Positions 1 to 48,553 of a stretch of 48,553 nt of DNA are shown piece by piece (within the stretch, counting starts at the first letter, position 1; each line of letters opens with the position of its first letter). The translations under genes were made by a program, and so were the position numbers. The stretch is taken from contig JAJYTE010000020.1 in the NCBI GenBank assembly GCA_021793215.1, positions 1 through 48,553 of the forward strand, in the 5' to 3' direction. The notes beneath the pieces were generated by a model, which was not told the DNA's origin, searched no databases, and saw only the letters and a list, made by a program, of their open reading frames with translations. Source of the stretch: Bacillota bacterium (GTDB lineage: Bacteria > Bacillota > Sulfobacillia > JAJZYS01 > JAJYTV01).

Positions 1-140
1 GCGCAGGACGCCTGGGCGGATCATCCGTATCGACGGTGATCGAGACGAACCAGCGATCCGCCGTCCGCGATACCGTCGCCGACACGATCTTGCCGGAGAA
101 ACGCAGATCTTCCCGCATGCGCACCCATGCCCGATCCGAG
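1..140 (-). pseudogene. tnpB: TnpB (IS200/IS605 OrfB) transposase remnant, cut by window edge
   Basis: Reading leftward from about base 127, one frame gives WVRMREDLRFSGK followed by VSRTADRWFVSITV, which is the signature central segment of IS605-family OrfB/TnpB proteins (RNA-guided nucleases that accompany IS200/IS605 elements). The frame stays open to the left edge, so the C-terminal RuvC and zinc-finger part would lie outside the window. Upstream of the tryptophan the TnpB frame cannot be followed. The sequence just before it (GLGS) is in another frame, as if one extra base were present in the GGGC at about 130-134, and beyond that I see no TnpB-like residues and no start codon. I read it as a 5'-truncated, frameshifted remnant. 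The family is clear. Whether the element is dead depends on the sequence outside the window. Confidence 0.6.
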
Positions 141-311
141 GCCAGGCACCACCTCGAACGTCCAGCCCTGGCTGGCGCAGTACAATTCCAAGACCTGCTT
201 CACCGTGGCCGGCCTCCCATCCTGCCGATGAAAGCGACTGTTCCATGCGACACGACATAAAACAGAGAAAGGGCGCTTGCCTTCGAGCGTCGCAACGAGA
301 GGAGGTTCCCC

Positions 312-722
312 TTGGCAACGACTTGCGGCCCGGTGTACGAGGTCAGTGCGAAGTACACGGAACAGCTCAACTACTCGAACCCGGTCGGTCGGCCGGTCCA
401 GCCGATCAGGTTCGAGGAGGAGCGGTTCTTCATGCTCAACACCGACTACGAGGAGTTCTGGACCCACCCTCCCGACGTGCCGCCGAAGGAGTACGTGTTC
501 CGCTACGGAACCAAGGCTGCGCCCGGTGGCTACTTGCCGGGTCATCTGCCGATCTACAGCCTGATCCCGGGCAGTTACCACTACCAGCCCCTCGTCGAGG
601 TCGTCGAGGTGTACGTTCCGAGTACCTACATCGCGAACAGCCTGCGCTCGGCGCACGCCGTCCTGACAAGCGACTATCCGACCAACGAGGCCGGAACCTA
701 CTTCGTTCGACCAGTTCTGTAG
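312..722 (+). CDS. Protein of unknown function, paralogue of the C-terminal half of the next gene
   Basis: A 136-residue protein starting at TTG 312, chosen because AGAGGAGG lies 7-8 bases upstream. It has no signal peptide or membrane segment, is rich in Tyr and Pro, and I do not recognise a family. Its body aligns with the C-terminal half of the downstream gene. Both share TEQLxYxNP near the start, then (P/A)xEYV, and near the end IPGxxxYxP, VxVPxxYxxNxLRSA and a Tyr-rich tail, so they are tandem paralogues that diverged after duplication. The spacing to the next start (about 15 bases, with its own GAGGAGG) suggests one transcript. Function unknown. The peptidoglycan-binding domain on its partner makes a spore- or wall-associated role conceivable, but that is inference. 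Confidence 0.6.
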   Translation: MATTCGPVYEVSAKYTEQLNYSNPVGRPVQPIRFEEERFFMLNTDYEEFWTHPPDVPPKEYVFRYGTKAAPGGYLPGHLPIYSLIPGSYHYQPLVEVVEVYVPSTYIANSLRSAHAVLTSDYPTNEAGTYFVRPVL

Positions 723-737
723 AGAGGAGGACTGGCG

Positions 738-1339
738 TTGTCCGATGCCCTGCCCTGCCGCCCCGTGACCCGTACACCCGCGGACAAAACGTGAAGGCCA
801 TCCAGAGCTCCCTGACGGGGCACGGCTTCGACTTCGCTCCGATCGACGGGATCTTCGGACCGCTCACGGCGGACGCGGTCGAGCGCTTTAAGCAGTGGCG
901 CGGCATCACACCCGTGAACCCGTACGTCGACCTGCCGATCTACTACGCGCTCGGCGTGCGCTGCGTCTCGACCCCGGAGCTGACGGAGCAGCTCGACTAC
1001 AACAATCCGCTCTACCAGATCATCGATACCGCGTGATTCGACGGCAAGAAGTACTGGGCCTACGGCCAGAACATCCCCTTGCCGATCGACCCGACCAAAC
1101 CCAAGGTCGCGCAGGAGTACGTCATCGCGTACTACGTGAGCCCGCACGGAATTCCGCAGTCGGTGCCCCTGCAGCTGAACATCTACGACGCGATCCCCGG
1201 GATGCCGGAGTACAGCCCGATCTGGCACCTCAACTACGTGATCGTGCCGAGGGACTACTTGCCGAACACGCTGCGCTCGGCGGAGCAGGCCAAGTGCTCC
1301 GGCTACTCGATCGTCAGCAGCGACACCTACGTCAACTGA
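738..1339 (+). pseudogene. Peptidoglycan-binding-domain protein, reading frame broken twice
   Basis: A TTG at 738 has an excellent GAGAGGAGG ribosome site, but its frame ends after 18 codons. The coding frame that follows gives RGQNVKAIQSSLTGHGF and DGIFGPLTADAVERFK, a PG_binding_1 repeat, then a region homologous to the preceding gene. Two lesions are visible. First, a direct repeat CTGCCCTGCC at about 752-761: removing one 5-base copy joins the TTG start to the domain frame (start LSDALPPRDPYTRGQ). Second, an in-frame TGA at 1034-1036, after which the same frame continues 101 codons to 1339. The upstream paralogue has Arg at the residue aligned with this TGA (IRFEEERFF against A-stop-FDGKKYW), so a CGA-to-TGA change is the simplest explanation. 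Restored, the protein would be about 199 residues. Probably a pseudogene, or a real gene carrying sequence errors. Confidence 0.6.
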
Positions 1340-1405
1340 CCGATCCTCTAGGCCGGCGTGTCCGGCCTCCATGCAGCGCGGTCCCGAGACGCCTCGTCCG
1401 CTGGC

Positions 1406-1448
1406 AACACACCGGGAGCCCCGCAGTGCGCGGGGCTCCCGGTGTGTT
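1406..1448. terminator. Perfect 19-bp inverted repeat, bidirectional terminator between convergent genes
   Basis: Bases 1406-1424 and 1430-1448 are exact reverse complements, with a 5-base loop. The hairpin lies between the end of the plus-strand paralogue pair (1339) and the stop codon of the minus-strand selenoprotein gene (1448-1450), which it touches. There is only a short T-tract on either side, so termination in both directions is inferred from position and stem strength. Confidence 0.75.
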
Positions 1449-1768
1449 CACTTCTCTTCGCGGGGCGGCTTCCACCAGTAGTGGCGCCGCTCCGATGCGA
1501 GCTTGGCCCGGTCAGCCATCGCAAGCGCGACGCCAGCCCCGACGGAACCGGCCATCTGCACCGCCTCCGCGATCTCCTCCTCGGTCGCACCCAGTTTCTT
1601 CGCACCTGCGAAGTGGGAGACCGCTCAGGGCTCGCAGTGGTAGGCGAGCACCAGCGCCAAATGGATCAGTTCCTTCGTCTTCGGGTCGAGCGCGCCTTCG
1701 GCGTGCGTCTCCCGGAAGTAGGAGACAAAGTTGGGATTGCCGCTGAAGTAGGTCGGCAACTCGGGCAT
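1448..1768 (-). CDS. AhpD/carboxymuconolactone decarboxylase-family selenoprotein, Sec at residue 48 (UGA at 1625-1627)
   Basis: A 106-residue protein starting at ATG 1768, with GAAGGAGG 7 bases upstream. Reading through one in-frame TGA gives a typical small CMD/AhpD domain: LxPKTKELIHLALVLAYHC, then E-P-[TGA]-AVSHFAGAKKLGATEEEI. In this family the active site is CxxCxxxH, used as a peroxidatic/thiol redox pair. Here Cys45 and His52 are present and the TGA sits exactly at the second cysteine, giving Cys-x-x-Sec. The domain continues without other stops to TGA 1448. A SECIS-like hairpin follows the UGA (separate entry). The gene is 59 bases downstream of ilvA on the same strand, so it may be read from the T-box promoter. 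AhpD-like selenoproteins have been described from metagenomes. The substrate is unknown. The alternative is a plain TGC-to-TGA mutation or error, which the hairpin geometry argues against. Standard gene calling would miss this gene. Confidence 0.82.
1590..1617 (-). promoter_or_regulatory. Bacterial SECIS-like hairpin downstream of the UGA codon
   Basis: In mRNA sense, CCCA + CUUCGC form the left arm, AGGU the loop, and GCGAAG + (bulged AAAC) + UGGG the right arm. Counting the U of UGA as 1, the loop guanines fall at positions 22 and 23 inside GCAGGU (19-24), and there is a U at 17. From memory of the E. coli fdhF SECIS, its GCAGGU and bulged U17 occupy the same positions; these are the SelB contacts. 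A 6-bp perfect upper stem with a 4-base G-containing apical loop at this distance is what bacterial SelB elements require. The hairpin is also fully inside coding sequence, as expected in bacteria. Not seen: any selA, selB or selC gene in this window. Confidence 0.75.
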
Positions 1769-1827
1769 GCGATCGCCTCCTTCGCGCCAGGGTTCTCCTC
1801 AGCCTTCCGTACACCTGCCGATTCGGT

Positions 1828-2885
1828 TCAGGCGCCCGCCGCTCTGCCGTCCGTCACCGGTGCGCTCCGTGCACCAATTTCAGCAACCTCTCCCTCCCGG
1901 GACGGGGGCGCTGCCAGCAGTCGCTGCACGGACGCCGGCAGAACGCGCCCGACGTCGATGTTCCCGCCTGTCACGAGGACTGCCACCTTGCCGGAGCGCG
2001 CACCGACCGCCCGCGCCAGAACGGCTGCCAGCCCCACCGCACCGGCTCCTTCGACCAACATCTTCGCGCGTTCCAAAAGGAGCGAGATGGCATCCGCGAT
2101 CTTCGCCTCGTCCACGGTGATGAGGTCGTCAAGATATCGCTGCAGGAGGGGGAACACGATCTCTCCGGGACGTCCCACCGCAAGGCCGTCGGCCAAGGTG
2201 GGGGTCACCGGGCGTTCGACACGTCGGCCGCATCCCCAGGAGTCGGCCATCGCCGGCGCATGGGCGGCCTGGACGCCGACCACCCGCGTGCTCGGCGAGA
2301 GAGACTTGACCACGAACCCGATGCCGGCCGCGAGTCCACCCCCGCCGACCGGCACCACCACGGTGTCCAATGCTTGGAGCTCCGTGAGCACCTCGAGGGC
2401 GATCGTACCCTGGCCGGCGATCACGTCGTAGTCGTCGAAGGGGTGCACGAACGTGGCCCCGAGCTCTGCCTGCAGCCTGCGCGCCTCCGCGTAGGCCTCG
2501 TCGTAGTTCTCGCCGTGCAGCACCACCCGCGCGCCGTAGCCCTCCGTGGCCAGCTGCTTGGCCCTCGGAGCGCTGGCCGGCATCACGACGGTCGCAGGAA
2601 CTCCGAAGACGCGCGCGGCGAACGCGACGCCCTGGGCGTGGTTGCCGGCCGAGGAGGCGATCACGCCCCGGCTGCGGCACTCTGGTGCGAGGTTCGCGAT
2701 GCAGTTGTAGGCCCCGCGGACCTTGAATGACCCCGTCTTCTGCTCGTTCTCGAGCTTGAGGTATACCTCGGCGCCGCCCAGTGCGCTGAACGTCTCCGAG
2801 TAGGCGAGGCGCGTGCAGTGCACTACCGGTGCGAGCACGCGCTCGGCGGCCCTGACGGACTCCAGTGTCAGTGTCGAATCCCCAA
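1828..2885 (-). CDS. ilvA: Threonine dehydratase (threonine ammonia-lyase), T-box regulated
   Basis: PLP enzyme of fold type II that deaminates threonine to 2-oxobutanoate, the entry step to isoleucine. Visible motifs: LKLENEQKTGSFKVRGA with the PLP lysine, SAGNHAQGVAFAA, the phosphate-binding VPVGGGGLAAG, and a C-terminal VTGGNIDVG. At about 336-352 residues it lacks the regulatory ACT domain of long biosynthetic forms. The start is odd. GTG 2838 opens the frame, but conserved N-terminal sequence (LTLESVRAAERVLAPVVH) continues in frame upstream without any ATG/GTG/TTG. GGAGG is followed at normal spacing by TTG 2885, which is one base out of frame. Adding one G to the GGGG at 2880-2883 would fuse that TTG to the conserved N-terminus. 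I therefore give 2885 as the likely true start with a one-base discrepancy. The T-box makes an isoleucine-biosynthetic role more likely than catabolism. Confidence 0.85.
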
Positions 2886-2927
2886 GCGATCGCCTCCGTT
2901 GTCATCTGTGCAGGTGGGCGCCGGACA

Positions 2928-3212
2928 CAAAAACACCCGTCCCCCAAGGGACGGGTTTCCCCGCGGTGCCACCCTCATTGCAGACTGCCGCCTTGCAGGA
3001 GTCTGCCGCTCATTGCGGTCTCGGCACGCATGCGCGAAGTCCGCCGTGTCGCTAACGTGACACGACCCCGCTCAGCTCTACTGGCGGCGAAGTTCGTCGC
3101 GTTCGGCTGAAGGCTCAGGGAGGATGCCTGTGCTGGCTCGCCCGTCCGGTTTCAGCCACCCCGGACTCTCTGTTGGGCAGCGGCCGCGCACGACCTGTTC
3201 CCCTCATCGCGG
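2928..3212 (-). promoter_or_regulatory. T-box leader, probably tRNA-Ile responsive, upstream of ilvA
   Basis: Read on the minus strand, the canonical T-box sequence AGGGTGGCACCGCGG lies at 2961-2975, just before a rho-independent terminator (arms 2935-2943 and 2948-2956, then five T at 2929-2933). Upstream, Stem I features are present: AGAGAG followed by GGGGTGGCTGAAACCGGAC (AG bulge and distal loop). An AUC triplet at 3123-3125 stands on the 3' side where the specifier codon is expected. AUC is an isoleucine codon, which fits control of ilvA by uncharged tRNA-Ile. The T-box call is firm. The specifier assignment is positional and less certain. Confidence 0.88.
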
Positions 3213-3223
3213 TGTTGCGACGT

Positions 3224-3252
3224 ATGCTACCCGCTCTCCGGCGTGTGGTCAA
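3224..3252 (-). promoter_or_regulatory. Sigma-A-type promoter of the T-box/ilvA transcript
   Basis: On the minus strand TTGACC (3247-3252) and TAGCAT (3224-3229) are separated by exactly 17 bases. Transcription would begin a few bases before T-box Stem I. Confidence 0.6.
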
Positions 3253-3276
3253 GGGCAAGTTGCGTGGCGCGACCGC

Positions 3277-3312
3277 GCAGCGGCCCGCTCCTCGGTGGGG
3301 GCGGGCCGCTGC
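3277..3312 (-). terminator. Hairpin terminator after the nitrilase-family gene
   Basis: GCAGCGGCCCGC (3277-3288) and GCGGGCCGCTGC (3301-3312) form a perfect 12-bp stem just past the stop codon at 3323. There is no clear T-tract, so termination is inferred from position. Confidence 0.5.
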
Positions 3313-3322
3313 GGCGCCGGCT

Positions 3323-4135
3323 CTACGGCAGAAGGATCGGAGGCTTTCGGTAGACGTCGGGCCTGAGGTCTCGGAGTCCCGTCAGGTCGGAGAAGCGCGT
3401 GGGCCCGACCGCGTCGAGGTCGAGCTGCGCTACCAGCACTCCCTCCGCGGCCGCGCCCAGGAAGCCAAGCGGGTCCCCTCCCGGTGAGAGTACCTGGCTG
3501 TGCCCCCCGAAGGCGAGATCGCCGTCGCGCCCCGCGCGGTTGCACGCGATGACGTAGCAGCCGTTCTCGATCGCGCGGGCGCGTAGGAGCGCGTCCCAGT
3601 AGCGGATGGACCCCTCATCCCAGGCCGAGACGACGAGCAGAACCTGCGCACCCGCGAGCGCGCTCGCCCGTCCCCACTCCGGGAACGCGATGTCCCAGCA
3701 GATGCCGAGTCCCATCGTCGCGTCGCCGACGCGCGCGAGCCGGAACTCGTCGCCCGCTGCGAAGTACAGCCGTTCCTCTTGCCAGAGATGCACCTTGCGG
3801 TAGGACGCCGCTGCGGACCCGTCCGCGCCGATCAGCAGGAGCCCGTCGTAGAGAATCCCCTCACGGTTCGGGTCACGCTCGGGAAGTCCGGCCGCGATCG
3901 GCGTCCCCACGGCGCGGGCGGCTTCCTGCAGGGCCAGGAGCGCTCCCGGCACCTCCTCCGACATGGGCCAGAAACCTGACCTGGCATCGTAGCCCGTCAG
4001 CGCCAGTTCGGGGAACACGATCAGGTCCAGAGGACCGTGCGTCCGCCGCACTGTGCGAACGATTTCCGCCATGCGCTGGGCGTTGCCGTGCACGTCGCCC
4101 AGTACCGGTGCGAACTGGGACAGGGCGACCTTCAT
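3323..4135 (-). CDS. Carbon-nitrogen hydrolase (nitrilase superfamily)
   Basis: A 270-residue cytosolic amidase-type enzyme. The Glu-Lys-Cys triad is complete: Glu43 in VFPELALTGYD, Lys114 in YRKVHL and Cys146 in GLGICWD. Family length is usually 260-290. Substrates of this branch include small aliphatic amides, carbamoyl compounds and omega-amides; nothing here fixes which. The start ATG 4135 fits the family N-terminus (MKVALSQFAP). An in-frame GTG at 4147 is possible, and the ribosome site is weak. It begins 16 bases after the stop of the APC permease gene on the same strand, so the two are probably co-transcribed, suggesting uptake plus hydrolysis of one amide-type compound (inference). 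Confidence 0.88.
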   Translation of the reverse strand: MKVALSQFAPVLGDVHGNAQRMAEIVRTVRRTHGPLDLIVFPELALTGYDARSGFWPMSEEVPGALLALQEAARAVGTPIAAGLPERDPNREGILYDGLLLIGADGSAAASYRKVHLWQEERLYFAAGDEFRLARVGDATMGLGICWDIAFPEWGRASALAGAQVLLVVSAWDEGSIRYWDALLRARAIENGCYVIACNRAGRDGDLAFGGHSQVLSPGGDPLGFLGAAAEGVLVAQLDLDAVGPTRFSDLTGLRDLRPDVYRKPPILLP

Positions 4136-4151
4136 CGTCCGCGCCACGGGA

Positions 4152-5564
4152 TTAGGCGCCGCCGTCTTGGCCGATCGTCGCGAGGCTGGCGTCGATGGCG
4201 GCGGCGCGCTCCGCACTGCGGGCACGGATCGACCGCACCTGCGCGAGGCCGACGATCACGGCCACGATCGCGATCAGGGCAGCGATCCAGACCGGGAACT
4301 GAGGCGGCACGAACGTCGTCCAGAGTCCGACGAGAATGGTGAGGATCGACAGTGTCGGCAGCAGTCCGTGCCGGACGAAGCCGAACTTGCCCAGTCGCTT
4401 GTAGAATGTCATGAGACCGGCGTTGCCGATCAGGTGGGCCAGGAACTCCGCCATCGTAGCTCCGAGCAGGAGGAAGATGAAGCCGTTCCCTGGTCCCTGC
4501 CAGAAGCCGACGACCAAAACCAGCACCAACGCCGCGAGGGTCAGCGCCCGAATGGCGTTGATCGGCGTGCCGCGCCGTTCATCCACCTTGGCCAGGCCCG
4601 CGGGCAGGAGGCCCGCCTTGCCGAACGAGTAGACTAGGCGGCTCACGACGATCGTCGCCGCGACGTTGATGCCGACGACGCTGTTGAGCGCCAGGAGGCC
4701 GACGATGAGTTCCGGCCCCGCACCGAGGTAGTTGTGGATGACGACCAGCCCAGGGATGTTTGCGGAGGCGAATGCAGCCATGTGCAGCGGTCCCCAGCCG
4801 ATCGTGAAGGCGTAGGAGACGAGGATGTACAGGACCGCCACGATCAACGTGCCGATCACAAGCGCCCGCTTGATGGTCTGGCGCGGCGCCTGCGCCTCCT
4901 CTCCCAGGTAGACGGTCGCTGTGGAGCCGGACATGCCGAAGGCCGCCACGAGCATCGCGATCCCGAAGCCGGAAATGCCGCCGGTGGCGAAGTGCGGCGT
5001 GAAGACCGCCAGGGTATTGTGGTCGCCGGCGCGCGCGATGATCACGACGCTGACGATCAGCAGTACGACGAGTTCGAGGAGTACGGTCGCGATGCCGTAG
5101 TTGAGCGACAGTTTGATCCCGTTGACGTTCAGGAGATAGACAGGGACCAGGAAGAGGATCGCCAGCGGCAGCCAGAACCACGCCGGGAGCGTGACGCCAA
5201 GCAGTCCGAAGAGGAACGGGACGAGCAGTCCGAAGAAGAGGCTGTTCGCGGGGATCAGAAATAGGTAGTAGATCGCGTAGGAGATGCCGGCCATGTAGCC
5301 GGCCTCGGTGCCTGTGCCTTTCGCGACGAAGTAGTACATCCCGCTCGCGCTGGAGAGACGCAGCGAGAACTGGTAGGGCGTGTTGATCCAGAGGAAGACG
5401 ATTACGATGCCCGCGACGTAGGCGAGCGGCAGCGACCCGAGGCCGAAGGCGGCCGCCGCCGTCAGGGCCGTCGTTGCGGAGCCCAGCGGACCGTTCGCCA
5501 TGAGGCCCTGGGCGAGCACGTGCCAGAAGGAAGCCGACCCCTTGCGCAGTGATCCTGTGGACAT
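4152..5564 (-). CDS. APC-family amino acid/amine permease
   Basis: A membrane transporter of about 470 residues with roughly 12 hydrophobic segments and the usual APC layout: substrate-site helix near SATTALTAAAAFGLGSLPLAY, a conserved FGMSGSTATVYLGEEAQAPRQ loop, and GKAGLLPAGLAKVDERRGTP (APC motif before the eighth to ninth helix). Two consecutive ATGs (5567, 5564) follow GGGGGGAG; I use the second, which gives better spacing. The substrate cannot be named. Neighbours are the amidase downstream and an IclR regulator plus aminotransferase in tandem, so amino acid, amine or GABA-like substrates are plausible. The 200-base leader upstream is discussed in the findings. Confidence 0.88.
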   Translation of the reverse strand: MSTGSLRKGSASFWHVLAQGLMANGPLGSATTALTAAAAFGLGSLPLAYVAGIVIVFLWINTPYQFSLRLSSASGMYYFVAKGTGTEAGYMAGISYAIYYLFLIPANSLFFGLLVPFLFGLLGVTLPAWFWLPLAILFLVPVYLLNVNGIKLSLNYGIATVLLELVVLLIVSVVIIARAGDHNTLAVFTPHFATGGISGFGIAMLVAAFGMSGSTATVYLGEEAQAPRQTIKRALVIGTLIVAVLYILVSYAFTIGWGPLHMAAFASANIPGLVVIHNYLGAGPELIVGLLALNSVVGINVAATIVVSRLVYSFGKAGLLPAGLAKVDERRGTPINAIRALTLAALVLVLVVGFWQGPGNGFIFLLLGATMAEFLAHLIGNAGLMTFYKRLGKFGFVRHGLLPTLSILTILVGLWTTFVPPQFPVWIAALIAIVAVIVGLAQVRSIRARSAERAAAIDASLATIGQDGGA

Positions 5565-5779
5565 CATTCTCCCCCCAAGTCTAGAGATTCCCGCCCCCGA
5601 TGGCCCCTTACACCTCCTCCCGCCGACGGCTAAGGAGACAGCAAACTGCATAAGTAGTCCGAAGGCTGCCAGTGGTTCAGGCCTGGACTCCTATGCTGCA
5701 CTACGTTGGCCTGATCAGGTTCTCTGGGTCGCACCCGCTACCTGCTACGCTGGGCGGAGGATACGAGTTGTTCGAATGA

Positions 5780-6538
5780 TTATGCTGAGGAGAGCGGTGT
5801 CGCACCGTGCAATCGCCCGGAGATCTCCCGGGCGGCGGAGACGATCTGCGGGGCGCATGAAAGGATTTCGTCCATCCCCTTGCGGTGGCTTGGCACGGTG
5901 AGAGACAAGCTCGCAACGATCAGGCCGTCCTGGAAGATCGGTGCGGCGATGCAGTTGATGCCAATCTCCAGCTCCTGGTCGTCGATCGCGAACCCCCGCC
6001 GCCGGGTTTCCTCGAGATCTCTCTCGAGTGCCCGGCGATCGGTGATCGTACGCTGCGTGAAGGCGCGAAGCGACGTACGCGCGATCAGGTCGCGGCGCGC
6101 CGCCTCCGGCATGTGGGCGAGCAGCACCTTGCCCATGGCCGAGGCGTGGATCGGGGCGCGGAACCCGGTGTTGAACGCCACCTGCAGGAGGTGGCTGGAC
6201 TTCAACGTCTCGATGCACACGGCGGAATCCGCATCGAGCGTCGCGACCTGCACGTCCTCCTGAAGCGCCGCGGTCAGACGCTGCATGACGTCGCGCGACG
6301 CCAGGCGGACGTCCTGCGCAGCGCCGCCCGTGTAGCGCTTGAACTGCTCCGTCAGCCGGTACCGCCCGCGCTCGTCCGTTCGGACGAGCCCCAGTTCCTG
6401 CAGGGAACCCAAAAAACGCAGCAACGTGGGGTCTGCGAGCGCTACGCGGCGTCCGAGCTCGAGCAGACCGAGTCCTTCGGCGCTGGCTTCCGCAAGCGCG
6501 TCCAGGATCTGGAACAGACGGGACACGGCCCGCATCAT
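5780..6538 (-). CDS. IclR-family transcriptional regulator
   Basis: A 252-residue regulator with an N-terminal winged helix (AVSRLFQILDALAEAS to LVRTDERGRYRLTEQ, residues 1-65) and a C-terminal effector domain with the typical GxxxPIHASAMGKVLLAHMP and a late GINCIAAPIFQ segment. It starts at ATG 6538, overlapping the aminotransferase stop (TGATG), or at the adjacent ATG 6535. Translational coupling indicates it is made with the aminotransferase. IclR proteins bind small carboxylates and usually control neighbouring catabolic genes, here probably the aminotransferase and the APC permease (inference). Confidence 0.9.
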   Translation of the reverse strand: MMRAVSRLFQILDALAEASAEGLGLLELGRRVALADPTLLRFLGSLQELGLVRTDERGRYRLTEQFKRYTGGAAQDVRLASRDVMQRLTAALQEDVQVATLDADSAVCIETLKSSHLLQVAFNTGFRAPIHASAMGKVLLAHMPEAARRDLIARTSLRAFTQRTITDRRALERDLEETRRRGFAIDDQELEIGINCIAAPIFQDGLIVASLSLTVPSHRKGMDEILSCAPQIVSAAREISGRLHGATPLSSA

Positions 6539-7809
6539 CAGCGACCGCTCGCCTTCGCGATCGCGTGGTCGAGGATCTCGATGCCCTGCGAGAGGTCCGA
6601 TTCGCTCACATTGAGCGGCGGGATGAAGCGAAGCACGCTGCCGGCGATGCCGCACGGGTAGATGACGAGTCCGAGGTCGAGGCAGGCGCGCAGTACGTCC
6701 TTCGTGAACGCCGCGTCGTCAGGGCGCCGTTCACCGAACTCGACGCCGATCATCAGCCCAGGCCCGCGGACCTCTGAGATCTCCGGGTGCCTCGATTGCA
6801 GCGCGCGCAGCGCCTGCGTCGCAGCCGCGCCCATGCGCCGCGCGCGCTCCGGCAGCCCCTCCTCGCGCAGCACCCGCAGCGTGGCACGGGCCGCGGCAGC
6901 CGCGACCGGGTTTCCGCCGAACGTGGTGCCGTGGCTCGCCGGCGTCCAACCGCGCATGATCTCTGGTGTCGACGCCGTGGCGCCAAGCGGCAGACCGGAT
7001 GCGATCGCCTTGGCGACTGCCATCACATCCGGCGTGACACCGAAGTGCTGCGCGACGAACATCTCTCCGGTACGGCCGAATCCCGTCTGCACCTCGTCGT
7101 AGATCAGGAGGGCGCCGGCCTGATCGGCCCTCTCGCGCAGGCCGAGCAGGAACTCGCGCGTGGCAGGGACGTACCCGCCCTCTCCCTGAATCGGCTCGAC
7201 GATGATCGCAGCGACATCCTCTGGGGCAACGACGTGAACGAGGATCTCGTCCAGATCCTTCAGCGCGCGCTCCGCCGCCTCGGCGGCAGAAACTCCGTCG
7301 CGCAGCGGGTCGGGGAAGCGGCCGTGCACCGCACCCGGCAGCGGATGATAGCCGTGGCGGTACTTCGCCTTCGAGCCGGTCAGCGCCAGCGCGCCGAGCG
7401 TCCGTCCATGGAAGCCGCCCCGGAAGGCGATCACCATCTGCCGGCCTGTGACGTGGCGCGCCAGCTTGACGGCGCCCTCCACGGCCTCGGAGCCGGAGTT
7501 GCCAAAGAAGAACATCCCGATGTCTCCCGGCATCACCGCAGCCAGATCCTCAGCCAGATCGAGCAGCACGTCGTACTGATAGACACCGACCGGTGCGTGG
7601 ATCAGCAGGCCTGCCTGCTCGCGGATCGCGGCGACGACGTCCGGATGGTTGTGCCCAAGCGGCAGTGCGGCCATCCCCGACACGAAGTCGAGGTACACGC
7701 GACCGTCCTGGCCGTAGACGCGTGTGCCCTCGGCTCTCACGACCGGCATGTTCGGCCAGTCGATCGATAGGGAGGGAGCAAGAAGATCATGCATCGAACG
7801 GTGAGCCAT
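6538..7809 (-). CDS. Class III aminotransferase, GabT-like (4-aminobutyrate aminotransferase or relative)
   Basis: A 423-residue PLP enzyme. The start ATG 7809 is preceded by GAGGAGG at good spacing; a longer in-frame extension upstream has no family support. Motifs seen: NSGSEAVEGAVKLAR (PLP phosphate), FHGRTLGAL, IIVEPIQGEGG, the Asp of IYDEVQTGFGRTG (Asp238), and the Schiff-base lysine in DVMAVAKAIASG (Lys267). This pattern matches GABA/omega-amino acid transaminases, which pass the amino group to 2-oxoglutarate and yield a semialdehyde. Acetylornithine or beta-alanine transaminase activity cannot be excluded. It is transcribed with the IclR gene. Confidence 0.9.
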   Translation of the reverse strand: MAHRSMHDLLAPSLSIDWPNMPVVRAEGTRVYGQDGRVYLDFVSGMAALPLGHNHPDVVAAIREQAGLLIHAPVGVYQYDVLLDLAEDLAAVMPGDIGMFFFGNSGSEAVEGAVKLARHVTGRQMVIAFRGGFHGRTLGALALTGSKAKYRHGYHPLPGAVHGRFPDPLRDGVSAAEAAERALKDLDEILVHVVAPEDVAAIIVEPIQGEGGYVPATREFLLGLRERADQAGALLIYDEVQTGFGRTGEMFVAQHFGVTPDVMAVAKAIASGLPLGATASTPEIMRGWTPASHGTTFGGNPVAAAAARATLRVLREEGLPERARRMGAAATQALRALQSRHPEISEVRGPGLMIGVEFGERRPDDAAFTKDVLRACLDLGLVIYPCGIAGSVLRFIPPLNVSESDLSQGIEILDHAIAKASGR

Positions 7810-7933
7810 GGCGGTTCCTCCTCGGCGGCGGGCCATCGGCCCGGCGTTGCTCCGAGGTTTGCCGCCGTTCTCCGGAGTACCTGCTACGGCAGACGGAGTG
7901 GTGTCTGGAAAGACATGGCAGTCGCGCGCACTG

Positions 7934-8305
7934 ATGACCGCACGACTCCGGCACGCGGGGACCGGTTCGATGTTCCCCCGCTCAGCCACCCCTCAAGATC
8001 CTCGGGCCGAGGACGCAAGTCCGGACGATCTCGCACGCTACCTAGACGCGCTGATCGCGCCCGTCCAGGTCGACGCTGGCGAGGCTTGCGAAGCGAAAGC
8101 CCGTGGCAGCAGGCGCGACGTCGTGCTCGACTGCTCCACGCTAAAGCTGTCGGCCGCCGCGTTCTCCGCACTACGCGCCGACTTCGAGCGCGCGGTGGAG
8201 GACGCCACAGGGCGTAGCACCGACGGTCCTTTGGTCCGGATCATCTGGGGCCTGATCGACCGTGAGGACCGCGAAGGCGATCCGGCGGTCCGACCGCGGT
8301 CATGA
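7934..8305 (+). CDS. Hypothetical protein, possibly the C-terminal part of an ArsR-like regulator
   Basis: The frame is open from upstream. ATG 7934 or ATG 7973 are plausible starts, giving 110-123 residues. The C-terminal stretch DLARYLDALIAPVQV... LKLSAAAFSALRADFERAV resembles the tail of ArsR/winged-helix regulators found before MFS exporters, but no helix-turn-helix is visible and the upstream space is taken by the divergent aminotransferase. The stop overlaps the next ATG (ATGA at 8302-8305), so it is coupled to the MFS gene. Since that gene is itself broken, this may be the surviving half of a decayed regulator/exporter pair. Confidence 0.4.
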   Translation: MTARLRHAGTGSMFPRSATPQDPRAEDASPDDLARYLDALIAPVQVDAGEACEAKARGSRRDVVLDCSTLKLSAAAFSALRADFERAVEDATGRSTDGPLVRIIWGLIDREDREGDPAVRPRS

Positions 8306-8938
8306 CGCAGGAAGCGCCCCCTGCAGCGAGCGACGGCGTCGCCCAGCGTCCCGTAGCGCCGAGGCTCTTTGCCAATCGCAACTACACTTTGCTTCTCAGC
8401 GGCCAGACGATCTCGCAGGTCGGCAATGCCCTCTTCCCGCTGGCGGTCTACTGGTGGACCTTCAGCCTCACCCACAGCAGTGTGGACCTCGGTTATATCG
8501 CGACGGCGGAAGGCCTGACTGCCCTGGCGGGCATCTTCGCAGGGGTCCTGGTCGACCGCTCGGACCGGCGATGGACGATGATCTGGGCCGACGTCGCGCG
8601 ACTGGTCCTGACGGGCGTCCTCGGGCTCGCGGCGCTCACCGGGCGGCTATCCTTCGCCTCCATCCTGGTGTTCGTCCTGCTGCTCGGATTGGTGCAAAAT
8701 CTCTTTTCCCCGGCGCAGGCCGCTCTGCTGCCCAGTGTCGTCGAGCCTAGCGAACTCGACGCGGCGCTCTGCTCGGGCTCTTCGGGGCGGCGTTCCTCGT
8801 ACTACTGGACTCCGCAAGTTTCCTCGTCGGCCGACTCCTCAGACCGTCATGCCGGAGCGCCCGCAAAGGAGCGCCCCGCTTCTGGCCCCGACTTGCCGGC
8901 GGCCAGGAGCGGGGCGCATCGCCCGTCTCCATCCGCTA
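8302..8938 (+). pseudogene. MFS transporter, truncated and frameshifted
   Basis: The first 155 or so residues are a good MFS N-terminus of the enterobactin/multidrug exporter type: LFANRNYTLLLSGQTISQVGNALFPLAVYWW, then GVLVDRSDRRWTMIWADVARL (the motif A loop). After ELDAAL (about 8766) the frame leaves the family. One base on, another frame gives LGLFGAAFLVLLDSASFLVG, which is the helix 5-6 region, but the usual intervening segment is missing. Nothing of helices 7-12 follows, and that frame stops at about 8938. So an internal deletion plus loss of the C-terminal half is visible. Not functional as it stands. Confidence 0.7.
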
Positions 8939-9150
8939 AAGGGGGCGTCCGCGATCATGTCCACGTGCTCGTCCACGTCGGTCCTGCGCAGTGAGCGTCA
9001 TCGCCCACAATCTACACGTCAAGCCGCTAGTAGACGCGGCGAGGAGCCGCCGAGGCCATCGGATCTGGACCCTGAGATGGCTGCAGAGGCTTCACGCCCC
9101 ATGGGTTCCACCGGTGCGGGACAGTCATAGAGACGGTAATCGGAGGCACC
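8939..9150. other. Gene-poor gap with a possible transposase scrap
   Basis: No convincing gene. On the plus strand from 8991 a short frame reads SVIAHNLHVKPLV, reminiscent of the IAHNLRV segment near the end of DDE (IS4/IS5-type) transposases, but it is too short to assign. It follows directly on the broken MFS gene. Confidence 0.2.
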
Positions 9151-9570
9151 TCAGCGATCAAGGTCTGGTCCTTCCCTCTTGTTCTGAGGAGCCCGCCGCC
9201 CTGAGGGAGCCTGGCGGGCGATCTCTGGATGGGTCCTCTCCAACAGAGCTGTCGCCATCCGCTCCACATTGGGCAGGTCCTTTTGGACAGCATCCCACAC
9301 TATGCGCAGATCCACGTCGGCATAGTTGTGGATTAGTACGTTGCGCATCCCTCTCATGTGCTTCCAGGGGAAGTCGGGGTGGGCATCGACGAACTCGGCG
9401 CTGAGTTTGGTGGTAGCTTCACCGATGATCTCGATGCCGCGAATGACCACCCACTGCTTTTCCTCGTTCCCGAGAAAAGCCTCATAGGAGAGCCCCCGCG
9501 TGAACCGCATCACCTTACTGACGGCGTCCCGCATGTGCGCAACGTACACCAGGTCATTGCGCAGCGACAT
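9151..9570 (-). CDS. hepT: HepT-family toxin (DUF86, HEPN RNase)
   Basis: A 139-residue HEPN protein with the catalytic RX4HXY motif intact: Arg76-NVLI-His81-N-Tyr83. Other conserved points are the N-terminal HMRDAVSKV helix and RGIEIIGEATTKLS. HepT proteins are RNases kept inactive when the partner MntA modifies the tyrosine of this motif by AMPylation. The gene starts at ATG 9570, overlapping the end of mntA by 17 bases, the standard antitoxin-first arrangement. The C-terminal tail after TALLERTHP is charged and unlike the core. It sits in a decayed region rich in recombinase scraps, consistent with an accessory module. Confidence 0.9.
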   Translation of the reverse strand: MSLRNDLVYVAHMRDAVSKVMRFTRGLSYEAFLGNEEKQWVVIRGIEIIGEATTKLSAEFVDAHPDFPWKHMRGMRNVLIHNYADVDLRIVWDAVQKDLPNVERMATALLERTHPEIARQAPSGRRAPQNKREGPDLDR

Positions 9571-9874
9571 AGAACACTCGCCTTCTCCTTAGGACATCAT
9601 CACGGATGTACTTGTCGAGGAGGTCCTTATACACTAGGTCGACCTTGCGGCCGAACAAGGTCGCAAGCTCTTCCTGCATGGTCAGCAGCTCGTCGAGTGT
9701 ATGCTCGTGGTCCGGATCCGGTTCTATGAGCACGTCGACGTCGCTACGCTCCGTGAAGTCGTCGCGCAGAACAGAGCCGAAGAGCGCAAACTCCCGCACA
9801 CGGTGCCGCCGGCAGAAGTCGGCCACCACATCCATGGGAACGGGAATGCGTGGCGCTTCCCGCGCGCTCTCCAT
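9554..9874 (-). CDS. mntA: MntA-family nucleotidyltransferase antitoxin
   Basis: A 106-residue minimal nucleotidyltransferase. It has the GSX10DXD active site (Gly33-Ser34, Asp45, Asp47) in LFGSVLRDDFTERSDVDVLI, and a third acidic site near KVDLVYKD. Known relatives AMPylate the paired HepT toxin. The start ATG 9874 has GAGGTGAGG just upstream; an in-frame GTG at 9883 lies inside that site and is less likely. It is the first gene of the pair. Confidence 0.9.
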   Translation of the reverse strand: MESAREAPRIPVPMDVVADFCRRHRVREFALFGSVLRDDFTERSDVDVLIEPDPDHEHTLDELLTMQEELATLFGRKVDLVYKDLLDKYIRDDVLRRRRVFYVAAQ

Positions 9875-9894
9875 GAACCTCACCTCTCATCTGC

Positions 9895-9900
9895 ATTATA
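9895..9900 (-). promoter_or_regulatory. Consensus -10 element (TATAAT) of the mntA-hepT operon
   Basis: A perfect TATAAT on the minus strand 20 bases ahead of the mntA start. The hexamer 17 bases further upstream (GACGTG) is a poor -35. With so little space the leader would be very short. Confidence 0.45.
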
Positions 9901-9960
9901 ACCCCAGAAGTGCTGTACACGTCCCGTCTGGTCCAGTGTGCGGCGGTGGACCCTGTGGGG

Positions 9961-10007
9961 CTGAGCCTCCGGTGGAGGCTCAGCGGCCGTGCACAAGTCC
10001 ACGGCCG
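9961..10007. repeat. Two adjoining perfect hairpins
   Basis: CTGAGCCTCC/GGAGGCTCAG (9961-9970, 9974-9983) is followed at once by CGGCCGTG/CACGGCCG (9984-9991, 10000-10007). They separate the mntA-hepT promoter from the recombinase remnant. They could be terminators or the end of a lost element. Confidence 0.5.
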
Positions 10008-10061
10008 CCGGAATGTGCGCGTAGGGCGCCTTTGTGTGTAGATCGCAGCGCAGGGGCCGGG

Positions 10062-10470
10062 TCAGACCCCGGCAGCCAGCATCCTGCGCACGCTCTGCTC
10101 TGAAACGTGCAACAGCCGCGCCGCTGCACGCCGGCTGATCTCCCCGCTCTCAATGCGGCGTCGCACCACTGGACAGTCCCGCGCCACGTTCGGCATGTCG
10201 GCAACCCTGGGTCCCCCAACCTTCTCCCCTCTCGCCGAGCCCGCTCCATGCCCGCCTTCACACGCTCTCGGAGAATGGCGCGCTCCAGTTGCGCCCAGCC
10301 GTGATGCCGAACATGGCCTCGCCGAAAGGCGACGTCGTGTCGATCCACGGCTCCTGGTAGCTGCGAATGCCCAACCTTCCACCCGCGCAGCCGCTCCAGC
10401 GTCTGCGCCGCGTCGAGCAGGCTCCTGAACGCTCTGTCTTTCGCGACATTAGCCTCGGGGGGGGTACGGA
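10062..10470 (-). pseudogene. Serine recombinase (resolvase/invertase) remnant with several frameshifts
   Basis: Following three frames in turn on the minus strand rebuilds the middle and end of a serine recombinase: SLLDAAQTLERLRGWKVG, then RSYQEPWIDTTSPFGEAMFG (the conserved DTT-P-G block), then WAQLERAILRERVKAGMERA (the long E helix) with RREGRRLGDPG, and finally a C-terminal helix-turn-helix ISRRAAARLLHVSEQSVRRM ending at 10062. At least two frame changes are needed and the N-terminal catalytic serine region is missing, so it is dead. It marks past mobile-element activity beside the toxin-antitoxin pair. Confidence 0.7.
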
Positions 10471-10605
10471 CCTCGTACGGGCGTTCAAGGGTGACCTCAT
10501 CCGGTTATCAATCTCGGACGCAACAGGACTAGGCTGCATCACGCCTCACGTTCTCCAGTGCTCCGGAAGGTCTCCTTGGGAAGGCTGCAGGTCGCTGGAG
10601 AGCGC

Positions 10606-10640
10606 TCCAGGGGCCCTGGGCTCAGCCCAGGGCCCCTGGA
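10606..10640 (-). terminator. Long perfect palindrome, terminator of the TauE gene
   Basis: Arms 10606-10622 and 10624-10640 are exact reverse complements. It begins 13 bases after the tauE stop codon (10653). There is no T-tract. Confidence 0.6.
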
Positions 10641-10652
10641 ACAGACGGCAGG

Positions 10653-11390
10653 TCAGGCGATCAGCTTCACTGCCACACCGAGAAGCAGGATGCCGTAGAA
10701 CCACTTCACCCAAGACGGTTTGGCGCGATTGGCCATGAACCAGGAGCCGAGCAGCGAGGCGGCGATTACTGCGAGCACCACCGAAATGAGGAGAGGCCAT
10801 TCGATGGTCATGTGCGCCACGTGGCCGAGAAATCCGGAGAAGCTCGAGAATGTCACGATGTAGGCGGTCGTCGCGGCCGCGCGCTTCGTGTCGTAGCCGA
10901 CCCACATCAGCAGCGGGCCGATGATGAAACCGCCGCCGATGCCGAGCATCCCGCCGATGAAGCCGGCAGCAGCGGCGACGGTGCTGCCAATCAGCATGCG
11001 CCGCCGTAGCGGCATCAGTTCGGTCGGGTCCGTCTTGCCGGCGACGAGCAGGGTGCGTGCCGCCGCAACGAGGACGGTTGCAGCGAACAGCCAGAGCAGC
11101 ACCCTGTCCGGCACGTATGGCGCCACGAGCGCGCCCAGAGGCGCGAACAGGAGCGCCGCGACGGCCATCGGCAGCCCCCCTGTCCAGTCGACGAGACGCT
11201 TGCGCCCGTACGGGATCAGGGCGAGCAGAGTGTTTAGGCCGTTGAGCAGAAGCCCGAGCGGTATCACCATCGACTTCAAGCCGAAGCCCAGCCAGTGGAA
11301 GATGGGCACGTAGAGCATGCCACCGCCGAGGCCAAGCATGGCGAAGATCGCGGAGACAATAAAGATGAGCAGCGTGACCACAGCGACCAT
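10653..11390 (-). CDS. TauE/SafE-family membrane exporter (sulfite/anion type)
   Basis: A 245-residue membrane protein with about seven to eight hydrophobic segments and the duplicated TauE signature: FAMLGLGGGMLYVPIFHWLGF in the first half and GFIGGMLGIGGGFIIGPLLMW in the second. These proteins export sulfite, sulfoacetate or other organosulfur anions. Start ATG 11390 fits the hydrophobic N-terminus; the longer open frame upstream runs through a hairpin and is not coding. It lies downstream of the FmdE-family gene and separated from it by a terminator-like hairpin, so it may have its own promoter. Confidence 0.88.
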   Translation of the reverse strand: MVAVVTLLIFIVSAIFAMLGLGGGMLYVPIFHWLGFGLKSMVIPLGLLLNGLNTLLALIPYGRKRLVDWTGGLPMAVAALLFAPLGALVAPYVPDRVLLWLFAATVLVAAARTLLVAGKTDPTELMPLRRRMLIGSTVAAAAGFIGGMLGIGGGFIIGPLLMWVGYDTKRAAATTAYIVTFSSFSGFLGHVAHMTIEWPLLISVVLAVIAASLLGSWFMANRAKPSWVKWFYGILLLGVAVKLIA

Positions 11391-11434
11391 CCGAATGGGC
11401 CTCCTTCGTTGCGAGCCGGGCTCGCCCAAGACGA

Positions 11435-11476
11435 TCACCCTCCCGCCATCGCCTTTCGGGAATGGCGGGAGGGTGA
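11435..11476 (-). terminator. 15-bp hairpin between the FmdE-family gene and tauE
   Basis: TCACCCTCCCGCCAT (11435-11449) and its exact complement (11462-11476) with a 12-base loop, beginning 12 bases after the stop codon of the FmdE-family gene. Confidence 0.6.
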
Positions 11477-11488
11477 CTTTGCCTCTGC

Positions 11489-12103
11489 TCAGCCCTTGTA
11501 GCCGGAACACGGGATGCAAACCGGCTGACCGTCCTTGATGCGCACGTACCGTTCGAACACGTACTCGCCGCAGACCGAGCAGGCAGTCCGGTTGAACGAG
11601 CCCTTGGGTGGATCATAGGAGAAGTCGGGGCGCTCCAAGACGGCGAACAAGGCTTCATCTGGCTGCGCGAGCGTCCACGCTATCGCCGTGTCGGTCACCG
11701 TGGTCGGGATCCCGGACGGCTCGGTTCCCCGCTTGCGGTAGGCGAAGAACTCCTGGTTGCCGAAGGCGTCGAGGAAGGAAGGACGCAAGGCGTAGCGCAC
11801 CGCCGTCTTGCCCGGGTACCAGAAGGTGGCCGCAAGCTTGCCCCAATACGTCTTCTCGATCAGCGTCTTGCCGAAGGTGGCGCCGGTGGCGGCCTGGATG
11901 CCGTCCATGAGGCAGGTCTGCGGATGACCTTCGCCGAGCTCGCAGATGACGTGTAGGGTGTGGTCCATCTCGCGCCCAACCGCGAGCCGTTCCAGCGCCA
12001 TCACGCCCATGCGGTATCCGAGCGGCATGAAGGGGCAGTAGTGACCATGAAAGTCGAAGGCCCAGGCAGGCGGCGTGTAGCGGTCCTCGATGTCGGCGGG
12101 CAT
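11489..12103 (-). CDS. FmdE-family protein with C-terminal zinc finger
   Basis: A 204-residue protein with the FmdE signature FHGHYCPFMPLGYRMGV near residues 17-35, then GEGHPQTCLMDGIQAATG, and a C-terminal treble-cleft type pair CSVCGEYV...CIPCSG. The family was named from the molybdenum formylmethanofuran dehydrogenase operon of methanogens. In bacteria its members bind metal and stand near molybdenum or redox genes, with no settled function. Start ATG 12103 is preceded by GGGAGGGG at good spacing. Nothing else of the formylmethanofuran pathway is present here. Upstream on the same strand is a thioredoxin-like/permease/ArsR group, so a role in metal or sulfur handling is possible. Confidence 0.85.
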   Translation of the reverse strand: MPADIEDRYTPPAWAFDFHGHYCPFMPLGYRMGVMALERLAVGREMDHTLHVICELGEGHPQTCLMDGIQAATGATFGKTLIEKTYWGKLAATFWYPGKTAVRYALRPSFLDAFGNQEFFAYRKRGTEPSGIPTTVTDTAIAWTLAQPDEALFAVLERPDFSYDPPKGSFNRTACSVCGEYVFERYVRIKDGQPVCIPCSGYKG

Positions 12104-12178
12104 GCGTTCCCCTCCCAAAGTCGGTGCAGCGAAGCGTTCAACGTGATCTCATCTTCGGCCTGGCTCTGGCTGAGCGGT

Positions 12179-12423
12179 CTAGGCCCTCACCGCATCTGCA
12201 AGCCACGCGGCGATCTCCTGCTTCGAGGGAACCCGCCCGACGGACTTGAGTTCGCCCTCGATCACGAGGCCTGGTGTGTGCATCACGCCGTAGGCCATGA
12301 TCTCCCCGATGTCCGTGACCTCCATCACGTCGGCCGCCGCAGAGGTCTCCCGCACCACATCCCGGACAAGCGCTCCAGACGCCTGCAGGTCGGGCATCCG
12401 GTGCCCAGGATCTTGATCTCCAT
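12179..12423 (-). pseudogene. Thioredoxin-like CxxC protein (redox-active disulfide protein type), one-base frameshift
   Basis: ATG 12423 begins MEIKILGTGCPTCRRLE, the start of small MTH895-type thioredoxins that accompany UPF0718 permeases. After about 17 residues the frame runs off. The frame one base over continues LVRDVVRETSAAADVMEVTD, then IMAYGVMHTPGLVIEGELKS and GRVPSKQEIAAWLADAV, the rest of the same domain, ending at 12179. One base is missing around 12372-12378 (CTGGAGCGCTTGTCC would read on correctly as GAGGCGCTTGTCC). All expected residues, including CPTC and the cis-proline in HTPG, are present across the two frames. Either a recent pseudogene or a sequence error. Confidence 0.75.
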
Positions 12424-12457
12424 GATTCTCGCCGCCATGGGATTACTGTTCGGAAAG

Positions 12458-13536
12458 CTAGACCACCGCGTTGAAGACATAGCCGATGAGGATGATCGCC
12501 AGGGCCACAACAGCCACGACGATGCCGATCAGTTTCGGCTTGATCACCTTGCGCAGGATGATCATCTCCGGCGTGGAGATGGCGGTGATGGCCATCATGA
12601 ATGCGAGCGCCGTGCCGATCGGCAGCCCCTTGCTGATGAGCGCCTGCACGATCGGGATGGTCCCTGCCGCGATCGAGTAGAGCGGGATGGCGATCAGCAC
12701 GGCGATCAGCACAGCGAAGGGATTGCCACGGCCCGCGTAGCGCGCCACGAGGCTCGTCGGCGCGTAGCCGTGGATCAGGGCGCCGAGCGCAATGCCTCCG
12801 GTTACCCACGGGAAGATGCGGCGCAGGAGGTCCAGGGTGTAGGTGATGGCGTCGCGGACGCGCTGACGGAAAGTGGTTTGGCCTCTTCGACCGTCCCGAC
12901 CTTGACCTTGTAGACGTAGTCCTCCACCTGGTCCTCCAAGTGGAACCTGCCGATGATGTTCCGCCCGCGATGGCCACCGTGAGCCCCAGTCCCACGTAGA
13001 GCAGAGCGACCCACCAGCCGAAGAGACCTGCCAGGAGGATGAGCGCAACCTCGTTCATGACGGGCGACGAGATGAGGAAGGCGAACGTGACCGCAAGCGG
13101 CAGTCCCGACTCGACGAAGCCGATGAAGAGTGGTACCGCGGAGCACGAACAGAACGGGGTCACGACGCCCAAGAGCGCGGCGAGGACCGTGCCGGCGAAC
13201 TCGCCCTTGCCCACCAGCGCGGCCTTGACGCGCTGCGGCGAGAAGTAGCTGCGGATGACGCTGACCGCCGTGATGATGCCGACGAGCAGCAGGAAGATCT
13301 TCGGCACGTCGGTCGCGAAGAAGTCGGCGGCCATACCGATGCGCGTCGCGGGCGAGAGATGGAACACGCGTGAGCCAGTTAGCGAACACCTGCAGGTTCA
13401 CATACAGCAAGATCCACAGGGCCGCTACACCGGCGATTTCCGCAAGCAGGGGCGTGTCGACGGGCCGCCGGCCGCGGCGGTCCTGCTGGACCTCCGCCTG
13501 CTCCTGCAAGAGGGCAGACGGAACCTCCTCGGACAT
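12458..13536 (-). pseudogene. UPF0718/YraQ-type permease, three frameshifts
   Basis: ATG 13536, preceded by AAGGAG, starts an N-terminus with one membrane helix (GVAALWILLYVNLQVFANWL). The frame then shifts at about 13370 into FFATDVPKIFLLLVGIITAV and GVVTPFCSCSAVPLFIGFVE, where PFCSCSAVP is the family hallmark. It shifts again at about 12962 into NIIGRFHLEDQVEDYVYKV, and at about 12889 (AAA run) into TFRQRVRDAITYTLDLLRRI, IPLYSIAAGTIPIVQALISK and the end at 12458. Together the pieces make one complete permease of about 358 residues with two four-helix halves. Relatives are linked to arsenic and heavy-metal resistance with a CxxC thioredoxin, as here. The indels sit at short runs, so errors are as likely as decay. 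Confidence 0.75.
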
Positions 13537-13555
13537 CCACGACACTCCTTTCTGA

Positions 13556-13981
13556 TCACCCGCACCGGTTTGGGCGCAGTCGCGCCCCGGCTTCAGCCTC
13601 GCCCCGTGGCACGCAGCGCTGCGGATGCTCAACCCGTGTCCCTACGGCGTCACCAGCGCCAGGCATGCCTGTCGTGTCTGGGTCATCCTGCGCGGTAGGC
13701 GCAAGCCGGGGAAGACTGGCACGCAGATCCTCGAAAGCGGCGTACTCCAGCTGGTAGTCCATCCAGCGCCCCCTGCGCTGCGCGCTGACGAGCCCGGCAT
13801 TGCGCAGGGCGCTGAGGTGGTAGGAGAGGAGGTTGGCCGCGATCGAGCCGACGACCGACTGGATCTCGCAGACGCAGCGCGGCCCCCGCTGCAGCACCGC
13901 CACGATCTGCAGCCGCACCGGATCCGCCAGTGCTTGGAACTGAGCTACACGGACGGATTCAAGATTCCTTGCATCAATCAT
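13556..13981 (-). CDS. ArsR/SmtB-family metal-sensing repressor
   Basis: A 141-residue winged-helix regulator. The first 95 residues are a typical ArsR domain: QFQALADPVRLQIVAVL, RCVCEIQ (Cys36 and Cys38, the CxC of As(III)/Cd-type sensors), NLLSYHLSALRNAGLVSAQRRGRWMDYQL. The tail is longer than usual and low in complexity, ending in RCVPRGEAEAGARLRPNRCG, with two further cysteines. It lies 19 bases upstream of the permease on the same strand, so it should control permease and thioredoxin-like gene. A 6-bp inverted repeat TTCAAG...CTTGAA (about 13959-13989) spans the start codon and could be its operator. Confidence 0.88.
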   Translation of the reverse strand: MIDARNLESVRVAQFQALADPVRLQIVAVLQRGPRCVCEIQSVVGSIAANLLSYHLSALRNAGLVSAQRRGRWMDYQLEYAAFEDLRASLPRLAPTAQDDPDTTGMPGAGDAVGTRVEHPQRCVPRGEAEAGARLRPNRCG

Positions 13982-14198
13982 GCTTGAAATGTAGATTGCA
14001 ACCGAGCCATGCCGCTACGGCCATTCGTCCCTGTATATGTGACACGGGATGATCCGCCGGGATGGGCTGCTTGATCCTCGTTACAACCGCTAGGCCCCGC
14101 GCCGGGCGCCACCTTTCGCAAAGCGGAGGCGAGGTGCGACGATGCCGCTGCAGCTGGGACCGGCACAGATCAGCACATAGACCTTCAGTGTGTTTCGG

Positions 14199-14435
14199 TC
14201 ACGATCGTATGGAGAGTCTAGTCAGGCGGCAGACCTCGCCCGCCCGCAGGCCGGCCGTATAAAGGAACACCAAAATGGCGCGGTCCCGGCGCCCAAGCAC
14301 AGAGTTCTCGTCCGGCGCGGCTGGCGTCCGTCGGTCAGTTAACCCGGCCCACCGTAATCGTCGGCTTGTCTGCCATAGCGTCGCCATCTTACGTCGGGCA
14401 GCTCCGGCACTTCTAGCTCTGATCGGCGCTCGCAA
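14199..14435 (-). pseudogene. Tyrosine recombinase (phage-type integrase) remnant
   Basis: The frame contains LGRRDRAILVFLYTAGLRAG followed by EVCRLTRL, the box I region of XerC/phage integrases including the catalytic arginine (GLRAGEV). It ends within a few residues of that box. No box II H-x-x-R or tyrosine motif follows in any frame down to 13982, and no N-terminal core-binding domain is recognisable upstream. A truncated relic, located about 170 bases from the 3' end of tRNA-Leu, a usual target of such enzymes. Confidence 0.65.
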
Positions 14436-14573
14436 CGACGCCGGTCATCAGAGATTTGCCCGGCGCATACCACCGTTAGCCGCTGCTCGTCGCGCGCAAC
14501 GGCATACCAGGATGGCGCCAAAAGGGCGCCACAACGCCGAACCGCTCCCGATCATCCGATCAGGAGCGATTGC

Positions 14574-14598
14574 TGAAACCCGCTATCTTATGCGGTTT
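14574..14598 (-). terminator. Probable terminator of tRNA-Leu
   Basis: Just past the tRNA 3' end, AACCGC and GCGGGTT form a short stem around ATAAGATA. Weak, but in the right place. Confidence 0.35.
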
Positions 14599-14602
14599 TC
14601 TT

Positions 14603-14688
14603 TGGTGCCGGGGGCGGGACTCGAACCCGCATGGGCTTGCGCCCGGAGGATTTTAAGTCCTCTGCGTCTGCCATTCCGCCACCCCGGC
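14603..14688 (-). tRNA. tRNA-Leu (anticodon TAA)
   Basis: Eighty-six bases on the minus strand. The acceptor arm GCCGGGG pairs with CCCCGGC, followed by encoded ACCA. The anticodon arm is GAGGA-CTTAAAA-TCCTC with anticodon TAA. There is a long class II variable arm (CGGGCGCAAGCCCATG region) and the T arm GCGGGTTCGAGTCCCGC. The variable arm and anticodon identify it as leucine tRNA reading UUA/UUG. Confidence 0.95.
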
Positions 14689-14692
14689 CTGA

Positions 14693-15762
<1,070 letters not shown>

Positions 15763-15945
15763 CCGTAAGGTCCCTCCTTGTGTGCGTGGGCGCAGCCGAG
15801 GATCTCTTTGGTGCGCCACGGCAGAAAACCTTCCCAGGCCCGGTAGTCTTCCCTGTCATGGGAGCGCCGCGACGCAGCGTCGCAATTGGCGCCTCGCGAG
15901 CGGCTCACGTCGATGCCCCTCCCTTGGGTGCGGCGGCGCGGTGTC

Positions 15946-18051
15946 TTAGACGTGCTCTTTCAGAAAGTTCGTCCTGGACTCCACCACGAGGCGCTTCCAG
16001 GCGAGGCCGCGCACCGCGTGGCGCGACTCCGGCAGCACCCGCAGGGATACCGGGCGGTTCGCCTCCACGAGGGCCGCGATCATCCGCGCGGAGTGCCGAA
16101 AGTGGACGTTCTCGTCGACGAGACCGTGGATGATCAGGAGATCGCCCTCGAGCCGTTCCGCGAGACGGCAGAGCGACGCCTCCTCGTAGCCTGCGGCGTT
16201 TCGGTCCGGCAAACCCATGTAGCGCTCGGTGTACGCCGTGTCGTACCAGCGGAAGTCCGTCACGGGTGCTCCGGCCACGCCCGCCTTGAAGACGTCTGGC
16301 GCCTTCAGGAGGGCCGTGAGGGTCATGAACCCGCCGTAGCTCCAGCCGAAGATGCCGACCCGCGCAGCGTCGACGTTCTCCCGCTCGATGAGGTGGCGCA
16401 CCCCCGCGACCTGGTCGTCGAGCTCCACCGTGCCGAAGCGCTCAAAGAGCGGCGACTCGAACCGAAGGCCACGACCGAAGCTGCCGCGGTTGTCGAGCTT
16501 CCACACGACGTAGCCCTGTTGCGCCAGGTACTGCGCCTCAAGGTCTGCCGTGAGCTGCTCCCAGGTCTGGGTCACCATCTGGGCATGGGTGCCGCCGTAC
16601 ACCGAAACGATCGCCGGCAGCTTCCCAGGGGCCGGATTCTCGGGACGGTAGATCGCGCCGTAGATGGTCGTCTCCCCGTCGGCCGCTGTGACCTTGACGA
16701 TCTCCGGCACCTGCAGCCCGAGTTCCTCCGCCGACATCCCGGGCTCTTCGTAGATGACCTTTGCGTCCTCAGTGCCGACCCTGCATAGCCGCGTCACCGC
16801 CGGGCGTTCGAGGCTGCTCAGTCGCTCGACGTAGCTTCGGGCGTCCGGGCCGAAGGTGGCGGTATGCCAGCCGGGGGCCTGGGTCAGCCGCTCGCTTCCG
16901 CTGCTGTCGAGCGGGGCTGCGAAGAGGTGGCGCTGTGTCGGATCCTCGTCCCACCCGATGTAGTACGCGATCCGCCGCTCCTCGTCGAGGGCGGCGAGTG
17001 CGCTCACGTTGCCTTCGTCTGCGCCGAGCATGCGCTCCGCGCCGTCCGCGGCGCGCAGGTAGAAGCGCCGTGCGCCGCTGCGCTCACTCGAGTAGAGGAT
17101 CTCGCCCGTCTTGAGGAAGCGCGTGTCGTCGTTCACGTTGAACCACGGCGAGATCTCCTCTCGCAGTCGCGGGTGGGCCTTCGGATCGCCCGGATGGTAG
17201 ATCACCCAAGCGGCCCGACGCTGCAGCCGATCCATCCAGAGGGCGCAAAGATCGCCCTCCGGCGTCCACACCACGCGGCCAAGGTACTCGCCGCAGGTCT
17301 CGTACCACGTCGTCTCGCCGCCCCCCGAAGGCACCGTGCCAAGTCGGACGCGCGCGTTCTCGGCGCCGACGAAGGGGTAGCGGTGTTCCTCGACCCAGAC
17401 CTTGTCCGCGCCCTGGTGGGTGATCGGGTAGATGGGGATGTGGCGCTCATCGGACTCCTCGTAGGCGATGAGCTCCCCGTCCTCGCGGATCCAGTAGCCC
17501 TCGCCGCGGCCCAGTTCCTCCTGCGCGGCGTACTCCGCGAGACCGTGGGTGAGGCCAGGCTCGGCGCCGGAGGTGAGCGTGCGCAGATCGCCCGACGCGA
17601 GATCGAGGACATGCAGTTCTCCCTCGCGGACGAACGCGATGCGCCGGCCGTCCGGGAAGAGACGAGCGTCCTGCCCGTCACCGACCTCCGTCAGCGCCCG
17701 GAGTTCCTCCCCGGCCTTGCCGTACCAGACCTTGCCCGCATGCGGCACGAGGATCGCCTGGCCGAACACCTGGAAGGACGTAATGCCTCCCCACACCTGG
17801 CGCGTGCGTTCCCGGCGCAGCTCCTCCGCGAGCGAATAGGTGTCGCCCTCGCCAGGTGCCGTCGCGAGCCAGCTCGCCTGTCCGGACCCCACGTCGAAAC
17901 TCCACAGCTCCAAGGTCGTCGTGCCTTCGCGCGGTAAGAGGTAGATGACCTGCGAGCCGTCCTCGAGGAACTGCGGCATCTGCGGCCCACGCGCTCCGGG
18001 CGGCGGAAAGGTTGCGATCTGGTCCACAGCGATCTGGGCGTAGCGTTTCAA
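15946..18051 (-). CDS. S9-family peptidase (dipeptidyl peptidase IV / acylaminoacyl peptidase type)
   Basis: A 701-residue cytosolic serine peptidase with no signal peptide. Residues 1-440 form the beta-propeller, including AEYAAQEELGRGEGYWIRED, the Glu-containing loop that binds the substrate N-terminus in DPP IV. The alpha/beta-hydrolase domain follows with the nucleophile in GIFGWSYGGFM (Ser near 571), Asp in HGLVDENVHF and His in ESRHAVRG. The DPP IV-type Glu loop suggests an aminopeptidase cleaving dipeptides, but acylaminoacyl peptidase activity is possible. Monocistronic. Confidence 0.9.
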   Translation of the reverse strand: MKRYAQIAVDQIATFPPPGARGPQMPQFLEDGSQVIYLLPREGTTTLELWSFDVGSGQASWLATAPGEGDTYSLAEELRRERTRQVWGGITSFQVFGQAILVPHAGKVWYGKAGEELRALTEVGDGQDARLFPDGRRIAFVREGELHVLDLASGDLRTLTSGAEPGLTHGLAEYAAQEELGRGEGYWIREDGELIAYEESDERHIPIYPITHQGADKVWVEEHRYPFVGAENARVRLGTVPSGGGETTWYETCGEYLGRVVWTPEGDLCALWMDRLQRRAAWVIYHPGDPKAHPRLREEISPWFNVNDDTRFLKTGEILYSSERSGARRFYLRAADGAERMLGADEGNVSALAALDEERRIAYYIGWDEDPTQRHLFAAPLDSSGSERLTQAPGWHTATFGPDARSYVERLSSLERPAVTRLCRVGTEDAKVIYEEPGMSAEELGLQVPEIVKVTAADGETTIYGAIYRPENPAPGKLPAIVSVYGGTHAQMVTQTWEQLTADLEAQYLAQQGYVVWKLDNRGSFGRGLRFESPLFERFGTVELDDQVAGVRHLIERENVDAARVGIFGWSYGGFMTLTALLKAPDVFKAGVAGAPVTDFRWYDTAYTERYMGLPDRNAAGYEEASLCRLAERLEGDLLIIHGLVDENVHFRHSARMIAALVEANRPVSLRVLPESRHAVRGLAWKRLVVESRTNFLKEHV

Positions 18052-18124
18052 GGCGATACCTTCCTTGCACTGCTGTGTCGATCGTGCCTCATGCCACTTC
18101 GCCTGCGGCTGAACCGTCGCCTGC

Positions 18125-19453
18125 CTAGCGCTCGTATCCGTGCGCGCCGTCGATCTCCGCCAGGATGCAGCTCTCCTCGCGGACGACCGCGCGTTCCGCG
18201 CGCAGGATCTCCCGCACGCGCTCCAGCTGTCCCCGCTGCGCGGGCCGCGTGACGAGCGAGATCATCGCCTCCGAGTCACCGCTCGGAGGCTGGTGCACGG
18301 AGCCGAGGCTTACGCCCGCGCGCGCGAATGCCTGCGCCACCGCAGCGAGAACTCCCGCCTCCTCGCGCACCCTCAGGCGCAGGTAGTAGGCATGTTCGTG
18401 CGCCTCGAGCGGCACGAGCGCGGCCGGCTCGTGCGGCAGGGCGATGCTGCGCCCGCCGACGCGCCGTGCCCTCGCCGCGTCGAGGATGTCCCCGATCACG
18501 GCGGAACTCGTGGCGGGGCCGCCGGCTCCGGGCCCCTCGAACAGCAGCTCACCGATCGGCTCCCCGCGCACGTACACGGCGTTCTGCGCACCAGAGACAT
18601 CCGCAAGGGGGTGGGTTTGCGGGATCAGCGTCGGCGAGACGCCGAGGGCGAGCCCCTCCGGCGTCGCCTCCGCTCTCGCGATCAGCTTGATCACCGCACC
18701 GAGGCTCTTCGCCTCGCGCACATCGAGCGCGCTGATCGCGCGGATCCCGATGCGGTCGACGCGCTCGACGTCGACCCAGCCGCCGAACGCCAGGCTCGCG
18801 AGGATGGAGATCTTGCGCGCGGAGTCGACGGCATCGAGGTCGTCGGAAGGGTCCGCCTCCGCGTAGCCGCGACCCTGCGCCTCCCGAAGGGCTTCTTCCA
18901 ACGAGCTGCCATCCTGATGCATCCGGCTGAGGATGAAGTTCGTCGTGCCGTTGACGATGCCATGGATCGCCTGCAGCCGGTTGCCGGCAAGGGACTCCTG
19001 CAGCGAGCGGATGATCGGGATGCCGCCGGCGACGGCGGCCTCGAAGAGAAGGTCCGCGCCGGAGCGCAAGCCCGCGGCCGAGAGCTCGGGGCCGGCCCGC
19101 GCGATCACTTCTTTATTCGCCGTCACAACCGTCTTGCCGCGACGGATCGCCTCGGCGATGTAGCGGTGGGCCGGCTCGAAGCCCCCCATCAACTCGACGA
19201 CAACCTCGATCCCCTCGTCCTCGAGGATGTCCTCGGGATCGCAGGTCAGCCGCCCACGCAGGACCTCGGGCCGCGGCTTGTCCGTATCGCGGACGAGGAT
19301 GCACGCGACCTCGATGTCCTCGCCGAGGCGCGCCGCGAACAGCTCACGCTCGTGGTCCAGTACCTCGACGACCTGTTGCCCGACCGTTCCGAGTCCGAGC
19401 ACGCCGATGCGCAAGCCCGTCCACCGCCCCGTCCGCAGATTGTTGGCTGTCAT
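18125..19453 (-). CDS. hom: Homoserine dehydrogenase
   Basis: A 442-residue enzyme that reduces aspartate semialdehyde to homoserine, the branch point to threonine, methionine and isoleucine. Seen: Rossmann GVLGLGTVGQQVVEVL at the N-terminus, VVELMGG, VTANKEVIA, AAVAGGIPIIRSL, the catalytic GIVNGTTNFILSRM with YAEADPSDDLDAVDSARK, and a C-terminal ACT domain (YYLRLRVREEAGVLAAVAQ) for allosteric control. ATG 19453 is chosen because it gives the family N-terminus. The frame stays open far upstream, but that part is antisense to other genes. Product flow to threonine links it with the ilvA gene of this window. Confidence 0.95.
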   Translation of the reverse strand: MTANNLRTGRWTGLRIGVLGLGTVGQQVVEVLDHERELFAARLGEDIEVACILVRDTDKPRPEVLRGRLTCDPEDILEDEGIEVVVELMGGFEPAHRYIAEAIRRGKTVVTANKEVIARAGPELSAAGLRSGADLLFEAAVAGGIPIIRSLQESLAGNRLQAIHGIVNGTTNFILSRMHQDGSSLEEALREAQGRGYAEADPSDDLDAVDSARKISILASLAFGGWVDVERVDRIGIRAISALDVREAKSLGAVIKLIARAEATPEGLALGVSPTLIPQTHPLADVSGAQNAVYVRGEPIGELLFEGPGAGGPATSSAVIGDILDAARARRVGGRSIALPHEPAALVPLEAHEHAYYLRLRVREEAGVLAAVAQAFARAGVSLGSVHQPPSGDSEAMISLVTRPAQRGQLERVREILRAERAVVREESCILAEIDGAHGYER

Positions 19454-19537
19454 TGTAGCCGATCCGTCCGGAGCACGATAGGGACGGGCCCCGCCGCGGC
19501 GCCGCAGTGCTAGGATGTCTTCCAGGGGGTATGACAA

Positions 19538-20500
19538 GTGGCGCTCCTGATTCGCGAATCCGAGGTTCGCGCACTCCTCACGATCGACGACGCGATCGCC
19601 GCCGTCCGCGAGGTGCTGACGGCGCAGGGGCAGGGAACCCTGTCCGAGCAGCCGCGCCGCCGCGTGGTGGGCGAGGAGGCAGTGCTCTCGGGCATGTTCG
19701 CAAACCACCCCGCAAGACACCTGATCGGCGGCAAGGTCTACGTTGCCTCGAAGACCGGCGGCGTACGCTTCCTCGTCACCATCTGGGACGAACGGAGCGC
19801 GAAGCTTCTTGCGCTGATCGAGGGAGACGCGCTGGGGCAGATTCGCACCGGCGCCATCTCCGCCGTCGCCACGGACCTGATGGCCAGGAAGGACGCAACG
19901 CACCTCGGCATGATCGGCGCGGGCCACCAGGCCGAGACGCAGTTCGCCGCGATCGCCCGCGTCCGCCCGCTCGAGCGGGCGGTCGTCTACGCCCGCCGCC
20001 GTGACCGGCTGGAGGAGTTCTGCCGCAGGATGGCGGAGCGAACCGGGGTCGACGTGGTGCCCGCCGACGACCCGCGCGACTGCGTCGTGGGCCAGGACAT
20101 CGTCGTCGCGATCACCGGCGCGAAAGAAACGGTCGTATTCGGCAAGGACCTCAGCCCTGGCCAGCACATCAACGCGGCCGGCTCGAACCGCGCCCACGAC
20201 CGGGAGGTCGACGACGAGGCGGTCCTGCGCGCCTCTGTGGTCGCCGTGGACTCGCGCGCTACCGCCGAGATCGAGGCGGGAGACGTCATCCCGCTGCTGG
20301 AGAGGGGCCGGCTCCATCTCGCGGACCTGCCAGAGCTCGGCGAGATCCAGACGGGCAGGCGGCCCGGACGGCAGAACGACCAGGATATCACCCTCTTCCT
20401 CTCGCAGGGCATCGCCGCGCTCGACGTCGCCGCGGGGGCGGTCCTTCTGGAGAAGGCACGCGCCGCGGGCGTCGGCCAGGAGGTGGAGTTCCTCTCGTGA
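19538..20500 (+). CDS. Ornithine cyclodeaminase / mu-crystallin family dehydrogenase
   Basis: A 320-residue NAD(P)-binding protein. The Rossmann core is GMIGAGHQAETQFAAIA; the substrate face includes GGKVYVAS, an LIEGDALGQIRTGA segment and INAAGSN with DDEAVLRASVVAVDS. Members act as ornithine cyclodeaminases, alanine dehydrogenases, or ketimine and 2,3-diaminopropionate synthases; I cannot choose. GTG 19538 lies after AGGGGG. The next gene starts within its stop codon, so it heads an operon with an alpha/beta hydrolase and a small membrane protein, an unusual set without a known pathway. Confidence 0.88.
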   Translation: MALLIRESEVRALLTIDDAIAAVREVLTAQGQGTLSEQPRRRVVGEEAVLSGMFANHPARHLIGGKVYVASKTGGVRFLVTIWDERSAKLLALIEGDALGQIRTGAISAVATDLMARKDATHLGMIGAGHQAETQFAAIARVRPLERAVVYARRRDRLEEFCRRMAERTGVDVVPADDPRDCVVGQDIVVAITGAKETVVFGKDLSPGQHINAAGSNRAHDREVDDEAVLRASVVAVDSRATAEIEAGDVIPLLERGRLHLADLPELGEIQTGRRPGRQNDQDITLFLSQGIAALDVAAGAVLLEKARAAGVGQEVEFLS

Positions 20501-21324
20501 GCACTCTCCTGCGCCCGCGCCTCTCCTCCGGCGCCGCAGCCAGCGTGCAGGAGTTCGGCGCCGGGCCCGACGTCGCGCTGCTGCTGCCCGGCTCCGGCGC
20601 GGACCGCATGGCGCTTGGCCTGCAGGGCCGCGCGCTGCAGGCTGCCGGCCTGCGCGCGCTCTCTCTCGACTACCCAGGACTCGGGATGTCGCACGACCTG
20701 CCCCTGCCCGAGGACCTGGGCGCCCTCGCCGACTACGCCTTCTCTGCGCTCGACGCCCTCGACGTCGCGCGATGCCACCTCGTTGGCCACTCCCTGGGAT
20801 CCGCCCTCGCGCAGGAGATGGCGCTGCGCCACCCGGAACGAGCGCGCTCCATCGTGCTGCTCGCAACCTGGGGACGGGAGGACCCCTTCCTCGCGCTGCG
20901 CGGGCGCATCGTCGAGACGGTCGCCGGGTTGGGCTTCGAGGAGCGTACGGAGCTCCTCGCCTACTTCATGGCGAGCCGACCCTTCGTCAACGCGCTGCAC
21001 GATGGCAGCGGCGCGCTCGGGCTGCGCGCGAGCAGGGCCGTCGAGGACGAGACGATGCGCCACTACCTCTCCCTCGTGCGCGACCCGGATCGCCTCGATC
21101 GCCTGCGGGGCCTCGACATCCCCGCGCTGGTCATCGCCGGCGAGCACGACCTGATGACGCCACCGGAGTACGGCGCGGAGGTCGCCCAGGCACTGCCGCA
21201 GGCGGAGTTCCAGCTCCTGCGCGGCGAGCGCGCCGCGCACCTCTTCCACTACGAGCTCGGTGAGGAGACGAACGGCCACATCGTGCGCTTCCTGCGGGCG
21301 CTCAAGGGTCCCGGCCCGAACTGA
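20497..21324 (+). CDS. Alpha/beta-hydrolase
   Basis: A 275-residue alpha/beta-hydrolase fold enzyme. The nucleophile elbow is VGHSLGSA (Ser near 95); the acid is in AGEHDLMTP and the histidine in ERAAHLFHYE. The GTG start overlaps the upstream stop (GTGA), indicating translational coupling with the cyclodeaminase-family gene. Esterase, lactonase or peptidase specificity cannot be read from the sequence. Confidence 0.88.
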   Translation: MSTLLRPRLSSGAAASVQEFGAGPDVALLLPGSGADRMALGLQGRALQAAGLRALSLDYPGLGMSHDLPLPEDLGALADYAFSALDALDVARCHLVGHSLGSALAQEMALRHPERARSIVLLATWGREDPFLALRGRIVETVAGLGFEERTELLAYFMASRPFVNALHDGSGALGLRASRAVEDETMRHYLSLVRDPDRLDRLRGLDIPALVIAGEHDLMTPPEYGAEVAQALPQAEFQLLRGERAAHLFHYELGEETNGHIVRFLRALKGPGPN

Positions 21325-21337
21325 AAGGAGGATCCGC

Positions 21338-21592
21338 ATGGCTTCCCTCTCAGATCTCCCCGAGTCGCAGCGCATGCGCGTAGTACGACTGGGCTACTGG
21401 ACGTACGTGGTGCTTATCTTCGGCGCCGCCGCCGCCGTGATGTTCGTGCGCGGCGTCTGGGTACCCCTCACCGCCCCGCTCTCGGCCGTGTTCGTCGTGG
21501 CATTCGTCGTGATGGAACTCTACCAGCCCATCCTGATCCGCCGTTACGCGCGCGAGGCGCAGAAAGACAACCCCACGTCCGGGCCCAACTGA
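21338..21592 (+). CDS. Small two-helix membrane protein of unknown function
   Basis: An 84-residue protein. ATG 21338 has GAAAGGAGG upstream, 13 bases after the hydrolase stop. Two hydrophobic segments (about residues 20-40 and 43-63, VVLIFGAAAAVMFVRG and LSAVFVVAFVVMELY) are followed by a basic, then polar tail. I do not recognise the family. Confidence 0.75.
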   Translation: MASLSDLPESQRMRVVRLGYWTYVVLIFGAAAAVMFVRGVWVPLTAPLSAVFVVAFVVMELYQPILIRRYAREAQKDNPTSGPN

Positions 21593-21710
21593 CAAGCGGC
21601 ATCCGGGCGGGGTGCGAACCAGAGCACGATCGCAGCCGAGTCGCGCGGGTCCGGTTCAGCGAGACCATTGCGTAGAGCGTGCGGCCGATGATCGCCGCAC
21701 CGCGTCGCTC

Positions 21711-21727
21711 GACCGGCCGAGCCGGTC
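21711..21727. terminator. Short hairpin between convergent genes
   Basis: GACCGGC-CGA-GCCGGTC, a perfect 7-bp stem in the 186-base gap between the small membrane protein (plus) and the MFS transporter (minus). Possible terminator for either; no T-tract. Confidence 0.3.
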
Positions 21728-21778
21728 CGCCGGTTCGTGCCGGAGGAAGCGGCGGGGCACACAGCCTGACCGCGGCGG

Positions 21779-22945
21779 CTACTTCGTCCCCGTGACCTCT
21801 CCCGCCAGGTCGGCCACCGCATCGCCATGCCTTCTCCCGGAGCGGTGCCAAAGCAGTGCACCTGCGGCCGCCAGCGCAGCGATCGCGAGGAACACGCCGC
21901 CGTAGTGCACGCTGCCCAAGACCCACCCAAAGACCGGGAACAGCACGGCCACCATCGCACTCTGCAGTGCGCTCTGCAGAGAGAAGAGCGTCGCGCGCAG
22001 ACGCGGCGGGAAGAGCGGCATCTGCTCCGCGTCGAGCGCTGCCTCGTAGGCACCACCCGCGGCGCTCTCCAGTTGCTGCAAGCCGATGGCAGGCCAGAGC
22101 GACGACCGACCGACCAGCGCGTAGAGCGCCGCGAGACCCACCGGCAGCGCCTGCGCGAAGCGGCGGCGCGTCAGAGATCCCTGGAGCCTGCCCGCAAGGA
22201 GGCTGCCGAGGGCGAGCATCAGCTCCGATGCGCCCCTCGACCACGCCACAAGGGATGCTGCCGCGCCGCGCGCGGCCAGTAGCGGCTGCAGCAGCAGCGA
22301 AGCGAGGTTCATCGCGGCGAAGACGAGCGAGCCGGAAGCGATCGGGCGCAGGAGTGCGCGCGCGGCGGCGAGGACCTCACGCCAGGGCACTGGCTCGGCC
22401 GACGCATCGTGCGTGCGCGGGACGGTCGGCAGGAGGAGCGAGACGATTAGCGCGAAGCCCAGGGCGCCTGCCTCGACGTCGTAGGCCATGCCGAGCCCCC
22501 AGACCGCCGCCGCACCACCCCCGAGCAAGAGTCCCGCAGCGCTCGCCAGGGACCTCACGGCGCCCGCCTTCGCCGCGCGCCGTGGGTACTCGGCGGCATC
22601 CGAAGTCATCCCGTAGAGGACCGCTCTGTCCGCGCCGCTCGGCAGGACCCACGAGAGCGCCGAGAGGACGAACGCGGCGAGGAATGCCGTAGGGGCGGTG
22701 GCCGCAAGGAACAGAAGGTTGCTCCCTACGCCGCAGAGCGCGCCGAGCGCGAGGCTCCAGCGGTGGCCGACGCGGTCCGCGAAGTAGCCCGTGGGCACCT
22801 CGCCCAAGAGGACGGTCACGTGGAACGCGGATTCGAGGAGTCCGATCTCCCAGAGCGGCAGCCCACGGCCGAGCAGGTAGAGGATCCAGATGCCGGAGGT
22901 TGCACGCGCGCCACTTAGCGCCAGGTATGTGTAGTAGACGAGCAC
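21779..22945 (-). CDS. MFS transporter
   Basis: A 388-residue major facilitator with about 12 hydrophobic segments. The motif A loop between helices 2 and 3 reads GYFADRVGHRWSLALGAL. The N-terminus is VLVYYTYLALSGARATSGIW. GTG 22945 is preceded by CCAGGAGGT at ideal spacing; longer frames upstream run through a terminator hairpin. The family resembles small drug/sugar exporters; no substrate can be assigned. Confidence 0.88.
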   Translation of the reverse strand: MLVYYTYLALSGARATSGIWILYLLGRGLPLWEIGLLESAFHVTVLLGEVPTGYFADRVGHRWSLALGALCGVGSNLLFLAATAPTAFLAAFVLSALSWVLPSGADRAVLYGMTSDAAEYPRRAAKAGAVRSLASAAGLLLGGGAAAVWGLGMAYDVEAGALGFALIVSLLLPTVPRTHDASAEPVPWREVLAAARALLRPIASGSLVFAAMNLASLLLQPLLAARGAAASLVAWSRGASELMLALGSLLAGRLQGSLTRRRFAQALPVGLAALYALVGRSSLWPAIGLQQLESAAGGAYEAALDAEQMPLFPPRLRATLFSLQSALQSAMVAVLFPVFGWVLGSVHYGGVFLAIAALAAAGALLWHRSGRRHGDAVADLAGEVTGTK

Positions 22946-22967
22946 AGGGATACCTCCTGGACGAACA

Positions 22968-23010
22968 TGAGAAGGGCCGGGCGCGCCGCATGCGCACCCG
23001 GCCCTTCTCA
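22968..23010 (-). terminator. 14-bp hairpin terminator
   Basis: Arms 22968-22981 and 22997-23010 are exact complements and the loop can pair further. It begins 8 bases after the stop of the small CxxC ORF and ends 23 bases before the MFS start, closing the upstream transcript. Confidence 0.65.
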
Positions 23011-23017
23011 TCCCATC

Positions 23018-23137
23018 TCAGGGGATGAATCGACGGGGCGGGCGGCACGCGGCGCAACTGGGCATACGGATGCCCGATGGGCCCAGGTCGCCCATCTTTC
23101 CGCGGTAGATCGCGAGATGCCGCATCTCCCGGCGCAC
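23018..23137 (-). CDS. 39-residue basic CxxC protein, unknown
   Basis: GTG 23137 is preceded by GGGAGGG 6-7 bases upstream, and the frame ends 8 bases before a terminator hairpin. The product is strongly basic, with a CAAC pair followed by RPPRRF near its end. An in-frame ATG at 23155 lies on the wrong side of the ribosome site. It follows the reductase-like gene by about 30 bases on the same strand. The placement between a gene and its terminator is the main support; I know no family. Confidence 0.45.
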   Translation of the reverse strand: MRREMRHLAIYRGKMGDLGPSGIRMPSCAACRPPRRFIP

Positions 23138-23168
23138 AGCGTTCCCTCCCACCATGGACTGCGAAAGC

Positions 23169-24269
23169 TCAGGCACTCGTGGTGCTTCGGCTGGAGGCGC
23201 CGCGCGCTGCGCGGCGGATCTCCTCCACCTCTTCCTCCGGGATCGACCGCTCGAAGCGGCGAAAGCCCGCGACCGAGAAGCCGTGCTTCTTCGCGAACGT
23301 CCGGATCTCGCGCACGCGCTCGGGACGGATGTCGAGTCCGAGCGTGTAGCACTCGTAGCGGCGCTCGAGCGCAAGGATCATCGTCTCGGCGATGCACGCC
23401 TCGGCGTATCCGGGCGGGAAGCCGAAGTTGAAGCGGAAGTCCACGTCCCCCGGCACCGCGATCACGCCGCCGTCGATCACCAGGACGTCGCGGCGCTGCT
23501 CGTAAACCTTCTCGGAGACATTTCGCGGGCGTGCCACATCGCAGACGACGGCGCCGGGCCGAAGGTCCGCCGGTTCGAGCAGGACGCCCGTCGCGGAGGA
23601 GACGGTCAGCACGATGTCAGCGCGCCCCGAAGCAGCGCGCGCGTCTGTAGAGATCTCCACCTCGGTGCGCGTTCCGAGGTCCTGCACGTTGCGGGCCACA
23701 TCCTGCAGCTTGCGCGTCTGCCGGCCGACCAGCACGAGGCGGCGCACGTCGCCAGCCAGCGCGGCGGAAACCGCGCGACCGATCGCGCCGGTGGCGCCGA
23801 CGACGACGGCCGTGGAGTCGGCGGGCGAGATGCCCATCCGCTCCGCGCCGAGCAGCACCCCGTCGACCGCGGACGCAGACGTGTAGGAGTTGCCGGTCGT
23901 CACGGGGATGTCGAGCGCCTTCGCCACCGAGACGCCGCGGTCGCCGACCACCTTGGTGAAGGCGCCGAGGCCGACGATGCCGGCACCGAGCTCCTGCGCG
24001 ATCTTTCCCGCGCGAATGAGCTTCGGCAGCAGCACCTCGCGGAAAGAGAGCTCGAGCATCAGCCGCGCCGAGACCGGCATCACGATGAACCAGCCCTCGG
24101 CCTCCGCGCCGGTCTTCGAGCGCACACCGGTGATGTGGGAGACCTTGAACGGCGGCAGGTGGCTGAAGCCGCTCTCCACCAGCCGTTCCGGCGCGAACCG
24201 CAGCAACGGGTACTGTCGTGTGAAGTCCTCGAAGTGCAGGGGGTGCAGCACGAACGCGAAACGCTCCAC
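23169..24269 (-). CDS. Rossmann-fold oxidoreductase resembling long-chain acyl-ACP reductase
   Basis: A 366-residue protein with a central NAD(P)-binding site VVVGATGAIGRAVSAALAG. The surrounding architecture matches cyanobacterial acyl-ACP reductase (AAR): an N-terminal hydrophobic region, TTGNSYTSASAVDGVL just before the Rossmann motif, RNVS...VIDGGVIAVPGDVDF and AETMILALERRYECYTLG near the C-terminus. AAR makes fatty aldehydes from acyl-ACP; Bacillota homologues are uncharacterised as far as I know. The start is decided by spacing. GGAGG directly abuts ATG 24275, which is too close, whereas in-frame GTG 24269 is 6 bases away. A 39-residue CxxC protein follows. Confidence 0.65.
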   Translation of the reverse strand: MERFAFVLHPLHFEDFTRQYPLLRFAPERLVESGFSHLPPFKVSHITGVRSKTGAEAEGWFIVMPVSARLMLELSFREVLLPKLIRAGKIAQELGAGIVGLGAFTKVVGDRGVSVAKALDIPVTTGNSYTSASAVDGVLLGAERMGISPADSTAVVVGATGAIGRAVSAALAGDVRRLVLVGRQTRKLQDVARNVQDLGTRTEVEISTDARAASGRADIVLTVSSATGVLLEPADLRPGAVVCDVARPRNVSEKVYEQRRDVLVIDGGVIAVPGDVDFRFNFGFPPGYAEACIAETMILALERRYECYTLGLDIRPERVREIRTFAKKHGFSVAGFRRFERSIPEEEVEEIRRAARGASSRSTTSA

Positions 24270-24357
24270 GCGCATCCTCCTAAAACTTGTGCACAGGTTC
24301 GTGCACATCGTAGCATGCCCGGGGCCGGCAGGCAACGCGCCGTCTCGCGGCGCGAAG

Positions 24358-24699
24358 CTACCGCAGCGCGGCCACGAGCCCGGCCCCTTCGATGACGACA
24401 GCGTCCATGCCCTGCGCGGACCGCGTCTCGTGCAGCTCGCCCGCCAAGAAGAGCGCTGCCTCCCCGGGCGATCGGCGCTTTGGCTGGCCGTCGGCACCGG
24501 ACACCTCCGCGTCCCCGGAGGTGATCAGCAGGAGCTGCTCCGACGACGCCTCATGCCGACCGATCACGCCGCCGGGCGCCAGGTGGATCCATGCGGTGTG
24601 CAGGTCGTGGGCGCCGCGCAGGATCGGGGAGAGCGTGAAGTCCGCGCTCCCGTGGTGCGTAACCGGCAGCGCCGACTGCGTTACGGCAAGCGTGCGCGT
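24358..24699 (-). CDS. Small cupin-domain protein, apparent ACG start
   Basis: About 113 residues forming one cupin barrel: HTAWIHLAPGGVIGRHEASS (motif 1, His present) and SPGEAALFLAGELHETRS (motif 2, Pro-Gly and His present), so a metal site is likely. The first in-frame codon at proper distance from GGGAGG (24708-24713) is ACG at 24699. There is no ATG, GTG or TTG in frame anywhere in the N-terminal half, and the frame upstream runs into the yabR terminator. Either ACG initiates or the base is wrong. Function unknown; likely a sugar or small-ligand-binding or regulatory cupin. Confidence 0.6.
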   Translation of the reverse strand, partial: TRTLAVTQSALPVTHHGSADFTLSPILRGAHDLHTAWIHLAPGGVIGRHEASSEQLLLITSGDAEVSGADGQPKRRSPGEAALFLAGELHETRSAQGMDAVVIEGAGLVAALR

Positions 24700-24718
24700 C
24701 GGTCCCGCCTCCCTCGCG

Positions 24719-24752
24719 AAAAAACTGCGGGCGCCGGTCGCCCGGCGCCCGC
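24719..24752 (-). terminator. Rho-independent terminator after yabR
   Basis: GCGGGCGCCGG (24727-24737) pairs perfectly with 24742-24752, and on the minus strand six T follow (24719-24724). It starts 6 bases after the yabR stop and ends the yab-type transcript. Confidence 0.9.
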
Positions 24753-24757
24753 GAAAT

Positions 24758-25219
24758 CTATAATGCCCGGCCCTTGCCACCGCGGTGCGTATCGTGGTGT
24801 TTGCGCAGGTCCGCCTGCTTGTCCTCACTGTCCTTCATGAACCGCGCGAGCTTGTCCTCGAAGTTCTGTGGACGCCCAGGACTGCGCCGATTCCCGAACG
24901 ACGGGCGGCCCCCCTCGCTGCGACGCGGGCCTGCGGCTGCGCCAGGTTGCGCTTGGCGGATCGAGAGCCCGATCTTCTGGTTGCCGTCGAAGGAGAGGAT
25001 CTTGACCTTGACCTTGTCCTGCTCCTTGAGGAAGTCCTTGATGTCGTTCACGTACGCGTCCGCGACCTCCGAGATGTGAACAAGCCCGGTCTTGCCGGAA
25101 GGCAGCAGCACGAACGCACCAAAGCGCGTGATGCCAGTCACCACGCCCTCGACTACCGCCCCGACCACGATCTCTGTGTCCGCCAAATTCTCCCCGCTTT
25201 CCCATGTTGGCAGTCGCAT
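24758..25219 (-). CDS. yabR: S1-domain RNA-binding protein, YabR-like
   Basis: A protein of up to 153 residues with one S1 domain (VVEGVVTGITRFGAFVLLPSG, GLVHISEVADAYVNDIKDFL, KVKILSFDGNQKIGLSIRQA) and a charged, disordered C-terminus. Its place directly after divIC is the same as yabR in Bacillus. The start may be ATG 25219 or TTG 25186, the latter just after GGGGAG; the S1 domain is intact in both. Probable role: ribosome- or RNA-associated general stress/translation factor (family inference). Confidence 0.9.
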   Translation of the reverse strand: MRLPTWESGENLADTEIVVGAVVEGVVTGITRFGAFVLLPSGKTGLVHISEVADAYVNDIKDFLKEQDKVKVKILSFDGNQKIGLSIRQAQPGAAAGPRRSEGGRPSFGNRRSPGRPQNFEDKLARFMKDSEDKQADLRKHHDTHRGGKGRAL

Positions 25220-25273
25220 TCGCCACTACCTCTGGTAGCGATTCTAGCGGGGATTGCCGAGGGGCGTCAAGCG

Positions 25274-25651
25274 CTAGGGCGATGTCTTGACGATGATCGG
25301 CGTGGTTCCGCTCGGCGCGTAGTGCAGTTGGCTGCGTACGGCGGCCGCCTGACCCGCCGTCGACCGCAGGTAGGTGGCTTGCCGCTCTAGAGAGCGGTTG
25401 TGCTGCTGTACCTGCGAGAGCTGCGTCGTGACGACATGGGTATCCTGCTGCACCTTGAGGAGTTGCAACTCCCCGACGGCGCCGGCGCCGATCAGGTAGA
25501 TGACGACGCCGGCGAACATCATGCGCCCGAACCGAAGCTTCAGGCGCTTGCGCCTGCGGGCCGGTGGACGCGACGGCGAGCGCGGGGAATCCCGCACTGG
25601 GATGGGCGAGCGCAGCGCTGCGAGCCCGATCGCGTCAACTGCCTTCGTCAA
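25274..25651 (-). CDS. divIC: Septum formation initiator DivIC/FtsB
   Basis: A 125-residue bitopic membrane protein: basic cytoplasmic N-terminus (SRPPARRRKRLKLRFGR), one membrane helix (MMFAGVVIYLIGAGAVG, residues 44-60), then an extracytoplasmic coiled coil (LLKVQQDTHVVTTQLSQVQQ and on). It works in the divisome with FtsL and DivIB. Its start overlaps the stop of the HTH gene by 17 bases. The cytoplasmic part is longer than in Bacillus. Confidence 0.85.
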   Translation of the reverse strand: MTKAVDAIGLAALRSPIPVRDSPRSPSRPPARRRKRLKLRFGRMMFAGVVIYLIGAGAVGELQLLKVQQDTHVVTTQLSQVQQHNRSLERQATYLRSTAGQAAAVRSQLHYAPSGTTPIIVKTSP

Positions 25652-25877
25652 TCTCGTCGTCCTCCTCTCTCACGGACAGGGCGAGCGGGTCGCCGTCGAT
25701 CACGATCACGACCTGGTAGCCCTTCTGCTTCGCGCGGTGCAAGAGCGTTTGGACGCTCGACTCGCTGAGTTGCAGCTGTCGAGCGATCGCCTCCTGCCGC
25801 ACGCCCGTCTCCTTCAGTGCGACGGCCTGGCGCTCCCGGAAGCTGAGCCGCTCCGCTCCCCGGATCTCGATGTGCAC
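25635..25877 (-). CDS. Small HTH protein (sigma-70 region 4 / LuxR-type helix-turn-helix) inside the yab cluster
   Basis: An 80-residue protein from GTG 25877 (GGAGGGGG upstream). Residues 8-50, RLSFRERQAVALKETGVRQE then AIARQLQLSESSVQTLLHRA, are a clear region-4-like helix-turn-helix. A short acidic tail with VVIVIDGDPLALSV follows. It lies between yabQ and divIC, a position with no such gene in Bacillus. It could be a regulator of the cluster or a structural DNA-binding protein; no promoter-binding region 2 is present, so it is not a full sigma factor. Confidence 0.75.
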   Translation of the reverse strand: MHIEIRGAERLSFRERQAVALKETGVRQEAIARQLQLSESSVQTLLHRAKQKGYQVVIVIDGDPLALSVREEDDEIDEGS

Positions 25878-25938
25878 GGCTCCCCCTCCGAGAATTGTCC
25901 ACTGTTTGTCCACATTTTGTGGATATCTTGTCGGTAGG

Positions 25939-26250
25939 CTAGGTTCTACGTCGCCGCCGAGACTCCTGCCAGGGTGTGCGAAGCAAGCCGAGCAGCGCGA
26001 GCGACGCGCCGAGTCCGGCGATCAGCCCGACGAACACGTAGGCCCGCAGATCGCCCACGGTGCCCACGAGGAGCGCCGTGCCCGCAAGCGCGCTCAGCGC
26101 GAGGAGCAGCACCGCTTCCCCGAGGCTGCGCCAAAGGCCGCGCCTTTGGCCGAGGAGCGAGACGGCGTGCCAGGCCGGCACGACGCACATCCCCACGAGC
26201 GCGGCGAACAGCAGTCGGTCGGCCTGCTCCAGCAGCGGCAGGTCGATCAC
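25939..26250 (-). CDS. yabQ: Spore cortex biosynthesis protein YabQ
   Basis: A 103-residue membrane protein with about four hydrophobic segments and a basic C-terminus (ESRRRRRT). In Bacillus, YabQ sits in the outer forespore membrane and is required for cortex formation. Identification rests on its length, topology and position immediately after yabP, with a GTGA stop-start overlap at 26247-26250. Confidence 0.8.
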   Translation of the reverse strand: MIDLPLLEQADRLLFAALVGMCVVPAWHAVSLLGQRRGLWRSLGEAVLLLALSALAGTALLVGTVGDLRAYVFVGLIAGLGASLALLGLLRTPWQESRRRRRT

Positions 26251-26516
26251 TTGAGCAGCCTCCGCCAGCTTCCCTTGCGCCGACTCTCCGCGACGTAGAG
26301 CAGCGCACCGACCTCTCCGTCCAGGACGAGGTCGCCCTGCTCGAGATCGAGGTGCCTGATGTGCAGGCTCTCGCCGCGCACCGTGAGCAGCCCGAGTTGG
26401 GTATGCAGCACGATCTCGCGGTCGTCAAACGTCTCGACCTTGGCTACTCCGGTCATCGTCAGCAGGTTGCGGTCTACCAGCTCGAGCCCGTGGTGATGCT
26501 TGGGTGCCTCAGGCAC
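26247..26516 (-). CDS. yabP: Sporulation protein YabP
   Basis: An 89-residue protein of the YabP/YqfC family: HHGLELVDRNLLTMTGVAKV, then FDDREIVLHTQLGLLTVRGE and LHIRHLDLEQGDLVLDGEVG, ending in LLYVAESRRKGSW. In Bacillus it is a sigma-E-dependent protein needed for spore cortex. GTG 26516 follows GGAGGT at 6 bases; the longer open frame upstream is antisense. It is translationally coupled to yabQ. Confidence 0.9.
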   Translation of the reverse strand: MPEAPKHHHGLELVDRNLLTMTGVAKVETFDDREIVLHTQLGLLTVRGESLHIRHLDLEQGDLVLDGEVGALLYVAESRRKGSWRRLLK

Positions 26517-26649
26517 GGCGCCACCTCCGTTTCCCAATGCTATGCGCATGGCGGAGGCTACGTGCCAAGGAGGGCGGCGGCGGCGCGACGAATGTCTTGG
26601 CACTGGCGGCCGCGCGCGGCCGCACGCGGCACACATGGAGCTGATCACG

Positions 26650-26952
26650 GTGGTACGGCACATTCTGCTGATGACGCTGCGGCAGGACGCGACGGCGCAG
26701 GAGCTCGCCGCGCTCTCGGCGGGCTTCGACTCCCTCGCGCGCGACATCCCGGAGATCGCGGCGCTGCAGCATGGCGCCGCGCTGAAGCTTCCCGGCAGTT
26801 CGGCCCTGGGCGCGGACTACGCCGTCATCCTCGACGCCGCGGACGAGGCGGCCTTCGCCCGGTACATCGCCCATCCCCTGCACCAGGAGTTCGTGCGCGG
26901 CGTCATCGCGCCGCTTCGCACCGGCGCCATGTCCGCCCAGATCCGCCTCTAG
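26650..26952 (+). CDS. Dabb-domain (stress-responsive alpha/beta barrel) protein
   Basis: About 100 residues: VVRHILLMTLRQDATAQELA, then the AALQHGAALKLPGSSALGAD segment and a terminal YIAHPLHQEFVRGVIAPL, typical of Dabb ferredoxin-like dimers. GTG 26650 gives the family N-terminus (V/M-RHxxL) and stands 9 bases after GGAG; ATG 26635 is an alternative. Function of such stand-alone Dabb proteins is mostly unknown. It lies on the plus strand inside an otherwise minus-strand sporulation cluster, divergent from yabP. Confidence 0.8.
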   Translation: MVRHILLMTLRQDATAQELAALSAGFDSLARDIPEIAALQHGAALKLPGSSALGADYAVILDAADEAAFARYIAHPLHQEFVRGVIAPLRTGAMSAQIRL

Positions 26953-26968
26953 GAAGCGGGGAGGTCTG

Positions 26969-27787
26969 GTGGCGCCGGGCGTGCTCGCGCTCGTGCTCTC
27001 CTCGGCCGCGCTGCACGTCGCCTGGAACGCGGCCGCGCGCGCGCAGGCCGGCAGGCTGCGCTACATGTGGCTGATCATGGTCGGCGGAGGCCTTGCGGGG
27101 CTGATCGCCGCCATCCCCTCGCTGGGCGGGCTGCAGCTCCAAACGGTCTGGCCGTGGCTCGCAGCGACCTGCCTCCTGCATGCCTTCTACTTCACGACCC
27201 TGGCCGCAGCCTACCGGCATTCCGAGCTTGCCTGGGCCTACAGTCTCTCACGCGCCCTGGGCGTCGTCGCGACGGCGGCCCTGGCGCTCGCACTCTTCGG
27301 CCAGCAGCTCGGCCCGCTCGCCTGGGGCGGCCTCCTCCTGGTCGTCGCGGGATCGCTCGTCGGCGCCGGCTCGTTCGGCCAGCCGCAGGCGCTCTGGCGC
27401 GTCGCGCTGATCGGCTTCCTGATCGCCGGGTACACCCTGGTCGACAGCCATGCCGTGCGCATCGCGCCGCCGATCGCCTACGTCGCGCTCCTATACCTCG
27501 GCGCGGGGCTTCTGGTGAGCCCCCTCGCCCTGCGCGGCTCCCGCGCCCAGGGCGACGCGAGGGGGCTCGGCTTCGGTGTCGTGAGCATCGCCTCGTACCT
27601 CTTGATGCTGCTCGCGTACCGCTTGGGCCCTGCGGCACCCCTCCTGGCGCTGCGCCAGTCCGCGCCGCTGCTCGCCGCGCTCGCCGGCTACTTCTTCCTG
27701 CGCGAGATTCCTTCTCGGCGCCTTTTGCTCGGCACGGGCCTGATCGTCGTCGGTGCGGTCCTCTTCACGCTCGGCCCACTGGGCTAG
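26969..27787 (+). CDS. EamA/DMT-family transporter
   Basis: A 272-residue membrane protein with about ten hydrophobic helices in two EamA-like halves (AALHVAWNAAARAQAGRLRY ... LARALGVV-type repeat ... REIPSRRLLLGTGLIVVGAV). GTG 26969 follows GGGGAGG. It begins 16 bases after the Dabb gene and is probably co-transcribed. DMT transporters export metabolites such as amino acids; no substrate is indicated. It converges with the GH18 gene, 10 bases apart, with no terminator between. Confidence 0.88.
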   Translation: MAPGVLALVLSSAALHVAWNAAARAQAGRLRYMWLIMVGGGLAGLIAAIPSLGGLQLQTVWPWLAATCLLHAFYFTTLAAAYRHSELAWAYSLSRALGVVATAALALALFGQQLGPLAWGGLLLVVAGSLVGAGSFGQPQALWRVALIGFLIAGYTLVDSHAVRIAPPIAYVALLYLGAGLLVSPLALRGSRAQGDARGLGFGVVSIASYLLMLLAYRLGPAAPLLALRQSAPLLAALAGYFFLREIPSRRLLLGTGLIVVGAVLFTLGPLG

Positions 27788-27797
27788 GAACTTCCAC

Positions 27798-28862
27798 TCA
27801 GATCAGGCGATGGGTGAGCTTCGTCCAGAAGTCCGGGGCCTCGTAGCCGAGCCGCCAGAGCGCGATGCCGCCGATGTGGTTGCGGCGCGCAAGGCTCAGC
27901 TTGGTGGCGAAGGAGCGCGGATCCTCGTACCAGACCTCGTGGCTCCCGTTGTCCTGGTACGAGAAGTGGTACTCCTGCGCCGTGGTGTCCCAGGTCGGCC
28001 GGATGCCGTACTTCTTCAGAAGCGCCTGGGCCTGCAGCGTCGACACGGTCGTAGCCGAGCCGCCCGACCAGTCGTAGCCGTAGCCGGCGACGCCCAGGTA
28101 GATGCGCGCTTTCGGAATGTGCTGGAGCGCGAACTGGAGGTTCTGCTTCACCCACGGCAGCGGGGCGACGGCTCCCGGCGGCCCGCCGTCGTAGTGGTGG
28201 TCATAGGCCATCACCACGACCGCGTCCGTCTCCCCGCCCAGCGCCGGGTAGTCGTAGGGGTATGAGACGTCGGTCGTGATTCCCACCTTCGGGAACACGG
28301 CGACGCCGACGCCCTTGCCCAGCTTGTGCAGGCGTCCGCTGAGGTCGTGAAGGAACGTCGACAGGTCGTCGCGCGAAGACGGAGCGAGGAGTTCGAAGTC
28401 GACGAAGGCGCCATCGAAGTTGTGCTTCTGCACGAGGTCGACGATCGCGCTGGTCATCGCGAGTCGCGCCGACGAGGAGTGCATCGGGTTGGTGCCGGAG
28501 TTCCCAAAGAGCGGCCAGATCCGCATGTCGCGCTGGTGGGAGAAGCGCGTGATGTGCGGGTCGGTGTTGTCCGCGGTGAGAGAGCCGGAGGCGTTGATCC
28601 GGTACCAGTACGGGCTGACGATCTGGATCTCTTTGCTGTGCTGGCGAAGGGACGGCCATGAACTCGGGTCGCCGCCGCCGCCGCCGTTCTCGTAGAACCC
28701 CATCACCATCGGGTGCCAGAACAGCGACCAAGCCGACCTCGGCAACCCTCGCGCCGCGTTCGGCGCGCGCGCGCTGCGCACCGAGAGCCCGACGACGATC
28801 AGCAAGAGGAGCGCGGCGCCGCCGATGATCTGGTAGCGCCAGCGCATGAACATGTCGCGCAT
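27798..28862 (-). CDS. Membrane-anchored GH18 glycosidase (YaaH/SleL-like spore-lytic type)
   Basis: A 354-residue protein with an N-terminal membrane anchor (residues 11-28) and one GH18 barrel. The catalytic signature is FDGAFVDFE, with Glu157 as general acid and Asp155 beside it. The first Asp of the usual DxDxE is Phe here, as in YaaH/SleL-type proteins that vary at this site. VMAYDHHYDGG and YLGVAGYGYDW are further GH18 strands, and WRLGYEAPDFW closes it. No LysM domains are present, unlike SleL. In a sporulation cluster it is likely a cortex or peptidoglycan N-acetylglucosaminidase for germination. The ribosome site overlaps a hairpin (next entry). Confidence 0.85.
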   Translation of the reverse strand: MRDMFMRWRYQIIGGAALLLLIVVGLSVRSARAPNAARGLPRSAWSLFWHPMVMGFYENGGGGGDPSSWPSLRQHSKEIQIVSPYWYRINASGSLTADNTDPHITRFSHQRDMRIWPLFGNSGTNPMHSSSARLAMTSAIVDLVQKHNFDGAFVDFELLAPSSRDDLSTFLHDLSGRLHKLGKGVGVAVFPKVGITTDVSYPYDYPALGGETDAVVVMAYDHHYDGGPPGAVAPLPWVKQNLQFALQHIPKARIYLGVAGYGYDWSGGSATTVSTLQAQALLKKYGIRPTWDTTAQEYHFSYQDNGSHEVWYEDPRSFATKLSLARRNHIGGIALWRLGYEAPDFWTKLTHRLI

Positions 28863-28891
28863 GACGAGCCTCCCTTGGGAGTAGGCTCGTC
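28863..28891 (-). promoter_or_regulatory. Hairpin that covers the GH18 ribosome-binding site
   Basis: In mRNA sense GACGAGCCT (28883-28891) pairs with AGGCTCGTC (28863-28871), directly before the start codon. The AAGGGAGG Shine-Dalgarno lies in the loop and right arm. It could reduce translation until opened, or act as a terminator of rqcP read-through. Confidence 0.45.
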
Positions 28892-28942
28892 CGCCGCGCC
28901 GCCGATCATGCCTGCACGGCCGCAGCCGTGGACCGACAAAGC

Positions 28943-29200
28943 CTAGCCCTTCTCCTCCTGGGAGATGATCTCGTACAGTTCCTTCGCTCCCTGAGCCGAC
29001 ACGTGCTCCGGAGTCGCGAGCACCCTCAGGCGCGTGATTCTGCCCCCGAGGTCGATCTCGAGGAGGTCGCCGACCCGCACGTCGCTCGCCGGCTTCGCCG
29101 CCTTCGAACCGATCTGGACGCGTCCCGCCTCGGCGGCGTCATGCGCCAGCGTGCGGCGCTTCACGAGCCGTGAGACCTTCAGCCACTTGTCGAGGCGCAT
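28943..29200 (-). CDS. rqcP: S4-domain RNA-binding protein RqcP (YabO)
   Basis: An 85-residue S4-domain protein: MRLDKWLKVSRLVKRRTLAH, GRVQIGSKAAKPASDVRVGD. RqcP (formerly YabO, Hsp15-like) binds stalled 50S subunits and works with RqcH in C-terminal alanine tailing. ATG 29200 has TAAGGAG upstream. It is in the same relative place as in Bacillus, between mazG and yabP, although hup and other genes intervene. Confidence 0.93.
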   Translation of the reverse strand: MRLDKWLKVSRLVKRRTLAHDAAEAGRVQIGSKAAKPASDVRVGDLLEIDLGGRITRLRVLATPEHVSAQGAKELYEIISQEEKG

Positions 29201-29218
29201 CGACCGTTCTCCTTAAAC

Positions 29219-29252
29219 GCGGAAGGGGCCGGGAAGACCCGGCCCCTTCCGC
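29219..29252 (-). terminator. 15-bp hairpin between hup and rqcP
   Basis: Arms 29219-29233 and 29238-29252 are exact complements with an AAGA loop, starting 7 bases after the hup stop codon. Likely separates high hup expression from the rest of the cluster. Confidence 0.75.
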
Positions 29253-29259
29253 AACGCGA

Positions 29260-29535
29260 TTACTTCGCGACGGAGTCCTTGAGCTGCTTCCCCGCCTTGA
29301 AGGCCGGGACCCGGCTCGCCGGGATGCTGATCTCCTTCTTCGTCTGCGGGTTCAGGCCCTTGCGCGCAGCGCGCGAACGAACCTCGAAGGTACCGAAGCC
29401 AACCAGGGAAACCTTGTCGCCGCCCTTGAGGGCTTCTTCGACCGAGTCCACGAACGCGGTAACCGCCTTCTCCGCGTCCTTCTTGCTGAGGCCCGCGCGG
29501 TCGGCTACCTTCGCGACCAGTTCGGTCTTGTTCGT
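29260..29535 (-). CDS. hup: DNA-binding protein HU, apparent ACG start codon
   Basis: A complete 91-residue [22 protein letters not shown], then [20 protein letters not shown] and the DNA-binding arm [20 protein letters not shown], ending [14 protein letters not shown]. The codon at the Met position, right before NKTEL, is ACG (29533-29535). It stands 7 bases after a strong GGGAGG. There is no ATG, GTG or TTG in frame from there to the upstream stop; the next in-frame candidate, GTG 29451, would remove 28 conserved residues including helix 1. So initiation at ACG, or a T-to-C error or mutation, must be assumed. HU is a nucleoid protein that bends DNA and is normally essential in Bacillus. Confidence 0.9.
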
Positions 29536-29609
29536 AGGTACCCCTCCCTTTGCCGGATTGTCGACGCCTAGGATTCGGCAATCTGCCCAGCTCTCCTGCT
29601 AATGTGGCT

Positions 29610-30755
29610 TCACTGGGCCATTTTTGCCTCGTTCCAGGCGTTCTGGATGTCGTTTCGCGTCGCTTCCGACAGTTTCCTGCCGAGAATTCCCTCCGCGTTG
29701 GCGCATGTGCGCCTTAGATCCGCGAGTTCGGCCCGCACCGCGGCTTCGAGGTCCTCGCCGCGGAGGATGCGCCGCGCAAGTTCCGCGCCGATTCCGCCGT
29801 CCGCAATCGGCTCGACGCCGAGCCTTCGCAGCCGCTCCACCGCTTTCTGGAACGCGGCCAGGGACGAGAGAGCGCGCGGTATGCCGGAGAGTTCGCTCAG
29901 GCGCTCGAGCCCCTCCTCGGCCTTCAGCTCGTCCCAACGCGGCAGGAAGTCCGCCGCGCTCGCGTAGTGCTCGTCGCCGAAGACGTGCGGGTGGCGGCGT
30001 CGCAGCTTTCGGCGCAGCGCCTCCGCGATCGCGCCGACGTCGTACGCACCTGCCTCCTGGCCGAGTTCCGCGTGGAACAGCACTTGCAGAAGCAAGTCTC
30101 CCAGTTCTTCCACCGCTTCATGCACATTTCCATCCTGCAGGGCGTCGTACGCCTCGGCGGCCTCCTCAAGGAGGTACGGCAGAAGCGACATGTGCGTCTG
30201 CTCGCGGTCCCAGGGGCATCCGCCTGGAGCCCTCAGCCTGGCCATGATCGCCTGCGCGCCGACGAAGCGCAGCGCGGCATCCCCGCCGAGCGGCGGTACG
30301 TAGAGGAAATCCTGCGCGGTGCGGCGCGCCCAAAGCTCTGGCACTGGCGCCTCCTGCCGCGTGCCGGCGCGGAAGAGGATGCCCGGGGGCGCCTCCTCCA
30401 AGGGCCCCGGCAGCTCGTCCACTCCCTGCCCGTAGAGCAGTACGCCCTGCGCCGCGGGCCAGGGCGCGTCGCTGCCCGCGTGCCGGCTCAAGGTGGCGGA
30501 GGGGAGACCGAGCAGGACGGCGAGCGGCGCACACCACTCCACCTCGGCGCCCTCTGCGATCGCCCTCTCTAGCCAGGGATCGGAGGCCTCCGGCCCGCCG
30601 AACAGCAGGAGCACATCCGCGTCGCCCGAAGGGAACTCCTCCTCAGCGACGATCCCGAGGGCCCCCGCGACGCCGGGGCCGCAGCGCAGGCGCTCGCCGC
30701 GAAGGGCTGATGCGATCCTCTGCCCGTCTCCAACGCCGATCACCCGCAATCGCAT
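29610..30755 (-). CDS. mazG: MazG-type nucleoside triphosphate pyrophosphohydrolase (YabN-like, shortened methylase domain)
   Basis: A 381-residue protein. Residues from about 175 on are a MazG domain: GGCPWDREQTHMSLLPYLLE, then EEAAEAYDAL, VEELGDLLLQVLFHAEL (the EExxD-type metal site) and KLRRRHPHVFGDEH. The first 170 residues begin MRLRVIGVGDG and end DFLYVPPLGG, like the tetrapyrrole-methylase domain of YabN (489 residues in Bacillus), but are much shorter and lack its glycine-rich motifs. That domain is probably degenerate. MazG hydrolyses aberrant NTPs. The start follows the flippase stop directly. Confidence 0.88.
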   Translation of the reverse strand: MRLRVIGVGDGQRIASALRGERLRCGPGVAGALGIVAEEEFPSGDADVLLLFGGPEASDPWLERAIAEGAEVEWCAPLAVLLGLPSATLSRHAGSDAPWPAAQGVLLYGQGVDELPGPLEEAPPGILFRAGTRQEAPVPELWARRTAQDFLYVPPLGGDAALRFVGAQAIMARLRAPGGCPWDREQTHMSLLPYLLEEAAEAYDALQDGNVHEAVEELGDLLLQVLFHAELGQEAGAYDVGAIAEALRRKLRRRHPHVFGDEHYASAADFLPRWDELKAEEGLERLSELSGIPRALSSLAAFQKAVERLRRLGVEPIADGGIGAELARRILRGEDLEAAVRAELADLRRTCANAEGILGRKLSEATRNDIQNAWNEAKMAQ

Positions 30756-32309
30756 TCACCTCCGGATCAGTCCCAGCCACTCGAGCCCGCGCCGCAGCCT
30801 CGGGCCGAGCATCGGAATCTCTTCCAGGTCGCTTCCCCGCAGACCTCCCGCGACGAGAAGCCCGGCGAAGTAGGCGCACAGGCCTACGAAGACGGCGAGG
30901 ATCGCCCTCAGGCGCGATTCGCCGATCGGCAGGGCGAACAGCACGATCGCCATCACGGCGGTCGCCGCGAGCGGACGCACGACCTGATCGCCAATGGCGA
31001 AGACGCGCCCCAGCCGGCGCAGGCCGACGACGTTCAGCGCGGCCCAGATGAGGTACGCCCCCACTGTGCCGAGCCCGGCGCCGGAGACGCCCATCGTTCC
31101 GACGAGCACCCACGTGAGCGCGATCTTCGCGACTGCCGCGTACCCTAGGTTGCGCAGCGGCAGCCACGTTTCGCCAACGCCCTGCAGCCCGGCCGCGGAG
31201 ACCTGCGCCAAGGCGAACAGCACGACGCTCGGGGAGAGCGCCTGCACGATCGTGCCTGCCGACCCGCTGCCGAAGAGCGTCCTCGTCAAAGGGGTCGCGA
31301 GGACGTAGAGGCCCGTCGCCGCCGGCAGCGTCCAGAGCAACGTCGCGCGCAGCGCCTCGCGCACGGTGCGCGCCGCCCCTGAGCGGTTGCCGCTGGCGGA
31401 GAATGCCGCGACCGTCGGCACGAGTGCCACCGCGATCGCGCCCGAGATGATGCCGGGCAGGGCGACGAGCGGCATGCCGTAGCCAGAGAGTTCGCCGTAG
31501 AGCCCCGTTCGCGCGTGCTCCCCCAGACCGAGCGCAGCGAGCCGGGCCGGAACGAGCACGAGGTCCACGAGCTGCATCAGCGGTACGCCGAGCCCCGCGA
31601 CGGTGATCGGCACGGCGAGCACGAGCAGCGTGCGCAGCAAGGGACGCATGCTCGGGGCCTTGCCGCCTGTGCGCGGCAGGTGCACCGTGCCGCGGACGGC
31701 GAGCAGCACGAGGAACCCGGCGAGTGCGCCGAAGCTCGCACCCGAGGCGGCACCGGCCGCCTGGGCAGTGATGCCCTGGGGCTGCAGCGCCACGACGAGC
31801 GTGACCAGCGCACCGACGCGCACGACCTGCTCGACGACCTGGGAGAGCGCCGTGGGCCACATGACCTGGTAGCCCTGGTAGAAGCCGCGCATCGCCGACA
31901 TGCCGGCCACCAGGAGCACCGCGGGGGCTACGGCCGCGATCGAGAGGGCCGCCCGCGCGTCGCGCGTGACGTGCTGCGCGAGCCAGGGCGACAGGAGGTA
32001 GAGCCCGAGGGCGCCCAGGAGGCCAAGGCTTGTCAGCAGCACCATCGCGACGGTAAGCACGCGGCGCGCCTCTTGGTGCGCCCCGCGCGCGGCGGCGTCG
32101 GCGACCATCTTCGAGATGGCGACCGGCAGACCACCCGTCGAGATCGCAAGGGTGGCGGCGTAGATCGGGTAGGCCATGTGGTAGAGCCCGACGCCCTCTG
32201 GGCCGAGGAGGGTCGGCAGGAGCAAGCGGTAGAGACCGAGCAGGCGGCTGAGGAGCCCGCCGAGCGCGAGCAGCGTCGCGCCTTGCAGAAAGCCGCCCAA
32301 CGCGGCCAT
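30756..32309 (-). CDS. spoVB: SpoVB/MurJ-type lipid flippase (polysaccharide biosynthesis protein)
   Basis: A 517-residue membrane protein of the MOP superfamily with about 14 helices: LLALGGLLSRLLGLYRLLLP, GPEGVGLYHMAYPIYAATLA, a conserved SQVVEQVVRVG and the repeated ALLRTLLVLAVPITVAGLG. Family members (SpoVB, YabM, MurJ) flip lipid-linked peptidoglycan precursors; SpoVB serves spore cortex. Heading the mazG-rqcP-yabPQ row, it takes the place of yabM. ATG 32309 directly follows GAGGGAGGG; TTG 32300 and ATG 32330 are alternatives. It is divergent from gerA. Confidence 0.85.
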   Translation of the reverse strand: MAALGGFLQGATLLALGGLLSRLLGLYRLLLPTLLGPEGVGLYHMAYPIYAATLAISTGGLPVAISKMVADAAARGAHQEARRVLTVAMVLLTSLGLLGALGLYLLSPWLAQHVTRDARAALSIAAVAPAVLLVAGMSAMRGFYQGYQVMWPTALSQVVEQVVRVGALVTLVVALQPQGITAQAAGAASGASFGALAGFLVLLAVRGTVHLPRTGGKAPSMRPLLRTLLVLAVPITVAGLGVPLMQLVDLVLVPARLAALGLGEHARTGLYGELSGYGMPLVALPGIISGAIAVALVPTVAAFSASGNRSGAARTVREALRATLLWTLPAATGLYVLATPLTRTLFGSGSAGTIVQALSPSVVLFALAQVSAAGLQGVGETWLPLRNLGYAAVAKIALTWVLVGTMGVSGAGLGTVGAYLIWAALNVVGLRRLGRVFAIGDQVVRPLAATAVMAIVLFALPIGESRLRAILAVFVGLCAYFAGLLVAGGLRGSDLEEIPMLGPRLRRGLEWLGLIRR

Positions 32310-32464
32310 CCCTCCCTCGGACCATTCCATGCGAGGGAGCAGGCGCGTTATGCGTGCTGGCCAAGGACGGGCGGCGCCGCGGGGAGATGCGCATTTGCCG
32401 CATGCGGCGAGTTCGCATGGATCAAGATGCGCGGGGGCAGGATCAGCGGCAAAGGGGATGTCGC

Positions 32465-34027
32465 GTGCCACCCACGCCAAGAGCTGGCATTTTGGGACTG
32501 CTTGGTGCCATGGCTTCTCTCGGGGACGCGATCGACGCCCAGCTGGCGAACCTCCTCCAGCCGACGCACGATGGAGACTCCGCGCATGCGCACGCCCGCA
32601 TCCATACCGCGTTCGGCGATAGCCCAGACGTTGTGCGCAGGCCCGTTTCGTCGAACCACGGCGTGGCGATGACGGTCTACTACATCGACGGGCTGGTGAG
32701 CCCGCAGCTCGTCGACACTGCCGTGGTCGGTCCGTTGTCCATGGACCGTACCGGAAGAGCGATCGACGGGGTCGTCCAAGTCGGAGAGGTGAAACGGAGC
32801 AGCCGTTGGCAGACGATCCTGCATCATCTCACCATGGGGTACACCGCCGTCTTCACGGCGAACGACGTCGAGGTGCTCCTGTGCGACACCAGCAAGTTGC
32901 CACAGCGATCGGTGGGCCGCCCGGAAACCGAGGCGACCATCGTCGGCCCGCAGGAAGCGTTCACGGAACCCCTTGGCACGCAGATGGGTCAGCTTCGACG
33001 CACATTGCCGGATCAGGCGCTGCGCTTTTCGCCCGTCGCGATCGGTACGCAGCGCTGCGCGATCGCGTACCTGACGAACGTCGCGAACCCGCAGTTCGTC
33101 GAGATGATGCGCGAACGTCTGTCGCGCATCGAGGCGGTAGGCATCTTGAACGCGACCATGGTGGGATCCTTGATCCGTGACCATCCTCGTTCGATCTTTC
33201 CGACCGTGCGGTACACAGAGCACGTCAGCTTCGTGAAGTGGCAGCTTCTACAAGGGCGCGTCGCGGTCCTGACGGATGGGGATCCCTTCGCCATCATCGC
33301 CCCGGCGACGTTCAGAGACTTCTACAGCACGCCGATGGACTACAGCTCCGGCTGGTACGACGCGAGTTTCGTCCGGATCGTTCGAGTGGTCGGCTTCGTG
33401 ATATCGGTCCTTCTGCCGTCCTTGTACATCGTGTTCTCCAGTGTCGATCAACAACTCGTGCCGTACCAGTTGCTCCTGATCGTCATGGGGAGCCATACCG
33501 GCCTGCCGTTCAGCCCGTTCGTCGAGGCTGTGATCATGATCTTCATGATCGAGGTCATCCGAGAGGCGGCGCTGCGCATGCCCAAACCGCTGGCCGGGGC
33601 GCTGGGCACGATGGGTGCGATCGTGGTGGGCACAGCCATCGTGAAGTCTGGCCTCGTCAGCAACCAGGTCATCGTCATCATCACCGTGACCGCGCTCAGT
33701 CTGTTCAGCGTGCCCGCATACGAGATGGTGGGCGCGGTCCGCCTGTTCGACATCGCCCTGATCATCGCCGGCGCCGTGTTCGGACTGTTCGGCGTCGTCG
33801 CGACCGGCTTCACCGTTTCCGCGCTGCTGCTGTCCATGTCGTCGTTCGGCGTGCCGTACCTGGCACCAATCGTACCGCCGCACTGGGACAACTGGAGGGA
33901 CACGTGGGTGCGGCTGCCGTACGGCCAGATCGAGGCGCGGCCCACCGCGCTGCGGCCCCTCAACCTGAACTGGCTCCACCTTGCGGGATCCGGCGTTCGG
34001 CGCCCCGGCCGGCGTCCGAACCGATGA
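32465..34027 (+). CDS. gerA: Spore germinant receptor A subunit (GerA/SpoVAF family)
   Basis: A 520-residue protein. The hydrophilic N-terminal half has the GerA core (VAMTVYYIDGLVSPQLVDTA, ...IGTQRCAIAYLTNVANPQFV, RIEAVGILNATMVGSLIRDH PRSIFPT). The C-terminal half has about five membrane helices with GSHTGLPFSPFVEAVIMIF and AGALGTMGAIVVGTAIVKSG. GTG 32465 is chosen for the AAAGGGGA at proper spacing; ATG 32510 lacks a ribosome site. It is the first gene of a gerA-gerC-gerB operon, which senses germinants in the spore inner membrane. No clear sigma-G promoter is recognised in the 155-base gap shared with the flippase gene. Confidence 0.93.
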   Translation: MPPTPRAGILGLLGAMASLGDAIDAQLANLLQPTHDGDSAHAHARIHTAFGDSPDVVRRPVSSNHGVAMTVYYIDGLVSPQLVDTAVVGPLSMDRTGRAIDGVVQVGEVKRSSRWQTILHHLTMGYTAVFTANDVEVLLCDTSKLPQRSVGRPETEATIVGPQEAFTEPLGTQMGQLRRTLPDQALRFSPVAIGTQRCAIAYLTNVANPQFVEMMRERLSRIEAVGILNATMVGSLIRDHPRSIFPTVRYTEHVSFVKWQLLQGRVAVLTDGDPFAIIAPATFRDFYSTPMDYSSGWYDASFVRIVRVVGFVISVLLPSLYIVFSSVDQQLVPYQLLLIVMGSHTGLPFSPFVEAVIMIFMIEVIREAALRMPKPLAGALGTMGAIVVGTAIVKSGLVSNQVIVIITVTALSLFSVPAYEMVGAVRLFDIALIIAGAVFGLFGVVATGFTVSALLLSMSSFGVPYLAPIVPPHWDNWRDTWVRLPYGQIEARPTALRPLNLNWLHLAGSGVRRPGRRPNR

Positions 34028-35085
34028 GGCGCGTGCGCGCGGCTTCGGCGTTTCTGCTCCTTTGCCTCACCCTACTGACCGGCTGCGGTCCGCTGAGCAT
34101 CAACGAGCAGGCCATCGTCCTCGCCGTCAGCCTGGATCCGGACCGGGCCGGTTGGCGCTGGACCTTCATGTTCCCGAATCCGACGCTCACTCCGAGCAGC
34201 GAGGCCTCGATTCACACCAGCCAGGAGTTCAGCGTTCTCAGCGTCGGTGGGGCTACGTTCGGCGACGCGGTCGATGCGGTGCAGAGCGCCATCGATCGCA
34301 AGGTTTTCCTCGGATTGTGCCAGGTTGTCGTGCTGAATCCGCGCCTGCCTGCCGAGATGGTGCGGCGCCTTCTCACGACACTCGTCCGCACGTCTGCCTT
34401 TCCCCACCGCGCCTGGGTCACGTTCGGCGAACCCACCGCAAGTGAGCTCCTCACGACGACCATGCCGGAGGAGGCAGCGCCAACGGTGTACCTCGCCGCC
34501 TACTTCAAGTGCCGGGATTGCCATTCCCCGGCGTCCGAGGTTCGCATCTGGGAAGCGTGGGACAGTCTCGTTCTGCCAAGTCGCACAGCCGTGCTGCCTC
34601 TCGCGTCGAGGGCCCAGGGGCGCGTGATGGTGCAGCGCGTCGCTTGGTTGGGTCCGAACGGCATCCAGGTGCTCACCCCTTCGGAGACGCAGGGCTGGGC
34701 GATCCTCGCCAATCGGTTGGGGCAAGGCAGCGTCAGCGTGTTCTCGGGCGCCGAGCGTTTCACCGTCCGACGCGTATCGCTGCACTCGCAGGTCATCCCA
34801 CAGTCGAACGGCGAGATAGCGGTGAACGTGCTCGGAACGGGAACGATCGACGAAGGTGGTCCGTACACTGCGTCGCAAGTCGCCCTGGTGCAGCAGCGTG
34901 TCGCTGACGAACTAGCATCCTCCTGCATGGCGGCGCTCCACGCGATGCAGCGCAACAGGGTTGACCCCTTGGCCGTCGCAACGCGGCGCAGTTGGACCGA
35001 TGGAGGGTTCCCAGCGCCGGACGTGCCGGCGCACGTCGCCGTCCACGTGCAGTTCCGCGTCGTCCGAGCAGGGTATCTCTATTGA
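34024..35085 (+). CDS. gerC: Spore germinant receptor C subunit (GerC lipoprotein)
   Basis: A 353-residue lipoprotein. The signal peptide ends in a lipobox LLTGC with Cys21. The three-domain GerC layout is recognisable from NEQAIVLAVSLDPD, FLGLCQVVVLNPRLP and a C-terminal helix-rich part. The ATG overlaps the gerA stop (ATGA at 34024-34027). GerC domain 1 is usually the best-conserved part, but here similarity to classic GerAC is modest, so the identification rests partly on the operon. Confidence 0.85.
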   Translation: MRRVRAASAFLLLCLTLLTGCGPLSINEQAIVLAVSLDPDRAGWRWTFMFPNPTLTPSSEASIHTSQEFSVLSVGGATFGDAVDAVQSAIDRKVFLGLCQVVVLNPRLPAEMVRRLLTTLVRTSAFPHRAWVTFGEPTASELLTTTMPEEAAPTVYLAAYFKCRDCHSPASEVRIWEAWDSLVLPSRTAVLPLASRAQGRVMVQRVAWLGPNGIQVLTPSETQGWAILANRLGQGSVSVFSGAERFTVRRVSLHSQVIPQSNGEIAVNVLGTGTIDEGGPYTASQVALVQQRVADELASSCMAALHAMQRNRVDPLAVATRRSWTDGGFPAPDVPAHVAVHVQFRVVRAGYLY

Positions 35086-36182
35086 GTCCCGAGGACACCA
35101 TCACCCCGGCCCAGGCGGCCATGATCGCCGGTATCGGCATCGTCGCCGGCGGCATCTACCTTTGGCCGCAGCCCACGATCCAGGCCGGAGGTCAGACCGC
35201 AGGCTGGGCAGTACTAGCAGCCGGACCGATGATGATGGCTGCCCTCGCCCTTTGGAACGCCCTCCTGCGACCATGGCGCGGCAGTGACCTTGGGACCGTG
35301 CTCTCCGCAGCACTTGGCCTCCTGGGGCGGCTTCTGACCTGGTGGTACGCGGTGCTCCTGATCCTCTACATGGCAGCGGTAGGTTCACTCTTCGGTACAT
35401 TGAGCAGCGAGGTGTTGGCGCCCCGCACACCCGCGCCCATATTCATCGTCTTCGCGGCAGGAGTCGGCGCCTGGGCAGCAACGCTCAGGCTACCTACGCT
35501 CGGCCGCCTGGCACAGCTCTGGGCAACGATCGCTGGAGTCCTCACCATCGCCATTGGGGCCGTTGGCGTACGGAACCTGCATTGGCCGAGTGCGACGCTG
35601 CCGGTCATCCCTCTGCACTTGGCGCCGGTTGTGAACGCCATGCTTCGGGAGGTGTACCTCTGGGTTCCCTATCCCCTGCTGCTCACTTTGGTCCGCCGCA
35701 CCAATTCGCCGTTCCGGCATGTCCCGCGCGCAGTCTGGATCTCCGTGTGGGCACAGTGGGCGCTCTTGATCTGGCTCTACGCCCTGACCGTAGGCACCTT
35801 GGGAACTTGGCCGGTCAGGGAACTGCGCTGGCCAACCGTGTTCGTCTACGAACTCATCGAGGTGAGCTCGTTCCTGATCACGCAGGTCGGGGTGCTGGTC
35901 GTCGTCGTGTGGACAGTCGTCTTCATCACGTTCTGGGCCGCGAACATGTGGCACATCGGCGTACTCCTGAGAGGCAAGGCGCGCGCCGCGGACCCCAGGG
36001 TCGTGCTCGCCGCCACCGCGCTCAGCGTGGCGCTTGGCTGCGTGCTGCAGCTCTTCCCGGCGTTCACGACACAACTCCTCTCCGCCGATCTCAGCGTCGC
36101 CATCGCCTTGTGGACGGCCACCAGTCTCGGGTGCCTTGGAGTTCGCGTCCTGGTAGGGCGCCGTGCGAGTCTAGGCAGCTGA
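35082..36182 (+). CDS. gerB: Spore germinant receptor B subunit (GerB permease)
   Basis: A 366-residue membrane protein with about ten helices, of the GerB branch of the APC superfamily, which holds the germinant-binding pocket. It starts at TTG 35082 overlapping the gerC stop (TTGA), with LSPEDTITPAQAAMIAGIGI as the GerB-like N-terminus. With gerA and gerC overlapping it, translation is coupled throughout. Gene order A-C-B differs from A-B-C in Bacillus gerA but occurs elsewhere. Confidence 0.88.
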   Translation: MSPEDTITPAQAAMIAGIGIVAGGIYLWPQPTIQAGGQTAGWAVLAAGPMMMAALALWNALLRPWRGSDLGTVLSAALGLLGRLLTWWYAVLLILYMAAVGSLFGTLSSEVLAPRTPAPIFIVFAAGVGAWAATLRLPTLGRLAQLWATIAGVLTIAIGAVGVRNLHWPSATLPVIPLHLAPVVNAMLREVYLWVPYPLLLTLVRRTNSPFRHVPRAVWISVWAQWALLIWLYALTVGTLGTWPVRELRWPTVFVYELIEVSSFLITQVGVLVVVVWTVVFITFWAANMWHIGVLLRGKARAADPRVVLAATALSVALGCVLQLFPAFTTQLLSADLSVAIALWTATSLGCLGVRVLVGRRASLGS

Positions 36183-36240
36183 TGGCCCGCGGCACCGGTC
36201 GGCTGGCCGTCGCGACTGCCCGTCGGCGAGGGGCCCCGGA

Positions 36241-36654
36241 CTAGGCCGGCCGCGGTGCGAGCGACTTGCGGTTGACGATCGCGACCGTGCAGCGGGAGAC
36301 GCAGACGAGCCGCTCCTCCTCGTCCGTGATCCGGATGTCCCAGACCATCGTCGTCCTGCCCCGGTGCAGCGGCGTCGCGACGGCCGTCAGGACCCCTTCG
36401 CGCTTCGCGCGGATGTGGTTCGCGTTGATCTCGAGGCCGACGGCGGCCTGCGTCTCCTGGTCGATGTTCATCCAGGTGCCGATGCTCGCGCACGACTCCG
36501 CGAGCACCACCGACACGCCGCCGTGCAGGAGGCCGAACGGCTGGCGCGCCGCGTCCGTGATCGGCATGCGCATCACGACCCGGTCGGCGCTCGTCTCCTC
36601 GACCTGCACCCCGAGAGTCTCCATCACCGTGTTCCGCAGCATCTGCTCGTCCAT
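36241..36654 (-). CDS. Hotdog-fold thioesterase (PaaI/YdiI type)
   Basis: A 137-residue single-domain hotdog protein with ARQPFGLLHGGVSVVLAESCAS, in which HGG and the following Glu form the family active site, and GLEINANHIRAKREG. Such enzymes hydrolyse acyl-CoA, e.g. hydroxynaphthoyl-CoA or phenylacetyl-CoA derivatives. Start ATG 36654. It converges with the ger operon across a 58-base gap. Confidence 0.88.
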   Translation of the reverse strand: MDEQMLRNTVMETLGVQVEETSADRVVMRMPITDAARQPFGLLHGGVSVVLAESCASIGTWMNIDQETQAAVGLEINANHIRAKREGVLTAVATPLHRGRTTMVWDIRITDEEERLVCVSRCTVAIVNRKSLAPRPA

Positions 36655-36908
36655 GCGATTCCACCTCCGTAGTCGAGGGGCTTCGGAAGAGAGCGCCGCC
36701 CTGGCGCGCCAAGGAGACGGGACGGCCCGGCGCCCGATGGGTGCACGGGCGAGCGCCTGTAGGGCCGCTGAACGCCGTCAGCTCGCGCTGCCGAACGCAC
36801 GCTATACTGGTCCAAACGATGCCACTTGGAGGAGCATCGAGCAATCCGTGGACGGGAAGAGATCCCACGCGCGCATGGACCACCCCTTGCAGATCGAGGA
36901 GGAATCCC
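36655..36908. other. Intergenic region upstream of the small membrane protein
   Basis: No gene recognised in 254 bases. A TATACT at about 36802 on the plus strand could be a -10 element for the downstream gene, with no good -35. Confidence 0.3.
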
Positions 36909-37352
36909 ATGAGCCACACGAGGCCCGCCAAGACCCGGGACCACCTGCATAGAGCGCTGCATCCGAGCTTCCATTCGCTCGCGACCGCACTCCGCGAGGC
37001 GAACGGCATCAACGCCAAGATCGCCGTGTTCGTCACGAACGTCGTCGGGACGATGTGGTGCGCCTACCTCTTCACGCTGCTCGCGCTCATGGGGCTGCCT
37101 GCCGCCCTGAAGCCCGGCGGCGAGGGCATCGTCGCCTGGATCGCGCAGACCTTCCTGCAGCTCGTGCTTCTCTCCGTCATCATCGTCGGTCAGAACGTTC
37201 AGAGCCTCGCCGCGGACGCGCGCGCCGAGAACACCTTCAAGGACACGGAGGCGATCCTCGACCGCCTCGACGTCCACACGGAGGGCGGACTGAAGGCGAT
37301 CCTCGACCGCCTCGACGAGGTGGAGCGGCGGATCGGAGCGCCGACGGCCTAG
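36909..37352 (+). CDS. Small membrane protein, DUF1003-like
   Basis: A 147-residue protein from ATG 36909 (GAGGAGG upstream). Two membrane helices (IAVFVTNVVGTMWCAYLFTL and FLQLVLLSVIIVGQNVQSLA) are followed by an amphipathic helical tail with a near-repeat (AILDRLDVHTEGG, AILDRLDEVERR). The LSVIIVGQN segment recalls DUF1003 proteins, whose second helix ends in a similar xxQN. Function unknown. Confidence 0.65.
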   Translation: MSHTRPAKTRDHLHRALHPSFHSLATALREANGINAKIAVFVTNVVGTMWCAYLFTLLALMGLPAALKPGGEGIVAWIAQTFLQLVLLSVIIVGQNVQSLAADARAENTFKDTEAILDRLDVHTEGGLKAILDRLDEVERRIGAPTA

Positions 37353-37387
37353 CCCGCGCGCCGCCGTCGCCCGATGGTCGGCAGATA

Positions 37388-37434
37388 CGACGAAGAGCCG
37401 CCCGGCAGCATCTTGCCAGGGCGGCTCTTCGTCG
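37388..37434. terminator. Bidirectional 16-bp hairpin terminator
   Basis: CGACGAAGAGCCGCCC (37388-37403) and its exact complement (37419-37434), with a loop that can pair further (GGCA/TGCC). It sits between the plus-strand membrane protein and the end of nuoN on the minus strand. Confidence 0.75.
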
Positions 37435-37443
37435 GGTCCTCTT

Positions 37444-38889
37444 CTACAGCCCGTAGATCGCGTGCACGGCGTTCTGGAGCGGGCCGGTCAGTAGGCCCGG
37501 CAGGATCCCGAGCACCAGCGTCCCGGCGAGCATCACGCCGACCGTGACGTGCGCCGTCCAGTGCGCCGTCGCCGGGAACGGCGACTCCGTCTCCTCGCTG
37601 TGGGTGAACATCAGCAGCACCGGCCGCAGGTAGTAGTAGAGGCTGATCATCGTGCCGACGACGATCGCGATCGCCAGCAGCACGCCGCCGCTCGAGACGG
37701 CGGCCCGCAGGATGTAGAACTTCCCTGGGAAGCCGACGAGCGGCGGGATCGAGGCGAGCGCCAGGAGGAACACGGTCATCGACACCGCGAGCCACGGCCG
37801 GCGGTAGGCGAGACCGCGGTAGGACGCGATCTCGGCCCCCTCCTCGTTCTGGCCCGAGAGTGCTGCGACGACGGCGAAGGCGCCGATGTTCATGAAGGCG
37901 TACGCGACGACGTAGAACATCCCGGCCCCGACGCCCATCTGGCTGTTCGCAGCGATCGCGACCACGAGGTACCCTGCCTGCGCGATGCCCGAGTACGCGA
38001 GCATCCGCTTCATGTTCGTCTGACGCAGCGCGGCGAGGTTGCCGAAGAGAAGCGTCAGCACGGCGAGGAACGCGATCAACGGCTGCCAGTGCACGATCCC
38101 TGCCGGCAGCGCCACGGTGAGGATGCGCACGAGCGCTCCGAACGCGGCCGCCTTCGTCCCGACCGACATGAATGCCGTCACGGGCGTCGGCGAGCCCTCG
38201 TAGACGTCCGGCACCCACTGGTGGAAGGGCACGAGCGCCAGCTTGAACGCGAGGCCGACGGCGACGAGCCCCGCACCGATCTCGAGGAAGAGCGGGTGCG
38301 AGGTGAAGTTCTGCAGGATCGCGGCCTGGATCGATGCGAGCGACACCTTGCCCGTGGCTCCGTAGAGGAAGGCGAGGCCGTAGAGGAAGATGCCGGAGGA
38401 GAAGGCGCCCATCAGGAGGTACTTCATCGCGGCTTCCTTCGACGTCGTGCGATCGCGCCGGAAGCCCGCGAGCACGTAGAGCGGCAGCGAGAGCACCTCG
38501 AGCCCGAGGAAGATCGAGAGCAGTTCGACGGCCGAGGTGAGGACCATCATGCCGAGCGCCGCCCAGAGTACGAGGGCGACGTAGTCCGCCCCGGGCTCGA
38601 CCTCCCGCAGGCCGAGCAGGAAGGCGGCCAGCGCCGAGACCAAGATGGCGGCGTCCATCGCGAGCGCGAAGTGGTCGGATACGATCGCGCCGCCGAACCC
38701 GACCTCAACCTTCGCCCAGAGCATGGGCAGCACGGCGATCGCCGCGAGCACGCCCACGAGTCCGAGGTAGTTCAGCTGGTGCCCGCGCCGGTCCGGCAGG
38801 AACAGCGCGATGAACAGCGCCACGATGGACGTCGCGAGGAGGATGATCTCCGGGAGGACGCTCAGCGGGTTGATGACTGGGAAGTTCAC
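37444..38889 (-). CDS. nuoN: NADH-quinone oxidoreductase subunit N
   Basis: A 481-residue antiporter-like membrane subunit of complex I (usual length about 485) with about 14 helices. Conserved stretches: MKYLLMGAFSSGIFLYGLAF, FHQWVPDVYEGSPTPVTAFM, and MKRMLAYSGIAQAGYLV, containing the charged residues of the proton path. It starts at ATG 38889 inside the nuoM stop (ATGA overlap) and is the last gene of the operon; a terminator follows. Confidence 0.96.
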   Translation of the reverse strand: MNFPVINPLSVLPEIILLATSIVALFIALFLPDRRGHQLNYLGLVGVLAAIAVLPMLWAKVEVGFGGAIVSDHFALAMDAAILVSALAAFLLGLREVEPGADYVALVLWAALGMMVLTSAVELLSIFLGLEVLSLPLYVLAGFRRDRTTSKEAAMKYLLMGAFSSGIFLYGLAFLYGATGKVSLASIQAAILQNFTSHPLFLEIGAGLVAVGLAFKLALVPFHQWVPDVYEGSPTPVTAFMSVGTKAAAFGALVRILTVALPAGIVHWQPLIAFLAVLTLLFGNLAALRQTNMKRMLAYSGIAQAGYLVVAIAANSQMGVGAGMFYVVAYAFMNIGAFAVVAALSGQNEEGAEIASYRGLAYRRPWLAVSMTVFLLALASIPPLVGFPGKFYILRAAVSSGGVLLAIAIVVGTMISLYYYLRPVLLMFTHSEETESPFPATAHWTAHVTVGVMLAGTLVLGILPGLLTGPLQNAVHAIYGL

Positions 38890-40382
38890 TTGCCTGCCAC
38901 CTCCGACGTCGCAGCCGGCCGCGGGGTCGTCGCCACCCCTACCGTCTGCGTCACGCTCTTCAGCGGGCGAGAGACGGCCCGCGGTACCGGATTCGGGTAG
39001 AAGCCGAGCACGAACATGAGCAGGATGAGCGGCGCGACGAGCGCGATCTGCACCCCGCCGATCTCCGGGCGCTTGCCTTCGTGCCCCTCAGTCGGCGCCG
39101 TTCCATGCGCGACCTTCTGGAACAGGCGGATGAAGTACGCCGCGGCCAGGATCACCGAGACGACCGCGATCCATGCCCAGACTGGGTGGACGAGGTAGAT
39201 GCCGCTCAGGACCGTGATCTCGCCGGCGAAGCCCTGCAGGCCCGGCAGCCCGAGCGCCGTCAGGACCGCGACCAGGAAGAGCCCGGCGAGGATCGGTCCG
39301 CGCGCCTCGAGTCCGCCCATCCCCTGCAGGTCGCGCGTTCCGAGGCGCTCCTCGACGACGCCGAACAGGAGGAACAGGGCCGCGATGTAGATGCCGTGGT
39401 TGACCATCTGCAGCACCGCACCCTCGAGGCCGGTGTAGCTCAGTGCCGCGATGCCCAGGAGCACGAGTCCGAGGTGGGAGAGCGAGGAGTACCCGATCAC
39501 CAGCTTGCCGTCCCGCTGCGCCAGGGCGACGATGGCGCCGTAGAGGATGCTGATCAGGGCCAGCACCGCGAGCGCAGGCGCGAAGCGGTGCGCCGCGACA
39601 GGCATCAGCGGCAGCGCGATGCGCAGGAACCCGTAGAGCGCCGTCTTCGACAGCACCGCCGAGAGCATCGCCGTCACCGGGGCCGGCGCCTCGGCGTAGG
39701 CGTCCGGCATCCAACTGTGGAACGGGAACACCGGGATCTTGACGAGGAAGGCGACGGCGAAGCCGGCGAAGACCCACATCTGCACGCCCACCGGCAGTAC
39801 GAGGTGGCGCAGCGCCATGAGCGAGAAGCTCCAATGGCCGAGCTGCAGGAAGGCCTCGTAGCCGAGCCCGACGATCGCGACCAGCATCAGGAGGCTCGGT
39901 GCGAGCGAGTAGATCAGAAACTTCAGCGCCGCGCGGGCGCGCCGCTGGCCCCCGTAGCCGGCGATCAGCAGGTAGGCCGGGATGATCATCGCTTCCCAGA
40001 AGACGTAGAACATGAAGAGGTCCGCCGCGAGGAACGTCCCGAGGCTGAACGCCTCGAGCAGCAGGAAGAGCACGTAGTAGGTCCGGTCGCGCGACGGCGT
40101 CCAGGCGATCGCGACCGTCGTGATGAGCGTAGTGAGGATCGTCAAGACGAGCGATAGGCCGTCCAGACCGAGCGCCCAGTGGATACCCCAGGCCTGCACC
40201 CAGGTGACGCTCGTAAGGAGGCCGTACGAGCCGCCTGCGGAGAACGCCGAGGGGATCAGCACGCACGAGACCACGAGGGTCAGGAGGGCCACTGCGAACG
40301 CGACAGGGCGCGCGACGCGCTGCGGCAGCAGGAAGAGCAGGATCGCGCCTGCGATCGGAAGGAAGAACAGCAGGTCTAGCAT
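38886..40382 (-). CDS. nuoM: NADH-quinone oxidoreductase subunit M
   Basis: A 498-residue antiporter-like subunit (usual about 500). Seen: FMFYVFWEAMIIPAYLLIAG with the conserved membrane Glu, KIPVFPFHSWMPDAYAEAPA and DGKLVIGYSSLSHLGLV. About 14 helices. Twelve bases lie between the nuoL stop and its start; GGAGG precedes ATG 40382. Confidence 0.96.
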   Translation of the reverse strand: MLDLLFFLPIAGAILLFLLPQRVARPVAFAVALLTLVVSCVLIPSAFSAGGSYGLLTSVTWVQAWGIHWALGLDGLSLVLTILTTLITTVAIAWTPSRDRTYYVLFLLLEAFSLGTFLAADLFMFYVFWEAMIIPAYLLIAGYGGQRRARAALKFLIYSLAPSLLMLVAIVGLGYEAFLQLGHWSFSLMALRHLVLPVGVQMWVFAGFAVAFLVKIPVFPFHSWMPDAYAEAPAPVTAMLSAVLSKTALYGFLRIALPLMPVAAHRFAPALAVLALISILYGAIVALAQRDGKLVIGYSSLSHLGLVLLGIAALSYTGLEGAVLQMVNHGIYIAALFLLFGVVEERLGTRDLQGMGGLEARGPILAGLFLVAVLTALGLPGLQGFAGEITVLSGIYLVHPVWAWIAVVSVILAAAYFIRLFQKVAHGTAPTEGHEGKRPEIGGVQIALVAPLILLMFVLGFYPNPVPRAVSRPLKSVTQTVGVATTPRPAATSEVAGK

Positions 40383-40394
40383 CGAAGCACCTCC

Positions 40395-42272
40395 TTACTG
40401 CACCAGGGTGAGGAACGCGACGACGCACACGCCGCCGATCAGGACGGCGAGGCCGTAGCGCCGGATGTACCCGCTCTCGTACGGCGACAGCGCTTCGCCC
40501 CAGCCCCAGACGAGGCGGGCCATGCCCATCCCGATGCCGTCGACCACGACGCGGTCGAAGAGGTCGGCCAAGATGGCCAGCCGGTCGACGGTCCAGACGA
40601 AGACCGCGTGGCCGAGTTCATCGATGTAGTACTTGTTGTAGAGCACCTTGTGGATCGGGCGCAGGGCCGCAGGAAGCTCCTCGCGCACCACATCGCCGGC
40701 GAAGTAGCGCCAGGCCACGTAGACGGCCGCGAGCACGATGACGCTCGTCAGGGCGATCGCGCCCCAGTTCGGGGCCGCCGCAGCAGCCGGCAGGATGCCG
40801 CCGGGGTAGCGGGAGAAGACCGGCTGGAGCCATTGGTCGAAGAGGTTCCAGGCGCCCGGCACGGCGACGTAGCCGCCCAAGAGCGCGCCGATGGAGAGCA
40901 CGACCAGCGGCACCGTCATGACCGGGGGCGACTCGTGGGGATGCGCGTCCCCGCGGTACTTGCCGTGGAACACGAGGAAGAACAGGCGGAAGATGTAGAG
41001 CGCCGAGAAGAAGGCCGCGACGACGCCGACCAGCCAGAGCCAGAAGTGCCCGCTCGCGAGCGCCTGGCCGAGGATCGCGTCCTTCGAGAAGAAGCCGGAG
41101 AACAGCGGCACGCCCGCGTTGGCTGCCGCGCCGATCAGGAACGTCCAGTAGGTGATCGGCATGTACTTCTTGAGGCCGCCCATCTTGCGCATGTCCTGCT
41201 CGTTCGAGAGGGCGTGGATGACGGAGCCGGCGCCCAGGAAGAGCAGCGCCTTGAAGAAGGCGTGCATCGTCAGGTGGAAGATGCCAGCGGCGTACGCCGA
41301 GATCCCGACGGCGAGGAACATGTAGCCGAGCTGGGAGACGGTGGAGTACGCGATGACGCGCTTGATGTCGTTCTGGACGATCGCGATCGTCGCGGCGAAT
41401 AGCGCCGTGAAGGCGCCGATCCCGGCGACCCACTCCGCCGCGACGGGCGCCGCGTGGAAGATCGGGTAGGCGCGCGCCACGAGGTAGACGCCCGCGGTGA
41501 CCATCGTCGCTGCGTGGATCAGGGCCGACACCGGCGTCGGGCCCTCCATGGCGTCCGGCAGCCAGACGTGCAGCGGGAACTGCGCCGACTTGGCCGCGGC
41601 GCCGAGGTAGAGCAGGAACGCCACCAGCTCGACCTGCAGGCTCGTCAGCGACGAGACATGCGAGAAGACACCCGCGTAGCTGACGCGCCCGAGCGTCATC
41701 ACCAGGATAAAGAGCGCCAGCATGATGCCCACGTCGCCCGCGACGTTCAGCACGAGCGCCTTGCGCGCGGCCGTGACGGCGGAGGGCCGCGTGTGCCAGA
41801 AGCCGATCAAGAGGTACGACGCGACGCCCACGCCTCCCCAGCCGACCAGCAGGAAGAGGAAGTTGTCCGCCGTGACCAGCAGGAGCATCGCCAGCGCGAA
41901 GAGGTTGAGGTACGAGAAGAAGCGCTGGAAGTTCGGGTCGCCTTCCATGTAGCCGATCGAGTAGAGGTGGATCAGGAACCCGATCCCCGTCACGATCAGC
42001 AGGAACGTCGCCGAGAGCGGATCGATCAGCAGTCCGAAGTGCACCTGCAGCGCCCCGGCGTGGATCCACTGCCAGTACACCGGGTCGAAGCTGCGCTGCG
42101 CCGGCGGGAGGGCGAGGAGCCGCCAGACGACGGACACCGTCCAGAGGAACGCCGCCGCCATCGCCCCGACGGTGATGTAGGATGTGGCCTTGCGGCCCAG
42201 GGCGCGTCCGAAGACGGCCGCGATCAGGCTGCCCAGCGCCGGCAGGAGAAGGATCCCGATTGCGTCTTGCAT
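40395..42272 (-). CDS. nuoL: NADH-quinone oxidoreductase subunit L
   Basis: A 625-residue antiporter-like subunit (usual about 610-650), including the long C-terminal lateral helix region. Conserved blocks: LFLLVGWGGVGVASYLLIGF, SAQFPLHVWLPDAMEGPTPV, ALIHAATMVTAGVYLV and NDIKRVIAYSTVSQLGYMF. It starts 3 bases after nuoK. Confidence 0.97.
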   Translation of the reverse strand: MQDAIGILLLPALGSLIAAVFGRALGRKATSYITVGAMAAAFLWTVSVVWRLLALPPAQRSFDPVYWQWIHAGALQVHFGLLIDPLSATFLLIVTGIGFLIHLYSIGYMEGDPNFQRFFSYLNLFALAMLLLVTADNFLFLLVGWGGVGVASYLLIGFWHTRPSAVTAARKALVLNVAGDVGIMLALFILVMTLGRVSYAGVFSHVSSLTSLQVELVAFLLYLGAAAKSAQFPLHVWLPDAMEGPTPVSALIHAATMVTAGVYLVARAYPIFHAAPVAAEWVAGIGAFTALFAATIAIVQNDIKRVIAYSTVSQLGYMFLAVGISAYAAGIFHLTMHAFFKALLFLGAGSVIHALSNEQDMRKMGGLKKYMPITYWTFLIGAAANAGVPLFSGFFSKDAILGQALASGHFWLWLVGVVAAFFSALYIFRLFFLVFHGKYRGDAHPHESPPVMTVPLVVLSIGALLGGYVAVPGAWNLFDQWLQPVFSRYPGGILPAAAAAPNWGAIALTSVIVLAAVYVAWRYFAGDVVREELPAALRPIHKVLYNKYYIDELGHAVFVWTVDRLAILADLFDRVVVDGIGMGMARLVWGWGEALSPYESGYIRRYGLAVLIGGVCVVAFLTLVQ

Positions 42273-42275
42273 ATC

Positions 42276-42578
42276 CTACCCCTTCATCGCGTTGAGTTCG
42301 TCAACGTCGGCGTGTTCGCGGGTTCGGAAGACGACCACGATGATGGCGAGGCCGATCGCGACTTCGGCCGCAGCGACCGTGATCACGAGGAAGACGAAGA
42401 CGTGTCCCGCCATGTTCGTGTACTGCCGTGCGAAGGTGATGAAGCTGAGGTTCACCGCGTTCCACATCAGTTCGATCGACATGAACATCTGCAGCGGGTT
42501 CCGGCGCACCAGCACCCCGACCGTGCCGATCGAGAACAGGAGGGCCGAGAGGATCAGATAGTACGAAAGCGGCACCAT
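42276..42578 (-). CDS. nuoK: NADH-quinone oxidoreductase subunit K
   Basis: A 100-residue, three-helix subunit, the exact usual length. It holds the conserved membrane acidic residues (SIELMWNAVNLSFI and AAAEVAIGLAIIV) of the proton-translocation path. ATG 42578 with GGAGG upstream. Confidence 0.97.
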   Translation of the reverse strand: MVPLSYYLILSALLFSIGTVGVLVRRNPLQMFMSIELMWNAVNLSFITFARQYTNMAGHVFVFLVITVAAAEVAIGLAIIVVVFRTREHADVDELNAMKG

Positions 42579-42594
42579 GCTGTATCCTCCCTCC

Positions 42595-43122
42595 TTACTT
42601 GCGCGTCGCGCCGTGCTCGCGGCCCAGGAAGATGACGCCGATGACTGCGACCAGCAGAACCACGGCCGTGAGTTCGAACGGCAGGAGGTACTTGGTGAAG
42701 AGCGCGGTGCCGAAGGCCGCGATGCTGCCGAAGCTCCCGCCGGCGTTCGTCGCGGCGAGGCTGCTCATCCAGTCGGCGCCGACGAGCGCGTGCGCGACCA
42801 GGACGAAGAGGATCAGCCCGAAGAGCCCTGCGAGCAGGTACTGGTAGGCGAGGCGGAACCGCCCCTCGTCGCGCGGCGTCTTGGTTCCGGCCATCAGCAG
42901 CGTGACGACGAACAGGAACAGGACCATGACCGCCCCGGCGTAGACCAGGATCTCAACGACGGCCAAAAACTCCGCGTGCAGCAGCAGGAAGAGAACGCCC
43001 AGCGCCGCGAGGTTCAGCACGAGCGACAGTGCCGAGTGCACCGGGTGCTTCGCAAGCAGGACGCCACCGGCGCCCACGATCGCAACGGCGGCCGCGAGCC
43101 AGAAGACGACGGTGCTCACCAA
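42595..43122 (-). CDS. nuoJ: NADH-quinone oxidoreductase subunit J
   Basis: A 175-residue, five-helix subunit with the conserved VEILVYAGAVMVLFLFVVTL segment (pi-bulge helix 3). The start is TTG 43122 or GTG 43119 after AGGGGG. In most bacteria nuoI precedes it; here a hairpin separates it from nuoH and nuoI is missing. Confidence 0.95.
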   Translation of the reverse strand: MVSTVVFWLAAAVAIVGAGGVLLAKHPVHSALSLVLNLAALGVLFLLLHAEFLAVVEILVYAGAVMVLFLFVVTLLMAGTKTPRDEGRFRLAYQYLLAGLFGLILFVLVAHALVGADWMSSLAATNAGGSFGSIAAFGTALFTKYLLPFELTAVVLLVAVIGVIFLGREHGATRK

Positions 43123-43141
43123 CCCAAGACCCCCTTTTGAG

Positions 43142-43166
43142 GGGCCGGGGAGTAACTCCCCGGCCC
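43142..43166 (-). terminator. Strong hairpin between nuoH and nuoJ
   Basis: GGGCCGGGGAG (43142-43152) pairs perfectly with 43156-43166 around a 3-base loop, starting 2 bases after the nuoH stop. A second small palindrome (CCCCTCAAAAGGGG) follows. No T-tract, so it may attenuate or protect mRNA rather than terminate. Confidence 0.6.
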
Positions 43167-43168
43167 GG

Positions 43169-44152
43169 TTATCGTGCGACGACGGACACCCAGACGGCGG
43201 TGGCGAGCGCGTTCGCGAGCGCTACCGGCAGGAGGACCTTCCAGCCGAACGCCATCAGGCGGTCGTAGCGCAGGCGGGGCAGCGTCGCGCGCAGCCAGAT
43301 GAAGAAGAACATGAACGCGGCGACCTTGATGATGAACCAGATCTCCGGCGGCAGCCACGGGCCGTGCCATCCGCCCAGGAAGAGCGTCGTCGCAAGGCTG
43401 GAGACGGTGACCATGTTGATGTACTCCGCCATGAAGAACATCGCGAACTTCATGCCCGTGTACTCCGTGTGGTAGCCCGCCACGAGTTCGTTCTCCGCCT
43501 CCGGCAGGTCGAACGGCGCGCGGTTCGTCTCGGCGACCATGCAGACCACGTAGATGAGGAACCCGATGATCTGCGGGACGATGAACCACAGGTTCGTCTG
43601 CGCGGACACGATGTTGTTGAGGTCCGCCGACCCCGCAGCGATCAGCACGCCGACCACCGAGAGGCCCATCGCGAGTTCGTAGGAGATGATCTGCGCCGAG
43701 GAGCGCAGGCCACCCAGCAGGCTGTACTTGTTCTGGGACGACCAGCCGCCGAGGATGAGGCCGTAGACGCCGAGCGAGGTGATCGCGAAGAGGAACAGGA
43801 TGCCGACGTTCGGTCCGCCGATCTCCATCGGGATCGTCTGGCCGAACAGGTGGATCGGCGGTCCCCAGGGGATGACGGCGAAGGCGAACAGGGCGGCGAC
43901 GAGCGAGATCGTCGGCGCCAGCAGGAAGACGAAGCGGTCGGCACCGTTCGGGATGATCTCTTCCTTGAGCATAAGCTTCAGCCCGTCGGCGAGGAACTGG
44001 AAGGAGCCCCCGGGACCGACGCGGTTCGGGCCCGGGCGGAACTGGAACCGCCCGAGCACCTTGCGCTCCGTCAAGGTCAGGACCCCAAAGGCGGTCAGCA
44101 GGAGCACCGCCAGGATCAGGCCCTTGATGACGATGATGATCACTGCCGCCAT
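43169..44152 (-). CDS. nuoH: NADH-quinone oxidoreductase subunit H
   Basis: A 327-residue membrane subunit (usual about 325) that forms the quinone chamber with NuoB and NuoD. Motifs: [52 protein letters not shown] and [16 protein letters not shown] 44152 begins one base after the nuoG stop, with GGAG just upstream. Confidence 0.97.
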
Positions 44153-44153
44153 C

Positions 44154-46337
44154 CTACTCCGACCTCCTAGCGAGCGCGCGGACTTCGGCTGCGCGCGTGA
44201 GCGCATGGTTCGCGCCTTCCTGGCCCGCGCGCACGAGCACGGCGCCCGGCGGCAGGTCAGGATCGACGTGCAGCGCTGCGCGCAGCCCCGAGACCTCCAC
44301 CTCGTCGTCCTCCGCCGCGCCGGCGGCCTCCGCCACGTCCGGGGCGACGGCGACGCGGGTTTGCGGGACGATCGAGTTCAGGAACGGATCCGGCGTGACG
44401 CCCTTGTAGTAGATGCTGGCGCCGGCGATCGCCGCGCCGGGCACCGGACGGTAGCCGCCCTCAGGCGCCTCGGCGCCCTGGCGGCGCTCCGCCGCGAACA
44501 GCGGCGCGAGTGCCGACTGCACCTCGGCGAGGATCGCCTCGTAGTCGGGCGCGATGCCGAGAAGTCGGGCCATCAGCTCCCAGTCGTCTACGAGTTGCGG
44601 GCTGCGGTCGGAGCCCGCAGCGTAGGGCTGGGCGCGGCCTTCCATGTTGACGAAGTGCCCGTCGGACTCGGCCCAAGCCGCGAGCGGCAGCACGAGGTCG
44701 GCCCGCCCTGTGGTCTCGCTCGGCACGGTGCCGGCGACGGCGAGGAACGGAACCTTCTCGATCGCCTGCGCGGCGAGTTCCGCGTCCGGGAACTCGGAGA
44801 GGATGTCGTGGCCGATGACCAGGAGCGCGTCGAGCTGGCCAGCCGCTGCAGCTTCGAGCATGCCGCGCGCGTCCAGGCCGCCGTCCTTCGGCAGGAGGCC
44901 CGCCGCCTGCGCCCCGAAGGAGTTCGCGAGCGATCCGGCCACAAGCGTCGCCGTCTCGCCGCTGCGCGCGGCAACCGCCGCACCGATCGCGGAGAAGACG
45001 TCCTCGGACCTTCCGTTCCAGAGCAGCAGGACCTTCTGCGCCGCGAGGAACTCCTGGCCGATGTCGCCCTCGCCCTGCGCGATCGCGCGCAGCGTCGCGG
45101 CGACGTCGGGGGTTTGGGCCTCCTGGTGCGGCATGTCGAGCAGCCCTCGGCGCGGCGAGACGCTGACGATGCGCAGTCCCCGCTTCCGCTGGAACTCCCG
45201 CATCCGCAGCGCCAGCACCGGCGCCTCCTCGAGCAGCTCCACGTCGAGCGAGATCAAGAGGTCCGCGTCGTTCACGTCGTCGATCCGGCCCACAGGGCCC
45301 GGCGCGATCGCGCTGTAGAGCGGAAGCACGCGGTGGTCGACGTTCTTCGTCCCAACCTGGTCGAGGAAGCGGCGCAAGAGGTAGGCGGCCTCGAGCGAGT
45401 GGCGGCCGCCGCCCAACGCACCGGAGTTTCCCTGCATCCGCTCGCGCAGCACCGACACGGCCTCGTCCCACGAGACGGGGGCGAGCTTGCCGTCCTTGCG
45501 GAGCATCGGCTGCTCGAGGCGTTCGCCATGCTTCAGGAAGCCGTAGCCGAAGCGGCCGCGGTCGCAGATCCAGCCCCAGTCGATCTCCTCGCTGTCGCGC
45601 GAGAGGATGCGCTTCACTTCGCCGTGCCGCACCGACAGCTTGATGTTGCAGCCGACCGGGCAGTGCGGGCAGACGGAGTCCACCTCGTCGAGGTCCCACG
45701 GGCGGGCCTTGAAGCGGAAGGGACGCGAGGTGAGCGCGCCCACCGGGCAGATCTCGATCGTGTTGCCGGAGAAGATCGAGTCGAACGTGCGGTTCTCCGC
45801 CGTGTCGATCACGGCGTGGCCTCCGCGGTCATGGACCGTCAGCACGGGGTCGCCCGCGACCTCGTCCATGAACCGGATGCAGCGGGTGCACTGGATGCAG
45901 CGCTCCTGGTCGAGCTCGACGATCGGGCCGAGTGCGCGCGCCTTGTCGAGGTGGCGCTTGGAGTCCGCGAAGCGCGTGGCCCGCGGTCCGTAGGCGATCG
46001 AGTTGTCCTGCAGTTCGCACTCGCCGCCCTTGTCGCAGATCGGACAGTCGAGCGGGTGGTTCGCCAGCAGGAACTCGAGCACGCCGGCGTGCGCCTTCTG
46101 CACCTCGTCGGTGTCGGTGTGTACGACCATGCCCTCCGAGACGGGCGTCGCGCAGGCAGGCATCAGCTTCGGCATCTTCTCGACGCGTACGAGGCACATG
46201 CGGCAAGCGGCCGCGGGATCCATGCGCGGGTGGTAGCAGAAGACCGGGATCTCGATGCCGACCGCTTTGGCGGCATCGATGATCAGCGTCCCCGGCTGCA
46301 CCTGCACTTCGCGGTCGTCGACTGTCAGGGTGATCAA
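44154..46337 (-). CDS. nuoG: NADH-quinone oxidoreductase subunit G
   Basis: A 727-residue iron-sulfur subunit. Cluster ligands in order: [2Fe-2S] Cys34, 45, 48, 62; His94 with Cys98, 101, 107 (N5); Cys147, 150, 153 and 197 (N4); and Cys223, 226, 230, 258, the extra N7 site found in some bacteria such as E. coli and Thermus. A molybdopterin-like domain without cofactor residues follows. It starts at ATG 46337 inside the nuoF stop (overlap 46334-46337). Confidence 0.97.
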
Positions 46338-47614
46338 CGCACTACCTCCCCCAGCGGGCAGCAGCCCTGGTCGATGTGCGCCTGGTACTCCTCGTGGTAG
46401 AGTTCGAGACCCGACTTGAGCACGCCGATCGCGGCGTCGCCGAGCGGGCAGAACGTCCGCCCCTCGATGTTGACGCAGAGGTCAGCGAGCATCTCGAGGT
46501 CTCCCGGCCGTCCGAGCCCTGCCTCGATGCGCTCGAGCACCTGGTCGAGCCACATGGTGCCTTCGCGGCACGGGGTGCAGAAGCCGCAGGACTCGTGGCG
46601 GTAGAACTCCATCAGGCGCAGGGTGGACTTGACGATGCAGGAGTGGTCGTCGAGCACGATCACGCCGCCGGAGCCGAGCATCGTGCCCGCCGCCGCCAGC
46701 GACTCGTAGTCGAGCGCCACGTCGAACTTGTCGGGAGTCAGGATCGGGACGGAGGAACCGCCCGGGATGATGCCCTTGATCTCGCGTCCTTCGAGCGGGC
46801 CGCCCGCGAGGTCGTAGACGAGCTCGCGCAGCGTCACCTTGTTGAGCTCCACCTCGAAGTTGCCGGGGTTGCGCACCGTGCCGGAGACGGAGAACAGCTT
46901 CGTGCCGGCGCTCTTCTCGCTGCCGAGCTTGGAGTACTCTGCGCCGCCCATCTCGAGGATCGGCACGACGGCCGCCAGCGTCTCGACGTTGTTCACGACG
47001 GTCGGCATGCCGTACAGGCCCGCCGTAGCCGGGAACGGCGGCTTGAGGCGCGGCTGTCCGCGCTTGCCCTCGAGGCTGTTCAGGAGCGCCGTCTCCTCGC
47101 CGCAGATGTAGGCACCTGCGCCCAGGTAGAGCGTGATCTCGATGCGCCGCCCGGAGCCGAGCACGTCGTCGCCGACGTAGCCCTTCGCGCGCGCCTCGGC
47201 GATCGCCCGCTCGAGGATGGCGTAGCCGACCTTGAACTCGCCGCGCAGGTAGATGAACGCGTCCTCCGCGCCGATCGCGTAGGCGCTCGCGGCGACCCCC
47301 TCGATCAGGAGGTGCGGGTTCTTGTAGATGAGCTCCTGGTCCTTGCAGGTGCCCGGCTCCGACTCGTCGGCGTTGCAGACGAGGTAGCGCGTGCGCCCGT
47401 CCTTCGGCAGGAAGCTCCACTTGCGTCCGGTCGGGAACCCTGCTCCGCCGCGGCCGCGCAGGTTGGAGGTCATGACCTCCTGCGCGACCGACTCCGGCGT
47501 CATGTCAAGGACCGCCTTGCGCAGCGACTGGTAGCCGCCGTGCTGCTCGTAGACGTCGATGCGGTCGATGCCTGGAACGTCGATGTGCTTGAAGAGGATC
47601 CGCGTCTCAGGCAT
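46334..47614 (-). CDS. nuoF: NADH-quinone oxidoreductase subunit F
   Basis: A 426-residue subunit that binds NADH, FMN and [4Fe-4S] N3. Nucleotide and flavin site: LRGRGGAGFPTGRKWSF and NADESEPGTCKDQ; iron-sulfur site SCGFCTPCREGTMW with a later Cys in TFCPLGDAA. Start ATG 47614 overlaps the nuoE stop by 8 bases. Confidence 0.97.
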   Translation of the reverse strand: MPETRILFKHIDVPGIDRIDVYEQHGGYQSLRKAVLDMTPESVAQEVMTSNLRGRGGAGFPTGRKWSFLPKDGRTRYLVCNADESEPGTCKDQELIYKNPHLLIEGVAASAYAIGAEDAFIYLRGEFKVGYAILERAIAEARAKGYVGDDVLGSGRRIEITLYLGAGAYICGEETALLNSLEGKRGQPRLKPPFPATAGLYGMPTVVNNVETLAAVVPILEMGGAEYSKLGSEKSAGTKLFSVSGTVRNPGNFEVELNKVTLRELVYDLAGGPLEGREIKGIIPGGSSVPILTPDKFDVALDYESLAAAGTMLGSGGVIVLDDHSCIVKSTLRLMEFYRHESCGFCTPCREGTMWLDQVLERIEAGLGRPGDLEMLADLCVNIEGRTFCPLGDAAIGVLKSGLELYHEEYQAHIDQGCCPLGEVVR

Positions 47615-48089
47615 CGCTCGGCACCTCCTGCCGGGCCTTGTCGAGGAAGGCCTGCATCTTCTCCGGCGTCATGTCCGGGTAGAACTCGAGGTTGATCTGC
47701 ACCGCCGGCGCGTCCTTGCACAGCGCGATGCACTCGACGGCCTCGACGGTGAACATGCCGTCCTCCGTCGTGCCGCTGCGTTGGACACCGAGTTCCTCGT
47801 AGAGGAACTTCGACAGTTCGTCGGCGCCGCGCACCTGGCAGCTGAGCCCGCGGCAGACCTGGATGAGGTACTTGCCCGTCGGCTGGCGGTGGAAGAGCGT
47901 GTAGAACGAGAGCACCGACTCGACGTAGGCCGGCGTGTAGCCCATCAGGTCGGCGACGACCGCCACCTCTTCCTCAGGGATCCAGCCGAACTCTTCCTCG
48001 ACCAGGTGAAGGATGGGGATGAGGGCAGACGACTTCTGCGGGAAGGCCTCGAGCAACTCGCGCGCCTTCGCCAGGCGTTCCGCGTTCAT
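47607..48089 (-). CDS. nuoE: NADH-quinone oxidoreductase subunit E
   Basis: A 160-residue thioredoxin-fold [2Fe-2S] subunit; ligands Cys79 and Cys84 (QVCRGLSC) and Cys120 and Cys124 (ECIALC). Helical N-terminus LIPILHLVEEEFGWIPEEEV. The start overlaps the nuoD stop (48086-48089). Confidence 0.97.
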   Translation of the reverse strand: MNAERLAKARELLEAFPQKSSALIPILHLVEEEFGWIPEEEVAVVADLMGYTPAYVESVLSFYTLFHRQPTGKYLIQVCRGLSCQVRGADELSKFLYEELGVQRSGTTEDGMFTVEAVECIALCKDAPAVQINLEFYPDMTPEKMQAFLDKARQEVPSDA

Positions 48090-48553
48090 CGGTCCACCTC
48101 CCCCAGCACGATGTCGATCGAGCCGATCGACGCGACGACGTCGGCGAGCATGCGATCTTTCACCATCAGCGGCAGGCTCGCGAGGTTGTAGAACGAGGGT
48201 CCGCGGACCCGCACCCGGTACGGCTTGCCGGTGCCGTCCGCCACGATGTAGTAGCCGAGTTCGCCCTTCGGCCCCTCGACGGCCGTGTAGGTCTCGCCGG
48301 CCGGCACGCGGATGCCTTCGGTGAACAGCTTGAAGTGGTAGATGAGGGCCTCCATGTTGCGGCCGATGTCCGCCTTGTCCGGCGGGTAGATCTTCCAGTT
48401 GTCGACGTGCCAGTCGCCTTCGGGCAGGTTGTCCGCCGCCTGGTGGATGATCTTCAGGCTCTCCTGCATCTCCTGCAGGCGCACGGCGTACCGCGCGTAG
48501 ACGTCGCCCTCGGTGGCGATCGGCACGTTGAACTCGAAGTCCTCGTAGGAGGA
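48086..48553 (-). CDS. nuoD: NADH-quinone oxidoreductase subunit D, C-terminal part (cut by window edge)
   Basis: The last 155 codons of the 49-kDa-type subunit, in frame from base 48553: YEDFEFNVPIATEGDVYARY, KADIGRNMEALIYHFKLFTE, VEGPKGELGYYIVADG, and the terminal SFYNLASLPLMVKDRMLADV with DIVLGEVDR. The C-terminal Asp-Arg region contacts quinone-site residues. The start and the upstream nuoABC genes lie beyond the window. Confidence 0.95.
   Translation of the reverse strand, partial: SSYEDFEFNVPIATEGDVYARYAVRLQEMQESLKIIHQAADNLPEGDWHVDNWKIYPPDKADIGRNMEALIYHFKLFTEGIRVPAGETYTAVEGPKGELGYYIVADGTGKPYRVRVRGPSFYNLASLPLMVKDRMLADVVASIGSIDIVLGEVDR

Follow-up and report, generated by a model that had tools for sequence, protein, structure and literature searches.

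A predicted CMD/AhpD-fold selenoprotein gene with a conserved in-frame UGA in the bacterial class that holds Sulfobacillus

CMD/AhpD-like selenoproteins in which selenocysteine (Sec) replaces the second cysteine of a CxxC site, giving CxxU, have been described since 2005. The relevant passages of the Sargasso Sea report of that year (PMC1088965) describe CMD-domain/AhpD-like CxxU proteins, and those of the GOS report of 2008 (PMC2398784) describe AhpD-like 2 / CMD CxxU proteins; this agrees with the original prediction for the present locus, which had noted AhpD-like selenoproteins in metagenomes. The year 2005 also brought the prediction of a CMD selenoprotein in Geobacter (PMC1242214), PMC13188914 lists CMD-like CxxU proteins, and CMD/AhpD-like CxxU selenoproteins are tabulated in reviews of 2022 and 2026. 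Among proteins with cysteine at this place is RclX, which Pseudomonas aeruginosa requires to resist HOCl; an AhpD-like nature has been argued for it, with four of the five catalytic residues of Mycobacterium tuberculosis AhpD and a proposed hexameric assembly (PMC7950407). The gene at 1448-1768 described here adds another member to this kind of selenoprotein, and it leaves the known mechanism of Sec insertion unchanged. We put the probability that it is a genuine selenoprotein gene, with Sec predicted at UGA codon 48, at about 95%, an estimate that draws, computationally, on the open reading frame before and after the UGA, the Sec-decoding machinery, conservation of the UGA, the hairpin that follows it, Sec/Cys exchange among homologues and the protein fold.

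The gene lies near one end of the 48,553-nucleotide stretch of DNA that was analysed (the window), and its features are collected in Table 1. Its minus-strand translation is MPELPTYFSGNPNFVSYFRETHAEGALDPKTKELIHLALVLAYHCEP-U-AVSHFAGAKKLGATEEEIAEAVQMAGSVGAGVALAMADRAKLASERRHYWWKPPREEK. The one in-frame TGA, in the context ...YHCEP-U-AVSHFAGAKK..., occupies the place of the second cysteine of a CxxC-xxx-H site. The domain is otherwise intact, as had been claimed from the sequence: the protein scores 58.7 bits against the Pfam CMD family PF02627 (gathering cut-off, 23) and 47.1 against the AhpD core domain TIGR00778 (curated cut-off, 27.8). The perfect hairpin directly beyond the gene has a folding energy of -44 kcal/mol with its flanks, and only its plus strand scored in the terminator scan. 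The window also holds a peptidoglycan-binding-domain open reading frame (731-1339, plus strand) that is broken by an in-frame TGA at 1034-1036. That TGA has neither a cysteine context nor a hairpin after it (fold z about 0), so a nonsense mutation or an error is a likelier explanation for it than Sec, and the frame can serve as a local negative control for the Sec call.

Table 1. Coordinates of the features discussed (window positions unless a contig is named)
Feature	Position	Strand	Remarks
CMD/AhpD-fold selenoprotein gene (predicted)	1448..1768	-	106 aa, UGA as predicted Sec48; open reading frame and 11 relatives
Start codon ATG of CMD gene	1766-1768	-	
Terminal stop TGA of CMD gene	1448-1450	-	
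In-frame TGA (UGA), predicted Sec48 of C45-E-P-U48-xxx-H52	1625..1627	-	TGA in 12/12 aligned genes
Cys45 of CxxU motif, proposed resolving Cys	1634..1636	-	invariant in alignment A1
His52, proton-relay His of AhpD-type site	1613..1615	-	invariant in A1
Glu33, proton-relay Glu of AhpD-type site	1670..1672	-	10/11 in A1
Shine-Dalgarno AAGGAGG, 7 nt 5' of ATG	1776..1782	-	sequence
SECIS core hairpin, 6-bp stem CUUCGC/GCGAAG, loop AGGU (1604-1607)	1598..1613	-	loop starts 17 nt past UGA
Optional outer extension CCCA (1614-1617)/UGGG (1590-1593)	1590..1617	-	weakly conserved
19-bp perfect hairpin directly 3' of CMD gene stop, between convergent genes	1406..1448	.	terminator scan, fold
Threonine ammonia-lyase gene, upstream neighbour	1828..2838	-	TIGR01127, over cut-off; 59-nt gap, same strand
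Second CMD selenoprotein candidate (NCDYU-VGSH)	L002:1345-1725 = G000:C66:3145-3525	+	TGA at active-site position and hairpin
Third CMD selenoprotein candidate (SCRYU-LSSH)	L124:785-1315 = G000:C50:785-1315	+	TGA at active-site position
Two selD genes	L020, L021 = G000:C79:50489-51406 and C69:9179-10102		one in-frame TGA each

A search of 200 related genomes recovered relatives in 11 genomes, which belong to three further families of the class; these genes are about 57-80% identical over the aligned stretch and carry TGA at the same codon. In all 12 aligned genes the TGA is retained while the surrounding codons vary both in amino acid and synonymously, and the in-frame UGA is flanked on both sides by protein-level conservation in several genomes; alignment A1 keeps Cys45, Sec48 and His52 without exception and Glu33 in 10 of 11 sequences. 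These data bear on the possibility of a recent pseudogene whose TGA arose by nonsense mutation or sequencing error, for which one could cite the draft state of the assembly and the occurrence of stray TGAs nearby, as in the peptidoglycan-binding-domain frame. The same codon recurs in 11 independent genomes, one of them the finished Sulfobacillus acidophilus DSM 10332 genome, and protein-level conservation continues in the frame beyond it, which already refutes a pseudogene or an error; we give this explanation almost no credence. One copy, in genome G137 (L038:1353-1665, contig G137:C122), is truly defective: two nucleotides are deleted at the UGA and the frame is shifted, in a genome that has kept selB. 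This copy counts against the selenoprotein reading and would fit the pseudogene explanation; it may be a recent gene loss or an assembly error. It had been considered as a Cys form and was rejected as such because of the frameshifting deletion.

The UGA column also shows the exchange expected of a Sec codon, TGA in close relatives and, among roughly 50 more distant homologues, Cys in most of those whose CxxC-xxx-H motif is intact, in line with the original suggestion that this column be read in homologues. When 154 genomes of the class were searched with a profile, none yielded an intact subfamily gene in which Cys or another stop occupied the UGA column. In a tree of 56 rows, 13 of the 14 Sec rows group together, with few columns, long branches and poor resolution. 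One remote row (L110, G050:C278) reads CEP-TGA but has Cys at the place where His is expected. The gene is missing from the nine other searched genomes of the source organism's own family and so is patchy and dispensable, a point against the selenoprotein reading, and no relative of it was found in viral contigs.

The class of the source organism in the genome tree is the one that holds Sulfobacillus, and the S. acidophilus DSM 10332 orthologue lies on a plasmid of that finished genome (genome set entry G045 is identical to plasmid CP003180.1 over 12.3 kb). It is deposited as Sulac_3558 (AEW06991.1; CP003180.1:25727-25873, L098:3501-3647), a ‘hypothetical protein’ whose 147-base coding sequence stops at the UGA, that is, a 48-codon product truncated at the predicted Sec codon. 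This annotation would suit an alternative in which the UGA ends translation on purpose to give a 47-residue peptide, with the downstream sequence a relic or a separately started reading frame. We consider such a purposeful stop very improbable, given that the downstream half is conserved in amino acid sequence and includes, besides His52, the second half of the CMD domain, that the synonymous sites of the hairpin stem are frozen (see below), and that the genome encodes the Sec machinery. Selenoproteins therefore appear to have been overlooked in a bacterial class that includes bioleaching organisms, to the point that the orthologue on the plasmid of a type strain stands as a truncated 48-codon hypothetical protein.

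The RNA that follows the UGA contains, as had been claimed, a perfect 6-bp stem closed by the loop AGGU, and across the alignment of 12 genes all of its cells (100%) are paired; two stem pairs of the most divergent gene have changed in a compensatory manner, from U-A to C-G and from C-G to U-A. The outer CCCA/UGGG clamp that had been described with it is present in the window and fares less well in the relatives, with 75% of cells paired and one pair failing in 6 of 12 sequences. Counting from the U of the UGA, GCAGGU falls at nucleotides 19-24 and a U at nucleotide 17, exactly as first reported. For the E. coli fdhF SECIS, with which the hairpin had been compared, we take GCAGGU to lie at nucleotides 19-24 from the UGA and U17 to be bulged below the apical stem. 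The comparison holds for the position of GCAGGU and for the letters of the loop; it fails for the bulge, in that the present element has a four-base loop on an unbroken stem and U17 is predicted to pair (U17-A28), so the fdhF-type bulged U17 is absent here.

The 42 nt after the UGA fold with a minimum free energy of -17.6 kcal/mol, and the shuffle z obtained for this single gene is a modest -1.9, a point against the selenoprotein reading. Because the bases of the stem also encode protein, synonymous sites provide a sharper test. At the stem codons (+4, +5, +6, +8 and +9 from the UGA), sequences that share a residue had a mean codon identity of 0.96, compared with 0.38 at 47 other codons, and random draws of five columns reached the synonymous identity of the stem at a frequency of 1e-5; at the GGN codon of the loop, all four third bases are in use across the aligned genes. 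The premise that a TGA at this residue followed by a SECIS goes beyond chance is thus upheld by the TGA kept in 11 relatives and by the frozen stem. The bSECIS rules of PMC13188914 ask for a loop of 3-9 nt with G in its first two positions, a stem of 4-16 bp, a distance of 16-37 nt from the UGA and a free energy of -7.5 kcal/mol or below, and the hairpin satisfies all of them (4-nt loop AGGU, 6-bp stem, 17 nt, -17.6 kcal/mol).

Sec insertion depends on dedicated machinery, and the absence of selB or selC had been named as the finding that would overturn the prediction. Searched with family models, the source genome (2.74 Mb, 97.7% complete) contains selA (525 bits), selB (330 bits summed over stretches in one frame; cut-off, 242), tRNA-Sec (Rfam RF01852, 69.3 bits; anticodon TCA by ARAGORN) and two copies of selD (344 bits). 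With all four components at hand, including selB and tRNA-Sec, refutation on this ground is excluded. Each selD copy itself has an in-frame TGA, which suggests that both selenophosphate synthetases may be selenoproteins too. Among the 25 genomes checked, selB exceeded the cut-off in 24, including every carrier of a close TGA relative. Readthrough of the UGA across this gene family would also be expected if the codon were recoded as another amino acid, whether as Trp by suppression or through a genome-wide change of code. TGA, however, serves as the terminal stop of the CMD gene (1448) and also of the threonine ammonia-lyase gene (1828), the homologues have Cys rather than Trp in the column, and tRNA-Sec and SelB are encoded in the genome; recoding to anything other than Sec is thus exceedingly unlikely. 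Together with the machinery, the TGA shared with 11 relatives, the Cys/TGA column and agreement with the SECIS rules support the original proposal of an unannotated AhpD/CMD selenoprotein.

The same genome encodes two further candidate CMD selenoproteins (Table 1). The gene on contig C66 adjoins what appears by eye to be a branched-chain aminotransferase-like gene; its type has TGA, with a CUUUCGC-GUU-GCGAAAG-like hairpin, in seven genomes of the class and Cys in one (G146), an apparent Sec/Cys exchange inside one orthologous group. The candidate on C50 has the hairpin CCGCCUU-GUU-AAGGCGG past its UGA, and the TGA is also found in the same-genus genomes G002 and G003. The organism therefore has three candidate CMD selenoprotein genes, and the gene at 1448-1768 offers a clean, testable prediction of a Sec-containing AhpD-like enzyme.

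The upstream neighbour is a threonine ammonia-lyase gene. The scan found no terminator-like site between the two genes, which, with the 59-nt gap on the same strand, makes local cotranscription plausible and leaves that part of a proposed coexpression with threonine dehydratase standing. The wider association does not stand, for tblastn of this protein and six other window proteins against the 6-12 kb around 12 related genes gave no match. The pairing is therefore local, a functional link is unsupported beyond the source genome, and threonine ammonia-lyase was rejected as a conserved partner since none of the seven window neighbours lies near a relative. A HAD-type hydrolase gene follows the CMD gene in several relatives of one family (f10), and no conserved neighbour common to all loci points to a specific function, which also counts against the reading.

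In the proposed mechanism, SelB carrying Sec-tRNA(Sec) would bind the hairpin lying 17 nt beyond the UGA, and UGA 48 would be read as Sec during translation. The product would be a 106-residue CMD-fold protein with the active site Cys45-x-x-Sec48-xxx-His52 / Glu33, in which, by analogy with AhpD/RclX-type relatives, Sec may attack the oxidant and Cys45 resolve the oxidised Sec. An AlphaFold2 model (mean pLDDT, 85.6) has RclX (7y4r) and 3bey as its best PDB matches, and Glu33, Cys45, Sec48 and His52 correspond to positions 118, 130, 133 and 137 of the AhpD profile TIGR00777 (offset from the aligned start). Sec48 takes the place of the second Cys of AhpD, which we take to be its peroxide-attacking Cys; AhpD His132 presumably stands where the present protein has Pro47. 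On the analogy with these relatives, the protein rather likely acts as an AhpD-like peroxidase or disulfide oxidoreductase whose Sec is oxidised and then resolved by Cys45. Possibly, on the other hand, the selenoprotein is not a peroxidase at all and serves instead as a thiol-disulfide switch, a chaperone-like protein or a sensor of the CMD fold. CMD proteins have varied roles, the loci are without conserved peroxide-defence neighbours, and in several relatives the gene is followed by the HAD-type hydrolase; against this, the Glu-Cys-Sec-His set fits the AhpD relay, and the nearest match in both fold and sequence is RclX, with its role in HOCl resistance in P. aeruginosa (PMC7950407). Returning to the peroxidase-like reading, we tentatively raise the idea that these genes form a Sec-only orthologous CMD subfamily with no functional Cys version, distributed patchily, including on a plasmid, among bacteria of the Sulfobacillus class in which several CMD selenoproteins coexist. 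If this is correct, selenium would be required for the reaction, and selenoprotein genes would move between Sec-decoding hosts.

The best solved relatives by sequence and fold are RclX of P. aeruginosa (7y4r), which is about 38% identical to the protein and is under RclR regulation, and lpg0406 (5dik); both have CxxC, with Cys where Sec is predicted here. M. tuberculosis AhpD (TIGR00777; 1knc, 1gu9) shares the CMD/AhpD fold, and its residues align with Glu33, Cys45, Sec48 and His52, whereas the present protein is shorter, has Sec in place of Cys and scores 18.1 bits against the AhpD model (cut-off, 191.95). The GSU3128 family (seleno)protein (NF041047) is likewise a short CMD protein for which CxxU is known, and a score of 42 bits against a cut-off of 110 places our protein outside that family; the AhpD-related selenoprotein models TIGR01926 and NF041238 gave no match at E <= 0.01. 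Since the protein stays below the curated cut-off of each specific NCBIfam AhpD/CMD selenoprotein model with which it was compared, it represents an unnamed orthologous group of a known kind. The available passages of PMC1088965, PMC2398784 and PMC13188914 do not single out this group. As far as those passages go, it shares with the Sargasso and GOS proteins the PF02627 domain, the CxxU site with Sec for the second Cys and a SECIS after the UGA; those proteins are mostly known from marine metagenome reads, whereas the group described here is found in the Sulfobacillus class and on a plasmid.
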